Shown here one piece after another: positions 1 to 64,000 of a stretch of 64,000 nt of DNA. Source of the stretch: Alistipes sp. (GTDB taxonomy: Bacteria > Bacteroidota > Bacteroidia > Bacteroidales > Rikenellaceae); the NCBI GenBank assembly GCA_017631275.1, contig JAGBTQ010000003.1:186001-250000 (forward strand). Reading direction: 5' to 3'. Each line of letters begins with the position of its first letter. Position 1 is the stretch's first letter. The notes under the pieces are model-generated. The model did no database searches. It saw only the letters and a list, made by a program, of their open reading frames with translations, and was not told the DNA's origin. The position numbers and the translations under genes were made by a program.

Positions 1-554
1 GTGCGCACGATAAGGTCGGGATCGGGCATCGAGTGGGTCATGAGGTGGTTGGTAATAACCTCCTCGTTAACCTCTTCGCTGCGTAGTTCACCCTTTGCCA
101 CACGCTCGCAAATAGCCTGCGTTGCAAGCATCAGCTCGCGGCGTGACGAGTAGTTGAATGCCAAGACAAGGGTGAGAGTCTTACCCTCGGCTGTGGTCTG
201 CTCAATCTGGTCGATCATCTTGAGTACAGAGTCCGAGAAGTGGGTCTTCTCGCCAATGATCTGCACCCTCACACCCTGCTTAATGAGCGATGGCGACTCT
301 GCCACCACGCTCTTGCAGAATAGCTCCATGATAGCGTTTACTTCGGCAGTAGGGCGACCCCAGTTCTCAGTAGAGAAGGCATAGAGCGTAAGCCACTTCA
401 CGCCATACTTTGCGGCAGACTCCACCGCACGACGTACCGACTCAACACCAGCGATATGACCCTCATATCGCTCCTTGCCGTGCTGCTTAGCCCAACGGCC
501 ATTGCCATCCATGATGATAGCTACATGCTCAGGTATGTGATGTTTGTTGCTCAT
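1..554 (-). CDS. uppS: Isoprenyl transferase (undecaprenyl diphosphate synthase), 3 prime end cut by window
   Basis: Condenses isopentenyl diphosphate onto farnesyl diphosphate to make the C55 lipid carrier used for peptidoglycan and surface glycan assembly; cytosolic cis-prenyltransferase. Reading from the ATG at 554, the protein begins MSNKHHIPEHVAIIMDGNGR, with the family signature aspartate in IIMDGNGRWA (near residue 16), then YAFSTENW and FNYSSRREL, and runs out of the window at DPDLIVR, just before the usual RTSGE motif. About 184 of roughly 245 residues are present. The gene follows nadK on the same strand, 146 bp away, with its own promoter. Identification is secure from the motifs. 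Confidence 0.96.
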   Translation of the reverse strand, partial: MSNKHHIPEHVAIIMDGNGRWAKQHGKERYEGHIAGVESVRRAVESAAKYGVKWLTLYAFSTENWGRPTAEVNAIMELFCKSVVAESPSLIKQGVRVQIIGEKTHFSDSVLKMIDQIEQTTAEGKTLTLVLAFNYSSRRELMLATQAICERVAKGELRSEEVNEEVITNHLMTHSMPDPDLIVR

Positions 555-564
555 AATAATCTCA

Positions 565-596
565 CAAATGTAAACAAATTAATTAAATTTTCACAA
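565..596 (-). promoter_or_regulatory. Bacteroidota-type promoter of uppS
   Basis: On the minus strand there is TTG (594-596), 21 bp, then TACATTTG (565-572), matching the TTTG / TAnnTTTG consensus. The expected start of transcription is only a few bases before the ATG at 554, so the mRNA would be nearly leaderless. Confidence 0.6.
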
Positions 597-700
597 TACA
601 CAAACGACTTTTTATCACGCATGCGCACGAGTGAAAGGTGCATTGCGCTAATATTCAGCGATATGCGGGTTGCGAAAAAGTGATGAGCGAGGTGCGGTGT

Positions 701-1567
701 TTAGCGGTTATCTACGCCCCACATCATCTTTTCTCTTAACGTGTCGTAGAATGTATTATTATGTGGCGTAGCCAAAATTAGCGACTCCTCGGCTGCGGCA
801 AGCTCCACGATGGCATTGTTGTTGAGCCTATATGTGCGGTTGTCGAGCGAGAGTGATGCCTCGCCGTCACGAGCATTTAGCCTAAGGGTGATGTGGCAGC
901 TGTCGGGCACAACAATGGGGCGCATAGTGAGGTTGTGGGGTGCAAGTGGCGAGAGCACAAAGCAGCGACATAAAGGGTCTACAACGGGGCCTCCAGCCGA
1001 TAGCGAGTAGGCGGTTGAGCCCGTAGGTGTTGAGACAATGAGTCCGTCGCCATGATATGTTGCTATGGTCTTGCCATCTATCTGAGCCTCAACCGATATC
1101 ATCGTTGCGCCATGGCGATGAATTGTCACCTCGTTGAGTGCCAAAGGCATGATGTCGCAGGTGGGGTTTACCACCCTTAGCATGCGTCGCTCCTCGAACT
1201 TAAGCCTACCTGCTGCGATATGCTCCATTAGCTCCTCAATTCCCTCGCCATTGTCGGCTGTAAGATAGCCCAGGCGTCCGCAGTTGATACCCACAACGGG
1301 AGTTGTTGGTGTGGGGCGTAGCGAGAGCGCATCGAGCAGTGTTCCGTCGCCACCATAGGTCACAAGCACGTCGTTGCCTGTCTCGCGTGGCGAAATTGTG
1401 TAGCGATGCTCTGCAGGTATGCGTATCTGGGTGAGTGCCTCTACCATGTTCGCAAAATCCTCATTTATAGAGTATTCGAATCCGTGGCGCTCGATCGCCG
1501 CAAACATTGCGCATAGCTGCTCGGGGCGATGTTTTAGCTCCTTGCGAGAAAAAAGTATAATGTTCAT
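701..1567 (-). CDS. nadK: NAD kinase
   Basis: Phosphorylates NAD to NADP using ATP or polyphosphate; soluble. The 288-residue protein has the diagnostic GGDGTLLDA motif near residue 74, NCGRLGYLT near 95, and TPTGSTAYSLSAGGP near 180, all expected in the diacylglycerol-kinase-like NAD kinase fold. Length is normal. The start MNIILFSRKE at 1567 is the only sensible one. It is divergent from pdxJ, with the two promoters facing each other in the 44-bp gap, and it is followed by uppS on the same strand. Confidence 0.97.
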   Translation of the reverse strand: MNIILFSRKELKHRPEQLCAMFAAIERHGFEYSINEDFANMVEALTQIRIPAEHRYTISPRETGNDVLVTYGGDGTLLDALSLRPTPTTPVVGINCGRLGYLTADNGEGIEELMEHIAAGRLKFEERRMLRVVNPTCDIMPLALNEVTIHRHGATMISVEAQIDGKTIATYHGDGLIVSTPTGSTAYSLSAGGPVVDPLCRCFVLSPLAPHNLTMRPIVVPDSCHITLRLNARDGEASLSLDNRTYRLNNNAIVELAAAEESLILATPHNNTFYDTLREKMMWGVDNR

Positions 1568-1590
1568 TATCGCAGAATGAAAAAAAATAT

Positions 1591-1612
1591 TAACTTTGCT
1601 TTCGCAAAGATA
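1591..1612. promoter_or_regulatory. Face-to-face promoters of pdxJ (+) and nadK (-)
   Basis: Plus strand TAACTTTG (1591-1598) fits the -7 box for pdxJ; minus strand TATCTTTG (complement of 1605-1612) fits the -7 box for nadK. They point towards each other with only 6 bp between, so the two polymerases should exclude each other. No good -33 element was seen for either. Confidence 0.5.
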
Positions 1613-2355
1613 TGAAAATTATGACAAAACTAAGCGTTAATATCAATAAGATTGCCGTAGTGCGTAATTCTCGAGGTGGAAATATGCCTAATTTGTTGAA
1701 GGCTGCACTCAATATCGAGCAGTTTGGCGCTGACGGCATCACCGTGCACCCACGCCCCGATGCTCGCCATATTCGCTACTCCGACGTAAGAGAGCTTAAG
1801 GCGAATATTAAGACCGAGCTTAATGTCGAGGGTAACCCTATCGAGAGCTTCTGTGAACTTGTCGAGGAGGTGCGTCCAGCACAGGTTACACTCGTGCCCG
1901 ATGCCGAGGATGCCATCACCTCGTCGGCAGGTTGGGACACTATTCGTAATCGTGACTTCTTGAAGGCTATGGCTGACCGCTTCCATAAGGCGGGTATTCG
2001 TGTGTCAATCTTCGTAGATCCTGTGGTTGAGATGGTTACAGCAGCTAAGGAGTGTGGTGCCGACCGTGTTGAGCTATATACTGAGGCTTACGCTGCGGGC
2101 TATAACGCGGATCGTGAGGCAGCCATTGCACCATATGTTGCTGCTGCCGAGGAGGCTCGTCGTGTGGGACTTGGACTAAATGCTGGTCACGACCTAAATA
2201 CCGAGAACCTGCAATACTTCATAGAGCGCATTCCATGGGTTGACGAGGTCTCTATTGGCCATGCCCTTATCAGCGATGCTCTGTATTGGGGTTTGGAGAA
2301 CACCGTAGAGATATATCAGCGCTGCATACGCCGTGCTCACAACATCGAGAAGTAG
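1612..2355 (+). CDS. pdxJ: Pyridoxine 5-phosphate synthase
   Basis: Condenses 3-amino-2-oxopropyl phosphate with 1-deoxyxylulose 5-phosphate to form pyridoxine 5-phosphate, the last step of the DXP-dependent vitamin B6 pathway. The 247-residue TIM-barrel protein carries [15 protein letters not shown] at the N-terminus, [14 protein letters not shown], the ELNVEGNP segment and [11 protein letters not shown], all conserved PdxJ blocks. Two starts are possible, 1612 and the in-frame ATG at 1621. The -7 box ends at 1598, so the second would leave a more normal short leader. It is followed one base later by the nucleotidyltransferase gene, indicating an operon. Confidence 0.96.
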
Positions 2356-2356
2356 A

Positions 2357-3754
2357 ATGATTGAGCCGCTAAAGCACCCCATATTTAAGCATATCATGGA
2401 GGTCGTCGATGACATGGGCTTGGAGGCCTATGTTATCGGTGGCTATGTGCGTGATTACTACCTACGTCGCCCCTCAACCGATATCGATGTTGTGGTGGTG
2501 GGTAGTGGTGTTGCTGTTGCCGAGGAGCTGGGTAAGAGGCTGAGTGCCAAGGTTACGATATTCAAAACATACGGTACGGCAATGCTCCGCTGGCGCGATA
2601 CTGAGGTTGAGTTTGTTGGTGCTCGCCGCGAGAGCTACACTCCCGAGTCGCGCAACCCTCAGGTGGAGCCAGGCACGCTGGAGGACGACCAGCGCCGTCG
2701 CGACTTCACGATAAATGCCCTTGCGTGGTCGCTCAACAAGCCAACTTTTGGCGAGCTAGTCGATCCGTTTGGTGGTCTTGACGATCTCGATGATTGCATC
2801 ATTCGCACCCCATGTGAACCCGACACAACATTCTCCGACGACCCGCTACGCATGATGCGTGCTGTGAGGTTTGCCTCGCAGCTCGGCTTCGACATCGACG
2901 ATGATACGTTCGACGGTATATGTCGTCAGGCGGAGCGCATAAACATTATCACAAAGGAGCGTATCTCGGTGGAACTTAGCAAGATAATGGCGTCGCCTGT
3001 GCCCTCTATTGGCCTTACGCTGATGCGCACTTCAGGACTATTGAAGTATGTCCTTCCCGAGCTTGACCGTATGGGCGGTGTGGAGCGTCGTGGCAAGCAT
3101 GCCCACAAGGATAATTTCGAGCATACGATGAAGGTGCTCGACAACCTCGCTAAGCGCACCGACGACATTTGGCTACGCTGGGCAGCCCTCTTCCACGATA
3201 TTGGTAAGCCACAAACCAAGGCTTACGACCCTCACCACGGCTGGACATTCCACCAGCACGAGGCAGTTGGCTCGAAGATGATACCTCAGCTCTTCCGTCG
3301 TCTGAAGCTGCCGATGAACGAGCCTATGCGCTTTGTGCAGAAGATGGTATTCTTGCACATGCGCCCGATAGTCCTCTCCGAGGATTTGGTTACCGACTCT
3401 GCTGTGCGCCGCCTGTTGTTTGAGGCGGGCGACGATATCGAGAAGCTGATGATGCTTTGCGAGGCAGATATCACCTCGGGTATCGATAGCAAGGTGCAAC
3501 GCTATCTCCGTAATTTTGAGCTTGTTCGCAGCAAGATGAAGGATCTCGAGGAGCGTGATCGAGTACGCAACTTCCAGCCACCAATCACAGGCGAGATAAT
3601 TATGAAGACCTACAACATATCACCTTGCGCAGTGATAGGCGAAATAAAGGAGGTAATTAAGAATGCTATTCTCGATGGCGTTATCCCTAACGACTACGAC
3701 GCAGCCTATGCCCTTATGGAGCAGGAGGCTGAGCGCCGAGGACTTCATAAATAG
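2357..3754 (+). CDS. CCA tRNA nucleotidyltransferase / poly(A) polymerase family with HD domain
   Basis: Class II nucleotidyltransferase, probably adding or repairing the 3 prime CCA of tRNA. The N-terminal head has GGYVRDYYLRR followed by STDIDVVVVG (the two metal-binding aspartates), then RRRDFTINALAW and DDPLRMMRAVRFA; the C-terminal half has an HD domain with WAALFHDIGKP near residue 265. I place the start at 2357, directly after the pdxJ stop, giving 465 residues; an upstream non-ATG extension to 2333 would overlap pdxJ. Bacteroidota often have a single enzyme of this type; CCA versus poly(A) activity cannot be told from sequence. Confidence 0.92.
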   Translation: MIEPLKHPIFKHIMEVVDDMGLEAYVIGGYVRDYYLRRPSTDIDVVVVGSGVAVAEELGKRLSAKVTIFKTYGTAMLRWRDTEVEFVGARRESYTPESRNPQVEPGTLEDDQRRRDFTINALAWSLNKPTFGELVDPFGGLDDLDDCIIRTPCEPDTTFSDDPLRMMRAVRFASQLGFDIDDDTFDGICRQAERINIITKERISVELSKIMASPVPSIGLTLMRTSGLLKYVLPELDRMGGVERRGKHAHKDNFEHTMKVLDNLAKRTDDIWLRWAALFHDIGKPQTKAYDPHHGWTFHQHEAVGSKMIPQLFRRLKLPMNEPMRFVQKMVFLHMRPIVLSEDLVTDSAVRRLLFEAGDDIEKLMMLCEADITSGIDSKVQRYLRNFELVRSKMKDLEERDRVRNFQPPITGEIIMKTYNISPCAVIGEIKEVIKNAILDGVIPNDYDAAYALMEQEAERRGLHK

Positions 3755-3769
3755 CTCTTTTTTGGCGAT

Positions 3770-4879
3770 ATGTGGATATACGGAGTTCTACTCTTAGCAA
3801 TATATTTGGGTGCTAATGCCTACCTTTTTTGGCGGGTGTTAGCACTCATTTCTGGTTTGCCTCTTGCGCTACGCATAGGCATAAGTGTGGTGTTCTGGCT
3901 CGCTGCACTCATGCTCTTTGTGGCTATGGCTCTCCGTAATGTCGATATCTCGGCGGTTGTGGCACGCACCATGTTTAATATTGGCTCCGTGTGGCTTGTG
4001 TTTCTGCTTTATGCCGTGCTGCTGACCCTGCTTTTCGACTTAGTTCATGTTTTCTTCCCAGCATTTAGCCACGGTACTCCTATTGCGCTATGTATCACGC
4101 TGTTGATAATGGTCGTGGGCTATGCCAACTATCGCAATCCCCGTGTCGAGGAGATAGAGATCGAGAGCGACAAAATAGAGCAAGAGTTGCGCCTTACTGT
4201 TCTTAGCGATGTTCATCTTGGCTATGGCACCACACGACGAATGTTTGACGAGTATGTCGAGCTTATCAATCGTCAGAATGCCGATATTGTGCTTATCGTT
4301 GGCGATTTGATAGATAACTCGCTACGCCCTGTGCGTGAGCAACATATGGAGGAGATATGCTCAAAAATAGAGGCTGCTAAGGGCATATATATGACACTTG
4401 GAAACCACGAGTATATAAGTGGTGTAGATGATGCTGTGGCATTTATCAATGATACCCCAATCTCACTACTTCGCGATAGTGTTGCCCTCCCTTGCCAGGG
4501 TGTTGCCATCATTGGTCGTGACGACCGTCTAAATCGTCATCGTAAACCGCTCGAAACACTTGTTAATGAGGTAGATAGCACCTTATTTAAGATTGTTCTC
4601 GACCATCAGCCCTACGATATTGCCATAAGCAATAGCCTCGGTGTCGATTTGCATCTATCGGGCCATACGCACCGCGGTCAGGTGTGGCCACTAAGCTGGT
4701 TGGTTGATGCTATGTATGAGCAGAGTCATGGTTATCGCAAGTGGTCGAACACCCATGCCTATGTCTCTTCGGGCCTTTCGCTCTGGGGACCTCCCTTCCG
4801 CATAGGCACACGTAGCGAGATAGTTCTCGTTAAGCTAAAACCTCTACGTCGAGATCGTCAATGTCAAGCCACTCAGTAA
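3770..4879 (+). CDS. Membrane-anchored metallophosphoesterase
   Basis: Calcineurin-like phosphoesterase of the YkuE/YaeI type; the natural substrate is unknown. The first 125 or so residues contain about four hydrophobic membrane segments. The catalytic domain follows with LSDVHLGYG, GDLIDNS, LGNHEY, LDHQPYD and LSGHTHRGQVWPL, a complete set of dinuclear metal ligands. Length is 369 residues, normal for this family. Its 3 prime end overlaps the convergent pseudokinase-WG gene by 50 bp, so the last 16 or so residues (KPLRRDRQCQATQ end) are encoded on DNA that also codes on the other strand. Confidence 0.9.
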   Translation: MWIYGVLLLAIYLGANAYLFWRVLALISGLPLALRIGISVVFWLAALMLFVAMALRNVDISAVVARTMFNIGSVWLVFLLYAVLLTLLFDLVHVFFPAFSHGTPIALCITLLIMVVGYANYRNPRVEEIEIESDKIEQELRLTVLSDVHLGYGTTRRMFDEYVELINRQNADIVLIVGDLIDNSLRPVREQHMEEICSKIEAAKGIYMTLGNHEYISGVDDAVAFINDTPISLLRDSVALPCQGVAIIGRDDRLNRHRKPLETLVNEVDSTLFKIVLDHQPYDIAISNSLGVDLHLSGHTHRGQVWPLSWLVDAMYEQSHGYRKWSNTHAYVSSGLSLWGPPFRIGTRSEIVLVKLKPLRRDRQCQATQ

Positions 4880-5783
4880 GCTGCTTGCCCATGTAGTCGA
4901 ATTTCGTGGCCTTGTCGCCGAGGAACACCCACGACTCGCCACTCTCAACATCATAGTTTATGGCATCGTACCTCGTGGCAATTATCTCGTTGCCCTCGAT
5001 GTCGATAACGCCCACACGATTATTTGGCAGGGTGACAACAGAGCGATGCTCAACAAAATGTGTTGCGCTAATATATTGACACTCAATCACCTTTTTGCCA
5101 CTCTCATCAGTAAAACCAATAAGCCCGTTCTCCTCTATCGTGCGACGGTGCTCGTGCATCGGCTCCGATACGGTGTACTTTGACATCGCCTCACTTAGGC
5201 AGTGGTTGTCGAGGTCGGATAGGGCATTTCGCTCGATAAGCTCATGTAGGCTCTCAATGGCGTTCTTGTCGTGCGCGGTGCTTGTCGTGGTGTAGTATTG
5301 ATGTGTTAGGTGCCACTTGCCAAGGTTATCCACAATGATGTTCTCCGCCTTGAGGTTGTTTAGGCTGATGTTGTTTCTGCTGAGCATTGTGCTAAGTGTT
5401 TCAAGCTCAGTAAGAAGCCTGCTTTGTGATAGGGTATATATCGCCTCGCTAAGTGGTCTGCCCCACGCTACCCACTCAACAAACACCGAGCACGTAGCGC
5501 CGTTTGCGCGTCTTAGCTCGCAGGCGTGAAACGTAAGCTCGCTACATAGCCTCGATGCGGTGTTGCGTAGCAGAGGTATGGCACCATGCATGAGAGCTGT
5601 TGCCTGGGGCGATATTGGGGCATATATTATGGCGTTGCGCCCATCAATAGTTGCACGACACTCCGCAAAATGGCGCGAACGACAGATAGTTGCGGTGTCG
5701 GCTTCGATGTTTTGAAGCGTACAGAAGTATGCCGAGGGCTCGCATAGGGCGTTGCGAAACTCCACGATAGAACAGATATCCAT
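4830..5783 (-). CDS. Putative pseudokinase with C-terminal WG-like repeats
   Basis: No enzyme function can be assigned. Residues 130-165 look like a decayed protein-kinase catalytic loop: LNNLKAENIIVDNLGKWHL aligns with the HxDLKxEN-IIV-kL pattern, but the catalytic Asp is Asn and no DFG follows, so I infer a pseudokinase. Residues 200-300 contain WG-type repeats (ENGLIGFTDESGKKVIE, NRVGVIDIEGNEIIATRY). I chose the ATG at 5783, one base after the stop of the VWA gene; the reading frame could extend to a TTG at 5792. It is co-transcribed with the VWA gene upstream. No signal peptide is present, so it is probably cytoplasmic. The kinase similarity is weak and rests on one motif. Confidence 0.6.
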   Translation of the reverse strand: MDICSIVEFRNALCEPSAYFCTLQNIEADTATICRSRHFAECRATIDGRNAIIYAPISPQATALMHGAIPLLRNTASRLCSELTFHACELRRANGATCSVFVEWVAWGRPLSEAIYTLSQSRLLTELETLSTMLSRNNISLNNLKAENIIVDNLGKWHLTHQYYTTTSTAHDKNAIESLHELIERNALSDLDNHCLSEAMSKYTVSEPMHEHRRTIEENGLIGFTDESGKKVIECQYISATHFVEHRSVVTLPNNRVGVIDIEGNEIIATRYDAINYDVESGESWVFLGDKATKFDYMGKQLTEWLDIDDLDVEVLA

Positions 5784-5784
5784 A

Positions 5785-6645
5785 CTATGCAAGGTTTATG
5801 CTCTCCGAGCCAATGTTGAGTATTGTTAGTAGCTCGCATGGCGAGGCGTTGTAGGCCATTGCTCTATGCCTTGAGCCCGATGTTGGCTTGGCGATGCTCG
5901 CAACCAACGAGTCGAGTTGCTCGGGGAGTATGCTCGACATCTCGAAGAGGGTGCGGTAGTGTGGCGAGAGGTTTGACGCTGATAGCTCCGCTGGAAATAT
6001 CTCGCTGGGCAGCTCGTCGTAGGGGCTAAGGTGTATGTTTATGAGTAGGGTGTTGCCATCCTCGGTCGAGGTGTTGCGGATACTCTTGGCTATGTTTATA
6101 AGGTCAGCGTCGGTAGCATCGTTGCACTCGCCATCGGTGATGTGGAAGACAATCGGAGGGAAGCTCTGGCGGTTGTCGGCCTTGGCGCACCACGCCTCAA
6201 CCATATTATATACGCGCGATAGCGCCTGAAACATCGGGGTCTTGCCATGTGCCTCGGGCTTTATCCACTCTCGTAGCGTGAACGTAGCATCTGTTGTGCG
6301 ACCATCGTCGGTATGTTGCTCGAAGACGATTGTGTGAGGCTCGGGTGCAACCTCTGCCAGGCGGTTGATAGCCACAAAGCCTGTGGCGGTATCGACGGGT
6401 AGCATAGATCGTACCTCCGTGCCAGAGTATCCCAATACGGCAATGTCGTAGTAGTTGCGCACCTCGTCATGACGCTTGGCACGCTCCAAAAGTTCATCTA
6501 TGAGGTAGTTGCAGAGGGTGGCTACAGCCTCGATTTTGCGCATGGGCACTCGGTTGAGCAATGTCTGCTCTTGCATCGACATTGAGCAATCTACAACCAC
6601 GAGTATAGCACTACGATTAAGGTGCGTTATAGGTTTCGAGTACAT
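5785..6645 (-). CDS. VWA domain protein with intact MIDAS
   Basis: Von Willebrand factor A-type protein, 286 residues, nearly all of it one domain. The metal-ion-dependent adhesion site is complete: DCSMS at residues 19-23, the Thr in GKTPM, and the Asp in HITDGEC. There is no signal peptide or membrane segment, so it resembles the cytoplasmic TerY-like group more than surface adhesins. The next gene, beginning at or inside its stop codon, encodes a pseudokinase with WG repeats, suggesting the two act together. Partner and process are unknown. Confidence 0.8.
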   Translation of the reverse strand: MYSKPITHLNRSAILVVVDCSMSMQEQTLLNRVPMRKIEAVATLCNYLIDELLERAKRHDEVRNYYDIAVLGYSGTEVRSMLPVDTATGFVAINRLAEVAPEPHTIVFEQHTDDGRTTDATFTLREWIKPEAHGKTPMFQALSRVYNMVEAWCAKADNRQSFPPIVFHITDGECNDATDADLINIAKSIRNTSTEDGNTLLINIHLSPYDELPSEIFPAELSASNLSPHYRTLFEMSSILPEQLDSLVASIAKPTSGSRHRAMAYNASPCELLTILNIGSESINLA

Positions 6646-6666
6646 TGGGGGAGTAGATGGTTAGGG

Positions 6667-7797
6667 TTATAAAATTCTTCGTGTTCGGCTATCAGAGGTA
6701 AGCCTTAGATTGTGTAGGTCGCACCCTTCAAGGAGTACAATGCCGGGTGTTTTGCCCACCTCTATGCTTCCTAACTTAGCATCAAGTCCCATCGCCTCAG
6801 CGCCATTTGCCGTTGCCCATGTGAGTAGCTCAACGAGGGGTATGTCGCCCAGAAGGCGCATGTTTTCTACCATCGACAGCTCACGAGCCGAGGCCAATGA
6901 GTCGGTGCCTATGGCTATCTTTGCTCCCTTCGAACGTAGTAGCTCTACGGGTGGCTTACTGCCTGATATATAGCGGTTTGACTCGGGGCAAAGTGCCCAT
7001 GTGGCAGGCGTTAGAAAGTGGTTGTTTATATGCTCTATGTCGGTTGCGGTAGCCTCGCAGCCATGCACCAACACCACTCGCCTATCTCGTGCTATGCTCT
7101 TTATGATACGCTCCGTGGGCGTGGTGTAGTGCAGAAAGTCGCACTCCCAGCCCATTTTGTTGTACCACTGGTGTAGCGAGCCCTCATTGTGATATAGCTC
7201 CAGCTCATCCCTCGATTCGAGAAAGTGCACCGAGAGTGTAGAGTTGTTTGCCTCTACGGCACTACGAAAGATGTTGTCCTGAAGCGAGTATGTGGAGTGG
7301 GGTGTGACACTCGACTGTGTCCACCTCGAAGCCATCTCCTTGTGGTTGTCAATGTTTTGTGTGGTTAGTCCAAATACCTCAAAAAGGGTTAAGTATTCGA
7401 TATTTGAACGCTCTTTGATGGGCATCACCAGTTCGTCGTTGGCAATATCTATGACGGCCTCTACGCCCTGCTCCCACATCGCTGAGTCTGCCACTGAGGC
7501 GGCATGTAGGCGCTCGTCCTTAGTGAAATTGTTGCGCACAGCACCTATTGCTCGGGCAAAGCCCGCAAAGCCACTACCCTCGGCTATAGCACCGCGCAGA
7601 TAGGCGAGCTCGAGGTGGCAGTGTGCATTGACCATTCCGGGGATAAGTATGCCCGGGAAGAACTCTACGCTGGCACAGCTATCCAACGATGCAACCTCGT
7701 CAATGGCAACAATTTGGCGATTATCATCGACGCTAATGAGAATATTGCGTCTTAGCTCGCCACCAACAAGCGCATAGTGTGCTGCTATCTTTCTCAT
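6667..7797 (-). CDS. Amidohydrolase of the cytosine deaminase / chlorohydrolase group
   Basis: Zinc-dependent hydrolase or deaminase; members of this group act on adenosylhomocysteine, aminofutalosine or similar purine derivatives. Metal ligands are visible: HCHLE (H59, H61), the His in SVHFLES, VHG, and the Asp in GTDSLAS. PGILIPGMVNAHCH and a short C-terminal beta segment fit the composite domain of the superfamily. It has 376 residues, slightly shorter than typical SsnA/TrzA proteins. It lies 2 bp from the DUF4296-type lipoprotein gene in the same gene train. Substrate cannot be decided from sequence; futalosine-pathway deaminase is one candidate. Confidence 0.82.
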   Translation of the reverse strand: MRKIAAHYALVGGELRRNILISVDDNRQIVAIDEVASLDSCASVEFFPGILIPGMVNAHCHLELAYLRGAIAEGSGFAGFARAIGAVRNNFTKDERLHAASVADSAMWEQGVEAVIDIANDELVMPIKERSNIEYLTLFEVFGLTTQNIDNHKEMASRWTQSSVTPHSTYSLQDNIFRSAVEANNSTLSVHFLESRDELELYHNEGSLHQWYNKMGWECDFLHYTTPTERIIKSIARDRRVVLVHGCEATATDIEHINNHFLTPATWALCPESNRYISGSKPPVELLRSKGAKIAIGTDSLASARELSMVENMRLLGDIPLVELLTWATANGAEAMGLDAKLGSIEVGKTPGIVLLEGCDLHNLRLTSDSRTRRIL

Positions 7798-7799
7798 AC

Positions 7800-8732
7800 T
7801 TAGCGTTTTGTTTTCGCCTCCTTAGTAGTTTTTACGTTGCCCTCCGTCTGTGGCTTCGCACTATTTGTAGCCTTCGATTTGCTCTTCGTGCGCTTTGGCT
7901 CCACGTCCCTCTTAAACGAGTTCATCAGCTTGTGGTTGAAGAGCTTTGGACCCATCTGCTCCTCGAAGAGGCTATCTACGGCTTGCTCGGTTGGGAGTAT
8001 GCGTGTGACTGTGAAGTTGCGAATGACAACGCTTGGACTCTTCGACTCCTCATTCTTCGGGTGGTAGAACATGTTTATATGTAGCTCCTTGTGGATAGTG
8101 TCGGCGTTAAACTTGCGCTGATACTTTGCCTCGCGATATCTGCTAAGCATCATGGTGTGGCGTGCTGCCATGCTACTATCTCTTAGGGTCATATATGCCT
8201 CAACGCGCGAGTTGCGGTTTTTGTCGGCAGTGTCGATGTTGTAGTCAAAGGTTATAGTGTACTCACCTGGCGTGAGGTCGCGAATGACGATATGTAGTTT
8301 TGTGGTATCCTTCAGGCGCTTGGCACTAATAAGGCTATCGCTATAGACTATGCGGGTATATTTGCGCTTGGCAATGTTGTCGATGGTGTCGAGCACCATA
8401 AGCTGATAGTTATACTCCTTCGACTCCTCCTCCAGCATGCGGCTTGCCTCGCCCACAAGGTCGCTAAGGCGGCTACTCTTGCGCTGCGAGATGGTCTCAA
8501 CGGTATATTGCATATCCTCGACGGTGTAGCCGTGGCGCGCAAGGATAGGCTCATATAGGAGCAACGAGTCGTCATTTATGACACACTCCGTGAAGTAGGC
8601 ATTGGCAAGAAAGGCATCGTGAAATATCTTCACAAGGTCTTTATCAGAGATAGCCTTAGGACCGCTACAGCCTATCAAGATAGTGGCGCATAGGGCCATT
8701 ATAGCGTATGTTATTTTGTTGAGTCTGTTCAT
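7800..8732 (-). CDS. DUF4296-type lipoprotein
   Basis: Begins with a lipoprotein signal ending ATILIGC at residue 22, so it should be anchored in the envelope. The next roughly 90 residues (KIFHDAFLANAYFTE, YEPILARHGYTVEDMQYTVE) match the Bacteroidota DUF4296 pattern: a helical domain with a Y-T-x-xD-hydrophobic core. The C-terminal 50 residues are basic and Lys/Thr/Ser-rich with no predicted fold. The function of DUF4296 is not known to me. The gene sits between the LolC/E-like permease and the amidohydrolase with 2-14 bp spacing. Confidence 0.75.
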   Translation of the reverse strand: MNRLNKITYAIMALCATILIGCSGPKAISDKDLVKIFHDAFLANAYFTECVINDDSLLLYEPILARHGYTVEDMQYTVETISQRKSSRLSDLVGEASRMLEEESKEYNYQLMVLDTIDNIAKRKYTRIVYSDSLISAKRLKDTTKLHIVIRDLTPGEYTITFDYNIDTADKNRNSRVEAYMTLRDSSMAARHTMMLSRYREAKYQRKFNADTIHKELHINMFYHPKNEESKSPSVVIRNFTVTRILPTEQAVDSLFEEQMGPKLFNHKLMNSFKRDVEPKRTKSKSKATNSAKPQTEGNVKTTKEAKTKR

Positions 8733-8746
8733 ATTGTGTTTTAGGT

Positions 8747-9952
8747 TTATCGTCGTAGCTTAGCGCCTACCGTCAGGCGTGATATTCCCCAGCCCGCCAG
8801 CAATACCACCATGGTAACCATCGTAACATCGCCCATGGTTAGCTCCACAGGGTAGCTCTCGAAGATCATGTTGCCAGGTATCTTCACCCAGCCAAAGTGC
8901 TTCTGGCCGAGCGTGAAGCCTATGCCTAAGGCAAGGCCGATGATAGAGCCGAGGAGTGTTAGTAGCACACCCTCACCCACGAAGATGTTGCGTATAAGTC
9001 TTTGGTTGCCACCCATGGCGCGTAGTGTGGCTATGTCGCCTCTTTTCTCGGTTATGAGCATTATCACAGCACCTACTATCGAGAAGGCTGCCACTATGGC
9101 AATAAATGAGCCGATGAGTATTATCGCAAAGCGTTCAAGTCGTATGAGCGCATTCATAGAGGCATTCTTTTCGTCGCGCGTTCTTATGGTAAACTCCTCG
9201 CCAAGCATCGCCCTGAGGTGCTGTTGCACAGCCTCGGGTTTGTAGCCCTCGTCGAGCTTTATGGCTATGCTTGATATGCGCCCGGGGTAGTTTAGTAGGC
9301 TCTGCGTGAATCCCAGTTCGGCAAGTGCTAGCTCGGCGTCAATCTCAGAGTTTATGCTCACTATGCCCGCCACCTCTGCCCTCTTGCGCGAAAAGCCACT
9401 TGTGGGTAGGAGCGAGGATAGCTGTCGGCGGTTTAGTGCATATAACTCTATGGGGTGGCCAATGCTCTGAGCACCAAGTGTATATGCTGCTGCCGTGCCG
9501 AGCACAACCTTGCCCTCGGTAAGGTTGTTGACACTGCCACGATGCACAAAGTTGCTCACGGGAAGCACACTGTGATAGGTGCTATCTATGCCTCGCAGTG
9601 TGAGTGTTGTGCGGTGTTGCGCCGTTGTTGCCACAATGCTCTGCTCGAGGTAGGGAGCGCAATGCTTTATGCCCTCCATGCTAAGTAGCTCATCAATGTT
9701 TATGGCCTTTTCATGAAATGTTTGACCGCGCGAGGCGATAATCTCGATGTCGGCATCTACCGACTCATAGAGCGTGTCGATAGTCTTGCTTATGCCCCCG
9801 AACATAGCAAGAAGGATAATCATGGCGGCGGTGGGTATTGCCACAGCGATGACGCTCACCATAGATATGATGTTAATCACCGAGTGTGATTTCGGCGAGA
9901 ACATATACCTGCGCGAGACCTTAAGCCACAATAATCCTCTATCGATGTTCAT
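8747..9952 (-). CDS. FtsX-family ABC permease, LolC/LolE-like
   Basis: Integral membrane subunit of a lipoprotein-releasing-type ABC system. The N-terminal segment RRYMFSPKSHSVINIISMVSVIAVAI is the first membrane helix region of LolC/E; a large periplasmic domain follows (residues 50-260), then three C-terminal helices with the FtsX core (ITEKRGDIATLRAMGGNQRLIRNIFVGEG). 401 residues is the normal size. No ATP-binding partner lies next to it, which is common in Bacteroidota, where LolD is encoded elsewhere. It follows rbfA, 18 bp downstream in the train. Confidence 0.88.
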   Translation of the reverse strand: MNIDRGLLWLKVSRRYMFSPKSHSVINIISMVSVIAVAIPTAAMIILLAMFGGISKTIDTLYESVDADIEIIASRGQTFHEKAINIDELLSMEGIKHCAPYLEQSIVATTAQHRTTLTLRGIDSTYHSVLPVSNFVHRGSVNNLTEGKVVLGTAAAYTLGAQSIGHPIELYALNRRQLSSLLPTSGFSRKRAEVAGIVSINSEIDAELALAELGFTQSLLNYPGRISSIAIKLDEGYKPEAVQQHLRAMLGEEFTIRTRDEKNASMNALIRLERFAIILIGSFIAIVAAFSIVGAVIMLITEKRGDIATLRAMGGNQRLIRNIFVGEGVLLTLLGSIIGLALGIGFTLGQKHFGWVKIPGNMIFESYPVELTMGDVTMVTMVVLLAGWGISRLTVGAKLRR

Positions 9953-9970
9953 CTTCGGAGTTGTTAACTG

Positions 9971-10309
9971 CTACTTATTTAGTAGGTTGTCGATGTTGTT
10001 GATATACTCCAACGAGTCGTCGATGAAGAACTCCAACTCGGGAACAACCTTGAGCTGGTTGCGAATACGGCCACCGAGAAGCTTGCGTACCAGCCAACCC
10101 TGCTCCTTGATTGTTGCCAACACCTGCTCGCTGCGCTCAAATGGAAATATGCTGATATATATCTTTGCATATGCCAAGTCGGGCGATACGCGCACGGTGG
10201 TTACGGTTACAAGTGAGCCACGTAGTGCGTCGGCTAACTCTTTTTGAAATATCTCGGCGATGTCGCGCTGAATCTGTCGAGCAATTTTTTGTTGACGTGT
10301 TGAATCCAT
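9971..10309 (-). CDS. rbfA: Ribosome-binding factor A
   Basis: Small KH-like protein needed for late 30S assembly and 16S rRNA 5 prime processing. The 112-residue protein reads MDSTRQQKIARQIQRDIAEI, then LVTVTTVRVSPDLAYAKIYIS and VPELEFFIDDSLEY, all typical RbfA blocks. Length is normal. It sits between an outer-membrane barrel gene and the LolC/E-like permease. Confidence 0.95.
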   Translation of the reverse strand: MDSTRQQKIARQIQRDIAEIFQKELADALRGSLVTVTTVRVSPDLAYAKIYISIFPFERSEQVLATIKEQGWLVRKLLGGRIRNQLKVVPELEFFIDDSLEYINNIDNLLNK

Positions 10310-10346
10310 AGTATCTTAAGTTTTAATTATTTTCGTTTGTTGGCTA

Positions 10347-11243
10347 TTATCGTCGTGGTGGCTGGGCACCTGGGCGTGTCTGACCCATTGCTCCTGATGC
10401 TCCACCGCCTCGTCCTGCCTGGTTTGTCGCACTGCTAAAGTTGAAGCTCTCAAGGCGCTTTGTGCGCTCAGGACGCTTCACAAACCACTCGTCGAAGCCT
10501 CGCTTGTTAAATCGCCAACCCACCGTGAGTGAGAATGTTAGGTTGTCAACGGGCGAGCGCAATGGCGAGTAGCGGAATGGGTTTTCGCGTCCGTCGGTGT
10601 CGTTCGAGTAGTACTTGTTGCGGTTCTTCATGAGGTCGGAATAGCCGAAGTTGTAGCGCGCCTTGAATCCCAGCTCCAGCTGTCCGAGAAGCACGGCAAA
10701 GCCCGCACCACCACTTAGTCCGTATGCAAAGCGATTGTCGCGCGGCACCTTCCACTCGTACTTGCCCGCAGGGTAGCGGTCGTTCTCGTAGCTATATTGC
10801 GACGATATATTGAACGAGAGCACAAAGGCAGCCTCGACAAATACGCGCAGACGGTTGTTTAGGAGGTAGAAGTGGGGTTGCCACACCATGGGCAACATCA
10901 GCGACTGCACATCGCGACGGTAGAACTGGTAGTGTCGTATCTCCTTGTCGTCGATAAACTCCGAGGTGTAGGTATATCCCATCAAGAAGCCTCGTTCCAT
11001 ATACTCGAGGTCGATACCCACAGCACCCACAAAGCGTGGTGTGTCGCTATAGTAGCGCCATGCGAGTCCAAAGCTCTCAGCGCCCCATAGCCACTTAGTC
11101 TCCTGCGCAGGGTAGAAGCGGGCATATGTCGAGCCCGTACCACCCATCAGAGTAAGCGTGTGCTGTGCCGTGGCCCTTGTGCCACAGCCTATTGTGAGGA
11201 GTGCAAAGACGACTCCTAGTGTAAATATCTTTATTTTGCTCAT
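10347..11243 (-). CDS. Outer-membrane beta-barrel protein
   Basis: No specific function. A signal peptide ends near ATAQ (residues 23-27). The mature part has many alternating aromatic strands (SLMLPMVWQPHFYLLNNRLRVF is one), with LTFSLTVGWRFNKRG near the C-terminus, as in small Bacteroidota porin-like barrels. The last 20 residues are Gly/Pro/Arg-rich (QAGRGGGASGAMGQ), which is not usual for a barrel that should end on an aromatic strand. It begins 4 bp after the Ig-like protein gene, whose C-terminus is also Gly-rich, suggesting a functional pair. Confidence 0.72.
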   Translation of the reverse strand: MSKIKIFTLGVVFALLTIGCGTRATAQHTLTLMGGTGSTYARFYPAQETKWLWGAESFGLAWRYYSDTPRFVGAVGIDLEYMERGFLMGYTYTSEFIDDKEIRHYQFYRRDVQSLMLPMVWQPHFYLLNNRLRVFVEAAFVLSFNISSQYSYENDRYPAGKYEWKVPRDNRFAYGLSGGAGFAVLLGQLELGFKARYNFGYSDLMKNRNKYYSNDTDGRENPFRYSPLRSPVDNLTFSLTVGWRFNKRGFDEWFVKRPERTKRLESFNFSSATNQAGRGGGASGAMGQTRPGAQPPRR

Positions 11244-11247
11244 AACT

Positions 11248-13368
11248 CTATCGCATATTTAGGTTGCCTGTGCCCGAGCGTAGACCTCCGCCGCCCATGC
11301 CGCCGCCCATGCCGCCGCCGAGACCACCCATGCCACCGCCAAGGCCGCCACCCATGCCACCGAAGCCGAAGCCGCTCTGGCCCTGGTTGTTGTTCTTGTT
11401 ACTCTCCTTGCGCTTCTTCTCCATCTCCTCAGCAAGCTTCTTGAGGCGCTCGTCCTCGCGGTCGTTGAGCATCTGGATAACAGACTCCATGGTTATCGGA
11501 GCAAAGAGCTTGCTCATGTCTATCTCTACGTCGAACTCCCAGTTGGCCTTGGTTGCGATAAGCTCCACGCCCTCCTCATTTTTGAAGATCTCGGTGCGCT
11601 CGGGTTGGCGCATGAGCACCATATCGCCACTATCCCACTTGCCGTTGTTGTTCTTGTCCTCGACAACACGAATCATAACATCGCCAGGGGTTACAAACTC
11701 GAAGGTGTAGTTGCCATTCTTCACATTGAAGAGCTCGTTCTGTGTCTTGCCCTGAGCATTCGTAAGCTGAAGAATATAACTTGCGTCTGTCTTAGCACCC
11801 ACCACGTTTACCTTGAGTATGGCATACTTCTCGGGGTCGGAGCCTGTGTATGAGCACTTAATGGTGTCGTTCTGCTCGCGAGCAACGTTGCTGAAGGCAC
11901 CCGCAGGTATCACGAGCTCATATTTTGCCTTATTCTCCCACTTTGCTCTAAGCTGGTAGCGACGCTTGTTTACAGTGTCCTGCACAAAGTGATACTCCAC
12001 CTTTTGTGGCTCGGTAATCTGATCGGTGGTCTTGGTGAGGGTTATCTGTGCCGAGTCGAACTTAGTTAGTAGGTTGTCGAACTCGAGATCCACATGCCTA
12101 TATTTGTTTACCTCGCCCGAGGCTGCTATTGTCACCTTAAATGGGTTTTTCTTCTCGGGCTCCTGGAAGCTCTCGCCATTCTTCTCAGCTCGCTCGCGCT
12201 CCTTCTCCAAGCGCTCACGCTCCTTCTGCTCCTCCTTCGACTCAACATACTTCCACACGAGGCGTAGCTTGTCGCTCGACTCCACAAGGTTGTTCACCGA
12301 GTCGTGCTTGAAGTAGGTTATCGTACCATTGATGGTGTCGGGAAGCTCCTCCGCAGGCAGGTCGAACCATAGCGCCACGGTATCCTTGCCTATGGTCTGT
12401 GGGTCGTATATCACCTTGTCCATAGGTATCGAGTCGAGCTCAATCTTTGTCACCTCGGGATTCTTGTCGCCAAAGTAGAGCAATGCCTTATGGCACGACT
12501 TACGCTCATGACCCGTGAGTGTCTGGCGGGCAAAGCGCCTATCCTTGAACATTCTGAAGTATAGCTGTGGGTCTGCCGAAGGGTAGTGGCGCAACGAGTC
12601 GAACCATATGCTAAAGCCTGGCATAAGGCGAGGGTTGTAGACCGTGTCGAGGAAGCCAATTTGATCAACCGATGGTTCATACATCATGTTGTTGTTAGTA
12701 TCCTCGAAGGCATATATGCGGTAGTTCACGGGCTTGAGGTTCTGCGCAATGAAGATACCGTTCTTCTCGGCACGTGCTATTACGTGGGGCTTATACTTAA
12801 ACATTGTCGAGTCGTACTCTGTGGGCGTCTCGACCGAGTCTGCGATGAAGAAGTAGATGAACGACTTGCTAACCGAGTCGGCCTTATACGAGTCGGCAGT
12901 ATATCCCGACATATACATCGAGTCCACCTTGTCGCCTGTCGAGAATACGTAGCGCATGGCGTGGAGAGGGTTACCCTCGTTATTGTCGGCGATAGATGCT
13001 CCAAAGTTGATGGCATACGTAAGGTCGGGGCGTAGCGTATCCTTGATGGTTATCACGATGCCCTTGCCACGACGCACTACCGATGGCTGCTTCTTCATCG
13101 CTGGCGAGGTGTATAGCTCCTTCTGCAAATCTTTGATCTGAACATACTCGTCAAACTCCACGTAGATCTTTGGCGGGTGGAGCGTGTCGATTTTTGTCGA
13201 GAAGTTGTCGGGGTTCATATAGACAATAACGGGGGGTATAGTATCCTTAGGACCTCCCGTAGGTGTCATTGTCGAGGCACACTTCGTAAATAGTGCAGCA
13301 CCAAAGAGCAGTATGATAAATGCCGATAGTGCCGATGTTATGCGTTGCGATATTGTGTTACGTCTCAT
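11248..13368 (-). CDS. Large Ig-like domain (Big_5/SbsA-type) envelope protein with glycine-rich tail
   Basis: 706 residues. The N-terminus has a hydrophobic leader followed by FTKCAS, probably a lipobox near residue 30, then TPTGGPKDTIPPVIVYMNPDNF, the start of a Bacterial Ig-like domain of the Big_5 type. A KERERLEKERERAEK stretch near residue 390 is highly charged. EDKNNNGKWDSGD near 595 is an SdrD-B/carboxypeptidase-like turn motif. The C-terminal 40 residues are almost only Gly, Met, Leu and Phe in GGMGGGLGG repeats. Homologues in Bacteroidota are uncharacterised; an envelope or gliding-related structural role is possible but not shown. Confidence 0.78.
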   Translation of the reverse strand: MRRNTISQRITSALSAFIILLFGAALFTKCASTMTPTGGPKDTIPPVIVYMNPDNFSTKIDTLHPPKIYVEFDEYVQIKDLQKELYTSPAMKKQPSVVRRGKGIVITIKDTLRPDLTYAINFGASIADNNEGNPLHAMRYVFSTGDKVDSMYMSGYTADSYKADSVSKSFIYFFIADSVETPTEYDSTMFKYKPHVIARAEKNGIFIAQNLKPVNYRIYAFEDTNNNMMYEPSVDQIGFLDTVYNPRLMPGFSIWFDSLRHYPSADPQLYFRMFKDRRFARQTLTGHERKSCHKALLYFGDKNPEVTKIELDSIPMDKVIYDPQTIGKDTVALWFDLPAEELPDTINGTITYFKHDSVNNLVESSDKLRLVWKYVESKEEQKERERLEKERERAEKNGESFQEPEKKNPFKVTIAASGEVNKYRHVDLEFDNLLTKFDSAQITLTKTTDQITEPQKVEYHFVQDTVNKRRYQLRAKWENKAKYELVIPAGAFSNVAREQNDTIKCSYTGSDPEKYAILKVNVVGAKTDASYILQLTNAQGKTQNELFNVKNGNYTFEFVTPGDVMIRVVEDKNNNGKWDSGDMVLMRQPERTEIFKNEEGVELIATKANWEFDVEIDMSKLFAPITMESVIQMLNDREDERLKKLAEEMEKKRKESNKNNNQGQSGFGFGGMGGGLGGGMGGLGGGMGGGMGGGGLRSGTGNLNMR

Positions 13369-13371
13369 GCG

Positions 13372-13917
13372 TTACTCTTGTGTTTCGTTATCCTGCTCCT
13401 CTTCTACGAGCGACTCGCGCTGCTCGTCAGGGAAGGGGTTGGTTACTGTCCAGCCATTTGCCGAGCCCGAATTGCGCCATGCGTAGAGGTGTAGCTGTGT
13501 GTAGGTCACGGGAATGTTCATCGGCGTGTCGTAGTAGCGTGTGGCAAAAATCTTATTTGTGCGATCTACAACAACCATAAATACCGACTCCGACCATAGG
13601 TCGAGCTCAACCTGATACTCTGCTTCGGCCGAGAATGTGCCGATAACCTCAGGGTTGTTGCGCTGCTCATTGCGCTCGGTGTTTGTTATGCGACACTCGA
13701 GGGCATCCTCCCACGACTTTACCTCCCACTTGCTCTTCTCTGGAACGTAGAAGGCGTAGGAGTCAATCTCGGTGGTGGTCTTGGTTATAGGGTCGCTGCT
13801 TACGTTCTGCGAGTAAACTGCAATTTTGAGCAACGTACCCTGATTCTCCTCCTTGAAACATGCTGTGAGGCCAAGAAGGAGGGTCGCTAAAATAAATATC
13901 TTTGTTAAATGCTTCAT
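13372..13917 (-). CDS. Lipoprotein of unknown function
   Basis: 181 residues; the signal ends LLLGLTAC at residue 20, a clear lipobox. The mature domain is beta-rich (LLKIAVYSQNVSSDP, YQVELDLWSESVFMVVVDR) and ends in an acidic tail EEEQDNETQE. I do not recognise the family. The gene is placed 2 bp from folK and 3 bp from the Ig-like protein gene, so it is almost certainly co-transcribed and probably works with the following Ig-like and barrel proteins. Confidence 0.7.
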   Translation of the reverse strand: MKHLTKIFILATLLLGLTACFKEENQGTLLKIAVYSQNVSSDPITKTTTEIDSYAFYVPEKSKWEVKSWEDALECRITNTERNEQRNNPEVIGTFSAEAEYQVELDLWSESVFMVVVDRTNKIFATRYYDTPMNIPVTYTQLHLYAWRNSGSANGWTVTNPFPDEQRESLVEEEQDNETQE

Positions 13918-13919
13918 AT

Positions 13920-14417
13920 CTACTTTGTTGTTAGGCGCTCAAGCATCTCGCGTGGCGTATGGTCGAGCGCTGGGTGCTTGCGCTCGGGGGCTATCTCCGC
14001 CACGGGGCGCAGGGCATACTCTCTCTCGTCGAGGAAGTGATATGGTATCACAAGCCTACTATCATCAAACGTCTGGTCGCCATAGAAAATTATGTCTATG
14101 TCGATTGGTCGTGAGGCATATCTTTCGCCACGCTCCTCGCGCACCTTGAACTCCTCATCTCTATCTCTACCCAGCAGCGCCTCGATGCAGTTTATGCGGC
14201 GCAACACCTCGTAGGCATCATGCTCGGTAGATATCTCCATGGCCCTGTTTATAAACTCGCGCTCGGAGCTAAAGCCATAAGCTTCGGAGCGATACTCCTC
14301 AGAGAGCTTCACCATCTCGCCCACGGCGATATTGATTATCTTAACAGCCTCGTTGATGATTGCTGCGGCATGCTCGTCGTTCGAGCCGAGGAGTAGTATC
14401 ACACCTATTTTCGCCAT
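13920..14417 (-). CDS. folK: 2-amino-4-hydroxy-6-hydroxymethyldihydropteridine diphosphokinase
   Basis: Transfers pyrophosphate from ATP to 6-hydroxymethyl-dihydropterin in folate synthesis. HPPK signatures are present: ILLLGSNDEHA near the N-terminus, RPIDIDIIFYGDQ around residue 107 with the metal-binding Asp pair, and PYHFLDEREYALRPVAEIAPE. It has 165 residues, normal. The ATG overlaps the holB stop (TAATG), showing translational coupling. Confidence 0.95.
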   Translation of the reverse strand: MAKIGVILLLGSNDEHAAAIINEAVKIINIAVGEMVKLSEEYRSEAYGFSSEREFINRAMEISTEHDAYEVLRRINCIEALLGRDRDEEFKVREERGERYASRPIDIDIIFYGDQTFDDSRLVIPYHFLDEREYALRPVAEIAPERKHPALDHTPREMLERLTTK

Positions 14418-15562
14418 TACTTGAGTCGGTTTATCTGCTTCGACACGGCGAGTGCGAAGTGTGTGAATACTATGCGTGGCGCACCATTCTGCATTATCTG
14501 CATCATTGCGCGCTCAATCTCCTCTACCAACACCTCAATATTCTGGTTGCCGATAAACGGAGCAAACTTGCGGCAGAAGTCGGCCTCCTCGCCCCATAAG
14601 TAGCTTATCGAGCCGAGACCCGCATGTAACATGTAGCTCTCGCGCAACAGACGCACGCTATGTAGGAAGAACTGGCGCTGGCTCTCGCGTGTGAGTGCCG
14701 AGATGTCGTCTGCCCACTCGAAGAGCTCGAGGTGGCGATCGTTGTAGCTTAGGCGCATAAGGCGTGTGAAGAGCTCGAAACATTGGTGGCGCATCTCGTC
14801 GCTCGTGCCCTCGAGAAGTGCTCGAAGCTCGAGGAGCGAGCCACCCGCAAGGCGCGACATATTGCGAGCCTCCATCTCCGACTTACCCTCAGCCAATGCC
14901 ACTTGTTCTAAAACTTGGGGCTCGATGCGTGGTACACATACCTCCTGCGTGCGTGAGGTGATTGTGGCGAGCAGCTGCTCGGGCTGCTCCGACACCAAGA
15001 TAAAGAGTGTCTTCTCCCATGGCTCCTCCAAAATCTTGAGTATCTTGTTAGCTGCCTCCTGGTTCATTGCCTCGGGAAGCCATATTATCATCGCCTTATA
15101 CTCCGACGAGAAGCTCTTAAATTGCAACTTCTTGATTATCTCCTCCGACTCTTTGGCGGTGATAAGGCCCTTCATCGTCTTGCCAAGGTCGAGGCGCGAG
15201 TACCACTCCTCGGCGGTGAAGATACCGCCCCTTTCGCTCCATATCTGTCGCCACTTGTCGAGAAACATATCGCTGATGACCACCTCGCCCGACTTCTTCT
15301 CGCGCTTGTTCACGGGGAAGACAAAGTGTAGGTCGGGGTGTGCCAATGCCGATAGCTGCTGGCACGAGGGACACACGCCACACGAGTCACCATCGTGGCG
15401 GTTGGGGCAGAACAGATACTGTACATACGCCAAGGCGAGGGGTAGTGTGCCATAGCCAGCCAAGCCCGTGAAGAGCTGAGCATGGCTCACACGCTCGGCG
15501 TCAATCTGATGTGCAAGGCGGCGTTTAAGCTCGTCGTGTCCTATGATATCCGAAAACTTCAT
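14417..15562 (-). CDS. holB: DNA polymerase III subunit delta prime
   Basis: Clamp-loader subunit. HAQLFTGLAGYGTLPLALAY near residue 27 occupies the Walker A position but lacks GKT, as expected for the non-hydrolysing delta prime. CPNRHDGDSCGVCPSC supplies four zinc-binding cysteines. ILEEPWEKTLFILVSEQPEQLL and TITSRTQ match sensor-1 and arginine-finger regions. 381 residues. The start at 15562 overlaps the flippase stop (ATGA). Confidence 0.92.
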   Translation of the reverse strand: MKFSDIIGHDELKRRLAHQIDAERVSHAQLFTGLAGYGTLPLALAYVQYLFCPNRHDGDSCGVCPSCQQLSALAHPDLHFVFPVNKREKKSGEVVISDMFLDKWRQIWSERGGIFTAEEWYSRLDLGKTMKGLITAKESEEIIKKLQFKSFSSEYKAMIIWLPEAMNQEAANKILKILEEPWEKTLFILVSEQPEQLLATITSRTQEVCVPRIEPQVLEQVALAEGKSEMEARNMSRLAGGSLLELRALLEGTSDEMRHQCFELFTRLMRLSYNDRHLELFEWADDISALTRESQRQFFLHSVRLLRESYMLHAGLGSISYLWGEEADFCRKFAPFIGNQNIEVLVEEIERAMMQIMQNGAPRIVFTHFALAVSKQINRLK

Positions 15563-17040
15563 CGTATAAACTTTCCTAAAGCGGCTTTAGCCAAAGCCAC
15601 AACATCAATCTTTTCACGCCAAATGGCATATAGGAGCATTGTGCTAAAGAGCACAACATTTAGACCAAGCCATAGCCCGTGACCGAGGTGCGGAAGGGCA
15701 ACCTCCGAGAGTAGGTAGAGTAGCGCTGTGAGGGCTACATACTCGCCAATGCGCTTAAGGTCGTAGGGCATGGGGTAGTATTTACGACATAGCACATAGC
15801 TCCATACGACCATAGCCGCCTCGGCAGCAAGGCGCACCCATGCAGCACCCCTAAAGCCCATCTTTGGTACAAGCACAAAGCTAAGGCCGAGCGTTACGGC
15901 AAGACCCAGGAAGGTGATATATGCGGCAAACTTGGTCTTCTCCTCGCGCTTATACCAGAACGAGAGGTTGAGCCATACGCCACCCAGCACGTTCGAGGCG
16001 AGGACAATGGGGAGTATGTCGATGCCCTCTCTAAAGCGTGAGCCTACGATAAGGGCAAACATGTCGCGGAAGAGCACGATGCCGAGGAATATGAGCATCG
16101 AGGCTAATATGAAGTACTTCATCGCCGCAGCGTTAGCCTCCTTAAACTCCTCCTTCTTAAATCCCGAGAGGAAGAAGGGCTCGGCAGCAAGGCGGTACAT
16201 CTGCGTGAATAGCGTCATCACCACGGCAATCTTCACAATAGCACCATAGACACCCAACTCGGCCATGGCCTCAGCCTCGCTACCTGGCGTGAGGTACTTG
16301 ATCATCTGGCGGTCGATAAACTCGTTGGCTGTGCCCGCCACGCCACTAATCAGAAGAGGCAACGAATAGACGAATATCTTGCTTAGCAACGCCCTGTCGA
16401 TGCGTGGTGCAACACGGTCGGTTGAGGGGAGTATGGCGATGAGAGTAACAAGGCTTGCTATGAAGTTTGCCACAAGCACCCAGCCCACACCAAACGACGT
16501 AGAGTACAACCCTGCAACACCAAAGGCGATGGCGAGCGAGAGGTTAAGTAGCATGCTGAGCGCCTTGAGCATGACAAAGCGCATGGCACGGCCCTGCTCA
16601 CGAAGACGCGCAAAGGGGATAATCGCCCAAATGTCGAGCATGACGATGGCTGCCACAATAGTCACATACTCGGGGTGTGCCACATATACCTCGCCCATGG
16701 CACGTGATATAGGCATGTTGAGCGCCCAGATAACGACAAAGAAGAGTGTTGCGGCAAGCGATGTTATGCCCCATGTCGTTGCAAACACCTTGCGCTTGGC
16801 GCTCTTGATGTCGCCACCCTCCTCCTCGGCACGTGTGGTGAAGCGGAAGTAGCTCGACTCCATGCCCATTGAGAGTATAACAAGGGCAAAGGGGATAAGG
16901 GCGTAGATGTCGGTAACTATGCCATACTCGCCCTGGTCGAATATGCGGGTGTAGTAGGGAGTCAGCAGATAGTTCAAGAAGCGAACGACAATCGTGCTGA
17001 TGCCATATATTGCGGTCTGTTTAGCTAACTTTTCTAACAT
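15559..17040 (-). CDS. Polysaccharide flippase (Wzx/MOP superfamily)
   Basis: Multi-pass membrane protein of about 12-14 helices that would move lipid-linked oligosaccharides across the inner membrane. The start region MLEKLAKQTAIYGISTIVVR with RFLNYLLTPYYTRIFDQGEYG is typical of Bacteroidota O-antigen-type flippases. I prefer the ATG at 17040 (493 residues): the alternative at 17070 lies inside the leader hairpin at 17058-17078. It is the first gene of a minus-strand train reaching about 4.8 kb, with promoter and leader hairpin visible. The glycan substrate is unknown; no glycosyltransferases are adjacent. Confidence 0.87.
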   Translation of the reverse strand: MLEKLAKQTAIYGISTIVVRFLNYLLTPYYTRIFDQGEYGIVTDIYALIPFALVILSMGMESSYFRFTTRAEEEGGDIKSAKRKVFATTWGITSLAATLFFVVIWALNMPISRAMGEVYVAHPEYVTIVAAIVMLDIWAIIPFARLREQGRAMRFVMLKALSMLLNLSLAIAFGVAGLYSTSFGVGWVLVANFIASLVTLIAILPSTDRVAPRIDRALLSKIFVYSLPLLISGVAGTANEFIDRQMIKYLTPGSEAEAMAELGVYGAIVKIAVVMTLFTQMYRLAAEPFFLSGFKKEEFKEANAAAMKYFILASMLIFLGIVLFRDMFALIVGSRFREGIDILPIVLASNVLGGVWLNLSFWYKREEKTKFAAYITFLGLAVTLGLSFVLVPKMGFRGAAWVRLAAEAAMVVWSYVLCRKYYPMPYDLKRIGEYVALTALLYLLSEVALPHLGHGLWLGLNVVLFSTMLLYAIWREKIDVVALAKAALGKFIR

Positions 17041-17057
17041 TGTTTGTGGGCTTTCGC

Positions 17058-17099
17058 GTGCGTGTATCATGCACGCACATGCTTAATCGCACAAAGATA
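17058..17099 (-). promoter_or_regulatory. Promoter and leader hairpin of the flippase operon
   Basis: Minus strand -7 box TATCTTTG (17092-17099), with TTTTG 18 bp upstream. The predicted leader contains GTGCGTG, a 7-base loop and CACGCAC (17058-17078), a perfect 7-bp stem of alternating purine-pyrimidine sequence. Similar hairpins follow the promoters at 57756 and 60330. Confidence 0.55.
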
Positions 17100-17123
17100 G
17101 TCATTTTTTTTGTAAAACAAAAA

Positions 17124-17155
17124 AGAGAGAATAGATAGTTCAATCTACTCTCTCT
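17124..17155 (-). terminator. Rho-independent terminator after the class III aminotransferase gene
   Basis: A 13-bp stem with one mismatch (arms 17124-17136 and 17043-relative partner 17143-17155) and a 6-base loop, followed on the minus strand by TTTTTTGTTTT. It ends the cvpA-rsgA-trmH-aminotransferase group just before the flippase promoter. Confidence 0.8.
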
Positions 17156-17178
17156 CTATGATTGTGTGCCGATAACCC

Positions 17179-18372
17179 TTATAGCCTGTCGAGTGCTTGG
17201 TGAATTAGTGTGCAACACTCCTCGATTTCTGCCTCCGTGATGGTTAGTGGTGGCGAGATGCGAAAGGCGGTGTCGCAATACAAAAACCAGTCGCTCATGA
17301 TGCCTATCTCCTTGAATATCTCCATGAGCTTATAGAGGTACTCCGACTTGCCCAACTCCACAGCAAGCAAAAGTCCTGAACGACGAATTTCCAATACTTT
17401 GCTGTGCTTCGAAACAAGCTCCTCGAACATTGCTCCCTTGCGCTCTACCTGCTCAACTATATTGTTGTTTGTTAGGTAGTTGAGTGCTGCGAGTCCTGCG
17501 GCACAACATACGGGGTGACCGCCAAAAGTGGTGATATGTCCAAGGCATGGATTATGCGTAAAATCATCTAAGATTTGCTTTTTTGACGCTACGCCACCAA
17601 GGGGCATTCCACCGCCAAAAGCCTTTGCCAAGCAGATGATGTCGGGCTCGATGCCATACTTCGATGAGGCGAACATAGCACCCGTGCGACCCATGCCCGT
17701 CTGTATCTCGTCGAATATGAGCATTGCGCCCACCTCTGTGCATCGCTCACGCAACGCCTTGAGCCACTCAGGGTTTGGAAGACGCACTCCTGCCTCGCCC
17801 TGCACAACCTCGCAGAGCACGCCCGCGGTGCGCTCGGTGATTTGCTCTAAATCCTCGAACGAGTTGAAATTTATAGACTTAACATCGGGAAGAAGTGGTC
17901 GAAACTCTGCCTTCCACTCCTCGCCCTCGGGTGTTCCCATCATCGACATAGCACCATGTGTCGAGCCGTGATAGGCACGGCGCATAGATATCAGCTCGGT
18001 GCGTCCGGTGTGGCGCTTGGCAAGCTTTAGTGCCACCTCCACAGCCTCGGCACCCGAGTTTACGAAGTAGATGCAGTCGAGCTCGCCTGGAAGCAGCTCG
18101 GCAATGCGTCGGGCATACTCAACCTGTGGTCGCTCAACCATCTCGCCATATACCATAACGTGCATGTAGTCTGCTGCTTGCCTCTGCACGGCCTCGACAA
18201 CCTCCTTGTTGCCATGACCAACGTTGCTCACCGACACACCCGCCACAAGGTCGAAGTAGCGCTTGCCCTCGGGGGTGTAGAAGAATGAGCCCTCGGCACG
18301 CGCCACCTCCACCATCATAGGGGCTGGCGAGGTCTGTCCCACGTGCTGTAAAAATTGTTTGCGTAATATCAT
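17179..18372 (-). CDS. Class III PLP-dependent aminotransferase (acetylornithine/ornithine type)
   Basis: 397 residues. The cofactor site is clear: NSGAEAVEVALKLAKR, the IFDEIQTGMGRTG Asp contacting the PLP ring, and the Schiff-base Lys in LAKAFGGGMPLGG. HITTFGGHPVCCAAGLA is the distal phosphate-binding block. It resembles ArgD and other omega-amino acid aminotransferases, but no arginine-synthesis gene is adjacent, so the substrate is open. It is the last gene of the group starting at cvpA. Confidence 0.85.
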   Translation of the reverse strand: MILRKQFLQHVGQTSPAPMMVEVARAEGSFFYTPEGKRYFDLVAGVSVSNVGHGNKEVVEAVQRQAADYMHVMVYGEMVERPQVEYARRIAELLPGELDCIYFVNSGAEAVEVALKLAKRHTGRTELISMRRAYHGSTHGAMSMMGTPEGEEWKAEFRPLLPDVKSINFNSFEDLEQITERTAGVLCEVVQGEAGVRLPNPEWLKALRERCTEVGAMLIFDEIQTGMGRTGAMFASSKYGIEPDIICLAKAFGGGMPLGGVASKKQILDDFTHNPCLGHITTFGGHPVCCAAGLAALNYLTNNNIVEQVERKGAMFEELVSKHSKVLEIRRSGLLLAVELGKSEYLYKLMEIFKEIGIMSDWFLYCDTAFRISPPLTITEAEIEECCTLIHQALDRL

Positions 18373-18378
18373 AATAGC

Positions 18379-19101
18379 CTAATACTCTGCGGTTAGTGTT
18401 CCGTCCTCCTCGGCACGGCGTAGTATCCTCTCGTAATCTCTTACCGACGACATTGTCCAGCGGGTGAGGAGTTTTAGTTTTTGCTCGTCGCTGAGCTGCC
18501 AGCCCTCAACGGTTTGGCGTATGCGCTCCGAGAGCATATATATAAGAATGGCTGCCGATGCCGATACGTTGAGGCTCTCGACCATGCCACACATAGGTAT
18601 CATCAAGAAGTCGTCGGCAGCGGCTATAACCTCGTCCGAGATGCCGGCATGCTCTGTGCCAAAGACGAGGGCAAACTTACCTTTCGTAACGTCGAATGTC
18701 TCGGGCGTTGCGCTACAGCGGTGGGGCGTGGTTGCCACAATGCGGTAGCCCTCAGCCTTGAGTGCAGCAAGAGCCTCTGCCGTGGTGTCGTGGTGCTCCA
18801 CATCTACCCACTTATGCGTGCCGCGCACAATGTTTACCGAGGGATCGAACTTACAACGATCCTCGACGGTGTGTATCTGCTGAATGCCGAATGCCTCGCA
18901 GTGGCGCATGATGGCGCTGGCATTCTGCGGGTGGAACATATTCTCGGTGAGTATGCGCATATAGTGTGTGCGGCTATTCACAGTGCGCTCGAGCACCTCT
19001 CTGCGCTCGTCGGTAATAAACTTGGTTAGGTAGTCGAGCCTCTCACGTAGCCACTCCTCCGAGTGCTCTTCTGTGCGTAGCCTACTTGCGATATTTGTCA
19101 T
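18379..19101 (-). CDS. SpoU/TrmH-family tRNA or rRNA 2-O-methyltransferase
   Basis: SPOUT methyltransferase, most like tRNA (Gm18) methyltransferase TrmH. Motif 1: NASAIMRHCEAFGIQ; motif 2: KFALVFGTEHAGIS; motif 3: IPMCGMVESLNVSASAAI, forming the knotted SAM site. 240 residues, typical of TrmH. It overlaps the end of rsgA by 20 bp. The exact RNA target is inferred, not proven. Confidence 0.88.
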   Translation of the reverse strand: MTNIASRLRTEEHSEEWLRERLDYLTKFITDERREVLERTVNSRTHYMRILTENMFHPQNASAIMRHCEAFGIQQIHTVEDRCKFDPSVNIVRGTHKWVDVEHHDTTAEALAALKAEGYRIVATTPHRCSATPETFDVTKGKFALVFGTEHAGISDEVIAAADDFLMIPMCGMVESLNVSASAAILIYMLSERIRQTVEGWQLSDEQKLKLLTRWTMSSVRDYERILRRAEEDGTLTAEY

Positions 19102-20008
19102 CTTCGTCTAGAATTTTCAGGTAACTTTCGTAGCGTGACCATGCCACAATGCCCTGCTTTACACCCTCCTGCACGGCGCAACCTGGCTCGTGGGTGTGTG
19201 TGCAGTTGTAGAAGCGGCAGTCGGGGGCAAGGCGCATCATCTCGGGGAAGTAGCGGCATAGCTCCTTCGAGTCGATGTCGATAAGTCCGAAGCCCTTAAT
19301 GCCCGGAGTATCAATGATATATCCCTCCTCGATGCGATACATCGTCGAGAAGGTTGTTGTGTGCTTACCCTTGTGGTGGCTCTCCGATATCTCGCCCGTG
19401 CGAATGTCGAGCTCGGGATCGATTGTGCTCACAAGCGTCGATTTACCCACGCCCGAGTTGCCCGCAATTAGCGTTGTGTGGCCCTTCAGAAGTTCGCGTA
19501 TCTGAGCTATGCCCTCGCCCGTGGTCGATGATAGGCGTACTAGGTCGTAACCCGCATCTTGGTATATCGCCATAAACTCCTCAGCCTCGGTCTCATGCTC
19601 GCCCGTGAGGGTGTCGGCCTTGCCCAGAACTATTGTCACGGGCACGTTGTATGCCTCGCACGTAACCAAGAAACGATCGACAAACTCAACGGGTGTTGAG
19701 GGCGAGTAAAGCGTCACGATGAGTAGTGCTCGGTCGATGTTTGCACCAATGATGTGCGACTCCTTCGAGAGGTTTGAGGCACGACGAATGATATAGTTGC
19801 GGCGTGGCAATATCTCGACAATAGCCGAGCTCTCGTCGTCGGGCTCAACCATGACACGGTCGCCCACAACAACGGGGTTTGTTGAGCGTATGCCTTTGAG
19901 CCTTAGGCGACCACGTATTCTGCAGTCGAGCTCTCCATTTGCTGTGGCTACTCGATACCAGCTACCCGTAGAGCTGATTACCACACCTTCGATGCGTTGC
20001 TGTTCCAT
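19082..20008 (-). CDS. rsgA: Ribosome small subunit-dependent GTPase A
   Basis: Late 30S maturation GTPase. It has an N-terminal OB fold (residues 1-70), a circularly permuted GTPase with VLGKADT (G4) before GNSGVGKST (G1) and DTPGIKGFG (G3), and a C-terminal zinc site built from CRYFPE, CRFYNCTHTHEPGC. 308 residues, normal. Located between cvpA and trmH; the rsgA/trmH overlap implies coupling of two RNA or ribosome maturation functions. Confidence 0.96.
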   Translation of the reverse strand: MEQQRIEGVVISSTGSWYRVATANGELDCRIRGRLRLKGIRSTNPVVVGDRVMVEPDDESSAIVEILPRRNYIIRRASNLSKESHIIGANIDRALLIVTLYSPSTPVEFVDRFLVTCEAYNVPVTIVLGKADTLTGEHETEAEEFMAIYQDAGYDLVRLSSTTGEGIAQIRELLKGHTTLIAGNSGVGKSTLVSTIDPELDIRTGEISESHHKGKHTTTFSTMYRIEEGYIIDTPGIKGFGLIDIDSKELCRYFPEMMRLAPDCRFYNCTHTHEPGCAVQEGVKQGIVAWSRYESYLKILDEDDKYRK

Positions 20009-20019
20009 GCTCCTTGGGG

Positions 20020-20667
20020 TTAGTTGTTAAAGAATATCTGCTGGTTTATTGTGCGCTCAGCCTCCTCGCGAATCTTGCTGTCGAAGTGCTTGATGGTAGG
20101 TATGGCACGAGTGCCAAACTTGGCAAGAGGGAAGAATGAGATAGATTTGTCGAGGGTCTCGTAGCTGATATACTTATGCTCGAAATACTCGCGCATCTGG
20201 CCGTCGATGTTGGCTTGGCTGAGTGCCAAGATCTTCTCCTTAATGTCGCCCTCGTCGTGGTTTTGCACCATCTCGAAGAGCTTATCCTGCTTGATATTGG
20301 GGCTAAGGTTTATGCGGTCGAATATCGAGAAGAGGGCAGCGATGACAATAAGCGATGTGGCGATGTTGAGCACACCACCCATAACCGTGTCGATACCCTT
20401 TATCGGCTTCCACACCACCACAGCCTTGATAATGGGTGCGATGACCCATATAAGAATGAGCGCTGCTGCCACAATTATGACAAATCCAGCGAGGTATGCC
20501 TTGCCGGGGTCGTCCATGAAGAGTGAGCCCACGTCGGATGCGAAGCGTGGGGCAATGAGCATTGCCATGTATAGTCCTACGAGGTGGCAAAGTTGCACAA
20601 CAAGACCTCGCTTAATGCCTAAGATAAATGCCCATACGAGGGCTATGATAACTACTACATCGATCAT
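20020..20667 (-). CDS. CvpA family membrane protein
   Basis: Four predicted membrane segments in the first 125 residues, beginning MIDVVVIIALVWAFILGIKRG with the conserved G-x-K/R-G-hydrophobic turn, then an amphipathic C-terminal region. The family is named for colicin V production in E. coli, but its general role is unclear. 215 residues. First gene of the cvpA-rsgA-trmH-aminotransferase group. Confidence 0.85.
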   Translation of the reverse strand: MIDVVVIIALVWAFILGIKRGLVVQLCHLVGLYMAMLIAPRFASDVGSLFMDDPGKAYLAGFVIIVAAALILIWVIAPIIKAVVVWKPIKGIDTVMGGVLNIATSLIVIAALFSIFDRINLSPNIKQDKLFEMVQNHDEGDIKEKILALSQANIDGQMREYFEHKYISYETLDKSISFFPLAKFGTRAIPTIKHFDSKIREEAERTINQQIFFNN

Positions 20668-20684
20668 TATTTAGCTGGTTTTGC

Positions 20685-20717
20685 CTGCACAAAGTGCAGA
20701 TATTTCGCACGAAGTTA
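20685..20717 (-). promoter_or_regulatory. Probable cvpA promoter with leader palindrome
   Basis: Minus strand TAACTTCG (20710-20717) is one base off TAnnTTTG. Just downstream is the perfect palindrome CTGCAC-TTT-GTGCAG (20685-20699), which could be a short hairpin or operator. Only moderate support. Confidence 0.35.
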
Positions 20718-20738
20718 GCAATTTTTTTTCTTTATTCG

Positions 20739-20746
20739 TATATTTG
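20739..20746 (+). promoter_or_regulatory. -7 box of the GH2-fold gene
   Basis: TATATTTG matches TAnnTTTG and lies 17 bp before the ATG at 20764, giving a leader of only about 10 bases. It is back-to-back with the cvpA promoter. Confidence 0.5.
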
Positions 20747-20763
20747 CACATAATTTCCACTTT

Positions 20764-22770
20764 ATGAGACGCTATATAACACTACTCCTACTCCTTGTCG
20801 CAACCATTGTGCAAGGTGCGGAGCTATCCCCCAGAACAACATATTCGCTTAACGAAGATTGGCAGTTTTACTTTGTGCATGAGGGCATTGCCTCGGCAGA
20901 GTATGTGCGTCTGCCACACACCTGGAGCGATGAGGAGTGTTACACCTCTACGGCTCATTATATCCGCAATTTTGCTATTCCCGCAACAATGCGTGGCAAG
21001 CGCCTCTTCTTGCGCTTTGGTGGTGCGCAGAGTGTTGCCGAGGTCTTTGTAAATGGCCGTTATGTGGGTGAACACCATGGTGCATACACCGCTTTTACGT
21101 TCGAAATTACCGATAAGGTGCGCTATGGCGAGAACAATATTCTTACAGTCGTAGTGTCGAATAACCCACGTGCCGACGTGCTGCCTATAAGCACCGATCA
21201 GAACCTATATGGTGGCATCTATCGCGATGTTGAGTTGTTGGTTACTGCCAAAAACATAATCTCACCGATGGTATATGGCACAGATGGTGTCTTTGTCGAG
21301 CAACGCGAGGTGACGAAGGAGCGCGCTTCGGGTGTTGTTCAGCTACATCTCTCGGCAAAGGAGGAGGGTGCTCACATGGTAAATATGCGCATCATTGCCC
21401 CCGATGGCTACGAGGTGTGCAGCTACTCGGCAAAGAGTGGTAAGGCCGATAAGCCACTGCCTGTAGAGTTGCCGTTTACTATCGACTACCCCGAGTTGTG
21501 GAGCCCCGATAAACCAACGATGTATCGTGTCGAGGCGACCGTGGGAAATATCTCTAACCCATCGGATAAGGTGACCTTCGACGTGGGCTTTAGAAGTGTG
21601 TCGGTCAATGATAATAATCGCCTTTGCATCAACGGCGAGGAGTGTGCTGTGCGTGGTGTTAACCTCGCTCACGATCGCCAGGGTGTGGGTGTGGCACTAA
21701 GCCGTGAAAATCTCGACGAGGACCTATCTATAATATGTGATATGGGTGCTAATGCCCTGCGCTCGCTATCGGGTCCGCATAGTGCACATCTATACGATAG
21801 GTGCGACAGAGAGGGTGTGCTCGTATGGGTAGATCTTCCGCTAAGCTGCTCGTTGGTGAACTTTAACGATATATACTACTATCCTACCTCGGCATATAAA
21901 GCCAATGGTTTTGAGCAACTTGCAGAGATAGTATATCAGAACTATAACCACCCCTCGGTTGTCATGTGGGGCTTGTTCTCGTTGGTGTCGGGTCGTGGCG
22001 ACGATGTGCTATCGTATATACGCGAGCTTAACGACATGGTGCATAGGCTCGACCCCTCGCGCCTAAGTGTCGCTTGTAGCAATCGCGATGGCGAACTTAA
22101 TTTCATCACCGACCTTATTGTCTTGCGCCAAGATGTGGGCTGGACAAAGGGTTCGTACGACGATGTTGCTGTGTGGTGCGACCAGCTTAAGGGAAATAAG
22201 AAGTTTAGCAAGTTGCGCTATGGCGTATGCTATGGCGAGGAGGGTGTTGTGGGTCACACCACCGACGAGGTGCGTCGCACGGAGCATGGCGCTACCTACC
22301 TCCCTGAGCGCAATCAGACGGCGATGCACGAGAAGTACTCGGCACTAATCGCCGAGCACAACGTATTTTGGGGTGTGTGGCTCGATAATATGTTCGACTA
22401 CGCCTCACGCCAATCTACCAGTGGCATGCGCGAGTCGGGCATGGTGTGTTATGACCATACCTCAAAAAAGGATTCGTACTATCTCTATCGTGCGCTGTGG
22501 AATAGCTCCGAGCCTACGCTCTATGTCGCTGAGCGAAAGTGGCAGCGCCGTGCTGATAAAGTGCAGAGCGTTAAGGTCTATAGCTCTGTTGGTCGCCCTG
22601 AACTAACTGTGGGTGAACAGAGCGTTGAGCTACAAGAGGTTATGCCATGTGTGTGGTCTGCCGACTCGGTTGTGCTCGACGACGTAACAACCTTGCATGT
22701 TGTAGATGCCTCGAACAAGCACCATGATAGCGTAAGAATTATAGTTGACAAGCTGCGAGTACGTCGTTAG
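20764..22770 (+). CDS. Glycoside hydrolase family 2 fold protein, catalytic glutamates apparently missing
   Basis: Secreted (signal peptide ends near VQGAE), 668 residues. The architecture is that of GH2 beta-galactosidases/glucuronidases: sugar-binding jelly roll (residues 25-160; VRLPHTWSDEECY, VAEVFVNGRYVGEHHGAYTAF), Ig-like sandwich (165-280), TIM barrel (285-590; AVRGVNLAHDRQ, ALRSLSGPHSAHLYDRCDREG). In active enzymes the acid/base lies in WGLxNE; here residues 402-408 read WGLFSLV. The nucleophile lies in SEYG; here 488-491 read VCYG. Both Glu are therefore absent by my alignment. It may be a pseudoenzyme that binds glycan, or use other residues. Its 3 prime end overlaps wbqC-like by 32 bp. 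Confidence 0.82.
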   Translation: MRRYITLLLLLVATIVQGAELSPRTTYSLNEDWQFYFVHEGIASAEYVRLPHTWSDEECYTSTAHYIRNFAIPATMRGKRLFLRFGGAQSVAEVFVNGRYVGEHHGAYTAFTFEITDKVRYGENNILTVVVSNNPRADVLPISTDQNLYGGIYRDVELLVTAKNIISPMVYGTDGVFVEQREVTKERASGVVQLHLSAKEEGAHMVNMRIIAPDGYEVCSYSAKSGKADKPLPVELPFTIDYPELWSPDKPTMYRVEATVGNISNPSDKVTFDVGFRSVSVNDNNRLCINGEECAVRGVNLAHDRQGVGVALSRENLDEDLSIICDMGANALRSLSGPHSAHLYDRCDREGVLVWVDLPLSCSLVNFNDIYYYPTSAYKANGFEQLAEIVYQNYNHPSVVMWGLFSLVSGRGDDVLSYIRELNDMVHRLDPSRLSVACSNRDGELNFITDLIVLRQDVGWTKGSYDDVAVWCDQLKGNKKFSKLRYGVCYGEEGVVGHTTDEVRRTEHGATYLPERNQTAMHEKYSALIAEHNVFWGVWLDNMFDYASRQSTSGMRESGMVCYDHTSKKDSYYLYRALWNSSEPTLYVAERKWQRRADKVQSVKVYSSVGRPELTVGEQSVELQEVMPCVWSADSVVLDDVTTLHVVDASNKHHDSVRIIVDKLRVRR

Positions 22771-23341
22771 CGGCGGGACCCTCGCACATTATAAGGTCGT
22801 AAATCGACATGCGGGGCTCAAATGGGAGCCTATCGCTAAAGACCTGAACGTAGGGCTCGGCAACAAATGTCGAGCCTCGTTTTTTGTCACGTAGGTCGAT
22901 GTCGCCCTCCGAGGCGATGATGTAGCTCTCCGAGATACGCGGTATAGGCATCTTTAAAATTGAGCAGACAGCCTCAAGTGCGGCATAGTTTAGGTCTGCG
23001 AGATACTTCCACTCTCTGTTGTATAGCTTTGCAAAGCGCTCGGCATAGTAGTCGTAGTAGGGCGACGAGCGGTATGCCGACTCCATGGCTACGAGGTGCT
23101 GGTGTTGCCAGCGCTTCGAGTAGTCGATCTGCATCGAGCGCATAGGCTGGCGTGGCTTGTTGGCGTGGCATAGCTGCACTGAGAGCTGCATAACACCTCC
23201 CGAGGTGATTATCTCTGTGCGGTTGCGCTCCGAGCGCTTCACGTAGTTCTCGCCAAGGTCAATAATCACCTCGTCGCCACCCTTGCGAATGGCTGTCCAA
23301 TACTCCGTAGAGCCAAAATATGCTGATGGAAGAATAATCAT
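22739..23341 (-). CDS. WbqC family protein
   Basis: 200 residues beginning MIILPSAYFGSTEYWTAI, with LSVQLCHANKPRQPMRSMQID and ESAYRSSPYYDYYAERF, the conserved WbqC-like blocks. Relatives occur in polysaccharide loci and may be glycine or acyl transferases, but this is not established for Bacteroidota homologues. It lies upstream of nothing on its strand and directly downstream of prmA (9 bp), probably in one transcript. Confidence 0.85.
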   Translation of the reverse strand: MIILPSAYFGSTEYWTAIRKGGDEVIIDLGENYVKRSERNRTEIITSGGVMQLSVQLCHANKPRQPMRSMQIDYSKRWQHQHLVAMESAYRSSPYYDYYAERFAKLYNREWKYLADLNYAALEAVCSILKMPIPRISESYIIASEGDIDLRDKKRGSTFVAEPYVQVFSDRLPFEPRMSIYDLIMCEGPAANDVLAACQL

Positions 23342-23350
23342 AGCGCAGTA

Positions 23351-24193
23351 CTATTTCGTAAGTTTTAGTGCCACCCACTCCTCCTCTTGGAGCTTGGTTA
23401 CAAGCTTGAGGTTGAGAGAGTTAGCGGCTGTAATAATATCATCAACATCGCCCTCAAGGAAGCCACTTAGAAGCAGTGTTCCTCCTGCGTTGAGCGCTGC
23501 CTCGTAGCGTGCAATATCATTGAGGATAATGTTGCGGTTGATGTTTGCCATAACAAGGTCGTATGTGCGATCCTCGATTAGTTCCACCGTGCCGAGGATA
23601 ATCTCCATCTTGTCGCTAATGCCGTTGAGCTCTGCCGCCTCACGGGCACTCTCGGTGGACCAAATATCAATATCTACTGCATCTACCCACTCGGCACCAC
23701 ACTTTAGCGCCGCAATGGACAACACTCCCGTGCCACAACCCACATCGAGGGCTCTGCCCGAAGGCTCGCACTCGAGAATATGGCGACACATCATGCGTGT
23801 TGTATGGTGGTGACCCGAGCCAAACGACATCTTAGGGGTCACGATAACATCTATCGTTGCAGGGTCGGTGGGTGCTGGGTGGTGGGGTGCACGTATCACT
23901 ATCTTACCGTCGATATCTACTCTCTCGAAGCCCTCAGCCTCCCATGCCGAGTTCCAATTCTCGTCCTCTATCTCCTTCTCGCTGCGTAGCTCACCAAACT
24001 CGACAATAGCCGCCAGCGCCTCCTCGCGGCACGCTGCCCACTCCTCCTTACGACGGTAGGCAAAGAGTAGTATGTGCTCATCTTCGGGTGCTGAGTCGAA
24101 ACTCTCGAACTCGTAGTCGGCAAGATAGGCAGTTATAATCTCTGCCATCTCCTCATTGAGGCAGGTTATCTGTAGTTCAACGTATTGTTTCAT
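23351..24193 (-). CDS. prmA: Ribosomal protein L11 methyltransferase
   Basis: SAM-dependent lysine/alpha-amino trimethylation of L11. Key blocks: PKMSFGSGHHHTTRMM, the SAM-binding GRALDVGCGTGVLSIAA near residue 145, VDAVDIDIWS, and MANINRNIILND, which is the PrmA form of motif IV. 280 residues, slightly shorter than E. coli PrmA, as usual in Bacteroidota. Divergent from xerD. Confidence 0.94.
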   Translation of the reverse strand: MKQYVELQITCLNEEMAEIITAYLADYEFESFDSAPEDEHILLFAYRRKEEWAACREEALAAIVEFGELRSEKEIEDENWNSAWEAEGFERVDIDGKIVIRAPHHPAPTDPATIDVIVTPKMSFGSGHHHTTRMMCRHILECEPSGRALDVGCGTGVLSIAALKCGAEWVDAVDIDIWSTESAREAAELNGISDKMEIILGTVELIEDRTYDLVMANINRNIILNDIARYEAALNAGGTLLLSGFLEGDVDDIITAANSLNLKLVTKLQEEEWVALKLTK

Positions 24194-24239
24194 AGTGACT
24201 AAAATTTGGTAAACTATGATAATATTATGTAAAATTTTT

Positions 24240-24261
24240 GTATCTTTACCGACAAAGATAC
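24240..24261. promoter_or_regulatory. Face-to-face promoters of xerD (+) and prmA (-) in an inverted repeat
   Basis: GTATCTTT-ACCGAC-AAAGATAC is a perfect 8-bp inverted repeat. Minus TATCTTTG (24253-24260) suits prmA; plus TATCTTTA (24241-24248), one base off consensus, suits xerD, whose ATG is at 24269. The layout repeats the nadK/pdxJ arrangement. Confidence 0.45.
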
Positions 24262-24268
24262 GAATATT

Positions 24269-25174
24269 ATGTCAGAGAGTGCCAAAAAGTGGGAGAAAAT
24301 TAGTGGCGAGTATCGTCGATACATCAAGTTCGAGAGGCGACTATCGGACAATAGTGTCGATGCCTATATGCGCGATTTCGAGGAGTTTAGCCACTTTGTG
24401 ATGCGCCATTGGAATGTCATTCCCGAGAAGGTCGCCTCGGAGCATATCGAGCGATATATGGCGTGGTTGTACTCTGAGGGGCGCAGCAGCGCCTCGCAGG
24501 CTCGTCGCCTAAGTGGCGTTAAGAGCTTCTACAACTTTCTACTTCTTAAGGATCGCGTTGAGCAGCTACCCACCGAGGGCGTTGTGGCGCCGAAGGCGGG
24601 GCGCATACTTCCCGACACGCTCACTATCGACGAGATTGATGCTATGCTCGCTACCTTCGATATTCGTGAGTCGAAGGGGTGTCGCAATAGTGCCATTGTC
24701 GAGGTGTTGTACTCGTGCGGACTACGCGTATCGGAGCTCACGTCGCTACGCCTCCAAGACCTCTTCTTCGGCGAGGGCTATATACGTGTTATTGGCAAGG
24801 GCGACAAGCAGCGCATAGTGCCCGTGAGCTCGGCGGCACGCGACAAGATTCAGCTATATATGGAGTTTCGCACGCCTAAGCGTAGCTCCGAACCCGTACT
24901 CTTTCTAAACAACCGAGGCACGCCACTGACGCGCGTAATGGTCTTTAATATCATCAAGACGGCGGCAAGCAATGCTGGTATCGCCAAGCAGATTAGCCCG
25001 CATACCTTGCGCCACTCCTATGCCACACATCTTCTGGAGGGTGGTGCTAACATCCGTCAGGTGCAGGAGCTGCTCGGACACGAGAGTATCGAGACCACCG
25101 AGATATATACACACCTCAATAGCCGTCGTCTACGTACTGTTGTCGAGGACTCATTCTCAGATGTTGAACTATAA
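24269..25174 (+). CDS. xerD: Site-specific tyrosine recombinase XerD-type
   Basis: Chromosome dimer resolution recombinase. 301 residues with an N-terminal SAM-like core-binding domain and a complete catalytic set: R153 (CGLRVSEL), K177 (GKGDKQR), H245 and R248 (HTLRH), H271 (LGHES) and the nucleophile Y280 (TEIYTH). The length and HTLRHSYATHLLEGGANIRQ block are typical of chromosomal XerC/D rather than integron or phage integrases. XerC versus XerD is not certain. Confidence 0.92.
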   Translation: MSESAKKWEKISGEYRRYIKFERRLSDNSVDAYMRDFEEFSHFVMRHWNVIPEKVASEHIERYMAWLYSEGRSSASQARRLSGVKSFYNFLLLKDRVEQLPTEGVVAPKAGRILPDTLTIDEIDAMLATFDIRESKGCRNSAIVEVLYSCGLRVSELTSLRLQDLFFGEGYIRVIGKGDKQRIVPVSSAARDKIQLYMEFRTPKRSSEPVLFLNNRGTPLTRVMVFNIIKTAASNAGIAKQISPHTLRHSYATHLLEGGANIRQVQELLGHESIETTEIYTHLNSRRLRTVVEDSFSDVEL

Positions 25175-25176
25175 AA

Positions 25177-26151
25177 ATGGCGATTATGAAACGACTTACA
25201 ATACTTGTTGCCTTGTTGCTTAGTGCAACCATGCTATCTGCACAAACTACTGAAACAGAGGTGGCTATAAAGTGTAATTGGGGCACGCTCAGCGCTACGC
25301 TTGCGAAGCCCGAGGCGGGTAGCGACACCGCTATTGTGATTGTTGCGGGCTCGGGCCCAACAGACAGAAATGGCAACTCGTCGCTTAGCGTAAACACCTA
25401 CTCTTATAAGCTCCTCTCCGATGCACTTGTCGAAGATGGATATGCTGTCGTGCGCTACGACAAGCGAGCTATCGGGCAGAGTGTAATTCCTATGGAGGAT
25501 ATCCCCAATCTCCTCTTCGACGACTATGTCGATGATGTTGAGGTGGTGGTAAACTATCTTCGCTCGGAGGGCTTTGGGCGTGTTATTATTGCGGGCCATA
25601 GCGAGGGTGGTCTTATCGCTCTTGTGGCGGCTAATCGTGGTGTCGAGGTTGATGGCTTAGTTCTGCTTGCAGCGCCAGGATATGCCATGGACGAGATATT
25701 GCGCACGCAGCTAAGAGCTCAGCTTATGCCTCAGCACATGGCACTTATGCTCCAGGCTGACGTGATATTGCGCTCGCTCAAGGCGGGTAAGAGATATCCA
25801 GATGAGAAGATTGCCAAGGAGCTCTTGTCGCTGTTCCACTCCTCGGTGCAGCCATTCCTTATTAATACTATGCAGTATGACCCACAGCAACTGGCAAAGG
25901 GCGTAGAGTGCCCCATGTTGGTGGTGTGTGGCGGAAATGATATTCAGGTGAGCCCAGATAATGGCGATGTGATTGCAAAGGCAGCTCCTAATGCCCAATT
26001 GGTGGTGTTCGAAAATATGACACATGTCATGAAGGATTGGGCTTCGGAGGATAGACTTGAGCAGATTGTAAACGTATATGTAAACTCGCAGTTGCCTCTT
26101 ACCGAGGGCCTTACTTCGACAATATCGCAATTTATAGAAAACATAAAATAG
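25177..26151 (+). CDS. Secreted alpha/beta hydrolase
   Basis: Signal peptide of about 22 residues (LTILVALLLSATMLSAQ), then an alpha/beta hydrolase fold: GSGPTDRNGNS near residue 57, YDKRAIGQS, nucleophile elbow GHSEGG near residue 148, acid in GGNDIQVSPDN, and a late His in MTHVMKDW. Serine esterase or peptidase is likely; the substrate is unknown. The start could be 25177 or the ATG three codons later at 25186, which gives a more ordinary signal sequence. Two bases after the xerD stop. Confidence 0.85.
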   Translation: MAIMKRLTILVALLLSATMLSAQTTETEVAIKCNWGTLSATLAKPEAGSDTAIVIVAGSGPTDRNGNSSLSVNTYSYKLLSDALVEDGYAVVRYDKRAIGQSVIPMEDIPNLLFDDYVDDVEVVVNYLRSEGFGRVIIAGHSEGGLIALVAANRGVEVDGLVLLAAPGYAMDEILRTQLRAQLMPQHMALMLQADVILRSLKAGKRYPDEKIAKELLSLFHSSVQPFLINTMQYDPQQLAKGVECPMLVVCGGNDIQVSPDNGDVIAKAAPNAQLVVFENMTHVMKDWASEDRLEQIVNVYVNSQLPLTEGLTSTISQFIENIK

Positions 26152-26159
26152 ATAAGCCT

Positions 26160-26882
26160 ATGTCATTCCTATCAAAACTATTTGGTGGCAAGCCCGCCAT
26201 GCCCGCTTATAGCAGCGACGAGCTAACAATAAATGGTCAAAGAGTGAAGCTAACCTTCTTTGCGCATGCCTCGGTAAAGTTGGAGTACGAGGGTAGGCAT
26301 ATATACATCGACCCCGTTATGGAGAATGCTCAGTATGACAAACTCCCTAAGGCCGACATGATTTTGGTGACACACTCGCACTACGACCACTTCGATATGG
26401 CGGCTATCGAGGCGCTGCAGACCCCCGATACACGCATCCTCCTCGATAAGACCTCTGCTGAGGGCTTTCGTGGCGACTGCTACACGATGTTGCCAGGAGC
26501 TAAGGCTGAGCCATTTGCCGATATTAGGGTAGAGGCTGTTGCGGCATATAACACCTCGGAAAATCAGCTTCAGTTCCACCCCAAGGAGCGTGAGGATTGT
26601 GGCTATGTGGTTGTGCTCAACGATGCTGTGCGCATCTACTTCTCGGGCGATACTGAGCCTACACCCGAGCTTCGTGCGTTGCAGGGTATCGACATTGCGT
26701 TTGTGTGTGTAAATCAGCCATATACCATGAAGCCTGAGCAGGCTGTCGAGGCTGTTAAGGCGCTTAGTCCTCAGATATATTACCCCTATCACTATGGTCA
26801 GGTTGACGAGCCTACCGACGTAGAGGCGTTGGCACGTATGCTTGAGGGTGTGTGTGATGTTAGAATTCGAGAGTTGGCATAA
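26160..26882 (+). CDS. MBL-fold metal-dependent hydrolase (UlaG/RomA-like)
   Basis: 240 residues; metallo-beta-lactamase fold with THSHYDHFD, a His in the YNTSENQLQFHPKE region, FSGDTEPTPE and a final YPYHYGQ. This resembles L-ascorbate-6-phosphate lactonase and related lactonases or phosphodiesterases. No signal peptide. The end overlaps the comEC-like gene by 26 bp when that starts at 26857. Confidence 0.83.
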   Translation: MSFLSKLFGGKPAMPAYSSDELTINGQRVKLTFFAHASVKLEYEGRHIYIDPVMENAQYDKLPKADMILVTHSHYDHFDMAAIEALQTPDTRILLDKTSAEGFRGDCYTMLPGAKAEPFADIRVEAVAAYNTSENQLQFHPKEREDCGYVVVLNDAVRIYFSGDTEPTPELRALQGIDIAFVCVNQPYTMKPEQAVEAVKALSPQIYYPYHYGQVDEPTDVEALARMLEGVCDVRIRELA

Positions 26883-28350
26883 CGGTTTCTCGCTTAAGGG
26901 CTTAGGGCGTCGATTACGATCGGTGCCCCTCTTTTTATTGCTCGTGCCCTATGTGCTCGGCATCCTCCTCGCCGATGCTGTTCTTGTGCCCGATTGGGTG
27001 CTTGTTGTGGCATTTGTCTTAGCCGTTTTGGTTATTGAACTGTGGGGTAGGAGTAGGCTACTCTCGGCTATGGCAGTATCGCTTGCGGTGCTCGGCTTTG
27101 GGTATATGACAACCACGCTGCTACGCCCCACGTGTGACATTGCCGATGGGGAGTATATCACAGCACGTGTGCGAGTTAATGATATTCCTTCGGAGCGTGA
27201 TGGCTACCGCCTATCGCATGGCGTTATCGAGGCGTGGCAGAGCGATTCTGCTTCGAAGAGTGCCAACTACGATGTGGTGCTGTGGATACGCAACGACTCG
27301 ATTTGTGAGGGCGACATTGTAGAACTGCGCACCAAGTTTCGTAGCCGTATGTCGCGACACGAGCCATATAATAGGCTGCTTCGTAACCGTGGCTTTGTGG
27401 GTGGCGTAGGAGTAAATGAGGATAACATTATCGGTGTTGAGCGGTCGGGTAGGCAGACCCTGCAGAGTAGGGCTATACGCAAGCTCGAGTGCTCGATGCG
27501 CGATAGCGTCAGCCACTCCACGGTCGAGGCTATGGTGGTTGGCTCACGTCGTCTTGAAAAGCAGGCTCTGCGCGAGGCATACTCACGCACAGGACTCTCG
27601 CACCTTATGGCGTTATCGGGACTCCACCTCGGCATTGTGGTGATGGTCTTAACGCTGCTGCTCACGCCCATAATACTCATTCGCCACGGCCACCGTTGGC
27701 ATAATGTAGCTGTGGTTGTGGTGCTGTGGATATATGTTGCCATGTCGGGCGCTTCGGCATCGTTGGTGCGCGCGGCGCTTATGTTTAGTGTGATGCACCT
27801 TGCGCAGATGTCGTCGATGCGCTACAACTCGCTAAATGCCCTCGCCACAGCACTCTTCGCCATGCTTGTATATCGCCCGTCGTATATTTATGACGTTAGC
27901 TTCCAGCTCTCGGCAGTGGCGGTCATAGGCATCATTGTGTGGGGTGTGCCTCTTATGCGCCTTGTCGCCCAGCGAGGATTTATTTTAAGGTCGTTGCTCA
28001 CTACACTAATCATTGGCATAACGGCTACACTGTGGACAATGCCCATCGTGTCGCATATCTTTGCAAATGTTCCCTATATGGGTGTTGTGGTAACGCCTGT
28101 AGCTATGCTAACCGCCTATGCTATTGTCTGTTGTGGAATATTTGTTCTTCTGCTTCCAGCACCGCTTACTATGCCCTTTGGCTGGGTGATGGAGCATGCT
28201 GCCTGGGCACAAAATAGCTTTGTTGAGTGGGTGGCTCAGTGGGAGTGGGTTGCCATAAATTATCAGCTATCTACGGCGGGCGTAGCAATTATTTACACTC
28301 TCTTTGCGATAATTACCCTCGGAGGGTGGTCGTTATGCGAAAAAAAGTGA
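26857..28350 (+). CDS. ComEC/Rec2-type DNA uptake channel
   Basis: Polytopic protein with the ComEC core. N-terminal helices and a DUF4131-like segment (residues 1-215) precede the competence domain with LSHLMALSGLHLGIVVMVL and SGASASLVRAALMFSVMHLAQ. I take the ATG at 26857 (497 residues), since the longer frame uses a TTG. It ends after the last helix, without the C-terminal metallo-beta-lactamase domain of B. subtilis ComEC, which is common in Bacteroidota. A role in transformation is inferred from family only. Confidence 0.87.
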   Translation: MLEFESWHNGFSLKGLGRRLRSVPLFLLLVPYVLGILLADAVLVPDWVLVVAFVLAVLVIELWGRSRLLSAMAVSLAVLGFGYMTTTLLRPTCDIADGEYITARVRVNDIPSERDGYRLSHGVIEAWQSDSASKSANYDVVLWIRNDSICEGDIVELRTKFRSRMSRHEPYNRLLRNRGFVGGVGVNEDNIIGVERSGRQTLQSRAIRKLECSMRDSVSHSTVEAMVVGSRRLEKQALREAYSRTGLSHLMALSGLHLGIVVMVLTLLLTPIILIRHGHRWHNVAVVVVLWIYVAMSGASASLVRAALMFSVMHLAQMSSMRYNSLNALATALFAMLVYRPSYIYDVSFQLSAVAVIGIIVWGVPLMRLVAQRGFILRSLLTTLIIGITATLWTMPIVSHIFANVPYMGVVVTPVAMLTAYAIVCCGIFVLLLPAPLTMPFGWVMEHAAWAQNSFVEWVAQWEWVAINYQLSTAGVAIIYTLFAIITLGGWSLCEKK

Positions 28351-28358
28351 TAACTTTG
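28351..28358 (+). promoter_or_regulatory. -7 box giving a leaderless methyltransferase mRNA
   Basis: TAACTTTG is located 8 bp before the ATG at 28366, so the transcript should start at or within a base or two of the start codon. It overlaps the last base of the comEC-like gene. Confidence 0.5.
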
Positions 28359-28365
28359 TGAGTTG

Positions 28366-29526
28366 ATGAGCGATATTTACAACATAGCTTTGCTCTCCAC
28401 TGGCGAAGTACGTGAGGCTGTGGAGCGAAATATTGAGCGTGATGCCTCGGCTATTGCGCTCGACAAGCGTGTGCCCCATGCCTCGATTGTGGCTACCCAA
28501 GTGAAGTATCTGCAACGTGCCCGCCGCAAGCTACCACGCATGTATGAGGCGCGCTGCATAATCCCGCCCCGTGCCTTCGAGCAGTCGTCGAGCGAGGAGT
28601 CGGCAGAGCGTAAGCCTATGTCGGGCGGCTCGGTGCTCGACCTTACGTGTGGCTTAGGTGTCGATACCATGGCTCTTGCACGTAGGTTTGAGCGTGTGGT
28701 GTCGCTCGAGCGCGACGAGGCTCTGGCAGAGGTTGTGCGCCACAATTTTGCGCTGATGGGCATCACAAATGTAACTGTCGTAAGCTCCTCGGCAGAGGAG
28801 TATGTGGCAAGGTGTGGTGATAGGTTCGACTGGGTGTTTGTCGATCCCGACCGTCGCTCAGCCGAGGGCAATAAGATGGTCTGCCTCGAAGATTGTTCGC
28901 CCAATATCGTTGCCCTAATGCCTAAACTTAAGGATATTGCCCCACGTATCGCTATTAAGCTCTCGCCAATGTTTGATTGTGCCGAGGCTTTCAGGTTGCT
29001 CTCCCCCGCTGAGGTTGAGGTTGTTAGCCTTGGTGGCGAGTGCAAGGAGCTGAACATATATACTGGTGCCGAGCGCAATATGTTGCGTATTGCCGTAGTG
29101 GGTAGTGGCGAGTGGTGCTTCGAGCCCGAGGCTATGCTCATAGCGCCCAATGGTGGCAGTGTCGAGGAGGGTGATTGGCACTATCTGCACATCCCTGACG
29201 TAGCTCTACAAAAGGCGCGTGTTGCCATCGCTCAACTTGCCCCCTATGCCTCGATATGGAGTAATAATGGCTTTGCCCTATCGCGCGAGCCGCTACCATG
29301 TGAACTTGGCTGCCGAAGTTATGAGATTGTGAGCATCGAGGAGTATCGCCCCAAGGAGCTTAAGCGTAGATATAAGGGCAAGGGCATCGACATCATTAAG
29401 CGCGATACGTCGCTCTCGGTAGATGCTCTGCGTAAGGCTCTTGGCGCTCGTGCTGGCTGTGATGAGCTTATGGCTATTACGGCGATAAACGGTAAGAACT
29501 ATGTCATAATATTGAAGAATAGATAG
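28366..29526 (+). CDS. Class I SAM-dependent methyltransferase with THUMP-like domain
   Basis: 386 residues. SAM-binding motif I VLDLTCGLGVDTMALA near residue 88, acidic loop SLERDEAL, and motif IV-like DWVFVDPDRRSAEGNK. The C-terminal 90 residues (LSREPLPCELGCRSYEIVSI to NGKNYVIILKNR) match the THUMP-like domain found in Bacteroidota. Probably an RNA methyltransferase by domain composition; target unknown. The frame can extend one codon to a TTG at 28363. Confidence 0.85.
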   Translation: MSDIYNIALLSTGEVREAVERNIERDASAIALDKRVPHASIVATQVKYLQRARRKLPRMYEARCIIPPRAFEQSSSEESAERKPMSGGSVLDLTCGLGVDTMALARRFERVVSLERDEALAEVVRHNFALMGITNVTVVSSSAEEYVARCGDRFDWVFVDPDRRSAEGNKMVCLEDCSPNIVALMPKLKDIAPRIAIKLSPMFDCAEAFRLLSPAEVEVVSLGGECKELNIYTGAERNMLRIAVVGSGEWCFEPEAMLIAPNGGSVEEGDWHYLHIPDVALQKARVAIAQLAPYASIWSNNGFALSREPLPCELGCRSYEIVSIEEYRPKELKRRYKGKGIDIIKRDTSLSVDALRKALGARAGCDELMAITAINGKNYVIILKNR

Positions 29527-29539
29527 TTAACCCAACGAT

Positions 29540-31255
29540 ATGAAGCTAAAACGTCTTGCAAAATATGTCGAGCACACTGTTCACCGCCGTTTGCTGAGCT
29601 TTGCGCCTGATGCCAGCCGTGTGCACAACCTCTTTGTGCATGGCTATCGTCAGATGTACTACACCATTCGTAGCCGCAAACTCCATCGCACCTTTGTGGA
29701 TAGTGCTGCCCTTACGCTACAATCGCTCTTTGCGGCAATCCCGCTCTTAGCTTTTGTGCTAATCATTCTCAGCCGCTTGGGGGCGTGGCAGCCTGTTGAG
29801 GCGAGCCTGCGCAGTGGCTTTAGCGAGTGGGGCGACCTCATCGATAAGTTGCTAACAGCAGCCAATAGTGCCGCCGAGAACCTGCCTAACGGCATCTTCA
29901 TGTTTATCGGTCTTGGCTCGATGATATGGTTTATATTCATCGTCTTTCGTGGTGCCGAGGGCGCGTTCAACCACATCTGGGGTGTGCGTGCCAAGCGAGG
30001 ATTTATCAAGCGCTATATCTCCTATACGCTTATCGTTATCTTGGTGCCTATCCTCTGGGGTTTTGCAACGACATTTACCATGGAGGCGTTCCTATGGTCT
30101 GGTCTTTCGAACGACATCAGCCAGGGCGTGTCGCGCCTTATATCTATTGCCATCACCGCCTTTAGCACGGCGCTGCTTTATAAATATCTGCCACATGCCT
30201 ATGTGCGCTGGCGCTATGCCCTGATTATAGGCACGCTTATCGGTATAATGCTCATGTTCTGGCAGTGGGGCTATGTATATATTCAGGGCTACATGACCGC
30301 CTACAACGCCATCTATGGTAGTTTTGCGGCTATTCCGTTGTTTATCATCTGGTTGCAGGTGTCGTGGAACATCATCTTGTTTGGCTGCGAGCTCTGCTGC
30401 GTATGGCAGAATGCCGACTACTACGAGACTATCGACGCTCGTAGATTGGGTATCAAGAAGCTGCGTGGCGAACAACCTGTGCGTGTTGTTGTCGTTGGCT
30501 CAGGCAATGTTGCCGAGGCCTTTGCCCTGGCGCTCAATGGAAATAAGCATGTCGTTCTTCAGCAGATATTTGCCCGCAACGAGGAGCGTGGTCGCTACCT
30601 TGCCACACTCACCAATAGCCACTGGACCAGCAATGTAGAGATGCTTGCTGAGGCAGATATATACATTATCTCGGTTAGCGACCGTGCTGTCGAGGAGGTG
30701 GCTCACGCTCTGCCATTTAAGCAGGGCTCTATCGTGGTACATACGGCAGGTAGTGTGCCTCTTGCGGTGCTTCCTAATGAGGGTGTTAGCCGAGGCATAT
30801 TGTATGCCTTTCAGAGCTTCACGGCGGGTCGTCAGATGTCGCTTGGCAAGGTGCCTATCTTCATTGAGGCGGAAGATGAACAGACCAAGGAGCGCCTTGC
30901 CGAGTTTGCACACACCATCTCGGAGCGTGTTGCCGAGGCCGATAGCGAGCGCCGTAGGTCGATACACCTTGCCGGTGTCTTTGTCAATAACTTCACAAAT
31001 CAGCTATATGCCCTCGGTGGCGATATAATGACAGAGGCGGGCCTTAGCTTCGACATGCTCAAGCCACTTATCGAGGAGACGGCATCTAAGGCGGTGGCTA
31101 CGGACAACCCTCGATTGGTGCAGACAGGACCTGCCGTGCGTGGCGATAGGGCTGTGTGCGACAAGCACTTAGAGATGTTGGCGGGTGACGATATAAAGCA
31201 GAAAATATATAGAGATATAACTGAGAGTATATGGGAAACTTCAAAGAAGATATAG
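29540..31255 (+). CDS. Fusion: YihY/BrkB membrane protein + DUF2520 Rossmann protein
   Basis: 571 residues in one frame. Residues 50-295 are a complete YihY/BrkB domain with about six helices (SLFAAIPLLAFVLIILSRLG, FRGAEGAFNHIWGVR, AIPLFIIWLQVSWNIILFG). Residues 312-571 are an NAD(P)-binding Rossmann domain with VVVVGSGNVAEAFALAL followed by a DUF2520-type helical domain (ILYAFQSFTAGRQM, AGVFVNNFTNQLYALG). In other Bacteroidales I expect the DUF2520 protein as a separate gene before the KdsC-like gene, which is the arrangement retained here. The 25-bp overlap with kdsC supports one transcript. No internal stop or good internal start at the joint was seen. Confidence 0.85.
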   Translation: MKLKRLAKYVEHTVHRRLLSFAPDASRVHNLFVHGYRQMYYTIRSRKLHRTFVDSAALTLQSLFAAIPLLAFVLIILSRLGAWQPVEASLRSGFSEWGDLIDKLLTAANSAAENLPNGIFMFIGLGSMIWFIFIVFRGAEGAFNHIWGVRAKRGFIKRYISYTLIVILVPILWGFATTFTMEAFLWSGLSNDISQGVSRLISIAITAFSTALLYKYLPHAYVRWRYALIIGTLIGIMLMFWQWGYVYIQGYMTAYNAIYGSFAAIPLFIIWLQVSWNIILFGCELCCVWQNADYYETIDARRLGIKKLRGEQPVRVVVVGSGNVAEAFALALNGNKHVVLQQIFARNEERGRYLATLTNSHWTSNVEMLAEADIYIISVSDRAVEEVAHALPFKQGSIVVHTAGSVPLAVLPNEGVSRGILYAFQSFTAGRQMSLGKVPIFIEAEDEQTKERLAEFAHTISERVAEADSERRRSIHLAGVFVNNFTNQLYALGGDIMTEAGLSFDMLKPLIEETASKAVATDNPRLVQTGPAVRGDRAVCDKHLEMLAGDDIKQKIYRDITESIWETSKKI

Positions 31256-31770
31256 CACAAGTCGAGGCTATTGTTCTCGATGTTGATGGTGTGATGACCG
31301 ACGGCGGTATTATCCCCACCACAGATGGCGACTTCGTGCGTCGCTACAATGCCAAAGATGGCTATGCCATAGCCGCAGCCCTGCGCGAGGGCATGAAGAT
31401 ATGCGTGATTTCGGGTGGCAGAGGCCGTATGTTGGAGAATAGACTCACGATGCTTGGCGTTACGAAGATGTATCTTAACTGCATGGATAAGGTGGCGGCT
31501 ATGCATGAGTTTTTCGCTGAGCATGGCATTGATGCTCAAAATGTTATCTATATGGGTGACGATATTCCTGACTTGGAGTGTATGCGCCTTGTGGGTATCC
31601 CTGTATGCCCTGCCGATGCCTGTATGGAGGTTGTCGAGGCATCGCGCTACGTGTCGGAGTTTAATGGTGGCCATGGCGCTGTGCGCGACATTGTCGAGCA
31701 GGTTATGCGTGCTCAGAACAAGTGGGCAAAAAATCTCAAGGGCGTTTTAGGCTTGCCAGCCTCACATTAA
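31231..31770 (+). CDS. kdsC: KdsC-like HAD phosphatase (KDO 8-phosphate phosphatase family)
   Basis: 179 residues. C0-type HAD with AIVLDVDGVMTDGGI (nucleophile and acid/base Asp), ISGGRG, and GDDIPDLECM. The layout matches KdsC, which removes phosphate from 3-deoxy-manno-octulosonate 8-phosphate for lipopolysaccharide core synthesis, as a tetramer. The ATG at 31231 overlaps the fusion gene by 25 bp. Other sugar phosphatase roles in the same family cannot be excluded. Confidence 0.88.
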   Translation: MGNFKEDIAQVEAIVLDVDGVMTDGGIIPTTDGDFVRRYNAKDGYAIAAALREGMKICVISGGRGRMLENRLTMLGVTKMYLNCMDKVAAMHEFFAEHGIDAQNVIYMGDDIPDLECMRLVGIPVCPADACMEVVEASRYVSEFNGGHGAVRDIVEQVMRAQNKWAKNLKGVLGLPASH

Positions 31771-31786
31771 GAGTTATTTGTTGAAT

Positions 31787-32872
31787 ATGATGAGCAAGAG
31801 ATACGACATATTTATAAGCTACTCTTCCCACGACATAGAGAGTGTGATGAGTCTATGCAACTATATCGAGCAGCATAACCTACGTTGCTTTGTTGCGCAT
31901 CGCGACATTCCTCGTGGTGTGGTGTGGGCGAAGACTATTGTCGAGGCTATTGAGAGTAGTCGTATGATGATTGTCGTATTCTCCAAGTCGTTTAACGAGT
32001 CGGAGCAGGTTGATCGAGAGATTGAGCTTGCGTGCGAGGCTAAGATGCCGATATTGTCGGTAAGGCTCACGGCCGATCAATATACGGGCGCTAAGCGATA
32101 CTATCTGAATAATATCAATTGGATAGATGCCTTCCCCAATCCGAGCCATGTTTATGGCGATGTGCTGCACAGCATTTCGGCTCTTCTTGGTGACAAACAG
32201 GCTAACACAACCAGAACTACGAATGTTGCTCCAAAGAGTGTGACAAAGAGTAGCTCATCGAGATGGTCAATTCGTCACACTATATTGGCTTTTGCATTAT
32301 TGGTGTTATCGCTTGCGGGTATCTATTTAGCACTCGATAGGTCGGAGGCAGAGCATAGTGTAGAGCCATGCTATAAGGTGGGTGACTACTACAACGAAAA
32401 TAATAAGGAGGGCGTGGTGTTCCAGGTGTGGGACGATGGTCGCCATGGTAAGTTGCTGAGCCTCGACGAGGCGGAGCTGAGGTGGTGTAGCGACGAGCAG
32501 TATCGCAAAAAAACGCACGTAGATGCCTCGAATAGGGTAGACGGCAAGGCAAATACCGATAAGGTTGTCTGCCACGTTGAGGCAGCGCAGTATCCCGCCT
32601 TTAATTGGTGTAGGGCTAAGGGTGGTGAATGGTATCTGCCAGCTATTGACGAGCTGGTGCGCTTCACCCTTGATAAGGATGTGCGAATAGCTGTCAACCA
32701 AACGCTTAAAGCTAAAGGGTATAGAGAGTTAGATGGTTGGTATTGGTCATCAACCGACTATGCCGACTATGAGCCCGATGCCTGTGCGTGGTATGTCTGG
32801 ATTGCGAGCAACGAGACACGTGGCGCCGACAAATATAAGGAGGCATACGTTCGAGCAATAACCACTTTCTAG
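31787..32872 (+). CDS. TIR domain - membrane helix - Lcl/DUF1566-like domain protein
   Basis: 361 residues. TIR domain at 3-135: KRYDIFISYSSHD opens it, RDIPRGVVWAKTIVEAI follows, and SEQVDREIELAC places Glu78 where catalytic TIR NADases have theirs. A hydrophobic helix (HTILAFALLVLSLAGIYLAL, about 164-183) separates it from a C-terminal domain with GVVFQVWDDGRHGKLLSL, GGEWYLPAIDEL and WYWSSTDY, the Lcl/DUF1566 ligand-binding pattern. I infer a cytosolic TIR with an external sensor. The start is ATG at 31787 or 31790; the longer frame uses TTG codons. No typical defence partner is adjacent. Confidence 0.8.
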   Translation: MMSKRYDIFISYSSHDIESVMSLCNYIEQHNLRCFVAHRDIPRGVVWAKTIVEAIESSRMMIVVFSKSFNESEQVDREIELACEAKMPILSVRLTADQYTGAKRYYLNNINWIDAFPNPSHVYGDVLHSISALLGDKQANTTRTTNVAPKSVTKSSSSRWSIRHTILAFALLVLSLAGIYLALDRSEAEHSVEPCYKVGDYYNENNKEGVVFQVWDDGRHGKLLSLDEAELRWCSDEQYRKKTHVDASNRVDGKANTDKVVCHVEAAQYPAFNWCRAKGGEWYLPAIDELVRFTLDKDVRIAVNQTLKAKGYRELDGWYWSSTDYADYEPDACAWYVWIASNETRGADKYKEAYVRAITTF

Positions 32873-32877
32873 CCAAG

Positions 32878-33096
32878 ATCAACTATCATAGTAGGGCGAT
32901 AGAGCCTATTGCTCTAATTGCTATAGCTTGATGGGAAAGATGGGAGCGCTAACGCTTAATGGGTAACGCTAAAGCTTGATGGGAATTTCCCATTTATCCC
33001 ATTAATCCCGTGCGAAGCACACCTTACCTTTCACTTTTCACCTTTCACTTTTCACCTTTCACTTTTCACCTTTCACTTTTCACCTTTCACCTTTCA
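32878..33096. repeat. Intergenic repeat block with 14-bp tandem repeat running into the SDR stop codon
   Basis: From about 32925 to 33002 there is a reverse-oriented copy of the dispersed GCGCTAACGCTTGATGGG-type repeat seen again near 60.0, 62.3 and 63.1 kb. Next comes the block CCCGTGCGAAGCACACC (33006-33023), then four full and one partial copies of CCTTTCACTTTTCA (33027-33096). The TGA of the SDR gene (33094-33096) is part of the last repeat. Confidence 0.8.
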
Positions 33097-33915
33097 CTTT
33101 GTCAGCGGTGAGTCGGGCTCGCGAGCCATGACCATATAGAAGAGTCTATCGACCAAGCCTGGGAAGAACTTCTTGAGAAGGTGTGTCATGCGACCCTCCC
33201 ACTCCATAAGGCAGAGGCGCTTACGACGCTTGATGCCACGTGCCACGAGGTGTGCCACACGCTCGGGAGTCATCATCTTAGCCTCGTTGCGTGGTGTTGC
33301 GCCCTGCTGCGTGCCGTCGGCGGTGAGTGCCGAGAAGCGCACGTTTGAGGCGGTGAAGCCCGGGCATGCCGTCATCACATGAACCCCTTTTTTGAGGTTT
33401 TCGATGCGTATGGTGTCGAGAAATCCCGTCATGGCATATTTTGATGCCGAGTAGCCCGTGCGTGCGGGAAGACCGTGAATGCCCGCAACCGACGATATGC
33501 CCACAAGAGAGCCTCGTGACTGCTGCAAATAGGGTAGTGCATACTTGGTGCAATTGACCGTGCCCCAGAAGTTTACGTCCATGAGGCGGTGAAGCACACT
33601 AAGGTCGCAGTCGTCGAACAGGGCACGCATCGATAGTCCTGCGTTGCATATCATCACATCTATTCTGCCAAAATGCTCGATAGCAACATCCATGAGGTGT
33701 TTGCAATCCTCCTCCTTTGTTACGTCGCACACGGCGTATGCCACCTTGCCACCCTGAGCCTCAATCTCCTGTGCTATGCGCTCAAGCTCCTCACGGCGGC
33801 GAGCAGCCATTACAACCTTTGCTCCCATCTTGGCATACTCACGTGCCATAGCCTCGCCAATGCCCGACGAAGCACCTGTTATCACAACAACCTTATCTCT
33901 TAAAAATCTTTTCAT
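33094..33915 (-). CDS. Short-chain dehydrogenase/reductase
   Basis: Classical SDR of 273 residues. TGASSGIGEAMAREY is the NAD(P)-binding motif; AARRREE after the second strand has a basic residue that favours NADP. MICNAGLSM, SLVGISSVAG and catalytic YSASKYAMTG are all present. The extra C-terminal helices (LKKFFPGLVDRLFYMVMA) may associate with membrane, as in fatty-acid or sterol-type SDRs. Substrate unknown. Its stop codon lies in the tandem repeat. Confidence 0.87.
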   Translation of the reverse strand: MKRFLRDKVVVITGASSGIGEAMAREYAKMGAKVVMAARRREELERIAQEIEAQGGKVAYAVCDVTKEEDCKHLMDVAIEHFGRIDVMICNAGLSMRALFDDCDLSVLHRLMDVNFWGTVNCTKYALPYLQQSRGSLVGISSVAGIHGLPARTGYSASKYAMTGFLDTIRIENLKKGVHVMTACPGFTASNVRFSALTADGTQQGATPRNEAKMMTPERVAHLVARGIKRRKRLCLMEWEGRMTHLLKKFFPGLVDRLFYMVMAREPDSPLTK

Positions 33916-33921
33916 ACTCGC

Positions 33922-34710
33922 TTATTCAATCTCTACCGTTAGCCCATCGTAGGCAAACTCTACACCACACGGAAGCTTTCGCTCAGCCTCGGCATGCAGA
34001 CCTATCCCGTGCGACATGTGGGTCAGAAATGCTCGCTTGGGGGCTACGCGCTTGATTATGTCAAGTGCTTGACCCACCGAGAAGTGTGAGCTGTGTTCTG
34101 CCCAGCGCAAGGCGTTGATAACCAAATACTCAACACCCTTCAGTTTGCTTAGCTCCGTGTCGCTTATCGAGTCGAAGTCGGTGAGGTAGGCGAGCTTGCC
34201 TATGCGGTAGCCAAATACCTTGAAGCGCTCGGAGTGGCGACCCTCGACGGGCATAATCTCGATACCCTTGACCTCAAAACAACGATCTGCGGTTATGGTG
34301 TGTAGCTCTATAACGGGCACACCTCGGTATTTATTTTGTGCAAAGGCATAGTCGAAGTCCTTTGTTATGGTGGTAATCGTCGGCTCGTTGGCGTAGATGT
34401 GCATCGAGTGGATAGTGGGGTAATCAACAAAGTTGAAGGCACGCACATCATCGATGCCCGCCGTGTGGTCTTTGTGCTCGTGCGTGAGGAGTATAGCATC
34501 GAGGTGGCGCACCCCCTCACGTAGCATCTGCTGGCGGAAGTCGGGGCCAGCGTCGATGACAAGGCGCACATCGCCACACTCGACCATTGCCGAGGTGCGT
34601 AGGCGCTTATCGCGACTATCTGTCGACTTGCAGACATCACACTCGCAGCCTATTACGGGCACACCCTGCGATGTTCCTGTGCCCAAGAATGTTAGCTTCA
34701 TCGTTGCCAT
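33922..34710 (-). CDS. MBL-fold hydrolase, PhnP-like
   Basis: 262 residues. It starts with FLGTGTSQGVPVIGCECDVCKS, the PhnP-type zinc-binding turn with three cysteines, then DAGPDFRQQ, the catalytic THEHKDHTAGIDD (HxHxDH) and a late LTHMSHGI. PhnP is a cyclic phosphodiesterase of phosphonate metabolism; Bacteroidota homologues are usually outside phn operons, as here, so the substrate is unclear. 6 bp separate it from the upstream mini membrane protein. Confidence 0.87.
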   Translation of the reverse strand: MATMKLTFLGTGTSQGVPVIGCECDVCKSTDSRDKRLRTSAMVECGDVRLVIDAGPDFRQQMLREGVRHLDAILLTHEHKDHTAGIDDVRAFNFVDYPTIHSMHIYANEPTITTITKDFDYAFAQNKYRGVPVIELHTITADRCFEVKGIEIMPVEGRHSERFKVFGYRIGKLAYLTDFDSISDTELSKLKGVEYLVINALRWAEHSSHFSVGQALDIIKRVAPKRAFLTHMSHGIGLHAEAERKLPCGVEFAYDGLTVEIE

Positions 34711-34716
34711 ACCTCA

Positions 34717-34908
34717 CTATTTTTGTGCCTCTTGCGCCTCAATCTGCGCCTCGTATGCCCTTATCTGGTTGCGTGTTGAGCGCGGGTGAAACATCTCGGC
34801 AAGCACTACTATTGCTATGACGATGATTGCTGCTACAAGATATCCCCAGCGAATAGGCTGTGGTTTGCCCTCGGGGCTAAGGTTTTGGTTATTTGCGTTG
34901 TTCTCCAT
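34717..34908 (-). CDS. 63-residue single-pass membrane protein
   Basis: Short but convincing: a cytoplasmic Asn/Pro-rich head, one clear membrane helix (WGYLVAAIIVIAIVVLAEMF, residues 21-40) and a charged C-terminal tail with EAQIEAQEAQK. A -7 box sits 5 bp before the ATG, so it would be leaderless and the first gene of the MBL-SDR transcript. I do not recognise it. Confidence 0.65.
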   Translation of the reverse strand: MENNANNQNLSPEGKPQPIRWGYLVAAIIVIAIVVLAEMFHPRSTRNQIRAYEAQIEAQEAQK

Positions 34909-34912
34909 ACTA

Positions 34913-34979
34913 CAAAGATAGCAAATTTCTAAAATATCCTCTTCAAATAATCTTTTTTAAGAAAAATTTCTTAACTTTG
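34913..34979. promoter_or_regulatory. Divergent promoters: mini membrane protein (-) and lipoprotein cluster (+)
   Basis: Minus TATCTTTG (34913-34920) directly precedes the ATG at 34908. Plus TAACTTTG (34972-34979) would start the mRNA for the lipoprotein at 35043 with a leader near 57 bases. Confidence 0.5.
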
Positions 34980-35042
34980 TTTATGCTTATGAGCAATGAG
35001 CGTCTATCGAATAGATAACAAATAATTTAAACAAATACCATT

Positions 35043-35858
35043 ATGAAGAGACTTTTTACACTATCAGCAATCTGTGTTGCTATGCTATCGCTCGTGGGTT
35101 GTGACAGCAAGCAGAAGGCAATTAATGAGTGGATTAAGGGCGAGGTTGACCATTTTGTGGCACTCGAGGCTGAGCATCCATCGCTCTACTACTTTGTTGA
35201 CGATGCCCGAACGCTCGATTTGATGAGAGTCGATCTCGATACGTTTGAAGCTAATAAGCTGACATCGTTCAATGGTAACGACTATATCTTTAGTTATATA
35301 AAAGGATATATCCTTCCCGAGGATAGAGGCTATGGCGGTAGCACATCTTTCGTAATTACGGGTTATTGTGATAAAGAGTCTAATAGCTATAAAATGGATG
35401 AGACTCATGTGGCACTTATCTACGATACTACTACAGATAGAGTGAGCGAGATTTGTCGAGGTTACACTGTTGATGTAGCGGGTGATATGATTGTGAGTAT
35501 GAAGGTGCCCAATTTTAGTTATAGCATAACAAATGTAGATGTCTATGATGCACAAGGTAATAAACTTGAGGCAAAGACCTACGTTGGCACTATAGCAAAG
35601 CAGAATGTTGTTGTTGAGCTTGTTGAGCGCAATGGCGCATTGGCTGGCTCATATTACTACACAAAATATGGCCCTGGCAAGTCGCGCATCAAACTGCTTG
35701 GCACGATTGACCAAAATCGCAACATAGAGGTTACAGGTTACAACTTCTCAGATTCGGTATGTGAGACCTGGGAAGGTACCATCAAAGATGGTCAGATTTG
35801 TGCCACATTTAAGGCTGGTAGCCGAACTTATGAGTTTACACTCACCGAGCAGAAGTAG
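35043..35858 (+). CDS. Paralogous lipoprotein, copy 1
   Basis: 271 residues; the lipobox LSLVGC ends the signal at Cys20. The first 40 mature residues are helical (NEWIKGEVDHF), followed by a beta-rich domain with the shared pattern YILPEDRGYG, TYVGTIAKQNVVVELVE and GSYYYTKYGPG, ending TFTLTEQK-like (EFTLTEQK). The same pattern occurs in the next two genes. The family is unknown to me. The GTxxKQ...GSYYY block resembles turns in DUF-type beta-barrel calycins, but that is a guess. Confidence 0.75.
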   Translation: MKRLFTLSAICVAMLSLVGCDSKQKAINEWIKGEVDHFVALEAEHPSLYYFVDDARTLDLMRVDLDTFEANKLTSFNGNDYIFSYIKGYILPEDRGYGGSTSFVITGYCDKESNSYKMDETHVALIYDTTTDRVSEICRGYTVDVAGDMIVSMKVPNFSYSITNVDVYDAQGNKLEAKTYVGTIAKQNVVVELVERNGALAGSYYYTKYGPGKSRIKLLGTIDQNRNIEVTGYNFSDSVCETWEGTIKDGQICATFKAGSRTYEFTLTEQK

Positions 35859-35907
35859 GCGTAGGGTGATATGACAATTTTTTTGTAACACTAAATATTG
35901 AATAGTT

Positions 35908-36816
35908 ATGAAACGAGTAATAAACATATTTTTAATCGCTGTCGTTGCGCTGCTGTTTGTGGGTTGTGGCAATAAGTATGAGAATAGGGCTAAGGAGTGG
36001 CTCTTGTCGAACGTCAATTATATAAATATTCCCGACGACGATAACACTATCTATTACATTGAGAACTCGCCATATTACAGTTATGCTCAAAATACCTACT
36101 TTAAAGACCTATTTAAAGTAAACCTTGAAACTGGCGAGAAGGTTGCTGTTGAGCAGCTATCGTGCAATGGCGTTACATATCGTTTCGACGGTGCTATAAC
36201 AGGTTTTGTTCTTCCTGCCGACCGTGGTCTTGAGCAGGGCACTACCTTTGCTATTGTCACACGATTAGTTGACCTCAACGATAAGTTCACCGACGATTTC
36301 TACTATGCATTTGCGATTGATGCTGCGACACAAACCGCAAAACTTGTAAACAAGAGCTATAATACGCGCGTATATGGCGACATGATCGTTAGCGAATTAA
36401 AAGATGCTAAATATGCCAATCAGCTAAAGGGTGTAACAACCTATGATGTAAATGGCAACGCTGTTGAACCACGAGTGTTCAAGGGTACTATTGCTAAGCA
36501 GAATGTTACTGCGGAGCTATGGGTGTCTAAAAATAGGATTTTTGGCTCGTACTACTACGACAAGTATGGCCCAGAGAATAGAATTAGACTTATAGGAGAA
36601 CTAACAGAGGATAATCATTTTGATATTGTAGGATCTCAGGATAATTACTTCTACAACTTCTGGGGCAGTCTGATGAGTGCTTCTCACACAGAGTACTGGA
36701 AGGGTAAGCTCGTAGAGGGTCGTATCGAGGCAGGCTTCCACAAGTATTCATACGATCCTAAGCTCTACGACTTCACTCTTAACGAGGTAATTAACGAAAC
36801 TACAAAGATCGACTAA
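35908..36816 (+). CDS. Paralogous lipoprotein, copy 2
   Basis: 302 residues, lipobox LFVGC at residues 17-21. It shares with its neighbours a helical start (AKEWLLSNVNYI), FVLPADRGLE, RVFKGTIAKQNVTAELWVS, GSYYYDKYGPENR and a final YDFTLNE. It has a short insertion near the C-terminus (FYNFWGSLMSASHTE). Only 49 bp separate it from copy 1 and 3 bp from copy 3, so the three are one transcript. Confidence 0.75.
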   Translation: MKRVINIFLIAVVALLFVGCGNKYENRAKEWLLSNVNYINIPDDDNTIYYIENSPYYSYAQNTYFKDLFKVNLETGEKVAVEQLSCNGVTYRFDGAITGFVLPADRGLEQGTTFAIVTRLVDLNDKFTDDFYYAFAIDAATQTAKLVNKSYNTRVYGDMIVSELKDAKYANQLKGVTTYDVNGNAVEPRVFKGTIAKQNVTAELWVSKNRIFGSYYYDKYGPENRIRLIGELTEDNHFDIVGSQDNYFYNFWGSLMSASHTEYWKGKLVEGRIEAGFHKYSYDPKLYDFTLNEVINETTKID

Positions 36817-36819
36817 GCT

Positions 36820-38433
36820 ATGAAGAGCGTTGTAAAACTTTTAGGCGTCGCCTCTTTGGCGATGTTGCTACTTAGCTGTGGTAGTAAGAATTCTGCGATG
36901 GATGCAGCTAACGATTACTTGCTCAACAAGGTAGATTTTCTCTACTCAGAGCAGGGCGCTGAGAAGTATATATATCACATGAGTGAGAATGTGGCTGACA
37001 ACTACTGTCATCTTGTGAAGCATAACCTAAATACGGGTGTTAGTGCCGAGTTGTTGAAATTCGAGGGCGACCGCAAGCACTCGTTTGATGCTTATGAGGG
37101 TTGGATTGTGCCTGAGGATAAAGGTCTTAATAGCAAGGCCACAAGCTTTGGCCTTTTGGGATTCTATCGCGTTTTCCGCAACCCTGGTGCCGATAACTCT
37201 TCGGCACTACTCTACGACCTTACCAATGACAAGTTTAAGACCATTGTGTCGTCAAATGGCGTAAGCGTTTATAACGACTTCTTTGTTTCGTATAAAATGA
37301 CCTATGCGGGTTGGACAGGCTATATCTATCGTGATATGACGGTTTACGATGTTAATGGTAATGAGCTCGGCTACGACACCTATAAGGGCGTGTATAACGG
37401 CAAGAACTACGAGGCAAAGATTGCAACAACCAACACTAAGCTAAACTATGTGGTGTTGATGATTGGCATCGACGGCAAGCGTGATTTTGATGTCTATGTT
37501 TGTTGCCGAGACAATACTGGTAAGTTGACACATTGTGGTAAATCGATCGATTTTGGAACACTTGTTAATGGTGTGCTTACTGTTAATACACAGTTTTATG
37601 ATGGTGGCATGGAGCTCGCTTTTACGGAGGGTGCGGGTGTAACAAAGCAACTACCAGCTGCTAAGGAGCCAGTTAAGCTTACACACAATGAGGATGTGCT
37701 AAAGTGGATACGCTCAAATATCCCTTATGTGATCTCTATGTCAGAGGAGAGCCCTGCACTATATTACGTGCATAGAAACAAGTCGTACCGCGGACAGCTT
37801 GATCAGTACTATAAGTATATTATTCGTTACGACCTCGAGAGTGGCGAGGAGCGAGCTCTTGAGCTAACAGTTGAGGGCGAGGAGGATAAGGTGTCGAAGT
37901 TTAGCGAGGTAATCGTTCCTGAGGATAAGGGCTACGACAACGAAAATCCTGTGATTAAGCTTGTTATAAAAGACAAGGTCTATGCTTACGAATTGACTAG
38001 TGGCAAGCTCACTAAGATACATGACGGACGTAGATTGTATGTAACAGGTGATATGATTGCCGATGCGGAGATTGTCGATTCTTATCCTAACCATGTTGGA
38101 GACATTGATATCTATGACAGCAACATGACAAAGTTGGAGTGTAGAACGTTTACAGGTGTCGTAAACAAGAAGTCGGCGACAGTGGAGCTTGTTATCGATA
38201 ATAGCGGCAGAGTTCTTGGCTCGTACTACACAAATAAGCCTAATGTTCGCACGTTGCTCATGGGAAAGGTGCAGCTAGATGGTTCACTCTTCCTCGAGGG
38301 CTTTATTGGCGATACATATAACTGCGAGACATGGAGTGGAACACTCAAAGATGCTGTGCTAACAGCAAACTATAAGTATGATTATATGCTGCTTAGAAAG
38401 TCGGGCAGCGTGTCGCTCACAGAGCAGAAATAG
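36820..38433 (+). CDS. Paralogous lipoprotein, copy 3, with two tandem domains
   Basis: 537 residues, lipobox LLLSC near residue 20. Two copies of the family domain: residues 25-280 (WIVPEDKGLN, DTYKGVYNGKNYEAKI) and 290-537 (VIVPEDKGYD, RTFTGVVNKKSATVELVI, GSYYTNKPN, final VSLTEQK). The second half is closer to copies 1 and 2; the first lacks GSYYY. I infer an internal duplication after gene duplication. A strong terminator follows. Confidence 0.75.
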   Translation: MKSVVKLLGVASLAMLLLSCGSKNSAMDAANDYLLNKVDFLYSEQGAEKYIYHMSENVADNYCHLVKHNLNTGVSAELLKFEGDRKHSFDAYEGWIVPEDKGLNSKATSFGLLGFYRVFRNPGADNSSALLYDLTNDKFKTIVSSNGVSVYNDFFVSYKMTYAGWTGYIYRDMTVYDVNGNELGYDTYKGVYNGKNYEAKIATTNTKLNYVVLMIGIDGKRDFDVYVCCRDNTGKLTHCGKSIDFGTLVNGVLTVNTQFYDGGMELAFTEGAGVTKQLPAAKEPVKLTHNEDVLKWIRSNIPYVISMSEESPALYYVHRNKSYRGQLDQYYKYIIRYDLESGEERALELTVEGEEDKVSKFSEVIVPEDKGYDNENPVIKLVIKDKVYAYELTSGKLTKIHDGRRLYVTGDMIADAEIVDSYPNHVGDIDIYDSNMTKLECRTFTGVVNKKSATVELVIDNSGRVLGSYYTNKPNVRTLLMGKVQLDGSLFLEGFIGDTYNCETWSGTLKDAVLTANYKYDYMLLRKSGSVSLTEQK

Positions 38434-38451
38434 TAGTTCTATAAGCAAACA

Positions 38452-38492
38452 CAAAAATTCCACAGGCATAACCTATGTTTGTGGAATTTTTG
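38452..38492. terminator. Terminator of the lipoprotein cluster
   Basis: Perfect 13-bp arms (CAAAAATTCCACA at 38452-38464 and its complement at 38480-38492) with a 15-base loop; A and T ends make it work on both strands. It abuts the next promoter box directly. Confidence 0.85.
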
Positions 38493-38500
38493 TATCTTTG
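38493..38500 (+). promoter_or_regulatory. -7 box of the ABC exporter operon
   Basis: TATCTTTG immediately after the terminator stem. It lies inside the longer open frame that begins at 38475, which argues for the downstream ATG at 38523. Confidence 0.5.
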
Positions 38501-38522
38501 TAAAAACAAAACCTTAAAAACC

Positions 38523-39452
38523 ATGGACTCAATACTTAGTGTTCAGCATGTTACCAAGAGCTATACGGGACATGTAGCCCTCGACGATGTGTCGTTGGAG
38601 GTGCCTCGTGGCTCGGTATATGGCTTGCTTGGCCCTAATGGTGCTGGCAAGACCACGCTAATACGTGTAATTAACCGCATAACCCTCGCCGACAAGGGTC
38701 GTGTGATGCTCGACGGCAAGGAGATATCGGTCGATGATATCTTCCACATAGGTTATATGCCAGAGGAGCGAGGACTATATAAGAAGATGCGTGTTGGCGA
38801 GCAGGCAATATTCTTTGCCCGCCTCAAGGGCCTTGATAGGCGCGATGCCGAGAAGCGCCTACGCCACTGGTTTGAGCGCTTAGGCATCTCGGACTGGTGG
38901 GGACGCAAGGTTGAGGACCTGTCGAAGGGCATGGCGCAGAAGGTGCAGTTTATATCTACGGTGCTGCACGAGCCTAAGCTTCTGATATTCGACGAGCCAT
39001 TCTCAGGCTTCGACCCAATAAATGCCAACCTACTTAAGGAGGAGATTCTCGGCTTGCGCGATAGAGGAGCAACAATCATCTTCTCGACCCACAATATGGC
39101 GTCTGTCGAGGAGATATGCGACCACATAACCCTTATCAACAAGTCGCGCAACATACTCTCAGGCTCGGTCGAGGAGATACGTCGCACGGCGGGTGGCAAC
39201 ACCTTCGAGATTACGCACCGCTCGTCGCACGAGGTACTCAGCGAGGCTGTGGGAGAGCTTGCCAACGTCATAGGCGAGAGCCGTGGTGTGGTGGGTGGAT
39301 ATACTGCCACGAAGATAGATGTTCCTCGCAACGAGGATATTCGCGAGGTCATATCACGCCTCAACGATAGGTGCGAGCTACGCGCCATGCAGGAGCTTAT
39401 GCCATCTATGAATGACATTTTTATCCGTGCCGTGAACGGAACACTTAAATAA
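38523..39452 (+). CDS. ABC transporter ATP-binding protein (NatA-like)
   Basis: 310 residues from the ATG at 38523 (MDSILSVQHVTKSYTG). Walker A GPNGAGKTTL, Q-loop region GYMPEERGLYKK, signature LSKGMAQKVQF, Walker B LLIFDEPFSG, and a switch His in FSTHNM. The C-terminal 90 residues are a DUF4162-type domain, as in NatA and other exporters. It is paired with the permease 13 bp downstream. Substrate unknown; NatA/NatB systems export sodium. Confidence 0.9.
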   Translation: MDSILSVQHVTKSYTGHVALDDVSLEVPRGSVYGLLGPNGAGKTTLIRVINRITLADKGRVMLDGKEISVDDIFHIGYMPEERGLYKKMRVGEQAIFFARLKGLDRRDAEKRLRHWFERLGISDWWGRKVEDLSKGMAQKVQFISTVLHEPKLLIFDEPFSGFDPINANLLKEEILGLRDRGATIIFSTHNMASVEEICDHITLINKSRNILSGSVEEIRRTAGGNTFEITHRSSHEVLSEAVGELANVIGESRGVVGGYTATKIDVPRNEDIREVISRLNDRCELRAMQELMPSMNDIFIRAVNGTLK

Positions 39453-39465
39453 CAGCGCAAGAATT

Positions 39466-40752
39466 ATGAAGAAGATATACCTAATCGTGGCTCGCGAGTT
39501 TACGGAGCGAGTGCGCAAGAAGTCGTTTATAGTAACCACGCTGCTCATGCCCCTCTTTATGATAGGCATGATGGTGGCACCCTCGCTCATGATGTTCTAT
39601 GGTAAGAGCGAGCAGAAGCAGGTGGTTGTCGTTGATAAGTCGGGCTTTGTTGCCGAGCGCATGCAATCTTCCGAGGAGGTGGTATTCTCGGTGCAGAACA
39701 ACCTCACGAAGGAGGAGGCGTGCCAGATATACAACGCCGAGAGCGGCATCTTTGGCATACTATATATCAACGAGGATGTCAAGGAGAGTGGCAACGTTCA
39801 GTTTATCATCAACTCCTCGTCGTCGCTCATGCTCGAGGAGCTTATCCAGTCGCAGCTTAAGAGTATCGTTGAGCGCGAGAAGCTTAAGGAGCGCTATAAC
39901 ATCGACAACCTCGACCAGATGTTGGCAGATGTGGCTGTGCCCATCGCTCTCAACACCTTCGAGAATAATGGCACGGGCAACGAGGAGGATATGGAGAGCA
40001 CCTCGGCAGGCATCAACTACATCTTGGGCATAATCCTCGGCATGCTGCTCTACATGGTCATCATCATCTACGGCCAGATGGTGCTAACCTCTGTTGTCGA
40101 GGAGAAGTCGAGCCGTGTTATAGACGTTATGGTAACCAGCTGCTCGCCCTTCCAGCTTATGATGGGTAAGATTTTGGGTATTGCTGCTGTGGCACTCACG
40201 CAGATAGCCATCTGGGCAGCGCTAATTATTGCCGCCTCTAAGTTCCTTATCCCCGCCCTCTTCTCGGCAGATGTGGCTATGTCGAGCGACGCTATGCTTC
40301 AGGGCATTATGGGCACTCTTGGCGACACAGGATATATCGCTACACTCTTTATCTACCTTGCCCTCTTTATCCTTGGAGGCTTCCTGCTCTACGCCTCGTT
40401 GTATGCTGCGGCGGGCTCGGCGGTCGACTCGGTGCAAGATGGTCAGCAGTTTAACACTATCATCATGATGCCTATTATTCTTGCTATGATTGTCATGATG
40501 TCGGTATTCAACGACCCTAACTCGCCCATCGCCTTTTGGGCATCGATGATACCCTTCACCTCGCCTATTGTGATGATTGCCCGCATACCTTTCGGCATTC
40601 CTACATGGGAGGTTGTAGTATCGCTGGTGGTGCTCTACCTAAGCTTTGTTGTCACCACATGGCTCTCAGCAAAGATATACCGCATAGGTATATTTATGCA
40701 CGGCAAGCGACCTTCGTGGGGGGAGCTTGCTAAGTGGCTCAAAACAAAGTAA
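39466..40752 (+). CDS. ABC-2 type permease (NatB-like)
   Basis: 428 residues: one N-terminal helix (SFIVTTLLMPLFMIGMMVAP), a periplasmic domain (residues 50-180), and five or six C-terminal helices with VVEEKSSRVIDVMVTSCSPFQLMMGKILG, the hallmark of NatB/ABC-2 membrane 3-12 permeases. Its TAA stop codon is the first part of the structured element at 40751. Confidence 0.9.
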   Translation: MKKIYLIVAREFTERVRKKSFIVTTLLMPLFMIGMMVAPSLMMFYGKSEQKQVVVVDKSGFVAERMQSSEEVVFSVQNNLTKEEACQIYNAESGIFGILYINEDVKESGNVQFIINSSSSLMLEELIQSQLKSIVEREKLKERYNIDNLDQMLADVAVPIALNTFENNGTGNEEDMESTSAGINYILGIILGMLLYMVIIIYGQMVLTSVVEEKSSRVIDVMVTSCSPFQLMMGKILGIAAVALTQIAIWAALIIAASKFLIPALFSADVAMSSDAMLQGIMGTLGDTGYIATLFIYLALFILGGFLLYASLYAAAGSAVDSVQDGQQFNTIIMMPIILAMIVMMSVFNDPNSPIAFWASMIPFTSPIVMIARIPFGIPTWEVVVSLVVLYLSFVVTTWLSAKIYRIGIFMHGKRPSWGELAKWLKTK

Positions 40753-40878
40753 TTTCTTGTGATAGGGGGTCGATTGCGGCCCCTAGAAAAAATGCCACCA
40801 ATGGGACGTACATCTAGTACTACCCATCGGTGGCATTTTTGCCGAGTGTAGCACTCGGCACCCTTCTGACAAGAAATT
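40751..40878 (+). repeat. Stop-codon-abutting structured element, copy A
   Basis: The outer arms AATTTCTTGT (40751-40760) and ACAAGAAATT (40869-40878) are a perfect 10-bp inverted repeat; the left arm includes AA of the TAA stop. Inside are AGGGG/CCCCT, a long hairpin of AAAAATGCCACC/GGTGGCATTTTT with the GTAC-loop-GTAC tip, and GCCGAGTG-TAG-CACTCGGC (40841-40859). The T-run after the middle hairpin could terminate transcription. Nearly identical to copy D at 57325. Confidence 0.85.
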
Positions 40879-40899
40879 GTTTCTCGCTGATTGAGGTGG

Positions 40900-41118
40900 G
40901 CTGGGGCATAGGGAAGATTGGAAGAATAGGGAAGATAGGGAAAGGGGTATAGAGACAACAAAGACAACAGAGACAACAGAGACAACAAAGAAACTCGGGT
41001 ATCAAACAATAATCTCTATTCTCTCTGCTCTCTCTGCTCTCTCTGCTGTCCCTATCTTCCCTATTTTCCCTACTCTCCTTATTAACCTCGTGCAAAGCGC
41101 ATCGCACCTCTCCCCTCT
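40900..41118. repeat. Nonamer-periodic array downstream of copy A
   Basis: Strict 9-bp units: ATAGGGAAG-type, then AGACAACAG-type (about 40951-40990), then CTCTCTGCT-type (about 41010-41045) and TTCCCTATT-type. G-rich units on the left are complementary to C-rich units on the right, so the block could fold back. It ends with CTCGTGCAAAGCGCATCGCACC, a diverged form of the GTGCGAAGCACACC block (quoted in parts). No gene is seen in this 412-bp gap. Confidence 0.75.
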
Positions 41119-41130
41119 TACACCCAACAA

Positions 41131-41160
41131 AAAAAGGACAACCAAGCGGTTGTCCTTTTT
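41131..41160 (-). terminator. Terminator of the efflux operon
   Basis: 13-bp perfect stem, AAAAAGGACAACC (41131-41143) with its complement at 41148-41160 and loop AAGC. A- and T-flanked, so bidirectional, 4 bp after the PG0541-type stop codon. Confidence 0.88.
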
Positions 41161-41164
41161 GTTG

Positions 41165-41458
41165 CTACATCATCGCTGTGATGTCCCAGACAAAGGCTCG
41201 TGAGCCCTGCTGCTCGGTGAGCGAGTCGATTTCGCGAAGCTCGTTGAGTAGTATCTCAATCTTCTCGTCCTCGACAATAGCCAAGATTGACGAGTTCATA
41301 GATGGCCATGCGTGGGTGCCGTAGTGTGGCTCGCCCGTGTTGGTGCCACGACCCTCAGTAAGTGCCCAGCGTGTGAAGCCACGAACACCATTGTCATCAA
41401 GCATCTTGTTGATGCGGTCGGTGAGGGCTTGATTATATGAAACGAAAAATGCCTTCAT
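41165..41458 (-). CDS. PG0541-family transporter-associated PII-like protein
   Basis: 97 residues with a ferredoxin-like/PII-type pattern: MKAFFVSYNQALTDRINKMLDDNGVRGFTRW, then GTHAWPSMNSSILAIVEDEKIEILLNELREI. This matches the small protein encoded next to RND pumps in Porphyromonas and relatives. A regulatory role on the pump is inferred from the PII-like fold and conserved location. It lies 43 bp after the RND permease gene in the same operon. Confidence 0.85.
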   Translation of the reverse strand: MKAFFVSYNQALTDRINKMLDDNGVRGFTRWALTEGRGTNTGEPHYGTHAWPSMNSSILAIVEDEKIEILLNELREIDSLTEQQGSRAFVWDITAMM

Positions 41459-41501
41459 ATTCTATTGTTATATATAGGGTGGTGTGACCCACCCCGATTG
41501 A

Positions 41502-44500
41502 TTACTGATTATTCTGCTGTGCCTCGAGCTTCTTGCGGCGGATAAACTCCTCCTCAACCTGACGGCGTGCAGCCTTACGTGCTGCCTTGCGCTCCTTGCG
41601 ACCCTCCATCATGGCATAGAGAGCTGGCACGATAAAGAGGGTGATGAGCGTAGAGGCAACAAGACCACCTACTACCGACACACCCATAGGCTGCCAAATC
41701 TCGGAGCCCTCGCCGATACCCATAGCCATAGGCACCATACCAAGGATTGTGGTGAACGAGGTCATGAGCACAGGACGAAGACGGCTCTTACCACCCTGGA
41801 TAACAGCGTCAGAGAGTGCTGTGCCACGCTCAACAAGCAAGTTCATGTAGTCCACCATCACGATACCGTTCTTGGTAACGATACCCACAAGCATGATAGC
41901 ACCGATGAGCGCAATGAGCGAGAGTGGTGTTGACGATAGCCACAAGGCGATGAACACACCCGACATAGCAAACGGAATGGTGAACATGATGATGAATGGG
42001 TATGCCAACGACTCGAACTGCGTAGCCATAACGATATACACCAAGATGATGATAAGGATAAGCAACATACCAATGTCGCTAAATGCCTCGCCCTGATCCT
42101 CGATAGAGCCACCAAGCTCAAGGTCAAGACCTGTTGGCACGTCGTAGGTAGCCAACACCGAGTTAACCTCGGCAACAGCCTCACCAAGGGCTACGCCAGC
42201 ACCCACAGCACCCTTAACGGTGATGATACGCTGACGGTTCTCACGCTCAATCTCAGGTGATGCGAAGTCCTCGTGGATTGTAGCCACATCACGGAGCTTG
42301 AGGGCACGGCCCTGAGGTGTGTAGAGCACGATGTTCTCTACATCCTCCAATGACTCTCTATATGGCTCGGCATAGCGTACAACGATGTTATACTCGTCGC
42401 CATCCTCACGATACTTGGTGCACTCGTAGCCATAGATGCGGTTACGCACAAACTGAGCCACGGTTGATGCGTTGAGGCCATAGTACGATAGCTTGTCACG
42501 GTCGAACTGAACGTTGAACTCGGGCTGAAGATCCTCGCGCGAGAGCTGAACATCACGCATGGTGCTTAGCTTCGACATCTTTGCCTGAAGATCCTTAGCT
42601 GTAGCCAAGGCGTTGTCCATGTTGTGGCCAAACACCTTGATATCTACGGTACTAGCGCCACCGCCACCAGGGCCACCGCCACCACCAGGCGTTACTGAGA
42701 ACTCTCTAATCTCGGGAATTGCTGCAAGCTCCTTACGTAGTTCATCAGCAATCTCGAAGATTGTAGGACGCTCGATGTCCGAGAGTCGTGGCATACGAAT
42801 GTTGTAGTTGATGATGTGCGAGCCAGTGGTCTGCATAGCCGCAAAGGCGTTGTTCGACGAGTTGGCACCTGCCGAGGTAGATACCATATATACGAATGGA
42901 TACTTCTCGGCGATGATCTGGTCAATCTGGCGTGCCACCTTCACAGTCTCATCAACATGTGTGTTCTGCTCAACCTTTACAGACATTGTCAAACGAGCAT
43001 TATCAGAAGGTGGGAAGAACTCGGTAGGCACCTGCTTGATGAGCATGAGCGATACGCCGAAGAAAGCGAAGAGCACCAAGATAGTGGTCTTACGCCACTT
43101 AACAACAAAGCGCAAGGCACGCTCGTATGCGTTATCCAACCAGTGCAAAGCCTTGTCGATAGGCTTGTAGAGAATACCGATGCCCTTATATGTATGCTCG
43201 CCACCCTCAATCTTAAGCATGTATGCCGAGAGCATAGGCGTAAGTGTGATAGCCGCAGTGGTCGAGATACATACCACGATGGTAACAATCCAACCAAGCT
43301 CCTTGAACATAACACCTGCCATACCAGGAATCATGGTAAGAGGCATGAACACCGCAACAACAACAAGCGTTGTGGCGATAACTGAGAGCCACACCTCATT
43401 GGTTGCATAGATAGCCGCCTCCTTAGGGTTAGAGCCTCGCTCGATATGTGTGGTGATGTTCTCCAACACTACGATGGCATCATCTACAACCATACCGATG
43501 GCAATCGAAAGTGCCGAGAGCGAGATGATGTTAAGTGTTGAGCCTGTGGCATAAAGGTAGATAAATGCACATATCAACGAGATAGGAATCGTCAGACAGA
43601 TGATAAACGTAGCACGCCAACGACCCAAGAACACCATAACCACCAAGATAACGAAGATAAAGGCGTACATGATGGTCTCTGCCAATGAGTTGATAGCATC
43701 CTTAATCTCTCGTGACGACTCGAAAATGGTCTCCACCTTACAGTCGGGTGGAAGCGTAGGAATGATGTTTACCAGGCGCTTCTGCACATCCTCGATAATC
43801 TGCACGGTGTTGGCACCTGTCTGCTTCTGAATCATGATACGCACACCACGACGACCATTGATACGCTCGTCCATGGTTGCCTCCTCCAATGTATCGACAA
43901 TCTCGGCAACGTCCTTGAGCATCACGGTGCGACCACCAGCATTCGACACAACGATGTCGAGAAGCTCACGGCTGTCGTCAAACTCAAGGTCGGTCTTTAG
44001 GTTGAAGGTCTGAGTGCCAAGGTCGAGCGAGCCCGCAGGAATGTTGATGTTCTCCGAAGCAATAATCTGACCTAGTGACTCTACGGTAAGGCCATAAGCC
44101 TCAAGCTTCTTAGGATCGACATTCACCTGCACCTCACGCTCACGAGCGCCGATAACAGCCACCGAACCGATACCGTTCACACGGTTAAGGTCGTTTACAA
44201 GCTTGTCATCGAGAATCTTGGCAAGGGCAGCATAGCTCTCATCGGCAGTAACCGAGAGCATCATGATAGGCATCATCGACGATGATAGCTTCATGACAGT
44301 TGGATACTCCACGTCGTCGGGGAGGATTGACTGTGTGCGGCTGACGATGTCTCGCACGTCATTTGCCGCCTCCGTCAGATCACATCCATACTCAAACTCC
44401 AACGTAATCATAGAGACGTTGTCCTTCGACTTCGAGGTTATCTTGTCGAGGTTGTCGATAGAGTTGAGCTGGTCCTCGAGAACACGGGTGATGTTGGTCT

Positions 44501-44678
44501 CGATATCTTCGGCATTACCGCCAGGATACATCGTGATGACACTGATGTATGGCACCTCGATATCTGGATAGTGGTCAACGCCCAGGTTCTTCAATGAGAA
44601 GAGACCAAAGACGATGACGCCTATGAATATAAGTGCTACCGAAATCGGTTTTCGCACGGAGGTTTCATAAATTTTCAT
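41502..44678 (-). CDS. RND efflux permease (AcrB/MexB-type)
   Basis: 1058 residues, twelve helices and two large periplasmic loops. The proton-relay pair is present in ALSIAIGMVVDDAIVVLENI; GGNAEDIETNITRVLEDQL and TVKGAVGAGVALGEAVAEV are typical of the porter domain. A Gly-rich loop TPGGGGGPGGGGAS near residue 680 is longer than in E. coli AcrB. It works with the MFP and TolC proteins upstream to export drugs, bile acids or other amphipaths; the substrate is unknown. Confidence 0.95.
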   Translation of the reverse strand: MKIYETSVRKPISVALIFIGVIVFGLFSLKNLGVDHYPDIEVPYISVITMYPGGNAEDIETNITRVLEDQLNSIDNLDKITSKSKDNVSMITLEFEYGCDLTEAANDVRDIVSRTQSILPDDVEYPTVMKLSSSMMPIMMLSVTADESYAALAKILDDKLVNDLNRVNGIGSVAVIGAREREVQVNVDPKKLEAYGLTVESLGQIIASENINIPAGSLDLGTQTFNLKTDLEFDDSRELLDIVVSNAGGRTVMLKDVAEIVDTLEEATMDERINGRRGVRIMIQKQTGANTVQIIEDVQKRLVNIIPTLPPDCKVETIFESSREIKDAINSLAETIMYAFIFVILVVMVFLGRWRATFIICLTIPISLICAFIYLYATGSTLNIISLSALSIAIGMVVDDAIVVLENITTHIERGSNPKEAAIYATNEVWLSVIATTLVVVAVFMPLTMIPGMAGVMFKELGWIVTIVVCISTTAAITLTPMLSAYMLKIEGGEHTYKGIGILYKPIDKALHWLDNAYERALRFVVKWRKTTILVLFAFFGVSLMLIKQVPTEFFPPSDNARLTMSVKVEQNTHVDETVKVARQIDQIIAEKYPFVYMVSTSAGANSSNNAFAAMQTTGSHIINYNIRMPRLSDIERPTIFEIADELRKELAAIPEIREFSVTPGGGGGPGGGGASTVDIKVFGHNMDNALATAKDLQAKMSKLSTMRDVQLSREDLQPEFNVQFDRDKLSYYGLNASTVAQFVRNRIYGYECTKYREDGDEYNIVVRYAEPYRESLEDVENIVLYTPQGRALKLRDVATIHEDFASPEIERENRQRIITVKGAVGAGVALGEAVAEVNSVLATYDVPTGLDLELGGSIEDQGEAFSDIGMLLILIIILVYIVMATQFESLAYPFIIMFTIPFAMSGVFIALWLSSTPLSLIALIGAIMLVGIVTKNGIVMVDYMNLLVERGTALSDAVIQGGKSRLRPVLMTSFTTILGMVPMAMGIGEGSEIWQPMGVSVVGGLVASTLITLFIVPALYAMMEGRKERKAARKAARRQVEEEFIRRKKLEAQQNNQ

Positions 44679-44749
44679 ACCTAACTTTTCTTTCTTAGGT
44701 TATACACTTACTCTTTTGTTGTGGTTGTTTTGCGATGTGTTAAGACTCC

Positions 44750-45778
44750 TTACTCGTTCTTAATCTCCACCTTCTTACCACTCATAAGACGTGTGAATGA
44801 GGTTGTTGCAACCTCCTCGTCAGCGCTTAGACCCTCTACAATCTCGATCATATCGCCTACACGACGGCCGTCCTTAACCAAGCGGTACTCAGCCTCGCCG
44901 TTCTTAAGAACATATACAAAGCGCTCTGATGAGCCTGTCTGCTTTTGAAGTGCCTGATCTGGAATCATTACAGCCTCACGCTCACCCATGTTAAAGGTAG
45001 CACGTGCAAACATGCCTGGACGGAGGCGCTCCTTAGCATTAGGAATGGTAATCTCCACACCAAAAGTACGTGTTGCAGCGTCGAGCGCTGGGTTGATGCG
45101 TGATACCTTACCCTCGAACTTCTCGCCATGGAAGATATCTACCTCGATGCTCACCTTCTGACCAACCTTTACAGAGGTGTAGAACTGCTCAGAGATGTTT
45201 GCCTTAACCTTGAGCTGGTTGATCTGCATGATGTGCAAGATAGGAGCCTGAGCAAAGAGGTCGCCCGACTCGAAGTTACGAGCAGTGACAATACCTGTTA
45301 GTGGCGAGTGAATAGTTGAGTTCTTGCGAAGATTTGCCACAACCTCCTTCTGAAGGTTAAGCTGGTTCTCGAGCTGTGTGATCTGCTGGTCTGAGATACC
45401 ACCAGCCTTGTGCACAGGTAGCATACGGTCGTAGTTATCCTGCATTGTTGCAAGGTTAATCTCCTGCTGCTTGAGGGTTGTCTGGTCCATCACCACGATA
45501 ACCTGGCCCTTCTTCACGTGGTCGCCCACATCAACCTTAATCTCTGAGATGTGAAGACCAGCCACAGCTGGGGTCACGTCATTCTCCTTGTAAGGCTTAA
45601 TCTCTGAGGTGTAGGTCTCTGTAAGGCTGATTGTCTGAAGCTCGGCCTTAGCGCTCTTCACCAATACGGCTGCCTCAGCTACGGGCTCAGTCGTTGCGGT
45701 CTGCTCCTTGTTACTCTCGTTCGATGCGCACGCAGTCATAGCTACTGCTGCGATAAGCATAATTAAACTCTTCTTCAT
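44750..45778 (-). CDS. RND periplasmic adaptor (membrane fusion protein)
   Basis: 342 residues from the ATG at 45778, where the lipoprotein signal MKKSLIMLIAAVAMTAC begins; the frame runs upstream to 45859 but that part overlaps tolC and has no signal. It contains a lipoyl half-motif (LHISEIKVDVGDHVKKGQVI), a helical hairpin (QQITQLENQLNLQKEVV) and beta-barrel/membrane-proximal domains (RPGMFARATFNMGE). Bridges the RND pump to the TolC channel. Confidence 0.93.
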   Translation of the reverse strand: MKKSLIMLIAAVAMTACASNESNKEQTATTEPVAEAAVLVKSAKAELQTISLTETYTSEIKPYKENDVTPAVAGLHISEIKVDVGDHVKKGQVIVVMDQTTLKQQEINLATMQDNYDRMLPVHKAGGISDQQITQLENQLNLQKEVVANLRKNSTIHSPLTGIVTARNFESGDLFAQAPILHIMQINQLKVKANISEQFYTSVKVGQKVSIEVDIFHGEKFEGKVSRINPALDAATRTFGVEITIPNAKERLRPGMFARATFNMGEREAVMIPDQALQKQTGSSERFVYVLKNGEAEYRLVKDGRRVGDMIEIVEGLSADEEVATTSFTRLMSGKKVEIKNE

Positions 45779-45815
45779 AATATATCTGTTTTTCTTATTT
45801 TTTATCCTCCTAAGC

Positions 45816-47174
45816 CTACTCCTCAAATGTAGCCATATCCTCGGGTGCCTCCACGCCAAGAGCCTTCTCGTATGCGGCGTGTGCTGAGAGATAGTCGTAT
45901 ATTGCCTGTGAGTAGTTGAGCTGCGCCTGTGTTAGTGTTAGCAGCGAGTTGTTAAGTTCGAGAATGGTACCTGCACCGGCAGCAAAACGAGTGTACGAAA
46001 TCTCGTATGCCTTCTGTGCCTGCTCCACTGTGAGCTCGTTAGCAAGCATCGTCTCGCGAGCTGTGAGCAGCGTGTTGATTGACTGCTGCACCTGGAGCTT
46101 CACGCCACGCTCGGCATACTCGCGCTGCACGTCGAGCTGCGCACGCTGGTTGCGGATAGCCTTTATCTGGTTTGTCTTGTTGAAGCCCGCAAAGAGTGGG
46201 ATTGAGATCTGAGCACCCACGTTGATAGGGTACTGCCACCAGAACTTCGACTGATCGGCAGGGTTAGCACCACCTCCAGCCATGCCACCAAGCAAGCCCC
46301 CAAGGTTCACGCGCTCCTGACCGATATATGATATCTGACCAAAGGCAGCAATAGTTGGCATGCGTGTAGTCTGAATGAGCTTCTCCTGGTGGTCGAGCAA
46401 CTCGCTCTGGAGCTCAAGGTTTACGATTGTTGTATTCTTGCTAAGATCTACCTCGTAGTCCTTGTCCAAAAGCACGCGGTCGCGGAAGTCGTCGAGCTCA
46501 CCGATGATGTTAATATCCACATCCTCAGGGATTGAGAGATACATCTTGAGCTGAAGCTTCGTTAGCTCGATGCCCTTCTCTGCCTGAAGCAACTGAGGCT
46601 TGAGGTTAGATAGCTGCACCTGCGCTGTGATGTAGTCGTACTCGGCAGCAAGACCATTCTCATAGAGCTCCTTGGTGTTGGTAACCACGCTCTCAGTAGT
46701 GGCATAAGCCTCCTTGAGCACATTCATCGACTGCTCGGCGAGCAATACATTGTAGAATGCTGAGCGTACGGCTGCAACCATCTCGATGCGGTTTGAGCGT
46801 GCGCTCTCCACAGCCATTGCCATCTGCGTCTTTGTGAGCTTCATCTGGCGGTAAACCGATGGAGCGAAGAGCGGCAGCGAGAGGCTTGCTGTGGCGTTGA
46901 AGGTGTTTTTACCACCAAACGACAAGCCCTCTGCCATCTGCTGGTTGCGGATAGCGAGCGAGTACTGTCCCGAAACGCTTACTTGTGGGTAGAGCGACGA
47001 TACGGTCTGCTTATAGACGTAGTCGTAGCGCTCAATCTCGAGGTCGGCAACCTTGATTGTGGGGTTGTCGCTCAGTGCAATCTCTATCGCCTGGTTGAGC
47101 GATAGGTGCATTTGGGCTGAGGCGATGTTCATCGACATGCCACCCAAAAGGATCATCACTAAAAACTTTTTCAT
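45816..47174 (-). CDS. TolC-family outer membrane efflux protein
   Basis: 452 residues with a 20-residue signal peptide (GMSMNIASAQ end). Two OEP repeats: LSLNQAIEIALSDNPTIKVADLEIE and the second with LNNSLLTLTQAQLNYSQAIYDYLSA. Forms the trimeric outer-membrane exit duct of the pump. Second gene of the operon after tetR, 35 bp away. Confidence 0.93.
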   Translation of the reverse strand: MKKFLVMILLGGMSMNIASAQMHLSLNQAIEIALSDNPTIKVADLEIERYDYVYKQTVSSLYPQVSVSGQYSLAIRNQQMAEGLSFGGKNTFNATASLSLPLFAPSVYRQMKLTKTQMAMAVESARSNRIEMVAAVRSAFYNVLLAEQSMNVLKEAYATTESVVTNTKELYENGLAAEYDYITAQVQLSNLKPQLLQAEKGIELTKLQLKMYLSIPEDVDINIIGELDDFRDRVLLDKDYEVDLSKNTTIVNLELQSELLDHQEKLIQTTRMPTIAAFGQISYIGQERVNLGGLLGGMAGGGANPADQSKFWWQYPINVGAQISIPLFAGFNKTNQIKAIRNQRAQLDVQREYAERGVKLQVQQSINTLLTARETMLANELTVEQAQKAYEISYTRFAAGAGTILELNNSLLTLTQAQLNYSQAIYDYLSAHAAYEKALGVEAPEDMATFEE

Positions 47175-47209
47175 CTTATATTGTTTTTATCTTTGTTTGC
47201 TTAGGTCTA

Positions 47210-47845
47210 TTACAACGTATCAAGTGCTGAAATATTGCCAAAATATTTGTCAAAACAGCTATCGATAATCTTTATTCCCTCTATTGTGCACAAGCCTCGA
47301 ATAAATATCATTATCGAGTATGATATCATAGATATTGTGCTCATCATATCCTCGTTCTCGAAGTTCTCCGATACCATGATGCCCTGCACACTCTCGTAGA
47401 GCACCTTTACCACGAAGTCGCAGTCCGACGTGCGCTCCATGTAGCCCCTCTCAACACACTTCCCAAGCCAACGCTTAAGGTCGTTGCGTGACTCTTGCTG
47501 TACCTCCTCCTCGAGGCGCTTAAATACAGAGGGGTAGAAGCGACGCATGTTACGGCGCATGCGTGCCGAAACGGGGGCAACAGAGATCATGTCACGGAAC
47601 GATAAGAGCATAATCTCAAGGTCGTTGTTAATCTCGGCTATCTGCTTTTCACGGCGAGCACGTCCCTCCTCGATAAAGTGCTTGATGCAGAGGTATAACA
47701 ACTCCTCCTTGTCGCCAAAGAGCTCATACAATGTTCGCTTCGAGATGCTAAGTTCATGCGCAATGTCGTCCATGCGCACCGCCTTAACGCCTTGATTTAC
47801 AAACATCTTGGTAGCTTGTTCAACAATAAGTTCTCTCTGAGTCAT
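47210..47845 (-). CDS. TetR-family regulator of the efflux operon
   Basis: 211 residues from the ATG at 47845; the open frame runs to 47872 but that would place the start inside the promoter box. N-terminal helix-turn-helix: EQATKMFVNQGVKAVRMDDIAHELSISKRTLYELFGDKEEL, quoted here only in outline, with the recognition helix SISKRTLYELF. The C-terminal part is the ligand domain. As first gene of the tetR-tolC-mfp-rnd transcript it probably represses its own operon and responds to pump substrates. Confidence 0.88.
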   Translation of the reverse strand: MTQRELIVEQATKMFVNQGVKAVRMDDIAHELSISKRTLYELFGDKEELLYLCIKHFIEEGRARREKQIAEINNDLEIMLLSFRDMISVAPVSARMRRNMRRFYPSVFKRLEEEVQQESRNDLKRWLGKCVERGYMERTSDCDFVVKVLYESVQGIMVSENFENEDMMSTISMISYSIMIFIRGLCTIEGIKIIDSCFDKYFGNISALDTL

Positions 47846-47869
47846 AACATTTCGGCAATTTAGACAGTG

Positions 47870-47944
47870 CAAATATAGTCAAGAAAACTCAAAAAACAAA
47901 AAAAGTTTTATAATTTTTTATTTTTATACTTGTACATAGTACAA
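47870..47944 (-). promoter_or_regulatory. Efflux operon promoter and upstream palindrome
   Basis: Minus strand -7 box TATATTTG (47870-47877) with TTTG 19 bp upstream (47897-47900). The palindrome TTGTAC-ATA-GTACAA (47930-47944) lies about 70 bp upstream of the expected start and is a possible regulator site, though unusually far away. Confidence 0.5.
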
Positions 47945-47949
47945 AAAAA

Positions 47950-47973
47950 GAGGGCAGCCACCAAGCTACCCTC
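47950..47973 (-). terminator. Terminator of the first POT transporter gene
   Basis: Stem GAGGGcAGC / GCTaCCCTC with one mismatch (47950-47958, 47965-47973), loop of six, followed on the minus strand by seven T. A smaller stem AGTCGA-GTGT-TCGACT (47981-47996) overlaps the stop codon. Confidence 0.8.
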
Positions 47974-47994
47974 CTCGAAAAGTCGAGTGTTCGA

Positions 47995-49836
47995 CTATTT
48001 TGTAACGCTCTCCAAGCGCTTCATCATCACAAACATGAACAATGCTGAAAGCAAGCAGAGAACGATGAATACTGTCCATACCGACCACAATGGAAGACCA
48101 GCCCAGAGGAAGCCACCAACAGCAACCAACATGTTACCGATAGCAGTAGCCACGAACCAACCACCCATCATCAAGCCCTTGAGCTTTGGAGGTGCAACCT
48201 TCGACACGAATGAGATACCCATTGGCGAGAGCAACAACTCAGCGAATGTAAGGATAAGGTAAGTGAAAATCAACCAGTAAGGTGATGTGCGAGTCTCCTC
48301 CTTAGTCTCAGCCTTGATAGCCTCGAGAGCTGCAGTAGCCTCAGCTACCTTTGTATCCTTTGCAGGCTCCTCAGCAGGTGCTGCAACCTCCTCAGTAGCA
48401 GGTGCTGCCTCAGCCTCTGCCTCAGCGATAGCTGTATCCTCAGCAACAGACTCACCAGCAAGGATAGTTAGCTTCGCGTCGAACACCTGAGTAAAGATAG
48501 CCTTGTTCTCCTCAGTGAGCTTACCCTCGAAGTCGCTCTTCTCCTTCTGGGCAACCTTCAAAGCCTCCTCGTCGGTGCCTGCTGCAAACATCTTCTCAGC
48601 GATAGCCTCACCCTTGCCTACTGCGATAGCGCGAGCCTGGTCGTTAGGAGTGTTCAAGCCGTTAGAGCCCATAGCCATGATAGCAAAGCCGATAGCTGCA
48701 ACCAACATACCGTAAGCAATCTTACGTGGTGCTGATGGCTCCTTGCCCTTCTTTGCCAATGAGCCGAAGATAGCCATTGATACTGGAGTCAACGCAACAA
48801 CATAGAATGGGTTGAACTGCTGGAAGATAGGTGCTGAAACAGCCTTAACAGCCTCTGCATCAATGCCCATAGAGCGGTAAACGAGGAATGCAAGAACTGC
48901 TGTGCCCAATACACCTGAGAATAGCTTGCCCTTAGCCGAGTCGCTCTGGAAGATTGAGAATACGGCGTAAACAGCAACGATAACAAGTGCAAGGTTCCAT
49001 ACGTCGAACAACATTGTGTCGAAGCCGAATGCGTTAGTCTGGGTGAACTCGTCAGCGAAGTATGTGAGTGTCAAACCGTTCTGGTGGAATGCCATCCAGA
49101 AGAAGATAACAACAGCAAATACAAGGCACAATGCCACGATGCGCTGCTTGGTCTGCTCTGGAGTAAGGTCGTCAACAACCTGAGCTGCCTCGCCCTTCTT
49201 CTTGCCACCCTCAACATGACGGAATGTAAAGCGGAATACGTAGTAGATAAGGATTGAGAGCACCAAAGCTACGCAAGCCACCATAAATGCGAAGTGGTAA
49301 GCGTCGTTTGAAGCATAGCCGAGTGACTCCTGAGCCCACTTCTTGATGCCAACAGCAGTTGTAGGAGCGAATAACGAACCTACGTTGATAGCCATGTAGA
49401 AGAGTGAGAAACCAGAGTCGCGCTTGTCGGCATACTTAGGATCGTCGTAGAGGTTACCAACCATTACCTGGAGGTTACCCTTGAACAAACCAGTACCAAG
49501 GCTGATAAGCACCAACGCTGCCATCATAGCGATCATGGCGATGGTGTCGCCACCAAGAGGGAACGAGAGGAGCATGTAGCCGGCAAACATCACTGAAATA
49601 CCGATAGTTACCATGCGACCGAAACCGAACTTGTCAGCCAACATACCACCTACCAATGGCATGAAGTAAACCAAGCCAAGGAAAGTAGAGTAGATTGCAC
49701 CTGCAGTACCTGCCTCCAAACCGAAGTTCTCGCGGAGGAACAACGCAAATACAGCCAACATTGTGTAGTAGCCAAAGCGCTCGCCGGTGTTGGCTAATGC
49801 CAAGGCATAAAGACCTTTAGGATGTCCTTTGAACAT
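47995..49836 (-). CDS. POT-family peptide transporter with a 130-residue Ala/Glu-rich insertion
   Basis: 613 residues. The POT signature GERFGYYTMLAVFALFL is at residues 18-34, with GTGLFKGNLQ and FSLFYMAINVGS. Proton-coupled di/tripeptide uptake is expected. Between late helices, residues 390-519 form a hydrophilic insert rich in Ala and Glu (IAEAEAEAAPATEEVAAP) that the paralogue at 50354 lacks; there the same loop has about 15-20 residues. The C-terminal helices resume at YWLIFTYLILTFAELLLSP. Confidence 0.9.
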   Translation of the reverse strand: MFKGHPKGLYALALANTGERFGYYTMLAVFALFLRENFGLEAGTAGAIYSTFLGLVYFMPLVGGMLADKFGFGRMVTIGISVMFAGYMLLSFPLGGDTIAMIAMMAALVLISLGTGLFKGNLQVMVGNLYDDPKYADKRDSGFSLFYMAINVGSLFAPTTAVGIKKWAQESLGYASNDAYHFAFMVACVALVLSILIYYVFRFTFRHVEGGKKKGEAAQVVDDLTPEQTKQRIVALCLVFAVVIFFWMAFHQNGLTLTYFADEFTQTNAFGFDTMLFDVWNLALVIVAVYAVFSIFQSDSAKGKLFSGVLGTAVLAFLVYRSMGIDAEAVKAVSAPIFQQFNPFYVVALTPVSMAIFGSLAKKGKEPSAPRKIAYGMLVAAIGFAIMAMGSNGLNTPNDQARAIAVGKGEAIAEKMFAAGTDEEALKVAQKEKSDFEGKLTEENKAIFTQVFDAKLTILAGESVAEDTAIAEAEAEAAPATEEVAAPAEEPAKDTKVAEATAALEAIKAETKEETRTSPYWLIFTYLILTFAELLLSPMGISFVSKVAPPKLKGLMMGGWFVATAIGNMLVAVGGFLWAGLPLWSVWTVFIVLCLLSALFMFVMMKRLESVTK

Positions 49837-49903
49837 AGTAAAAAGTTTTAGTTAATATATAAATTTTATTTGTTTGTTACAAAAATAACACAAAATTTGG
49901 GTG

Positions 49904-49911
49904 CGAAGGTA
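49904..49911 (-). promoter_or_regulatory. -7-like box of the first POT gene
   Basis: Minus TACCTTCG, one base from TAnnTTTG. The second POT gene has the same TTCG variant (TATCTTCG, 51955-51962), so the variant may be shared by this pair. Confidence 0.35.
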
Positions 49912-49969
49912 CAAATAATAATTAAAAAAACAAAAAATGAGCAGAAGTCGGCACCGGAGGACCTTATTT

Positions 49970-50183
49970 AGGTGAAAGGTGAAAAGTGAGAGGTGAAAGG
50001 TGAAAAGTATGGTGTGCTTCGCACGGGGGGGGGATTTTATGGGGTAGATGGGACGAATGGGATAGATGGGGAGAATAGGGAAGATAGGGAATTTAAGGAA
50101 CTTAAGGAACTTAGGGAAAGACTATCACTAAACTCCTTAAATTCATTAAATTCACTAATCAGCTACTTCAATCAGCGCACTAA
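49970..50183. repeat. TTTCACC-type repeat and nonamer-periodic array beside copy C
   Basis: On the plus strand GGTGAAAGGTGAAAAG-type repeats (49973-50008) are followed by GGTGTGCTTCGCACGG (50011-50027), then thirteen consecutive 9-bp units from 50042 to 50158 (GGGTAGATG, GGACGAATG, GGATAGATG ... AGGAACTTA twice ... ATTCATTAA, ATTCACTAA) with no phase slip. The later units are roughly complementary to the middle ones. The order is the same as at 57.5 kb, in reverse orientation. No gene is seen in this 517-bp gap. Confidence 0.8.
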
Positions 50184-50224
50184 TTCTCGCGAGAAGGGTT
50201 GCAGATGCGCCCTTATCGCGAGAA
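50184..50224 (-). repeat. Mini copy C2 of the structured element
   Basis: A 15-bp imperfect stem, TTCTCGCGAGAAGGG (50184-50198) against CCCTTATCGCGAGAA (50210-50224), closing an 11-base loop. It has the same core as the outer stem of the large copies (GATAAGGG opposite CCCTTCT) with the outer part changed on both sides to CGCG. It directly abuts copy C. Confidence 0.75.
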
Positions 50225-50355
50225 ATATTTCTTGTTAGAAGGGGTTAGGCTTGGCTTATCACAAAAGAAGATCCCCTCGGGATAGTACCGAAGTACAGCC
50301 CGAGGGGTCTTTCTTTGTGTGATGGGCCGAGAATGACCCCTTATCACATGAAATT
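50225..50355 (-). repeat. Stop-codon-abutting structured element, copy C
   Basis: Read on the minus strand it begins inside the TAA of the second POT gene with TTTCATGTGATAAGGGG and closes with CCCCTTCTAACAAGAAAT. The inner hairpin has CCCCTCGGG arms (50273-50281, 50299-50307) and the conserved tip GTAC-loop-GTACTA, extended by TCACA/TGTGA pairs. A T-rich run follows the hairpin on both strands. Confidence 0.85.
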
Positions 50356-51889
50356 ATGCGTTGGTTACGCGCTCCAACCACTTAACCATACCCAACATGA
50401 TACCCATAGATACAAGGCACACGCTTAGGAATACTGTCCAGCAAATCCAGATTGGTGCTGCGTTGTAGATGAGTGGACCAATCCAGAGAAGGAGGTTACC
50501 CACTGCTGTAGCACCCAACCACAAGCCCTGGCACAAGCCGAGCATATGCTTAGGAGCAACCTTCGATACGAACGATAGACCAAGTGGTGAGATGAACAAC
50601 TCGGCTACTGTGAGGAAGAAGTAGAGTACGAAGAGTACCCATGGACCAGAGAGCTCAACGCCCTCGGCACGTGCCTCAGTAGCAGATGGATAGCCCATGA
50701 AGTAAGAGTAAACAGCAAGGAATACATAAGCAGCACCTGCGATAGCCATACCGATAGCAATCTTACGAGGTGTTGAGATGTACTTACCGCGACGACCCAA
50801 AGCGCCAAATACCCACATGATAACTGGGGTAAGAAGGATAACGTACAATGGGTTGAGTGCCTGCCATACCTCAGGAGCCACGCTATCAGACTTCACGAAG
50901 TCGCGAGCGAACATCGAGAGTGATGTACCATTCTGGTGGAATGCAAACCAGAAGAAGATAGCGATAGCCAACACTGCGAAGAGAGCATACATACGCTGCT
51001 TGATCTCCTTAGCTGCTGCTAGACGCTCCTCTGGAGTGTAGTCAACAGATACTGCTGCAGCCTTCTTTGAAGGTGTTGGGAAGCGCTTACGTGTTGATAC
51101 AAAGATTGTTAGTGAGATGAGCATAGCAGCCACTGATGCGATGAACGAGTAGTGGATACCCTCGTTGAAAATCTGAAGATAGTCACCGCAGAATGCTGCC
51201 ATATCCTCTACTGGCTGAAGGCTTGCCTCGCCAGCGAGCTTAGTAAGCTGCTCTGAAGCCTCGCCTGTTGCCTGGAACTTGTGGCAGAGTGCTGGGAGCT
51301 GAGCGTTGTAGATCATGTCGTGTGACTTGAGCCACCACTCACGAAGCAATGGAGCAACGAAAGGAGCGATAACACCACCCACGTTGATGAAGACGTAGAA
51401 GATCTGGAAACCAGAGTCGCGCTTGTCCTTAGCTGCCTTCAAAGCCTCCTCGCCATTTTTTGCTGCCTCAGCCTCGAAGTTGTCGTACATCTGACCTACG
51501 ATAGCCTGCAAGTTACCCTTAAACAGACCGTTACCAAATGCAATAACGAACAAAGCCAAGCAGGTCAATGGAAGCAACCAGCTGATGTTAGTTGATGTGG
51601 CAAGGATTGGAATAGAGAGCAACACATAACCTGTTGCCATAATCATCAAACCTGCCATGATGGTACCCTTGTAGTTCTGGGTCTTATCGGCGATGTAACC
51701 ACCAACAAGAGCCAAAATGTAGATACCAGCATAGAAGAACGAGTAGATTAGCGAGCTTGTCTCCTCGCTGAGTCCGAACTTCGAGCAGAGGAACAAAACA
51801 AGAACGGCGTTCATGATGTAGTAACCGAAACGCTCGCCCATGTTGCTAAGAGCCGCTGCTAACAGACCTTTTGGGTGTCCTTTGAACAT
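50354..51889 (-). CDS. POT-family peptide transporter, paralogue
   Basis: 511 residues with GERFGYYIMNAVLVLFL and GNGLFKGNLQAIVGQMYD. Compared with its neighbour it has a longer loop near residues 185-240 (CHKFQATGEASEQLTKLAGE) but no Ala/Glu insert. Same strand as the first POT gene but separated by the repeat block, so probably transcribed separately. Peptide uptake is the expected role. Its TAA stop overlaps element copy C. Confidence 0.92.
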   Translation of the reverse strand: MFKGHPKGLLAAALSNMGERFGYYIMNAVLVLFLCSKFGLSEETSSLIYSFFYAGIYILALVGGYIADKTQNYKGTIMAGLMIMATGYVLLSIPILATSTNISWLLPLTCLALFVIAFGNGLFKGNLQAIVGQMYDNFEAEAAKNGEEALKAAKDKRDSGFQIFYVFINVGGVIAPFVAPLLREWWLKSHDMIYNAQLPALCHKFQATGEASEQLTKLAGEASLQPVEDMAAFCGDYLQIFNEGIHYSFIASVAAMLISLTIFVSTRKRFPTPSKKAAAVSVDYTPEERLAAAKEIKQRMYALFAVLAIAIFFWFAFHQNGTSLSMFARDFVKSDSVAPEVWQALNPLYVILLTPVIMWVFGALGRRGKYISTPRKIAIGMAIAGAAYVFLAVYSYFMGYPSATEARAEGVELSGPWVLFVLYFFLTVAELFISPLGLSFVSKVAPKHMLGLCQGLWLGATAVGNLLLWIGPLIYNAAPIWICWTVFLSVCLVSMGIMLGMVKWLERVTNA

Positions 51890-52202
51890 AGTAAAAAGTT
51901 TAAGTTAATATAATAGTTGTTGTTTTAAATCAAAAAACAAAAAGTATCTGGCTACGAAGATACAAAAGAAAAATCAAACTGCAAAACTATAATTGCTATA
52001 TTATGTAATAAGTCTTGCAAAAATGGTGTTAATCGCCCCATTCTTGTTGTAGTGCTATACTCCAAAATTGGATAATACGACTTGTTATAAATTGGCGAAA
52101 AATTAGGTAAAAATGTGCTGTTTGACAAATAACAGTGGGCGGAGTGTTATATATACAAAATATTTTTGTATATTTGCTGAAATTTATGACAAACATTTTT
52201 GC
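51890..52202. other. Divergent intergenic region between POT and glgB
   Basis: AT-rich, 313 bp, no gene seen. It holds the POT promoter-like TATCTTCG (51955-51962, minus) inside the inverted repeat GTATCT-N8-AGATAC (51944-51963), and the glgB box TATATTTG (52169-52176, plus). Nothing else could be supported. Confidence 0.5.
52169..52176 (+). promoter_or_regulatory. -7 box of the glgB operon
   Basis: TATATTTG, 26 bp before the ATG at 52203. It lies inside the longer open frame starting at 52113, which supports the downstream start. Confidence 0.5.
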
Positions 52203-54236
52203 ATGAAAGCCGTGAATAATACCCTGCCAATAGTTGCTGCCGACGAGTGGTTGAAGCCTGTTGAAGGCGAGATTAATCGTCGTTATGCCATGTATGTCAG
52301 ACGATTAGAGCAGATCGAGAAGTCTGCGGACTCGATTGTTGACTATGCTAATGGTCATCGCTACTTTGGCTGGCAGCGTGACGAGGCTATGAAGGGTTGG
52401 TGGTTCAGGGAGTGGTTGCCCGAGGCTAAGGATGTCTATATCTTTGGTGATTTCAACCATTGGCAGCGCACCGAGCTACGCCTTCAGCGCAACAAGGAGG
52501 GTGTGTGGAGCATATTCCTGCCCGATGCAATGTATGACTACCGCCTCACCGATGGCTCACTCTACAAGATACATGTTCACGGACATAATGGCTGGCGCGA
52601 TCGTATTCCTGCCTATGCTAAGCGTGTTGTGCAGGACGAGGTGTCAAAAAACTATACCGCTCAGTTTGTTGTTGAGCGTCCCTACGACTGGAAGCACGAC
52701 GACTTCCGTGCCCCCAAGGTGGGCGAGTTGCTAATTTATGAGGCTCACGTCGGCATGGCGCAGGAGAAGGAGGGTGTGGGAACATATGTCGAGTTCCGCG
52801 ACGAGATCTTGCCACGTATCAAGGAGGCGGGATATAACGCCGTGCAGCTTATGGCTATCGCCGAGCACCCTTACTATGGCTCGTTTGGCTACCACGTGTC
52901 GAGCTTCTTTGCCCCATCATCACGCTTTGGTACGCCCGACGAGTTACGCTCGCTTATCGACCGAGCACACGAGCTTGGCATTGCCGTAATCATGGACTTG
53001 GTGCATGCCCACTATGTTAAGAACTTCGACGAGGGTATCAATGAGCTTGATGGCTCCGACCACCACTACTCAAAGGCGGGCGATGCGGGCTATCAGCAGT
53101 ATTGGGACTCAAAAATATTTGACTACGGTAAGCGCGAGGTCGAGCACTTCTTGCTCTCGAATGTGAAGTATTGGTTGGAGGAGTATCACTTCGATGGCTA
53201 CCGCTTCGATGGCGTGACGTCGATGTTGTATCACCACCGCGGATATGTCGACTTCGACTGTCGCGAGAGATTTTTTGACGAGGGCGTTGACCGTGATGCA
53301 ATAGTATATCTCACCCTTGCAAATAAGCTTATCCACGACTTCCGCTCCGATGCCATCAGCATCGCTGAGGATGTTAGCGGTATGCCTGGCTCATGCGTAA
53401 AGCCCGAGGAGGGAGGCATAGGCTTCGACTATCGCTTGGGTATGGCTATCCCCGACTACTGGATTAAGCTACTCAAGGAGCAGCAGGACGAGGATTGGAA
53501 CATCTGGGAGATGTGGTCGGTGATGACCAACCGTCTGCCCTCGGTGCGTACCGTAGCGTATGCCGAGAGCCACGACCAGGCGTTGGTGGGCGACAAGACT
53601 ATCGCTTTCCGCCTTATGGACAAGGAGATGTACTTCTCGATGGATCGTGCCTCGGAGAATCTGATGATTGACCGTGGCATGGCGCTCCACAAGATGATAC
53701 GTCTGATGACTATCACCACAGGAGGTGAGGCATATCTTAACTTTATGGGTAACGAGTTTGGCCACCCCGAGTGGATCGACTTCCCACGTGCTGGCAACGA
53801 GTGGTCGTATAAGCATGCACGTCGTCAGTGGTCGCTCGCTGAGAATGGCTTCTTGCGCTATTCGTTCCTTGCCGAGTTCGACAAGGCTATGGTTGACATG
53901 GTGCGTAAGTATGGCGTGCTGGGCGATGGCTACCCTTATAACCACATGATGGACGAGACAAACAAGACCATGGTCTATTCGCACCGCGGTTTGTTGTTTG
54001 TGCTTAACTGGCACCCTACAGCCTCAATACCCGACTATGAGCTATGTGTGCCCTGGGCAGGAAAGTACACCATCTTGTTCTCTTCTGACGAGGCACGCTT
54101 TGGTGGCCACGACCGTGCCGATGTCAGCTCGGAGCACTTCACCACAACCCATGTGCGTGAAGATGGCACGGAGTACTACACGATAAACATCTACAACACC
54201 TCGCGCACAGCCTTTGTGCTTAAGTGGGAGGAGTAA
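52203..54236 (+). CDS. glgB: 1,4-alpha-glucan branching enzyme
   Basis: 677 residues from the ATG at 52203. GH13 enzyme: N-terminal CBM48 (FGDFNHWQRTELRLQRN), then YEAHVGMAQ, AHYVKN, the nucleophile Asp in FDGYRFDGVTSMLYH, the acid Glu in SIAEDVSGMPG, and YAESHDQALVGDKT. The size and eukaryote-like sequence (YEAHVGM, MLYHHRG) place it with the second class of Bacteroidota branching enzymes. Makes alpha-1,6 branches in glycogen. It is followed by three envelope-type genes spaced 8-29 bp, likely one transcript, although no glycogen gene is among them. Confidence 0.95.
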   Translation: MKAVNNTLPIVAADEWLKPVEGEINRRYAMYVRRLEQIEKSADSIVDYANGHRYFGWQRDEAMKGWWFREWLPEAKDVYIFGDFNHWQRTELRLQRNKEGVWSIFLPDAMYDYRLTDGSLYKIHVHGHNGWRDRIPAYAKRVVQDEVSKNYTAQFVVERPYDWKHDDFRAPKVGELLIYEAHVGMAQEKEGVGTYVEFRDEILPRIKEAGYNAVQLMAIAEHPYYGSFGYHVSSFFAPSSRFGTPDELRSLIDRAHELGIAVIMDLVHAHYVKNFDEGINELDGSDHHYSKAGDAGYQQYWDSKIFDYGKREVEHFLLSNVKYWLEEYHFDGYRFDGVTSMLYHHRGYVDFDCRERFFDEGVDRDAIVYLTLANKLIHDFRSDAISIAEDVSGMPGSCVKPEEGGIGFDYRLGMAIPDYWIKLLKEQQDEDWNIWEMWSVMTNRLPSVRTVAYAESHDQALVGDKTIAFRLMDKEMYFSMDRASENLMIDRGMALHKMIRLMTITTGGEAYLNFMGNEFGHPEWIDFPRAGNEWSYKHARRQWSLAENGFLRYSFLAEFDKAMVDMVRKYGVLGDGYPYNHMMDETNKTMVYSHRGLLFVLNWHPTASIPDYELCVPWAGKYTILFSSDEARFGGHDRADVSSEHFTTTHVREDGTEYYTINIYNTSRTAFVLKWEE

Positions 54237-54260
54237 GTTATAACAGAAATTTAGATAAAT

Positions 54261-55277
54261 ATGGGAGTTATTAAATGTTCGCAGTGTGGCAGAATTGTCC
54301 CCGACACGCTTGAGGCATGCCCTAAGTGTGGCTCTCCAATTGTTGTCGCAGCCCCAAACGAGGCGAACATATCAGCAGATGCAACTAAGACACCACAGCA
54401 TACCCCCACAGAGGAGGTAAAGCCTAAGCACAGCTCAACAAAGCGTACTGTTGTGCTTCTTATCTCTGCAATCTTTGCCGTGGCGCTTATTGCGGGTGGT
54501 GCATTCATCATTATTGGTGGCTCAAACTCTGATGCCGATACTGAGGCTCATGGCTATGCTCCATGGGGCGACCTTAGTGCATACTACAACCTCGACGCTA
54601 TTGTTGAGGAGGAGGACTTTAGCCACTTTAATACCTATGAGCTAACCCATGACCGCCTTGCTCTTACGCGTGAGCATGTGGCTGAGGGTGAGTACTCAGC
54701 CGTTGTTCTTGGCACGGGTGTCTGGGTGCGCAGCTATCCGCAGCTCAAGAACCGCACCAAGCGTTGCCAGGTGCAGACTGGCGATAACCTGCTTGTAACT
54801 CGCTCGGCAGGCTACTCCGATGGTAGCTACTGGAGCTATGCTTCGGTGCTTACGGGCAGACGTGCTGGCAAGGAGGGATACATCTCCAACGATTACATCA
54901 TCGAGCAGGATAAGTTCGATGTGTTGCAGCGCTACATCTTCTCGGGCGGCTCAAATATGAACGTAGTGACCCCTGCTAAGTATCTCAATGCTATTGCTAC
55001 GGTGCTCGTCAAGCTCAATGTGCATAAGCGTTTCCCCAACCTCCAGGTTTCGATACTCGATACTGCGGTGATGGGTCAAAATATGATTGTGACCTACAAG
55101 GTTCACGACCTTAATGTTGTTAAAAACAGCACGTTGCTGGTATTTGTACAGTTCTTTGGCAACAACAACGACTATATTGTTCTGGGTGTTGTGCCAGGCA
55201 CAAGTGTAAACCACATCGCACAGAATGTAAATGGCTCATACGACATATACTACGTGAAACAAAACATAATACAATAA
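54261..55277 (+). CDS. Zinc-ribbon, membrane-anchored protein with SH3-like ectodomain
   Basis: 338 residues. An N-terminal zinc ribbon with C6, C9, C20, C23 (KCSQCGR, CPKCGS), a linker, one membrane helix at 63-87 (VVLLISAIFAVALIAGGAF), then an ectodomain. Residues 140-210 look like a bacterial SH3 domain (AVVLGTGVWVRSYP, GKEGYISNDYI); the C-terminal 120 residues (VLQRYIFSGGSNMNV, NDYIVLGVVPGTSVNH) are unassigned. The next gene encodes the same ectodomain on a lipoprotein. Topology and function are inferred. Confidence 0.72.
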   Translation: MGVIKCSQCGRIVPDTLEACPKCGSPIVVAAPNEANISADATKTPQHTPTEEVKPKHSSTKRTVVLLISAIFAVALIAGGAFIIIGGSNSDADTEAHGYAPWGDLSAYYNLDAIVEEEDFSHFNTYELTHDRLALTREHVAEGEYSAVVLGTGVWVRSYPQLKNRTKRCQVQTGDNLLVTRSAGYSDGSYWSYASVLTGRRAGKEGYISNDYIIEQDKFDVLQRYIFSGGSNMNVVTPAKYLNAIATVLVKLNVHKRFPNLQVSILDTAVMGQNMIVTYKVHDLNVVKNSTLLVFVQFFGNNNDYIVLGVVPGTSVNHIAQNVNGSYDIYYVKQNIIQ

Positions 55278-55284
55278 CACTACT

Positions 55285-56091
55285 ATGAAAACTAAACATC
55301 TATTTTTGATGGCAATCGTTGCTCTTGTAACATTGTCTTCATGCGGTGGTTCGGAGGATAAGGGCTCAGACTTGAGCTATGCTCCATGGACCGATCTAAG
55401 TATGCACTTCGATCTTTCGAAGGTTAAGAAGCTTGATGGTAGCAATATCCTTAGCTTCAACAGCTACGAGCTTACTAATTCTCGCCTTCCTATGAATAGC
55501 GACCGCCTAAATCAGGGTGAGTATAATGCCGTTATTCTTGGTACTGGCGTTTGGATGCGTAGCAAGCCTGTTGTTGCTGGCTCGACTAAGAGGGCGCAGC
55601 TCAACACAGGTCGCAGATTTGTTGTTACGCAGTATAACCTCTTTGCTAATGGTCGCTTCTGGCACTATGGCTTTGTGACCTATCCTGGCGAGGATGTCCT
55701 AGACTATGGCTATGTTTGCTCCGACTATGTTGTGGGCTACGAGCAGTATGAGGTGCTACAGAGATATGTCTTTAACAAGAGCTCTAACCTTAGCTATAGA
55801 ACCCCAAGTAAGATTTTGCATGCTGTGGCAGACGTGCTTCTTAAGCTTGATGCCGACAAGCGCATGGCAAACCTTAGTGTAGTTAAGCTCAACGAGTACC
55901 CATTTGGCATGCACACTATCGTGGCATATCAGATCCGCGACTATAGCCTACCAAACAATAATTGCATGTTGGCAATCGTTCAGTTCAACAATAGCAACAA
56001 TGACTTTGTCGTTCTTGGTGTTGTTCCTGGCAATGTTGTAAATCAGGTTCAGCCAAATGTAAATGGCTCATACGACGTTTACTTTTACTAA
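55285..56091 (+). CDS. Lipoprotein carrying the same SH3-like ectodomain
   Basis: 268 residues, lipobox LVTLSSC at Cys20. From residue 33 on it is homologous to the ectodomain of the preceding protein: YAPWTDLSMHFDLSK, YNAVILGTGVWMRSKP, YEVLQRYVFNKSSN, NDFVVLGVVPGNVVNQ and the final NVNGSYDVYFY match position by position. It lacks the zinc ribbon and helix. Eight bp separate the genes, so I infer a duplication that put one domain on two anchors. Confidence 0.75.
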   Translation: MKTKHLFLMAIVALVTLSSCGGSEDKGSDLSYAPWTDLSMHFDLSKVKKLDGSNILSFNSYELTNSRLPMNSDRLNQGEYNAVILGTGVWMRSKPVVAGSTKRAQLNTGRRFVVTQYNLFANGRFWHYGFVTYPGEDVLDYGYVCSDYVVGYEQYEVLQRYVFNKSSNLSYRTPSKILHAVADVLLKLDADKRMANLSVVKLNEYPFGMHTIVAYQIRDYSLPNNNCMLAIVQFNNSNNDFVVLGVVPGNVVNQVQPNVNGSYDVYFY

Positions 56092-56120
56092 TAGATTAAG
56101 TTTTAAACATTTATACAACT

Positions 56121-57326
56121 ATGAAGATTAAGTTTTTATTGATTTTGGCGCTCACAGCAACATTAGCTTTTGCGATGGTTGCATGTGGCACAACACAGAA
56201 GAAGAACCAGGACCAGCAGACCGACGAGATGGAGGAGCTCTGGGACGAGGAGTTTGATGGCGAGGATTTCGGTATCGAGGGCGAGGATGTTCTCGACGAG
56301 GAGTCTAGCGAAGTTAAGGGCGAGGTGGCTCTCAATGGCGACCCAAACAAGGCTGACCACATTGTTATCTCAAAGGAGTCTATGACTCTTAACCTCTACG
56401 ATAGCGATGGTGGTCTTATCTTCAGCTTCCCTGTAGCTGTTGGTAAGAACTATGGTAACAAGGAGAAGATTGGCGATATGAAGACTCCAGAGGGTGAGTT
56501 CTCAATCGTTCAGATTCAGGATGCTTCAGCTTGGACACACGACTTCAAAGATGGTAAGGGTGTTATTGCTGGTTGCTACGGTAACTGGTTTATCCGTCTT
56601 AAGACCCCTCCACACACAGGTATCGGTATCCACGGTACTCACGCACCAGAGTCAATTGGTACACGTGCTACCGAGGGTTGTATTCGTCTTAACAATGCTG
56701 ACCTCGACAAGCTTAAGCCACTCGTACGTGTAGGCATGAAGGTTACTATCGAGAGCTCTGTTAAGGATATGGAGGCTGATGGCCGCACTGAGGAGAATGG
56801 CTTGAACAAGACAACTGTTGCCGATGAGGACGATGCTGAGGGCGACATCTTCAAGGATCTCGAGAAGAACAAAGATGAGGTTGCAAGCGTTGATGCTGAT
56901 AAGATTGCTACATCTGACGATAACGCTGTTGATCACGTTATTGCTCAGGGCGAGAGCTTCGCAAGTTTGGCTAAGCAGTACAACACAACAGCTGATCGCA
57001 TCCAGAAGCTTAACCCAGATGTTAACCCTAACAAAATTCAGATTGGTCAGAAGATCCGCGTTAAGGGTAACAAGCCTCTTGTAAAGGAGGAGAAGAAGGC
57101 TGAGGCTAAGCCAGAGGCTAAGGCAGAGGAGAAGAAGGCAGAGGTTAAGGCTGAGGCTACACCAGCATCTTCAGGCGAGGCTGTTTACCACACTGTAGAG
57201 GCAGGCGAGACTATGGGTCACATCGCCTTCAAGTATGAGGGTGCAACTCAGAAGTCTATTGAGGCGCTCAATCCAGACATTGATCCTACTAAGTTGCAGA
57301 TTGGTCAGAAGATTCGCGTTAAGTAA
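56121..57326 (+). CDS. L,D-transpeptidase lipoprotein with two LysM domains
   Basis: 401 residues. Signal with lipobox MVAC (Cys22), an acidic linker, YkuD catalytic domain at about 78-212 with H171 and C187 in HGTHAPES...ATEGCIRL, then LysM 1 (271-315) and LysM 2 (355-401), joined by a Lys/Glu/Ala-rich linker. Makes 3-3 cross-links or attaches proteins to peptidoglycan; the LysM repeats bind glycan. Codons are noticeably more uniform (many GTT, CTT, GCT) than in neighbours, suggesting high expression. The stop codon overlaps element copy D. Confidence 0.9.
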   Translation: MKIKFLLILALTATLAFAMVACGTTQKKNQDQQTDEMEELWDEEFDGEDFGIEGEDVLDEESSEVKGEVALNGDPNKADHIVISKESMTLNLYDSDGGLIFSFPVAVGKNYGNKEKIGDMKTPEGEFSIVQIQDASAWTHDFKDGKGVIAGCYGNWFIRLKTPPHTGIGIHGTHAPESIGTRATEGCIRLNNADLDKLKPLVRVGMKVTIESSVKDMEADGRTEENGLNKTTVADEDDAEGDIFKDLEKNKDEVASVDADKIATSDDNAVDHVIAQGESFASLAKQYNTTADRIQKLNPDVNPNKIQIGQKIRVKGNKPLVKEEKKAEAKPEAKAEEKKAEVKAEATPASSGEAVYHTVEAGETMGHIAFKYEGATQKSIEALNPDIDPTKLQIGQKIRVK

Positions 57327-57452
57327 TTTCTTGTGATAAGGGGTCGATTGCGTCCCCTAGAAAAAATGCCACCAATGGGACGTACGTCTAGTACTACCCA
57401 TCGGTGGCATTTTTGCCGAGTGTAGCACTCGGCACCCTTCTGACAAGAAATT
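57325..57452 (+). repeat. Stop-codon-abutting structured element, copy D
   Basis: Same length and arms as copy A, with only three or four base differences. Two of them, in the first hairpin, turn the loop-closing bases from G/G to T. The TAA stop (57324-57326) again provides the first AA. Tip: GTAC-GTCT-A-GTAC. Confidence 0.85.
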
Positions 57453-57700
57453 AGTGCGCTAATTTAGGTGGTAGATTAAGGAGTTTAATGAATTTAAGGA
57501 GTTTAGTGATAGTATTTCCCTAAATCCCTTTTCTTCCCTATCCTCCCTATTTATCCTATCTATCCCATTCGTCCCATCTATCCCAAAAAATAAACCCCGT
57601 GCGAAGCACACCATACCTTTCCCCTTTCCCCTTTCCCCTTTCACCTCTCACCTTCCCCCCCCCTCTAATCCCTCGAAAAGTGCTGTTCGTCAACAAATTT
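57453..57700. repeat. Nonamer-periodic array and TTTCCCC/CACC repeats after copy D
   Basis: AGTGCGCTAATTTAGG, then twelve 9-bp units in phase from about 57477 to 57585 (TTAAGGAGT, TTAATGAAT, TTAAGGAGT ... TATCTATCC, CATTCGTCC, CATCTATCC), then CCCCGTGCGAAGCACACC (57595-57612) and CCCTTT/CACC repeats to about 57665. This is the same order as beside copy C, mirrored. No gene is seen between 57327 and 57838. Confidence 0.8.
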
Positions 57701-57755
57701 GTGCCGCTCGGCTCAAACATTGCTCAATAGTTATGGTGGTCACAAAAAAAGTTTA

Positions 57756-57790
57756 TACCTTTGTATATCTACACGTGCGTGCGTACGTGT
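57756..57790 (+). promoter_or_regulatory. Promoter box and 5 prime leader hairpin
   Basis: TACCTTTG (57756-57763), then ACACGT-GCGTGCGT-ACGTGT (57771-57790), a hairpin of alternating purines and pyrimidines that would sit at the very start of the mRNA. The gene ATG follows at 57839. Confidence 0.5.
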
Positions 57791-57838
57791 GAGAGGTGCA
57801 TCGGAGAGTCAAACGACGAAACATTAAAACATATAGCA

Positions 57839-59872
57839 ATGAAGAATCTATGGAAAATGATGCTTGCTGTGCTCGTTATGTTGTGCGCAGTAGCATGTGA
57901 GGTAGGCATCGAGGAGCCTACACCCGAGCCAGGTCCTGGTACAGATGAGCCTACACCCGAGCCAGAGCCAACGCCTGGCGATGTTGAGCTCTCGTTCACA
58001 GCAACCATCGGCATGGGTGCTGACGAGACACGTACTGACGTGCAGTTTAACAACGGCACAGGCCTTTGGGACGCAGTGTGGTTGGGCAACGAGACCTTGG
58101 TAGTTAGCACCGAGGATTTGTCGTTCGAGTTTAAGAATAGCGCAGAGGCAAAGAGCAAGTTCACTTGCAACGCCGAGGGCGTAGAGAAGCTCGTGGGCTT
58201 GGACGTAAATATCGAGCTTAAGCACGCAGCAAAGGGCGCTATCGACTCTAAGGCAGGCAAGGCTGGTGGTAGCCTTAGCACTGTGGTTAAGGGCTTCGAT
58301 GATGGTGACGAGGTTGTGCTCGAGGCTGAGACTGCCTACTTGCGCTATAACTCTCCTTTCGATGTAACTATCTCTGCTTCAAAGGATATCTTTGTATATG
58401 AGGGTGCTGAGCACTCAAGTGTAGCACTTGCTAAGGGTGCTGACGTATGGGTGGCTGTGCTTCATGGCGAGGAGGCTGTGACGCTCACCTTCACCATCGG
58501 TGAGGAGGAGGTTCTTACTAAGGAGCTTGCTATCAACTCACACAAGGTGTACAACCTTGGCGAGATAAGCTCTTCTACTCAGCCTGCTCCAGAGCCCGAA
58601 CCAGAGCCAGAGCCAGAGCCAGAACCCGAACCAAATCCAGAGACTATTACTATATATCTTGCACCTGGCGTATGGAATGTTGATGGTGCATGGTTTGCTG
58701 TTCACGCTTGGGGCGAGGGCGACGTTGATGTTGTTATGGCTGACGCTGATGCCGACGGTATCTACGAGTGCGAGCTTCCTGCTACTGTTACAGGTCTGCT
58801 CTTCTGCCGCATGAACCCTGCTTACACTGAGTTTGCATGGAACAGCGATACTGAGCCCGACCACGTGTGGAATCAGACTACCGACCTTACTCTTGGAGTA
58901 GCTCCTGCTAACTGCTACTATATCACCGGCTGGGAGAGTGGCGAGTGGCGCGAGAAGGGCGATGCTCCTGAGCAGCCCGACCAGCCTGAGAACCCTGATC
59001 AGCCCGAGAATCCTACTCCTGGCGGCGTGTCGGAGTATGGTGTTGTTGGCTCATTCCAGGGTTGGGACGTAGCAGCGCCTGTTGCCATGTATTATGAGGG
59101 CGACTGGGTTGTGGCACGAGGCATCGAGCTATACAAGGACGATGAGATTAAGATCGTTAAGGGCACAACATGGGACGGAAGCTACGGCTTGGAGGCTGCT
59201 AAAGTCCTCGACGTAGATGTTGAGCATGCGCTTGTAAACGCTAATAGCCAGAATATTAAGATTGCTAAGAATGGTAAATTCGACATCTCGTTTAACCCTT
59301 CAACAATGCAGTTTAAGTATACTTGCGCAGAGGAGTATACCAACCTTATGGTTAACATCACTATCGACAACAAGGCGGGCTGGAACCCACTATATATCAC
59401 CTTGAAGCAGGGCGATAATGTGATTGCTGATAAGGCAGATGTTGCCAATGGTATGTATCAGCTTAGCGGCGACTATATCGGCTCGACACTCACCTACCAG
59501 TTCTTCACCGATGGCAAGCAGACCGAGGAGGCTAAGGTTACCATCTCGAAGAGCGGTGCTGCACTCGTTATCGAGGAGAATGTTATCAAGCTCACCTTTA
59601 AGCTCGACACCGACAACTCTAAGCAGTGGTGGGGCGAGACTGCCAAGATCCACGTGTGGAACACAGGCACATCGTTCGACACATCATGGCCTGGCAACGA
59701 GCTTGTCTACGATGGCAACTACACATGGCATATCGTCGTGCCTTCAGAGCTTGTTGGCAAGACTATCAACTACCTTATCCACAATGGCAATGGCTGGCAG
59801 TCTAAGGACTCAACCATAACCATTAGTGCAAACGGTAATACTGTTACTGGTAGCTCGATTGGCATCAACTAA
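57839..59872 (+). CDS. Surface lipoprotein: fimbrillin-like domain plus starch-binding-like modules
   Basis: 677 residues from the ATG at 57839; the longer frame would start inside the promoter hairpin. Lipobox CAVAC (Cys20), a Pro/Glu linker, residues 50-255 fimbrillin-like (LSFTATIGMGADETRTDV, KVYNLGEIS), a PEPEPEPE linker near 265-285, a module with ITIYLAPGVWNVDG and LLFCRMNPAY (285-390), another linker, a SusE/F-like module (VVGSFQGWDVAAPVAMYY), and a C-terminal CBM26-like module (KIHVWNTGTSFDTSWPG). Probably binds alpha-glucan at the outer membrane. Neighbouring amylase or SusCD genes are absent, so the target is inferred. Confidence 0.75.
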   Translation: MKNLWKMMLAVLVMLCAVACEVGIEEPTPEPGPGTDEPTPEPEPTPGDVELSFTATIGMGADETRTDVQFNNGTGLWDAVWLGNETLVVSTEDLSFEFKNSAEAKSKFTCNAEGVEKLVGLDVNIELKHAAKGAIDSKAGKAGGSLSTVVKGFDDGDEVVLEAETAYLRYNSPFDVTISASKDIFVYEGAEHSSVALAKGADVWVAVLHGEEAVTLTFTIGEEEVLTKELAINSHKVYNLGEISSSTQPAPEPEPEPEPEPEPEPNPETITIYLAPGVWNVDGAWFAVHAWGEGDVDVVMADADADGIYECELPATVTGLLFCRMNPAYTEFAWNSDTEPDHVWNQTTDLTLGVAPANCYYITGWESGEWREKGDAPEQPDQPENPDQPENPTPGGVSEYGVVGSFQGWDVAAPVAMYYEGDWVVARGIELYKDDEIKIVKGTTWDGSYGLEAAKVLDVDVEHALVNANSQNIKIAKNGKFDISFNPSTMQFKYTCAEEYTNLMVNITIDNKAGWNPLYITLKQGDNVIADKADVANGMYQLSGDYIGSTLTYQFFTDGKQTEEAKVTISKSGAALVIEENVIKLTFKLDTDNSKQWWGETAKIHVWNTGTSFDTSWPGNELVYDGNYTWHIVVPSELVGKTINYLIHNGNGWQSKDSTITISANGNTVTGSSIGIN

Positions 59873-59896
59873 AAGTCGTCTAACAAGGCTACGCAA

Positions 59897-59929
59897 AATG
59901 CGACTCCGCTTGGAGTCGCATTTTTTTTT
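59897..59929 (+). terminator. Rho-independent terminator
   Basis: Perfect 11-bp stem (59897-59907 with 59912-59922), loop GCTT, then a run of nine T. Ends the surface lipoprotein transcript. Confidence 0.9.
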
Positions 59930-59940
59930 GTTCGGGGACG

Positions 59941-60140
59941 ATGGGATAGATGGGATAGATGGGATAGATGGGATAGATGGGATAGATGGGATAGATGGGA
60001 ATCTTTCCTAATTCTTATCAAGCGAAGCGTTACCCATCACGCGCACCGCTCCCATCACTCCCATCAAGCTTTAGCGCCCCCATTTGTCCCATCAAGCTTT
60101 AGCGCCCCCATTCTCCCCATCAACCTTTACCCCCCCCAAT
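59941..60140. repeat. Exact nonamer tandem array plus dispersed CATCAAGCGTTAGCGC-type repeat
   Basis: ATGGGATAG is repeated 6.7 times without error (59941-60000), followed by ATCTTTCCTAATTCTTATC and units of CCCATCAAGCTTTAGCGC type to about 60130. Similar blocks occur at 62238-62330 and 62991-63150. The rest of the 538-bp gap (60140-60329) shows no gene. Confidence 0.85.
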
Positions 60141-60329
60141 AAAATTTCTCTTTCTTCCAATTTTTGTCAATTTCTCGCATTTACCCTCTCCGGTGCAGAA
60201 ACGGGCATATCGCTCTGTTTTATGATTTTGGTGTTGCGCCTTGTCGGGGCAAATGTTCAATTCGTCGCTTAAATAGCTCGTTTCGTCACAATTTATAGTT
60301 TTTTGTGGTGCTATATAAATATTATTTCG

Positions 60330-60363
60330 TACTTTTGTATGTTGTGTACGTGCGCGCGTACAC
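60330..60363 (+). promoter_or_regulatory. Promoter box and 5 prime leader hairpin
   Basis: TACTTTTG (60330-60337), with TTG 24 bp upstream. Then GTGTACG-TGCGCG-CGTACAC (60344-60363), a perfect 7-bp stem at the predicted 5 prime end. It drives the 45-residue ORF and the lipoprotein that follows. Confidence 0.55.
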
Positions 60364-60410
60364 CTTTATAAAGCAGAAAATTCAACAAAATTAATTTTTA
60401 ATATCTAACT

Positions 60411-60548
60411 ATGAAAAGCTTAAACAACTTTGTGGAGCAGACACTCCGCTACGAGGCCCCCGCAGTTGAGGTCGTAGAAATCAGCGTTGAGCGTGGTTTC
60501 GAAATGTCTATCGACGGTACTTACGAAGAGGAGGATGTTATCTGGTAG
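60411..60548 (+). CDS. 45-residue acidic small protein upstream of a surface lipoprotein
   Basis: ATG at 60411, stop TAG at 60546-60548. The product begins MKSLNNFVEQTLRYEAPAVE, continues VVEISVERGFEMSIDG and ends TYEEEDVIW. There is no signal peptide; the C-terminus is strongly acidic and ends in Trp. It is the first ORF after a promoter, and its stop is 34 bp before the lipoprotein ATG, so both should be on one mRNA. The YEAPAVEVVEISVE and EEEDVIW segments look like the short peptides often seen near Bacteroidales surface protein genes, but I cannot name the family. Coding is supported by its position and codon pattern only. Confidence 0.65.
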   Translation: MKSLNNFVEQTLRYEAPAVEVVEISVERGFEMSIDGTYEEEDVIW

Positions 60549-60582
60549 TCCAATGTTTAACCAAAAAAAAGAGCAAAAGAAA

Positions 60583-61965
60583 ATGAAAAAGTTTTGGAAT
60601 TTGATGCTTGCTGCGTTGGTTATCTTTGGCGCAGTTGCATGTACAGAGAAGGAGGTTGCTCCTGAGCAGATTGCTGGTATGTCATTTACCGCAACTATTG
60701 ATCTTGATGAGACTCGTACAGACGTAGTCTTCAACGAGGAGGAGAATGTATGGGAGACTGTTTGGACTGGTAACGAGACGTTGTTTGTTCGTGCAGGATA
60801 TATGTCTTATCCTTTTAAGAATAGTGTTGATAACAAGAATGTATTTACTTGTGCCACTGCCCCTGAGAGTATTAAGGGTTCAACTGTTACTATCACTTTG
60901 GGACACGATGATGATGGTACAGAGTTGAATAGCTTGGCAGGCAAGGCTGGTGGTAGCATGAAGTATCAGGGTGTTTTCTCTGATAATATTACTATTAGCG
61001 TAAACTCTGCTTTCTTGCGCTTTAAGTCTGCTTCAGATGTTGCTCTTGTAGCTTCAGCTCCTATCTTTGTTATTAACGGAACTGCTTCAAACAACATTCA
61101 GCTTACTGCAGGTGATGACGTGTGGGTAGCTATCAAACAGATGTACGGCGTGACTTTGGAGGCTATTATTGATGGTGAGACTGTTAAGTCTACTAAGGAG
61201 CCTTTGGATTTCGTTGCTAAGAAGATTTACAACCTTGGCGAGCTTGCTAAGTTTGAGCCAGTAGCGTCAGAGTGGGCTCTTGTTGGTGCATTCAGCAATT
61301 GGGCAGATAAGGCTATGTTTACAACCCCTGATGCAAATCTCTTCGTGTTGAAGAATGTTGAAATGAAGGCTGCTGCTGGTTTCCTCGTACGTAAGCCAAC
61401 AACTGATTGGGCAGATAAGTATGGTGCAGGTAATGTGAACTACATCAAGTCTAACCACTATATTGCAACTTCAAAGGATGGTGCAGATATGTGTCTTGAG
61501 GCTGATGGTACATATGACATCTACTTCAATTCATCTACCAAGAATCTTTATGTAATGGTAGCAGGTACTGACTACGCAAGTGCTACAAAGCAGACAGTTA
61601 GTGGTGAGGAGCCTAAGCAGGAGGAGCCAGAGGTAACCGAAAAGGTTGTTTATCTTAAGCCTAATAGCAATTGGACTCAGTCTAATGCTCGTTTTGCTGC
61701 TTACTTCTTTGGTGGCTCAGTTGGCGAGAAGTGGGTTAGCATGACAGCTGTTGGTGATGGCACTTACGAGGCACACCTCCCAGAGGGTTACGACTATGGT
61801 TGCAACATTATCTTCTGCCGTATGAACCCTTCTACAACTGGAAATAACTGGAACAACAAGTGGAATCAGACCGCTGACCTAAAGACCCCAACCGATGGTA
61901 AGAACCTTTATACCGTTGCGGCTGGAACTTGGGATAAGGGTGGTGGTACTTGGAGTGTTAAGTAA
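60583..61965 (+). CDS. Surface lipoprotein related to 57839: fimbrillin-like plus starch-binding-like modules
   Basis: 460 residues from the ATG at 60583 (MKKFWNLMLAALVIFGAVAC, lipobox at Cys20). Residues 30-225 are fimbrillin-like (MSFTATIDLDETRTDVVF, KIYNLGELAKF), matching the protein at 57839. Residues 230-350 are SusE/F-like (WALVGAFSNWADKAMFTT); residues 365-460 are starch-binding-like (VVYLKPNSNWTQSNARFAAY, IIFCRMNPSTTGNNWNNKWN). The upstream frame to 60487 overlaps the small ORF and lacks a signal. Codon use is A/T-rich at third positions compared with neighbours. Confidence 0.75.
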   Translation: MKKFWNLMLAALVIFGAVACTEKEVAPEQIAGMSFTATIDLDETRTDVVFNEEENVWETVWTGNETLFVRAGYMSYPFKNSVDNKNVFTCATAPESIKGSTVTITLGHDDDGTELNSLAGKAGGSMKYQGVFSDNITISVNSAFLRFKSASDVALVASAPIFVINGTASNNIQLTAGDDVWVAIKQMYGVTLEAIIDGETVKSTKEPLDFVAKKIYNLGELAKFEPVASEWALVGAFSNWADKAMFTTPDANLFVLKNVEMKAAAGFLVRKPTTDWADKYGAGNVNYIKSNHYIATSKDGADMCLEADGTYDIYFNSSTKNLYVMVAGTDYASATKQTVSGEEPKQEEPEVTEKVVYLKPNSNWTQSNARFAAYFFGGSVGEKWVSMTAVGDGTYEAHLPEGYDYGCNIIFCRMNPSTTGNNWNNKWNQTADLKTPTDGKNLYTVAAGTWDKGGGTWSVK

Positions 61966-61986
61966 ACCATTTCCTTTAAAATTAAG

Positions 61987-62021
61987 ACTGCTCGGTGCTT
62001 CGGCATCGAGCAGTTTTTTTT
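61987..62021 (+). terminator. Rho-independent terminator with UUCG loop
   Basis: 12-bp stem (61987-61998 with 62003-62014, one G-T pair), TTCG tetraloop and eight T. Ends the second surface lipoprotein transcript. Confidence 0.9.
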
Positions 62022-62332
62022 GTAGGATAGATGGGATAGATGGGAGATGATAAGACGAATAAGAGCATTAGGACGCTAGGACTATTAGGGCATTTATCAT
62101 TGTCCGTGACTATCTTAATGCTCTTTTAGTCTTAAGGTCTTAATGGTCCTACAATATCTATCGAGCGCAGCGCTACCCCCCCCACACCGCCGCCCCTCCC
62201 CATAGCACGGGTATTAAAAATAATACCCGCGAGGATAGGTGGGATAGCTGGGAATCTTTCCTAATTCTCATCGAGCGCAGCGTTACCCATCAAGCGTCAG
62301 CGCTCCCATTCGTCCCATCAAGCGTTAGCACC
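62022..62332. repeat. Intergenic repeat block
   Basis: Two ATGGGATAG units (62030-62050), a low-complexity stretch with GCATTAGGAC/GTCTTAATGG-type inverted segments, a perfect 9-bp hairpin CGGGTATTA-AAAA-TAATACCCG (62208-62229), and a copy of the ATCTTTCCTAATTCTCATC + CATCAAGCGTCAGCGC repeat (62252-62328). No gene is seen in this 402-bp gap. Confidence 0.75.
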
Positions 62333-62338
62333 AAAAAA

Positions 62339-62365
62339 AATCGGAACTTAAACCAAGTTCCGATT
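62339..62365 (-). terminator. Terminator of the four-helix-bundle gene
   Basis: Perfect 11-bp stem (62339-62349 with 62355-62365), loop AAACC; on the minus strand it is followed by eight T. Confidence 0.88.
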
Positions 62366-62367
62366 TT

Positions 62368-62916
62368 CTAATATCCTCTATGCTTTGTCCTTGCTTCGTA
62401 TAGTCGCTCCTTGATGCCTCCCTCCTGTGTGAAGCGCTTCTCAATATAGTCGAGATACCGCTTTATTAACGTGTCGGCTTGGCACAGTAGCACTATCACC
62501 ATGTTGGCTATGACCTCGTCTGAGCGTGTCTCAGCCAAGCTAAGGAAGTATTCGGGCTCCTGATTCTCAACGCCCAACCTACGCATCGCCTCAACCTCTT
62601 TCGAACCACTCTTCCACTCGTTCAGCCCTCGCACCCTGAGGTAGTCTCGGTAATCTTCGAGCAGCTCTCTGAGGCTTCCCCTAGCAACGTTTGTAAGCTT
62701 TAGTGCCATCTCGAAAGAGGATGCACCATCTACGGCACCTTCCACAATATTTTGCTTTCCAGAGCGTGCCGCCTGTACCATCTGGTCGAATGTGCGATCT
62801 TTCTTATCTACAAAGCGAGAGCAGAAATGATATGTCAGGTCGTATATCACGCGTGCCTTCTTGTAGCACAACAGCCTCTCGTAGCCATTGCTCTGCGATA
62901 TGATGCGCTCAGCCAT
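62368..62916 (-). CDS. Four-helix-bundle suffix-domain protein (23S IVS-like)
   Basis: 182 residues, all helical. YKKARVIYDLTYHFCSRF, QAARSGKQNIVEGAVDG and ELLEDYRDYLRVRG match the 23S rRNA intervening-sequence-type bundle; the C-terminal half has the extra suffix region (ANMVIVLLCQADTLIKRYLDYIEKRF). Relatives are widespread in Bacteroidota, often next to repeats, with no known activity. It is flanked on both sides by repeat blocks of the same family. Confidence 0.85.
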   Translation of the reverse strand: MAERIISQSNGYERLLCYKKARVIYDLTYHFCSRFVDKKDRTFDQMVQAARSGKQNIVEGAVDGASSFEMALKLTNVARGSLRELLEDYRDYLRVRGLNEWKSGSKEVEAMRRLGVENQEPEYFLSLAETRSDEVIANMVIVLLCQADTLIKRYLDYIEKRFTQEGGIKERLYEARTKHRGY

Positions 62917-62938
62917 TACTCCAATATTGTTGTTTACA

Positions 62939-62970
62939 CAAAATTAGCTCATTATTTTCTTTTTTGCAAA
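62939..62970 (-). promoter_or_regulatory. Promoter of the four-helix-bundle gene
   Basis: Minus TAATTTTG (62939-62946) with TTTG 20 bp upstream (62967-62970): a full match to the Bacteroidota consensus. The leader is about 15-20 bases. Confidence 0.65.
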
Positions 62971-62988
62971 ATAGCCGAGTGATTTTTT

Positions 62989-63150
62989 ATGGGATAAATG
63001 GGATAAATGGGATAAATGGGATAAATGGGATAAATGGGGATCTTTCCTAATTCTCATCGAGCGAAGCGTTACCCATCAAGCGTCAGCGCTCCCATTCGTC
63101 CCATCAAACTTTAGCGCCCCCATTCGTCCCATCAAGCGTTGGCGCACTCA
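62989..63150. repeat. Nonamer tandem array plus dispersed repeat next to copy G
   Basis: Five exact copies of GGGATAAAT (62991-63035), then ATCTTTCCTAATTCTCATC and three units of the CCCATCAAGCGTTAGCGC type up to 63150, where element copy G begins. The nonamer differs from the 59.9-kb array by one base per unit. Confidence 0.85.
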
Positions 63151-63281
63151 AATTTGTTGTCAGAAGCCGTGAGATGTGGTACATTAAAAAAGTGACTACC
63201 CGAGGATAGTACCTAACGTACAGCCTCGGGTAGTCAGCTTTTTAATGATGTGCCGCAGATTGCGGCTTATCACAGCAAATT
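63151..63281 (-). repeat. Stop-codon-abutting structured element, copy G
   Basis: On the minus strand it starts within the TAA of tryptophanase with TTTGCTGTGATAAGCCG and ends CGGCTTCTGACAACAAATT. The inner stem is GACTACCCGAGG / CCTCGGGTAGTC (63194-63205, 63224-63235), and the tip again is GTAC-loop-GTACTA. Compared with copies A, C and D, GGGG/CCCC in the outer stem is replaced by GCCG/CGGC on both sides. Confidence 0.85.
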
Positions 63282-64000
63282 ACAAGCGCTCGAGCTTCAC
63301 AGTAAAGTGACGCATAAGCTCAGTCTCCCATACGATCTTAACACCACGTGTGATCTCGTTACGACGGTCGTAAACGTTCTTCAACGCTGCTGCGATAACG
63401 TCCATGTGGTTGTTAGTGTAAGAGCGGCGAGCGATGCACAAACGAAGGAGGTCAAGACCACCGAAGCGGTTCTCGCGAGTTACAGGATCACGGTCAGCAA
63501 GGATGTAACCGATCTCGCAACCACGAACACCTGCCTCCAAGTAGAGCTCGATAGCAAGAGTCTGTGCTGGGAACTCCTCCTTAGGAATGTTAGAGAGAAC
63601 CTTGTCAGCATCTACGAACAAAGCGTGACCACCAACAGGACGCTGGTAAGGAATGCCATACTCGTCGAGCTTAGCAGCGAGGTACTGAACCTGCTTGATA
63701 CGTGTCTCGATAGTCTCAAGCTCAGTGTTCTCGTCAAGACCTACAGCCAAAGCAGCCATATCACGGCCGTTCATACCACCGTATGTCAAGAAGCCCTCGA
63801 ATGGGATGCAGAAACGCTTAGCACCCTCGTACCAGTCCTCGTGACGTGTAGCGATGAAACCACCCATGTTTACAAGACCGTCCTTCTTTGATGACATTGT
63901 CATACCGTCAGCGTAAGAGAACATCTCCTTGCAGATCTCCTTGATAGTCTTATCTGCGTAGCCCTCCTCGCGAGTCTTGATGAAGTAAGCGTTCTCAACG
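63280..64000 (-). CDS. tnaA: Tryptophanase (tryptophan indole-lyase), 5 prime part beyond window
   Basis: PLP beta-eliminating lyase that splits tryptophan to indole, pyruvate and ammonia. The visible 240 C-terminal residues run in frame from the window edge (VENAYFIKTREEGYADKTI), through SYADGMTMSSKKDGLVNMGG with the PLP Lys in MSSKKDG, to RPVGGHALFVDADK and RNEITRGVKI. Tyrosine phenol-lyase is the close alternative; the G-G-H-A-L-F-V-D-A and REEGY features favour the tryptophanase group, but the deciding residues are only partly in view. The end is at 63280, inside element copy G. Confidence 0.88.
   Translation of the reverse strand, partial: VENAYFIKTREEGYADKTIKEICKEMFSYADGMTMSSKKDGLVNMGGFIATRHEDWYEGAKRFCIPFEGFLTYGGMNGRDMAALAVGLDENTELETIETRIKQVQYLAAKLDEYGIPYQRPVGGHALFVDADKVLSNIPKEEFPAQTLAIELYLEAGVRGCEIGYILADRDPVTRENRFGGLDLLRLCIARRSYTNNHMDVIAAALKNVYDRRNEITRGVKIVWETELMRHFTVKLERL

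Follow-up and report, generated by a model that had tools for sequence, protein, structure and literature searches.

A hairpin element that mostly begins directly behind the stop codon is present at the ends of many genes of an Alistipes sp. genome (G000). At least 137 copies were detected in this assembly (1.92 Mb, 87.5% complete), and similar structures were found in other Alistipes species and in members of distant phyla. There is about an even chance that these copies are REP-like, non-autonomous mobile palindromes handled as single-stranded DNA.

Hairpin elements at four gene ends

The initial annotation of the window, the whole 64-kb stretch of DNA that was analysed, had claimed that the TAA stop codons of four unrelated genes each precede a structured element. 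All four copies were confirmed, and a far larger family was found behind them. The elements, the stop codons forming their feet, and one remnant are arranged in the window as follows (E values from the covariance model described below).

40750..40752, plus strand: TAA stop codon (foot) of the 428-aa gene 39466-40752
40753..40877, plus strand: hairpin element, class B, with outer stem, two side hairpins and a central hairpin with GTAC tip; E 2.5e-14
50183..50226, minus strand: short remnant of a second, distal element, outer arms retained and middle gone; resembles 43-44 nt distal copies elsewhere in the genome
50227..50353, minus strand: hairpin element, class D2, one long interrupted hairpin; E 7.7e-23
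50354..50356, minus strand: TAA stop codon (foot) of the peptide transporter gene 50354-51889
57324..57326, plus strand: TAA stop codon (foot) of the LysM/L,D-transpeptidase gene 56121-57326
57327..57451, plus strand: hairpin element, class B; E 9.2e-15
63152..63279, minus strand: hairpin element, class C by sequence, one long interrupted hairpin, predicted folds disagreeing in the outer part; E 7.7e-23
63280..63282, minus strand: TAA stop codon (foot) of the tryptophanase gene

Among the host genes, which are unrelated to each other, only the 428-aa gene had no NCBIfam match. With up to three mismatches allowed, the left-arm pattern matched seven times in the window, at four left and three right arms, compared to 0.87 expected matches, and none of 100 shuffled sequences reached seven. 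Folding of all four copies, as DNA and as RNA, gave z values of -8 to -11 with no equally stable structure among 200 shuffles. The two plus-strand copies are near-identical and both are of the branched class.

A shared tail (about RGTGCGCTGATTGAGGTGG) is located behind the last element of many arrays, in the window at 40878-41080, 57452-57600, and 50130-50182, and at similar places in L001-L086. It is followed by low-complexity purine-rich DNA and then by a pyrimidine-rich near-complement, forming a second, low-complexity inverted repeat.

Structure and covariation of the elements

Element length is mostly 124-129 nt in G000. Lengths of 153 and 221-232 nt were encountered elsewhere, giving a range of about 125-230 nt for the family. 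Alignment of 61 single-hairpin copies yielded 27 consensus pairs, 18 of which show changes on both sides that retain pairing. In this alignment 90.5% of the cells are paired, compared to 73.6% after shuffling and 39-50% with slid structures, and 272 cells are altered on both sides versus 90 after shuffling. The proposal of co-varying stems was borne out by these values; the changes keep pairing, and the copies are not identical duplicates. When stems were analysed class by class, 4186 of 4338 cells were Watson-Crick. The loops are largely conserved while the stems vary, namely GAT opposite CTR, CATC opposite ATCT, and the tip GTAC-loop-GTAC. This tip had been thought to be constant; it is largely kept, but GGCTGTAC, GGACGTAC, AGCAGTAC and ATATAC forms occur across the family.

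Selection on RNA would be expected to favour G-U pairs. Counted as distinct events of pair and type, G-T mismatches (33) and A-C mismatches (32) gave no G-U signature. Counted as cells, G-T is in excess (65 versus 37 A-C), which counts against a REP-like nature, 40 of the 65 coming from class B with its ambiguous fold.

Hybrid elements were observed at L022:1262-1389 and L086:918-1046, in which the outer arms of one class are combined with the inner hairpin of another. Both arms are exchanged together in hybrids, as by gene conversion of the inner part.

The initial annotation knew of no family with this layout, and none was found in Rfam. Searches at the gathering score gave no match in the window, a search of 12 loci gave a cobalamin riboswitch elsewhere in L252 as sole match, and further searches at E-value thresholds gave weak matches alone and no family. 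Phage, plasmid, and viral collections yielded no match to one copy or to the strict tip used as queries. Among the open-licence papers found by literature searches, no title or abstract describes the hairpin family.

Copy number and distribution in Alistipes

A covariance model followed by genome searches had been suggested as a check. Built from the 61 aligned copies, it gave 149 matches in G000, from which 12 opposite-strand doubles were subtracted by eye; 150 of 654 candidates were scored, and the resulting 137 copies are therefore a lower bound. Matches were obtained in 27 of 41 Alistipes genomes, 14 of 25 including G000 and 13 of 16 additional ones, which were selected among genomes in which the peptide transporter gene has an ortholog. 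None of 16 genomes from other families of the same order had a match. Public records containing the tip point by their titles to the genus Alistipes, mostly from ruminant hindgut. The outer arms, inspected by eye, vary between Alistipes species yet remain paired. Genes carrying an element in G000 include those for phosphoglycerate kinase, aldolase, ribosome recycling factor, SecA, EF-P, EF-Ts, and several tRNA synthetases.

A wide presence of the tip in Bacteroidota was considered and rejected. Of 395 genomes sampled, only G000 had more than one match and eight others had one each, compared to seven single matches for a reversed control pattern.

Position relative to stop codons

In fetched stretches of G000, 86 first copies were compared with the ends of the preceding genes, leaving aside 34 later array copies and four opposite-strand matches. 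Sixty begin directly after the stop codon and 18 lie 1-12 nt beyond it. In five, the coding frame extends into the element and ends 10 nt within it. Of the remaining three, one lies at a great distance from a stop, one has no stop nearby, and one, truncated by a contig start, is unscorable. The stop-codon position thus holds for 60 of 85 scorable first copies at distance 0, but it is not exact in every copy; 83 of the 85 are located within -10 to +12 nt and in sense orientation to the gene. This division combines a table with the reading of 14 odd rows by eye, and degenerate copies are under-represented in it, since the loci were chosen by the left-arm pattern.

As a null model, 369 kb of the element-poor relative G021 were used. 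There, 19.8% of the TAA/TAG sites on the sense strand of 3' territory are the stop codon itself, and the antisense strand has as many such sites as the sense strand has besides the stop. Under random insertion at TAA/TAG in 3' territory, 60 of 85 copies at the stop codon correspond to a p value of 6e-24. Insertion targeted to TAA, which had been proposed, is too simple, as TAG serves as stop codon in some Alistipes congeners and in a group of genomes outside the genus (see below), and insertions at other TAA/TAG sites close to gene ends are rare.

Four contiguous regions totalling 444 kb contain 353 called genes, of which 32 carry an element, 24 of these at distance 0. Genes with an element end predominantly with TAA, 60 of 62 frames versus 60 of 130 without element, and 30 of 32 called genes versus 194 of 321. 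Regarding the question of whether the element brings the TAA, control genes kept a TAA stop between G000 and G021 in 10 of 18 cases, i.e. stops also drift. In about 20 congeners, a few of them read twice, 65 copies were placed: 26 at distance 0, 22 at -9 to +6, two at 23, and 15 without an upstream frame of 80 codons, some of which are later array copies.

Short footprints such as TTTCTTGAA are found between stop codon and first element in L002, L011, L033, L039, and L052. They look like remnants of deleted earlier copies.

Strand bias

On contigs with at least three array loci, 87 of 98 such loci, counted by eye, are on the majority strand of their contig, compared to a mean of 63.5 and a maximum of 76 in 20000 random draws. 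On contig C11, among gene ends followed by 60 nt or more of free space, an element is present at 12 of 28 on the plus strand versus one of 30 on the minus strand (p 0.0003). The p values for other regions were 0.03 (contig C21), 0.14 (a stretch of C6), and 1 (the window). Among the matches listed for relatives, majority-strand counts were 52 of 54 in G066, 17 of 18 in G071, and 18 of 22 in G074, the last being not significant. GC skew is a general guide to replication strand. After correction for transcription, the element strand shows a positive GC3 skew in C11 and C21 and one close to zero in C6. Skew and strand pattern fit an origin of the elements on the lagging-strand template; the skew near zero in C6 and the lack of a significant bias in the C6 stretch, the window, and G074 count against REP-like behaviour.

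Turnover at gene ends and polarity of arrays

Comparison of orthologous loci in relatives, another check suggested at the outset, revealed occupied, remnant-bearing, and empty ends. Behind the peptide transporter gene, inspected by eye, elements of different classes are present in G000, G053, G074, and G071, a divergent one in G019, an apparent remnant in G066, and plain terminators in G021 and G050. Sixteen of 75 carrier genes were found in the 369 kb of G021, where one has an element of a different inner class, two have remnants, and 13 have none (by eye). In 400 kb of the nearer relative G066, 14 of the 75 were found and 13 ends were readable, 11 occupied, one empty, and one with a remnant that retains the inner hairpin. 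Seven of the 11 occupied ends clearly have another class (by eye). Since the G066 ends are mostly occupied, often by another class, the site tends to stay while the element gets replaced. At L011, L013, L016, and L031, for which the downstream sequence was matched in G021, the native 3' end is missing from G000 and element plus tail are found instead.

Full-length tandem copies are spaced about 126-132 nt, with no room for a gene between them. Complete pairing of the outer stem was seen in 71 of 86 first copies versus seven of 34 later ones (p 5e-10), shortened copies make up six of the 34 and one of the 86, and classes E and G were found, in this set, solely among later copies. As stop-proximal copies are intact and later ones decayed, new copies appear to arrive at the stop codon, pushing older ones away.

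Copies outside Alistipes

The strict tip also matched at least five other genomes, a Chitinophagaceae MAG (G097), a Spirochaetaceae MAG, and three titled Desulfovibrionales, Deltaproteobacteria, and Proteobacteria, which are grouped here as the Desulfovibrionales group since their copies are alike. All five hold further tip matches or copies. That the hosts outside Alistipes are MAGs counts against a REP-like interpretation.

Among the matches listed for the Desulfovibrionales group, the left end of 18 of 23 distinct loci coincides exactly with a TAG stop that closes a frame of 100 codons or more; three loci are without such a frame and two are arranged otherwise. The foot is NTAG, and several copies have CTAG at both ends. 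No autonomous copy was apparent, nothing longer than 167 nt being among the matches listed. Of six tip matches in the Spirochaetaceae genome, two belong to two-armed copies beginning at a stop codon (TAG and TAA), a third copy stands behind TAA with its right arm truncated where the contig ends, and the other three, located at the start of a contig, are unscorable. At that contig start (L255:1-250), three tandem tip structures have a spacing of 89 nt and common arms.

The Chitinophagaceae element is 221-232 nt long and starts with TAG in four of five copies. Two of the five end a plausible gene, which likewise weakens the case for REP-like elements, and short direct repeats were seen at two copies. 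The initial annotation had regarded copies away from stop codons in other genomes as evidence against its view; with the exception of these Chitinophagaceae copies, the copies found elsewhere are mostly at stops. The patchy distribution across distant phyla is as for mobile DNA.

Search for an enzyme

At an E value of 0.001, the Y1/RAYT family (PF01797) was detected in one of 77 Alistipes genomes, which is not G000; this is a weak test, since the threshold misses the G097 gene described here (E 0.0016). At E values up to 1, none was found in G000, G066, and G093-G096, another result unfavourable to REP-like elements, while G097 has an ordinary IS200-type gene and the RAYT-like gene. The latter (L315:1515-2105, minus strand, the same gene as L400:1198-1788) matched NCBIfam NF047646, 'REP-associated tyrosine transposase', with E 3.4e-16 and 59 bits at a cut-off of 80, and its product contains NHVH and YIHANP motifs. 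Its 3' end runs into an inverted copy of the element; its other flank is beyond the contig end. One RAYT neighbour among five Chitinophagaceae copies may be coincidence. A single-sequence search found no RAYT-like frame in 834 kb of large stretches of G000.

Reverse transcriptase (RVT_1) was found in 26 of 77 Alistipes genomes, including the carriers G003, G006, G024, and G044, and was not detected in G000, G066, G011, G020, G021, G053, G071, G074, and G050, all of them carriers with incomplete genomes. Integron integrase (TIGR02249) exceeded the cut-off in none of 15 genomes, 14 of which gave weaker general tyrosine recombinase matches. No transposase appeared among the Pfam families listed (25 of 33, 40 and 36) for 75 carrier proteins.

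The window itself contains a tyrosine recombinase gene (24269-25174, plus strand) with a weaker match to the integron integrase model. It is probably XerC or XerD.

Origin of the elements

If the copies are REP-like mobile palindromes, the element would be processed as folded single-stranded DNA on the lagging-strand template, as with IS200/IS605 elements, and joined directly 3' of a foot trinucleotide, TAA in the species of G000 and TAG in the Desulfovibrionales group and in Chitinophagaceae. With the foot serving as the stop codon of the gene, the protein would be unharmed, the inner hairpin could replace the terminator, and the insertion would persist. The gene beside one Chitinophagaceae copy hints that the enzyme might be a RAYT-like HUH Y1 transposase. 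We know of no RAYT preferring stop codons. Such a process would account for the hairpin structure, the arrays, the preferred orientation and strand, and the use of TAA in some lineages and TAG in others, but not for the sparing of most other TAA/TAG sites nearby. One may guess that the target is exposed by a process at the end of translation or transcription, for example in ribosome-free R-loops starting from the stop codon. In Alistipes, the element may take over the role of the native terminator. Copies of the Desulfovibrionales group, judged by eye, are without a long T tract behind the inner stem, so that a terminator role would be secondary. A more far-reaching proposal, to which we give rather less than even weight, is a mobile class over three phyla whose copies insert at the stop codon with one orientation and one replication strand, put their own foot and terminator in place of the native 3' end, and build up arrays from the stop, with a novel enzyme and targeting principle.

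A conserved RNA element of the 3' UTR, i.e. a terminator, an mRNA stabiliser, or a brake on terminating ribosomes that needs the stop position for its function, is unlikely. It would agree with the sense orientation of 83 of the 85 scorable first copies, the many core genes among the carriers, the T tracts seen by eye behind the inner stem in most classes, the terminator-like copy at 57327 in the one region scanned, and two decayed G066 copies retaining the inner hairpin (by eye). Yet 13 of 16 orthologous ends in G021 are empty, G-U events are no commoner than A-C, the elements are biased to one strand despite equal gene numbers, and a long T tract is missing behind the inner stem in the Desulfovibrionales group (by eye). 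Of the 3'-end function considered in the initial annotation, a purely RNA role is thus disfavoured by strand bias, stop-proximal array growth, patchy occurrence in distant phyla, and the absence of G-U tolerance, but the inner hairpin may well terminate transcription in Alistipes. Overall, that earlier interpretation is partly supported.

The copies could also be MITEs of a classical DDE transposase with TA or CTAG as target, where target and first element base spell TAA or TAG. TA at the left end of most copies, CTAG flanking both ends of several copies in the Desulfovibrionales group, and the direct repeats at two Chitinophagaceae copies point in this direction. We consider it quite improbable, because the terminal arms vary with compensating changes, which a protein binding double-stranded TIRs should not allow, a constant target duplication is not seen, other TA sites are seldom used, and the stop is 1-6 nt off in some species; orientation and strand bias likewise speak against it.

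Recombination of attC-like sites as folded single strands by a tyrosine recombinase would be compatible with a retained structure of variable sequence, two paired boxes with an unpaired spacer between, location behind stop codons, and strand preference. It is very unlikely given that no integron integrase exceeded the cut-off in the 15 genomes, attC core boxes were not seen by eye, tandem copies have no genes between them, and five carrier genes are in the same order on G000 C5 and G021 C9. This conserved order rules out gene cassettes for that one region. Reverse transcription of an RNA back into DNA at stop codons would explain sense orientation and precision, and RVT_1 is present in four carriers (G003, G006, G024, G044), but as it was not found in nine incomplete carrier genomes including G000, this origin is extremely unlikely.

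Comparison with known systems

REP/RAYT systems come closest. In both cases high-copy palindromes are dispersed outside genes; part of the REPs are close behind stop codons, single-stranded DNA enzymology is involved in REPs and would be here, and a RAYT-like gene adjoins one copy here. Quentin et al. 2018 (PMC6006769) described 'atypical secondary structures' that have no GTAG at the flanks of RAYT subclass 2.6 in Bacteroidetes. Most of our copies lack the canonical GT[AG]G foot, which weakens the REP-like interpretation; they have TAA (most in G000) or NTAG (Desulfovibrionales group) and GTAG in few, and in contrast to REPs the foot TAA/TAG doubles as stop codon. REPs are characterised as short hairpins of about 20-40 bp (PMC3733652), whereas the elements here comprise 125-230 nt with several conserved internal loops. 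For E. coli, 446 of 4,072 predicted REPs are given as lying within 15 nt of a stop (PMC12306157), whereas in this study the range from -10 to +12 nt takes in 83 of the 85 first copies, 60 of them at 0. Further differences are the same-strand arrays polar from the stop and the lack of a RAYT in six of seven carriers searched at E values up to 1.

The use of stop codons of core genes as a harmless niche is shared with group II introns. Those in stop codons of housekeeping genes are an example of a mobile element using such a niche. The elements here differ in that they have no Rfam match (window) and no reverse transcriptase was found in G000.

attC sites are located behind gene ends. They are described as folded single strands with variable stems and conserved unpaired features (PMC2727003), all of which applies to the elements here, but these are accompanied by neither an integron integrase over the cut-off nor cassettes between copies, and no attC core boxes were recognised by eye. 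BrickBuilt and other Porphyromonas MITEs are structured intergenic repeats in Bacteroidales, too. BrickBuilt differs by its build, reported as 23-nt tandem repeats with IS5-type inverted repeats, and the copy described is located 182 nt behind a gene, past its terminator (PMC4596501).

A DNA element has no obvious means of reading the frame of a gene, yet copies sit at stops in Alistipes, in the Desulfovibrionales group, and in Spirochaetaceae. One possibility is a single-strand transposition system able to recognise the end of translation; the other is that gene ends are under far stricter selection than previously supposed. The element represents a natural gene-end module on many core genes of gut bacteria.
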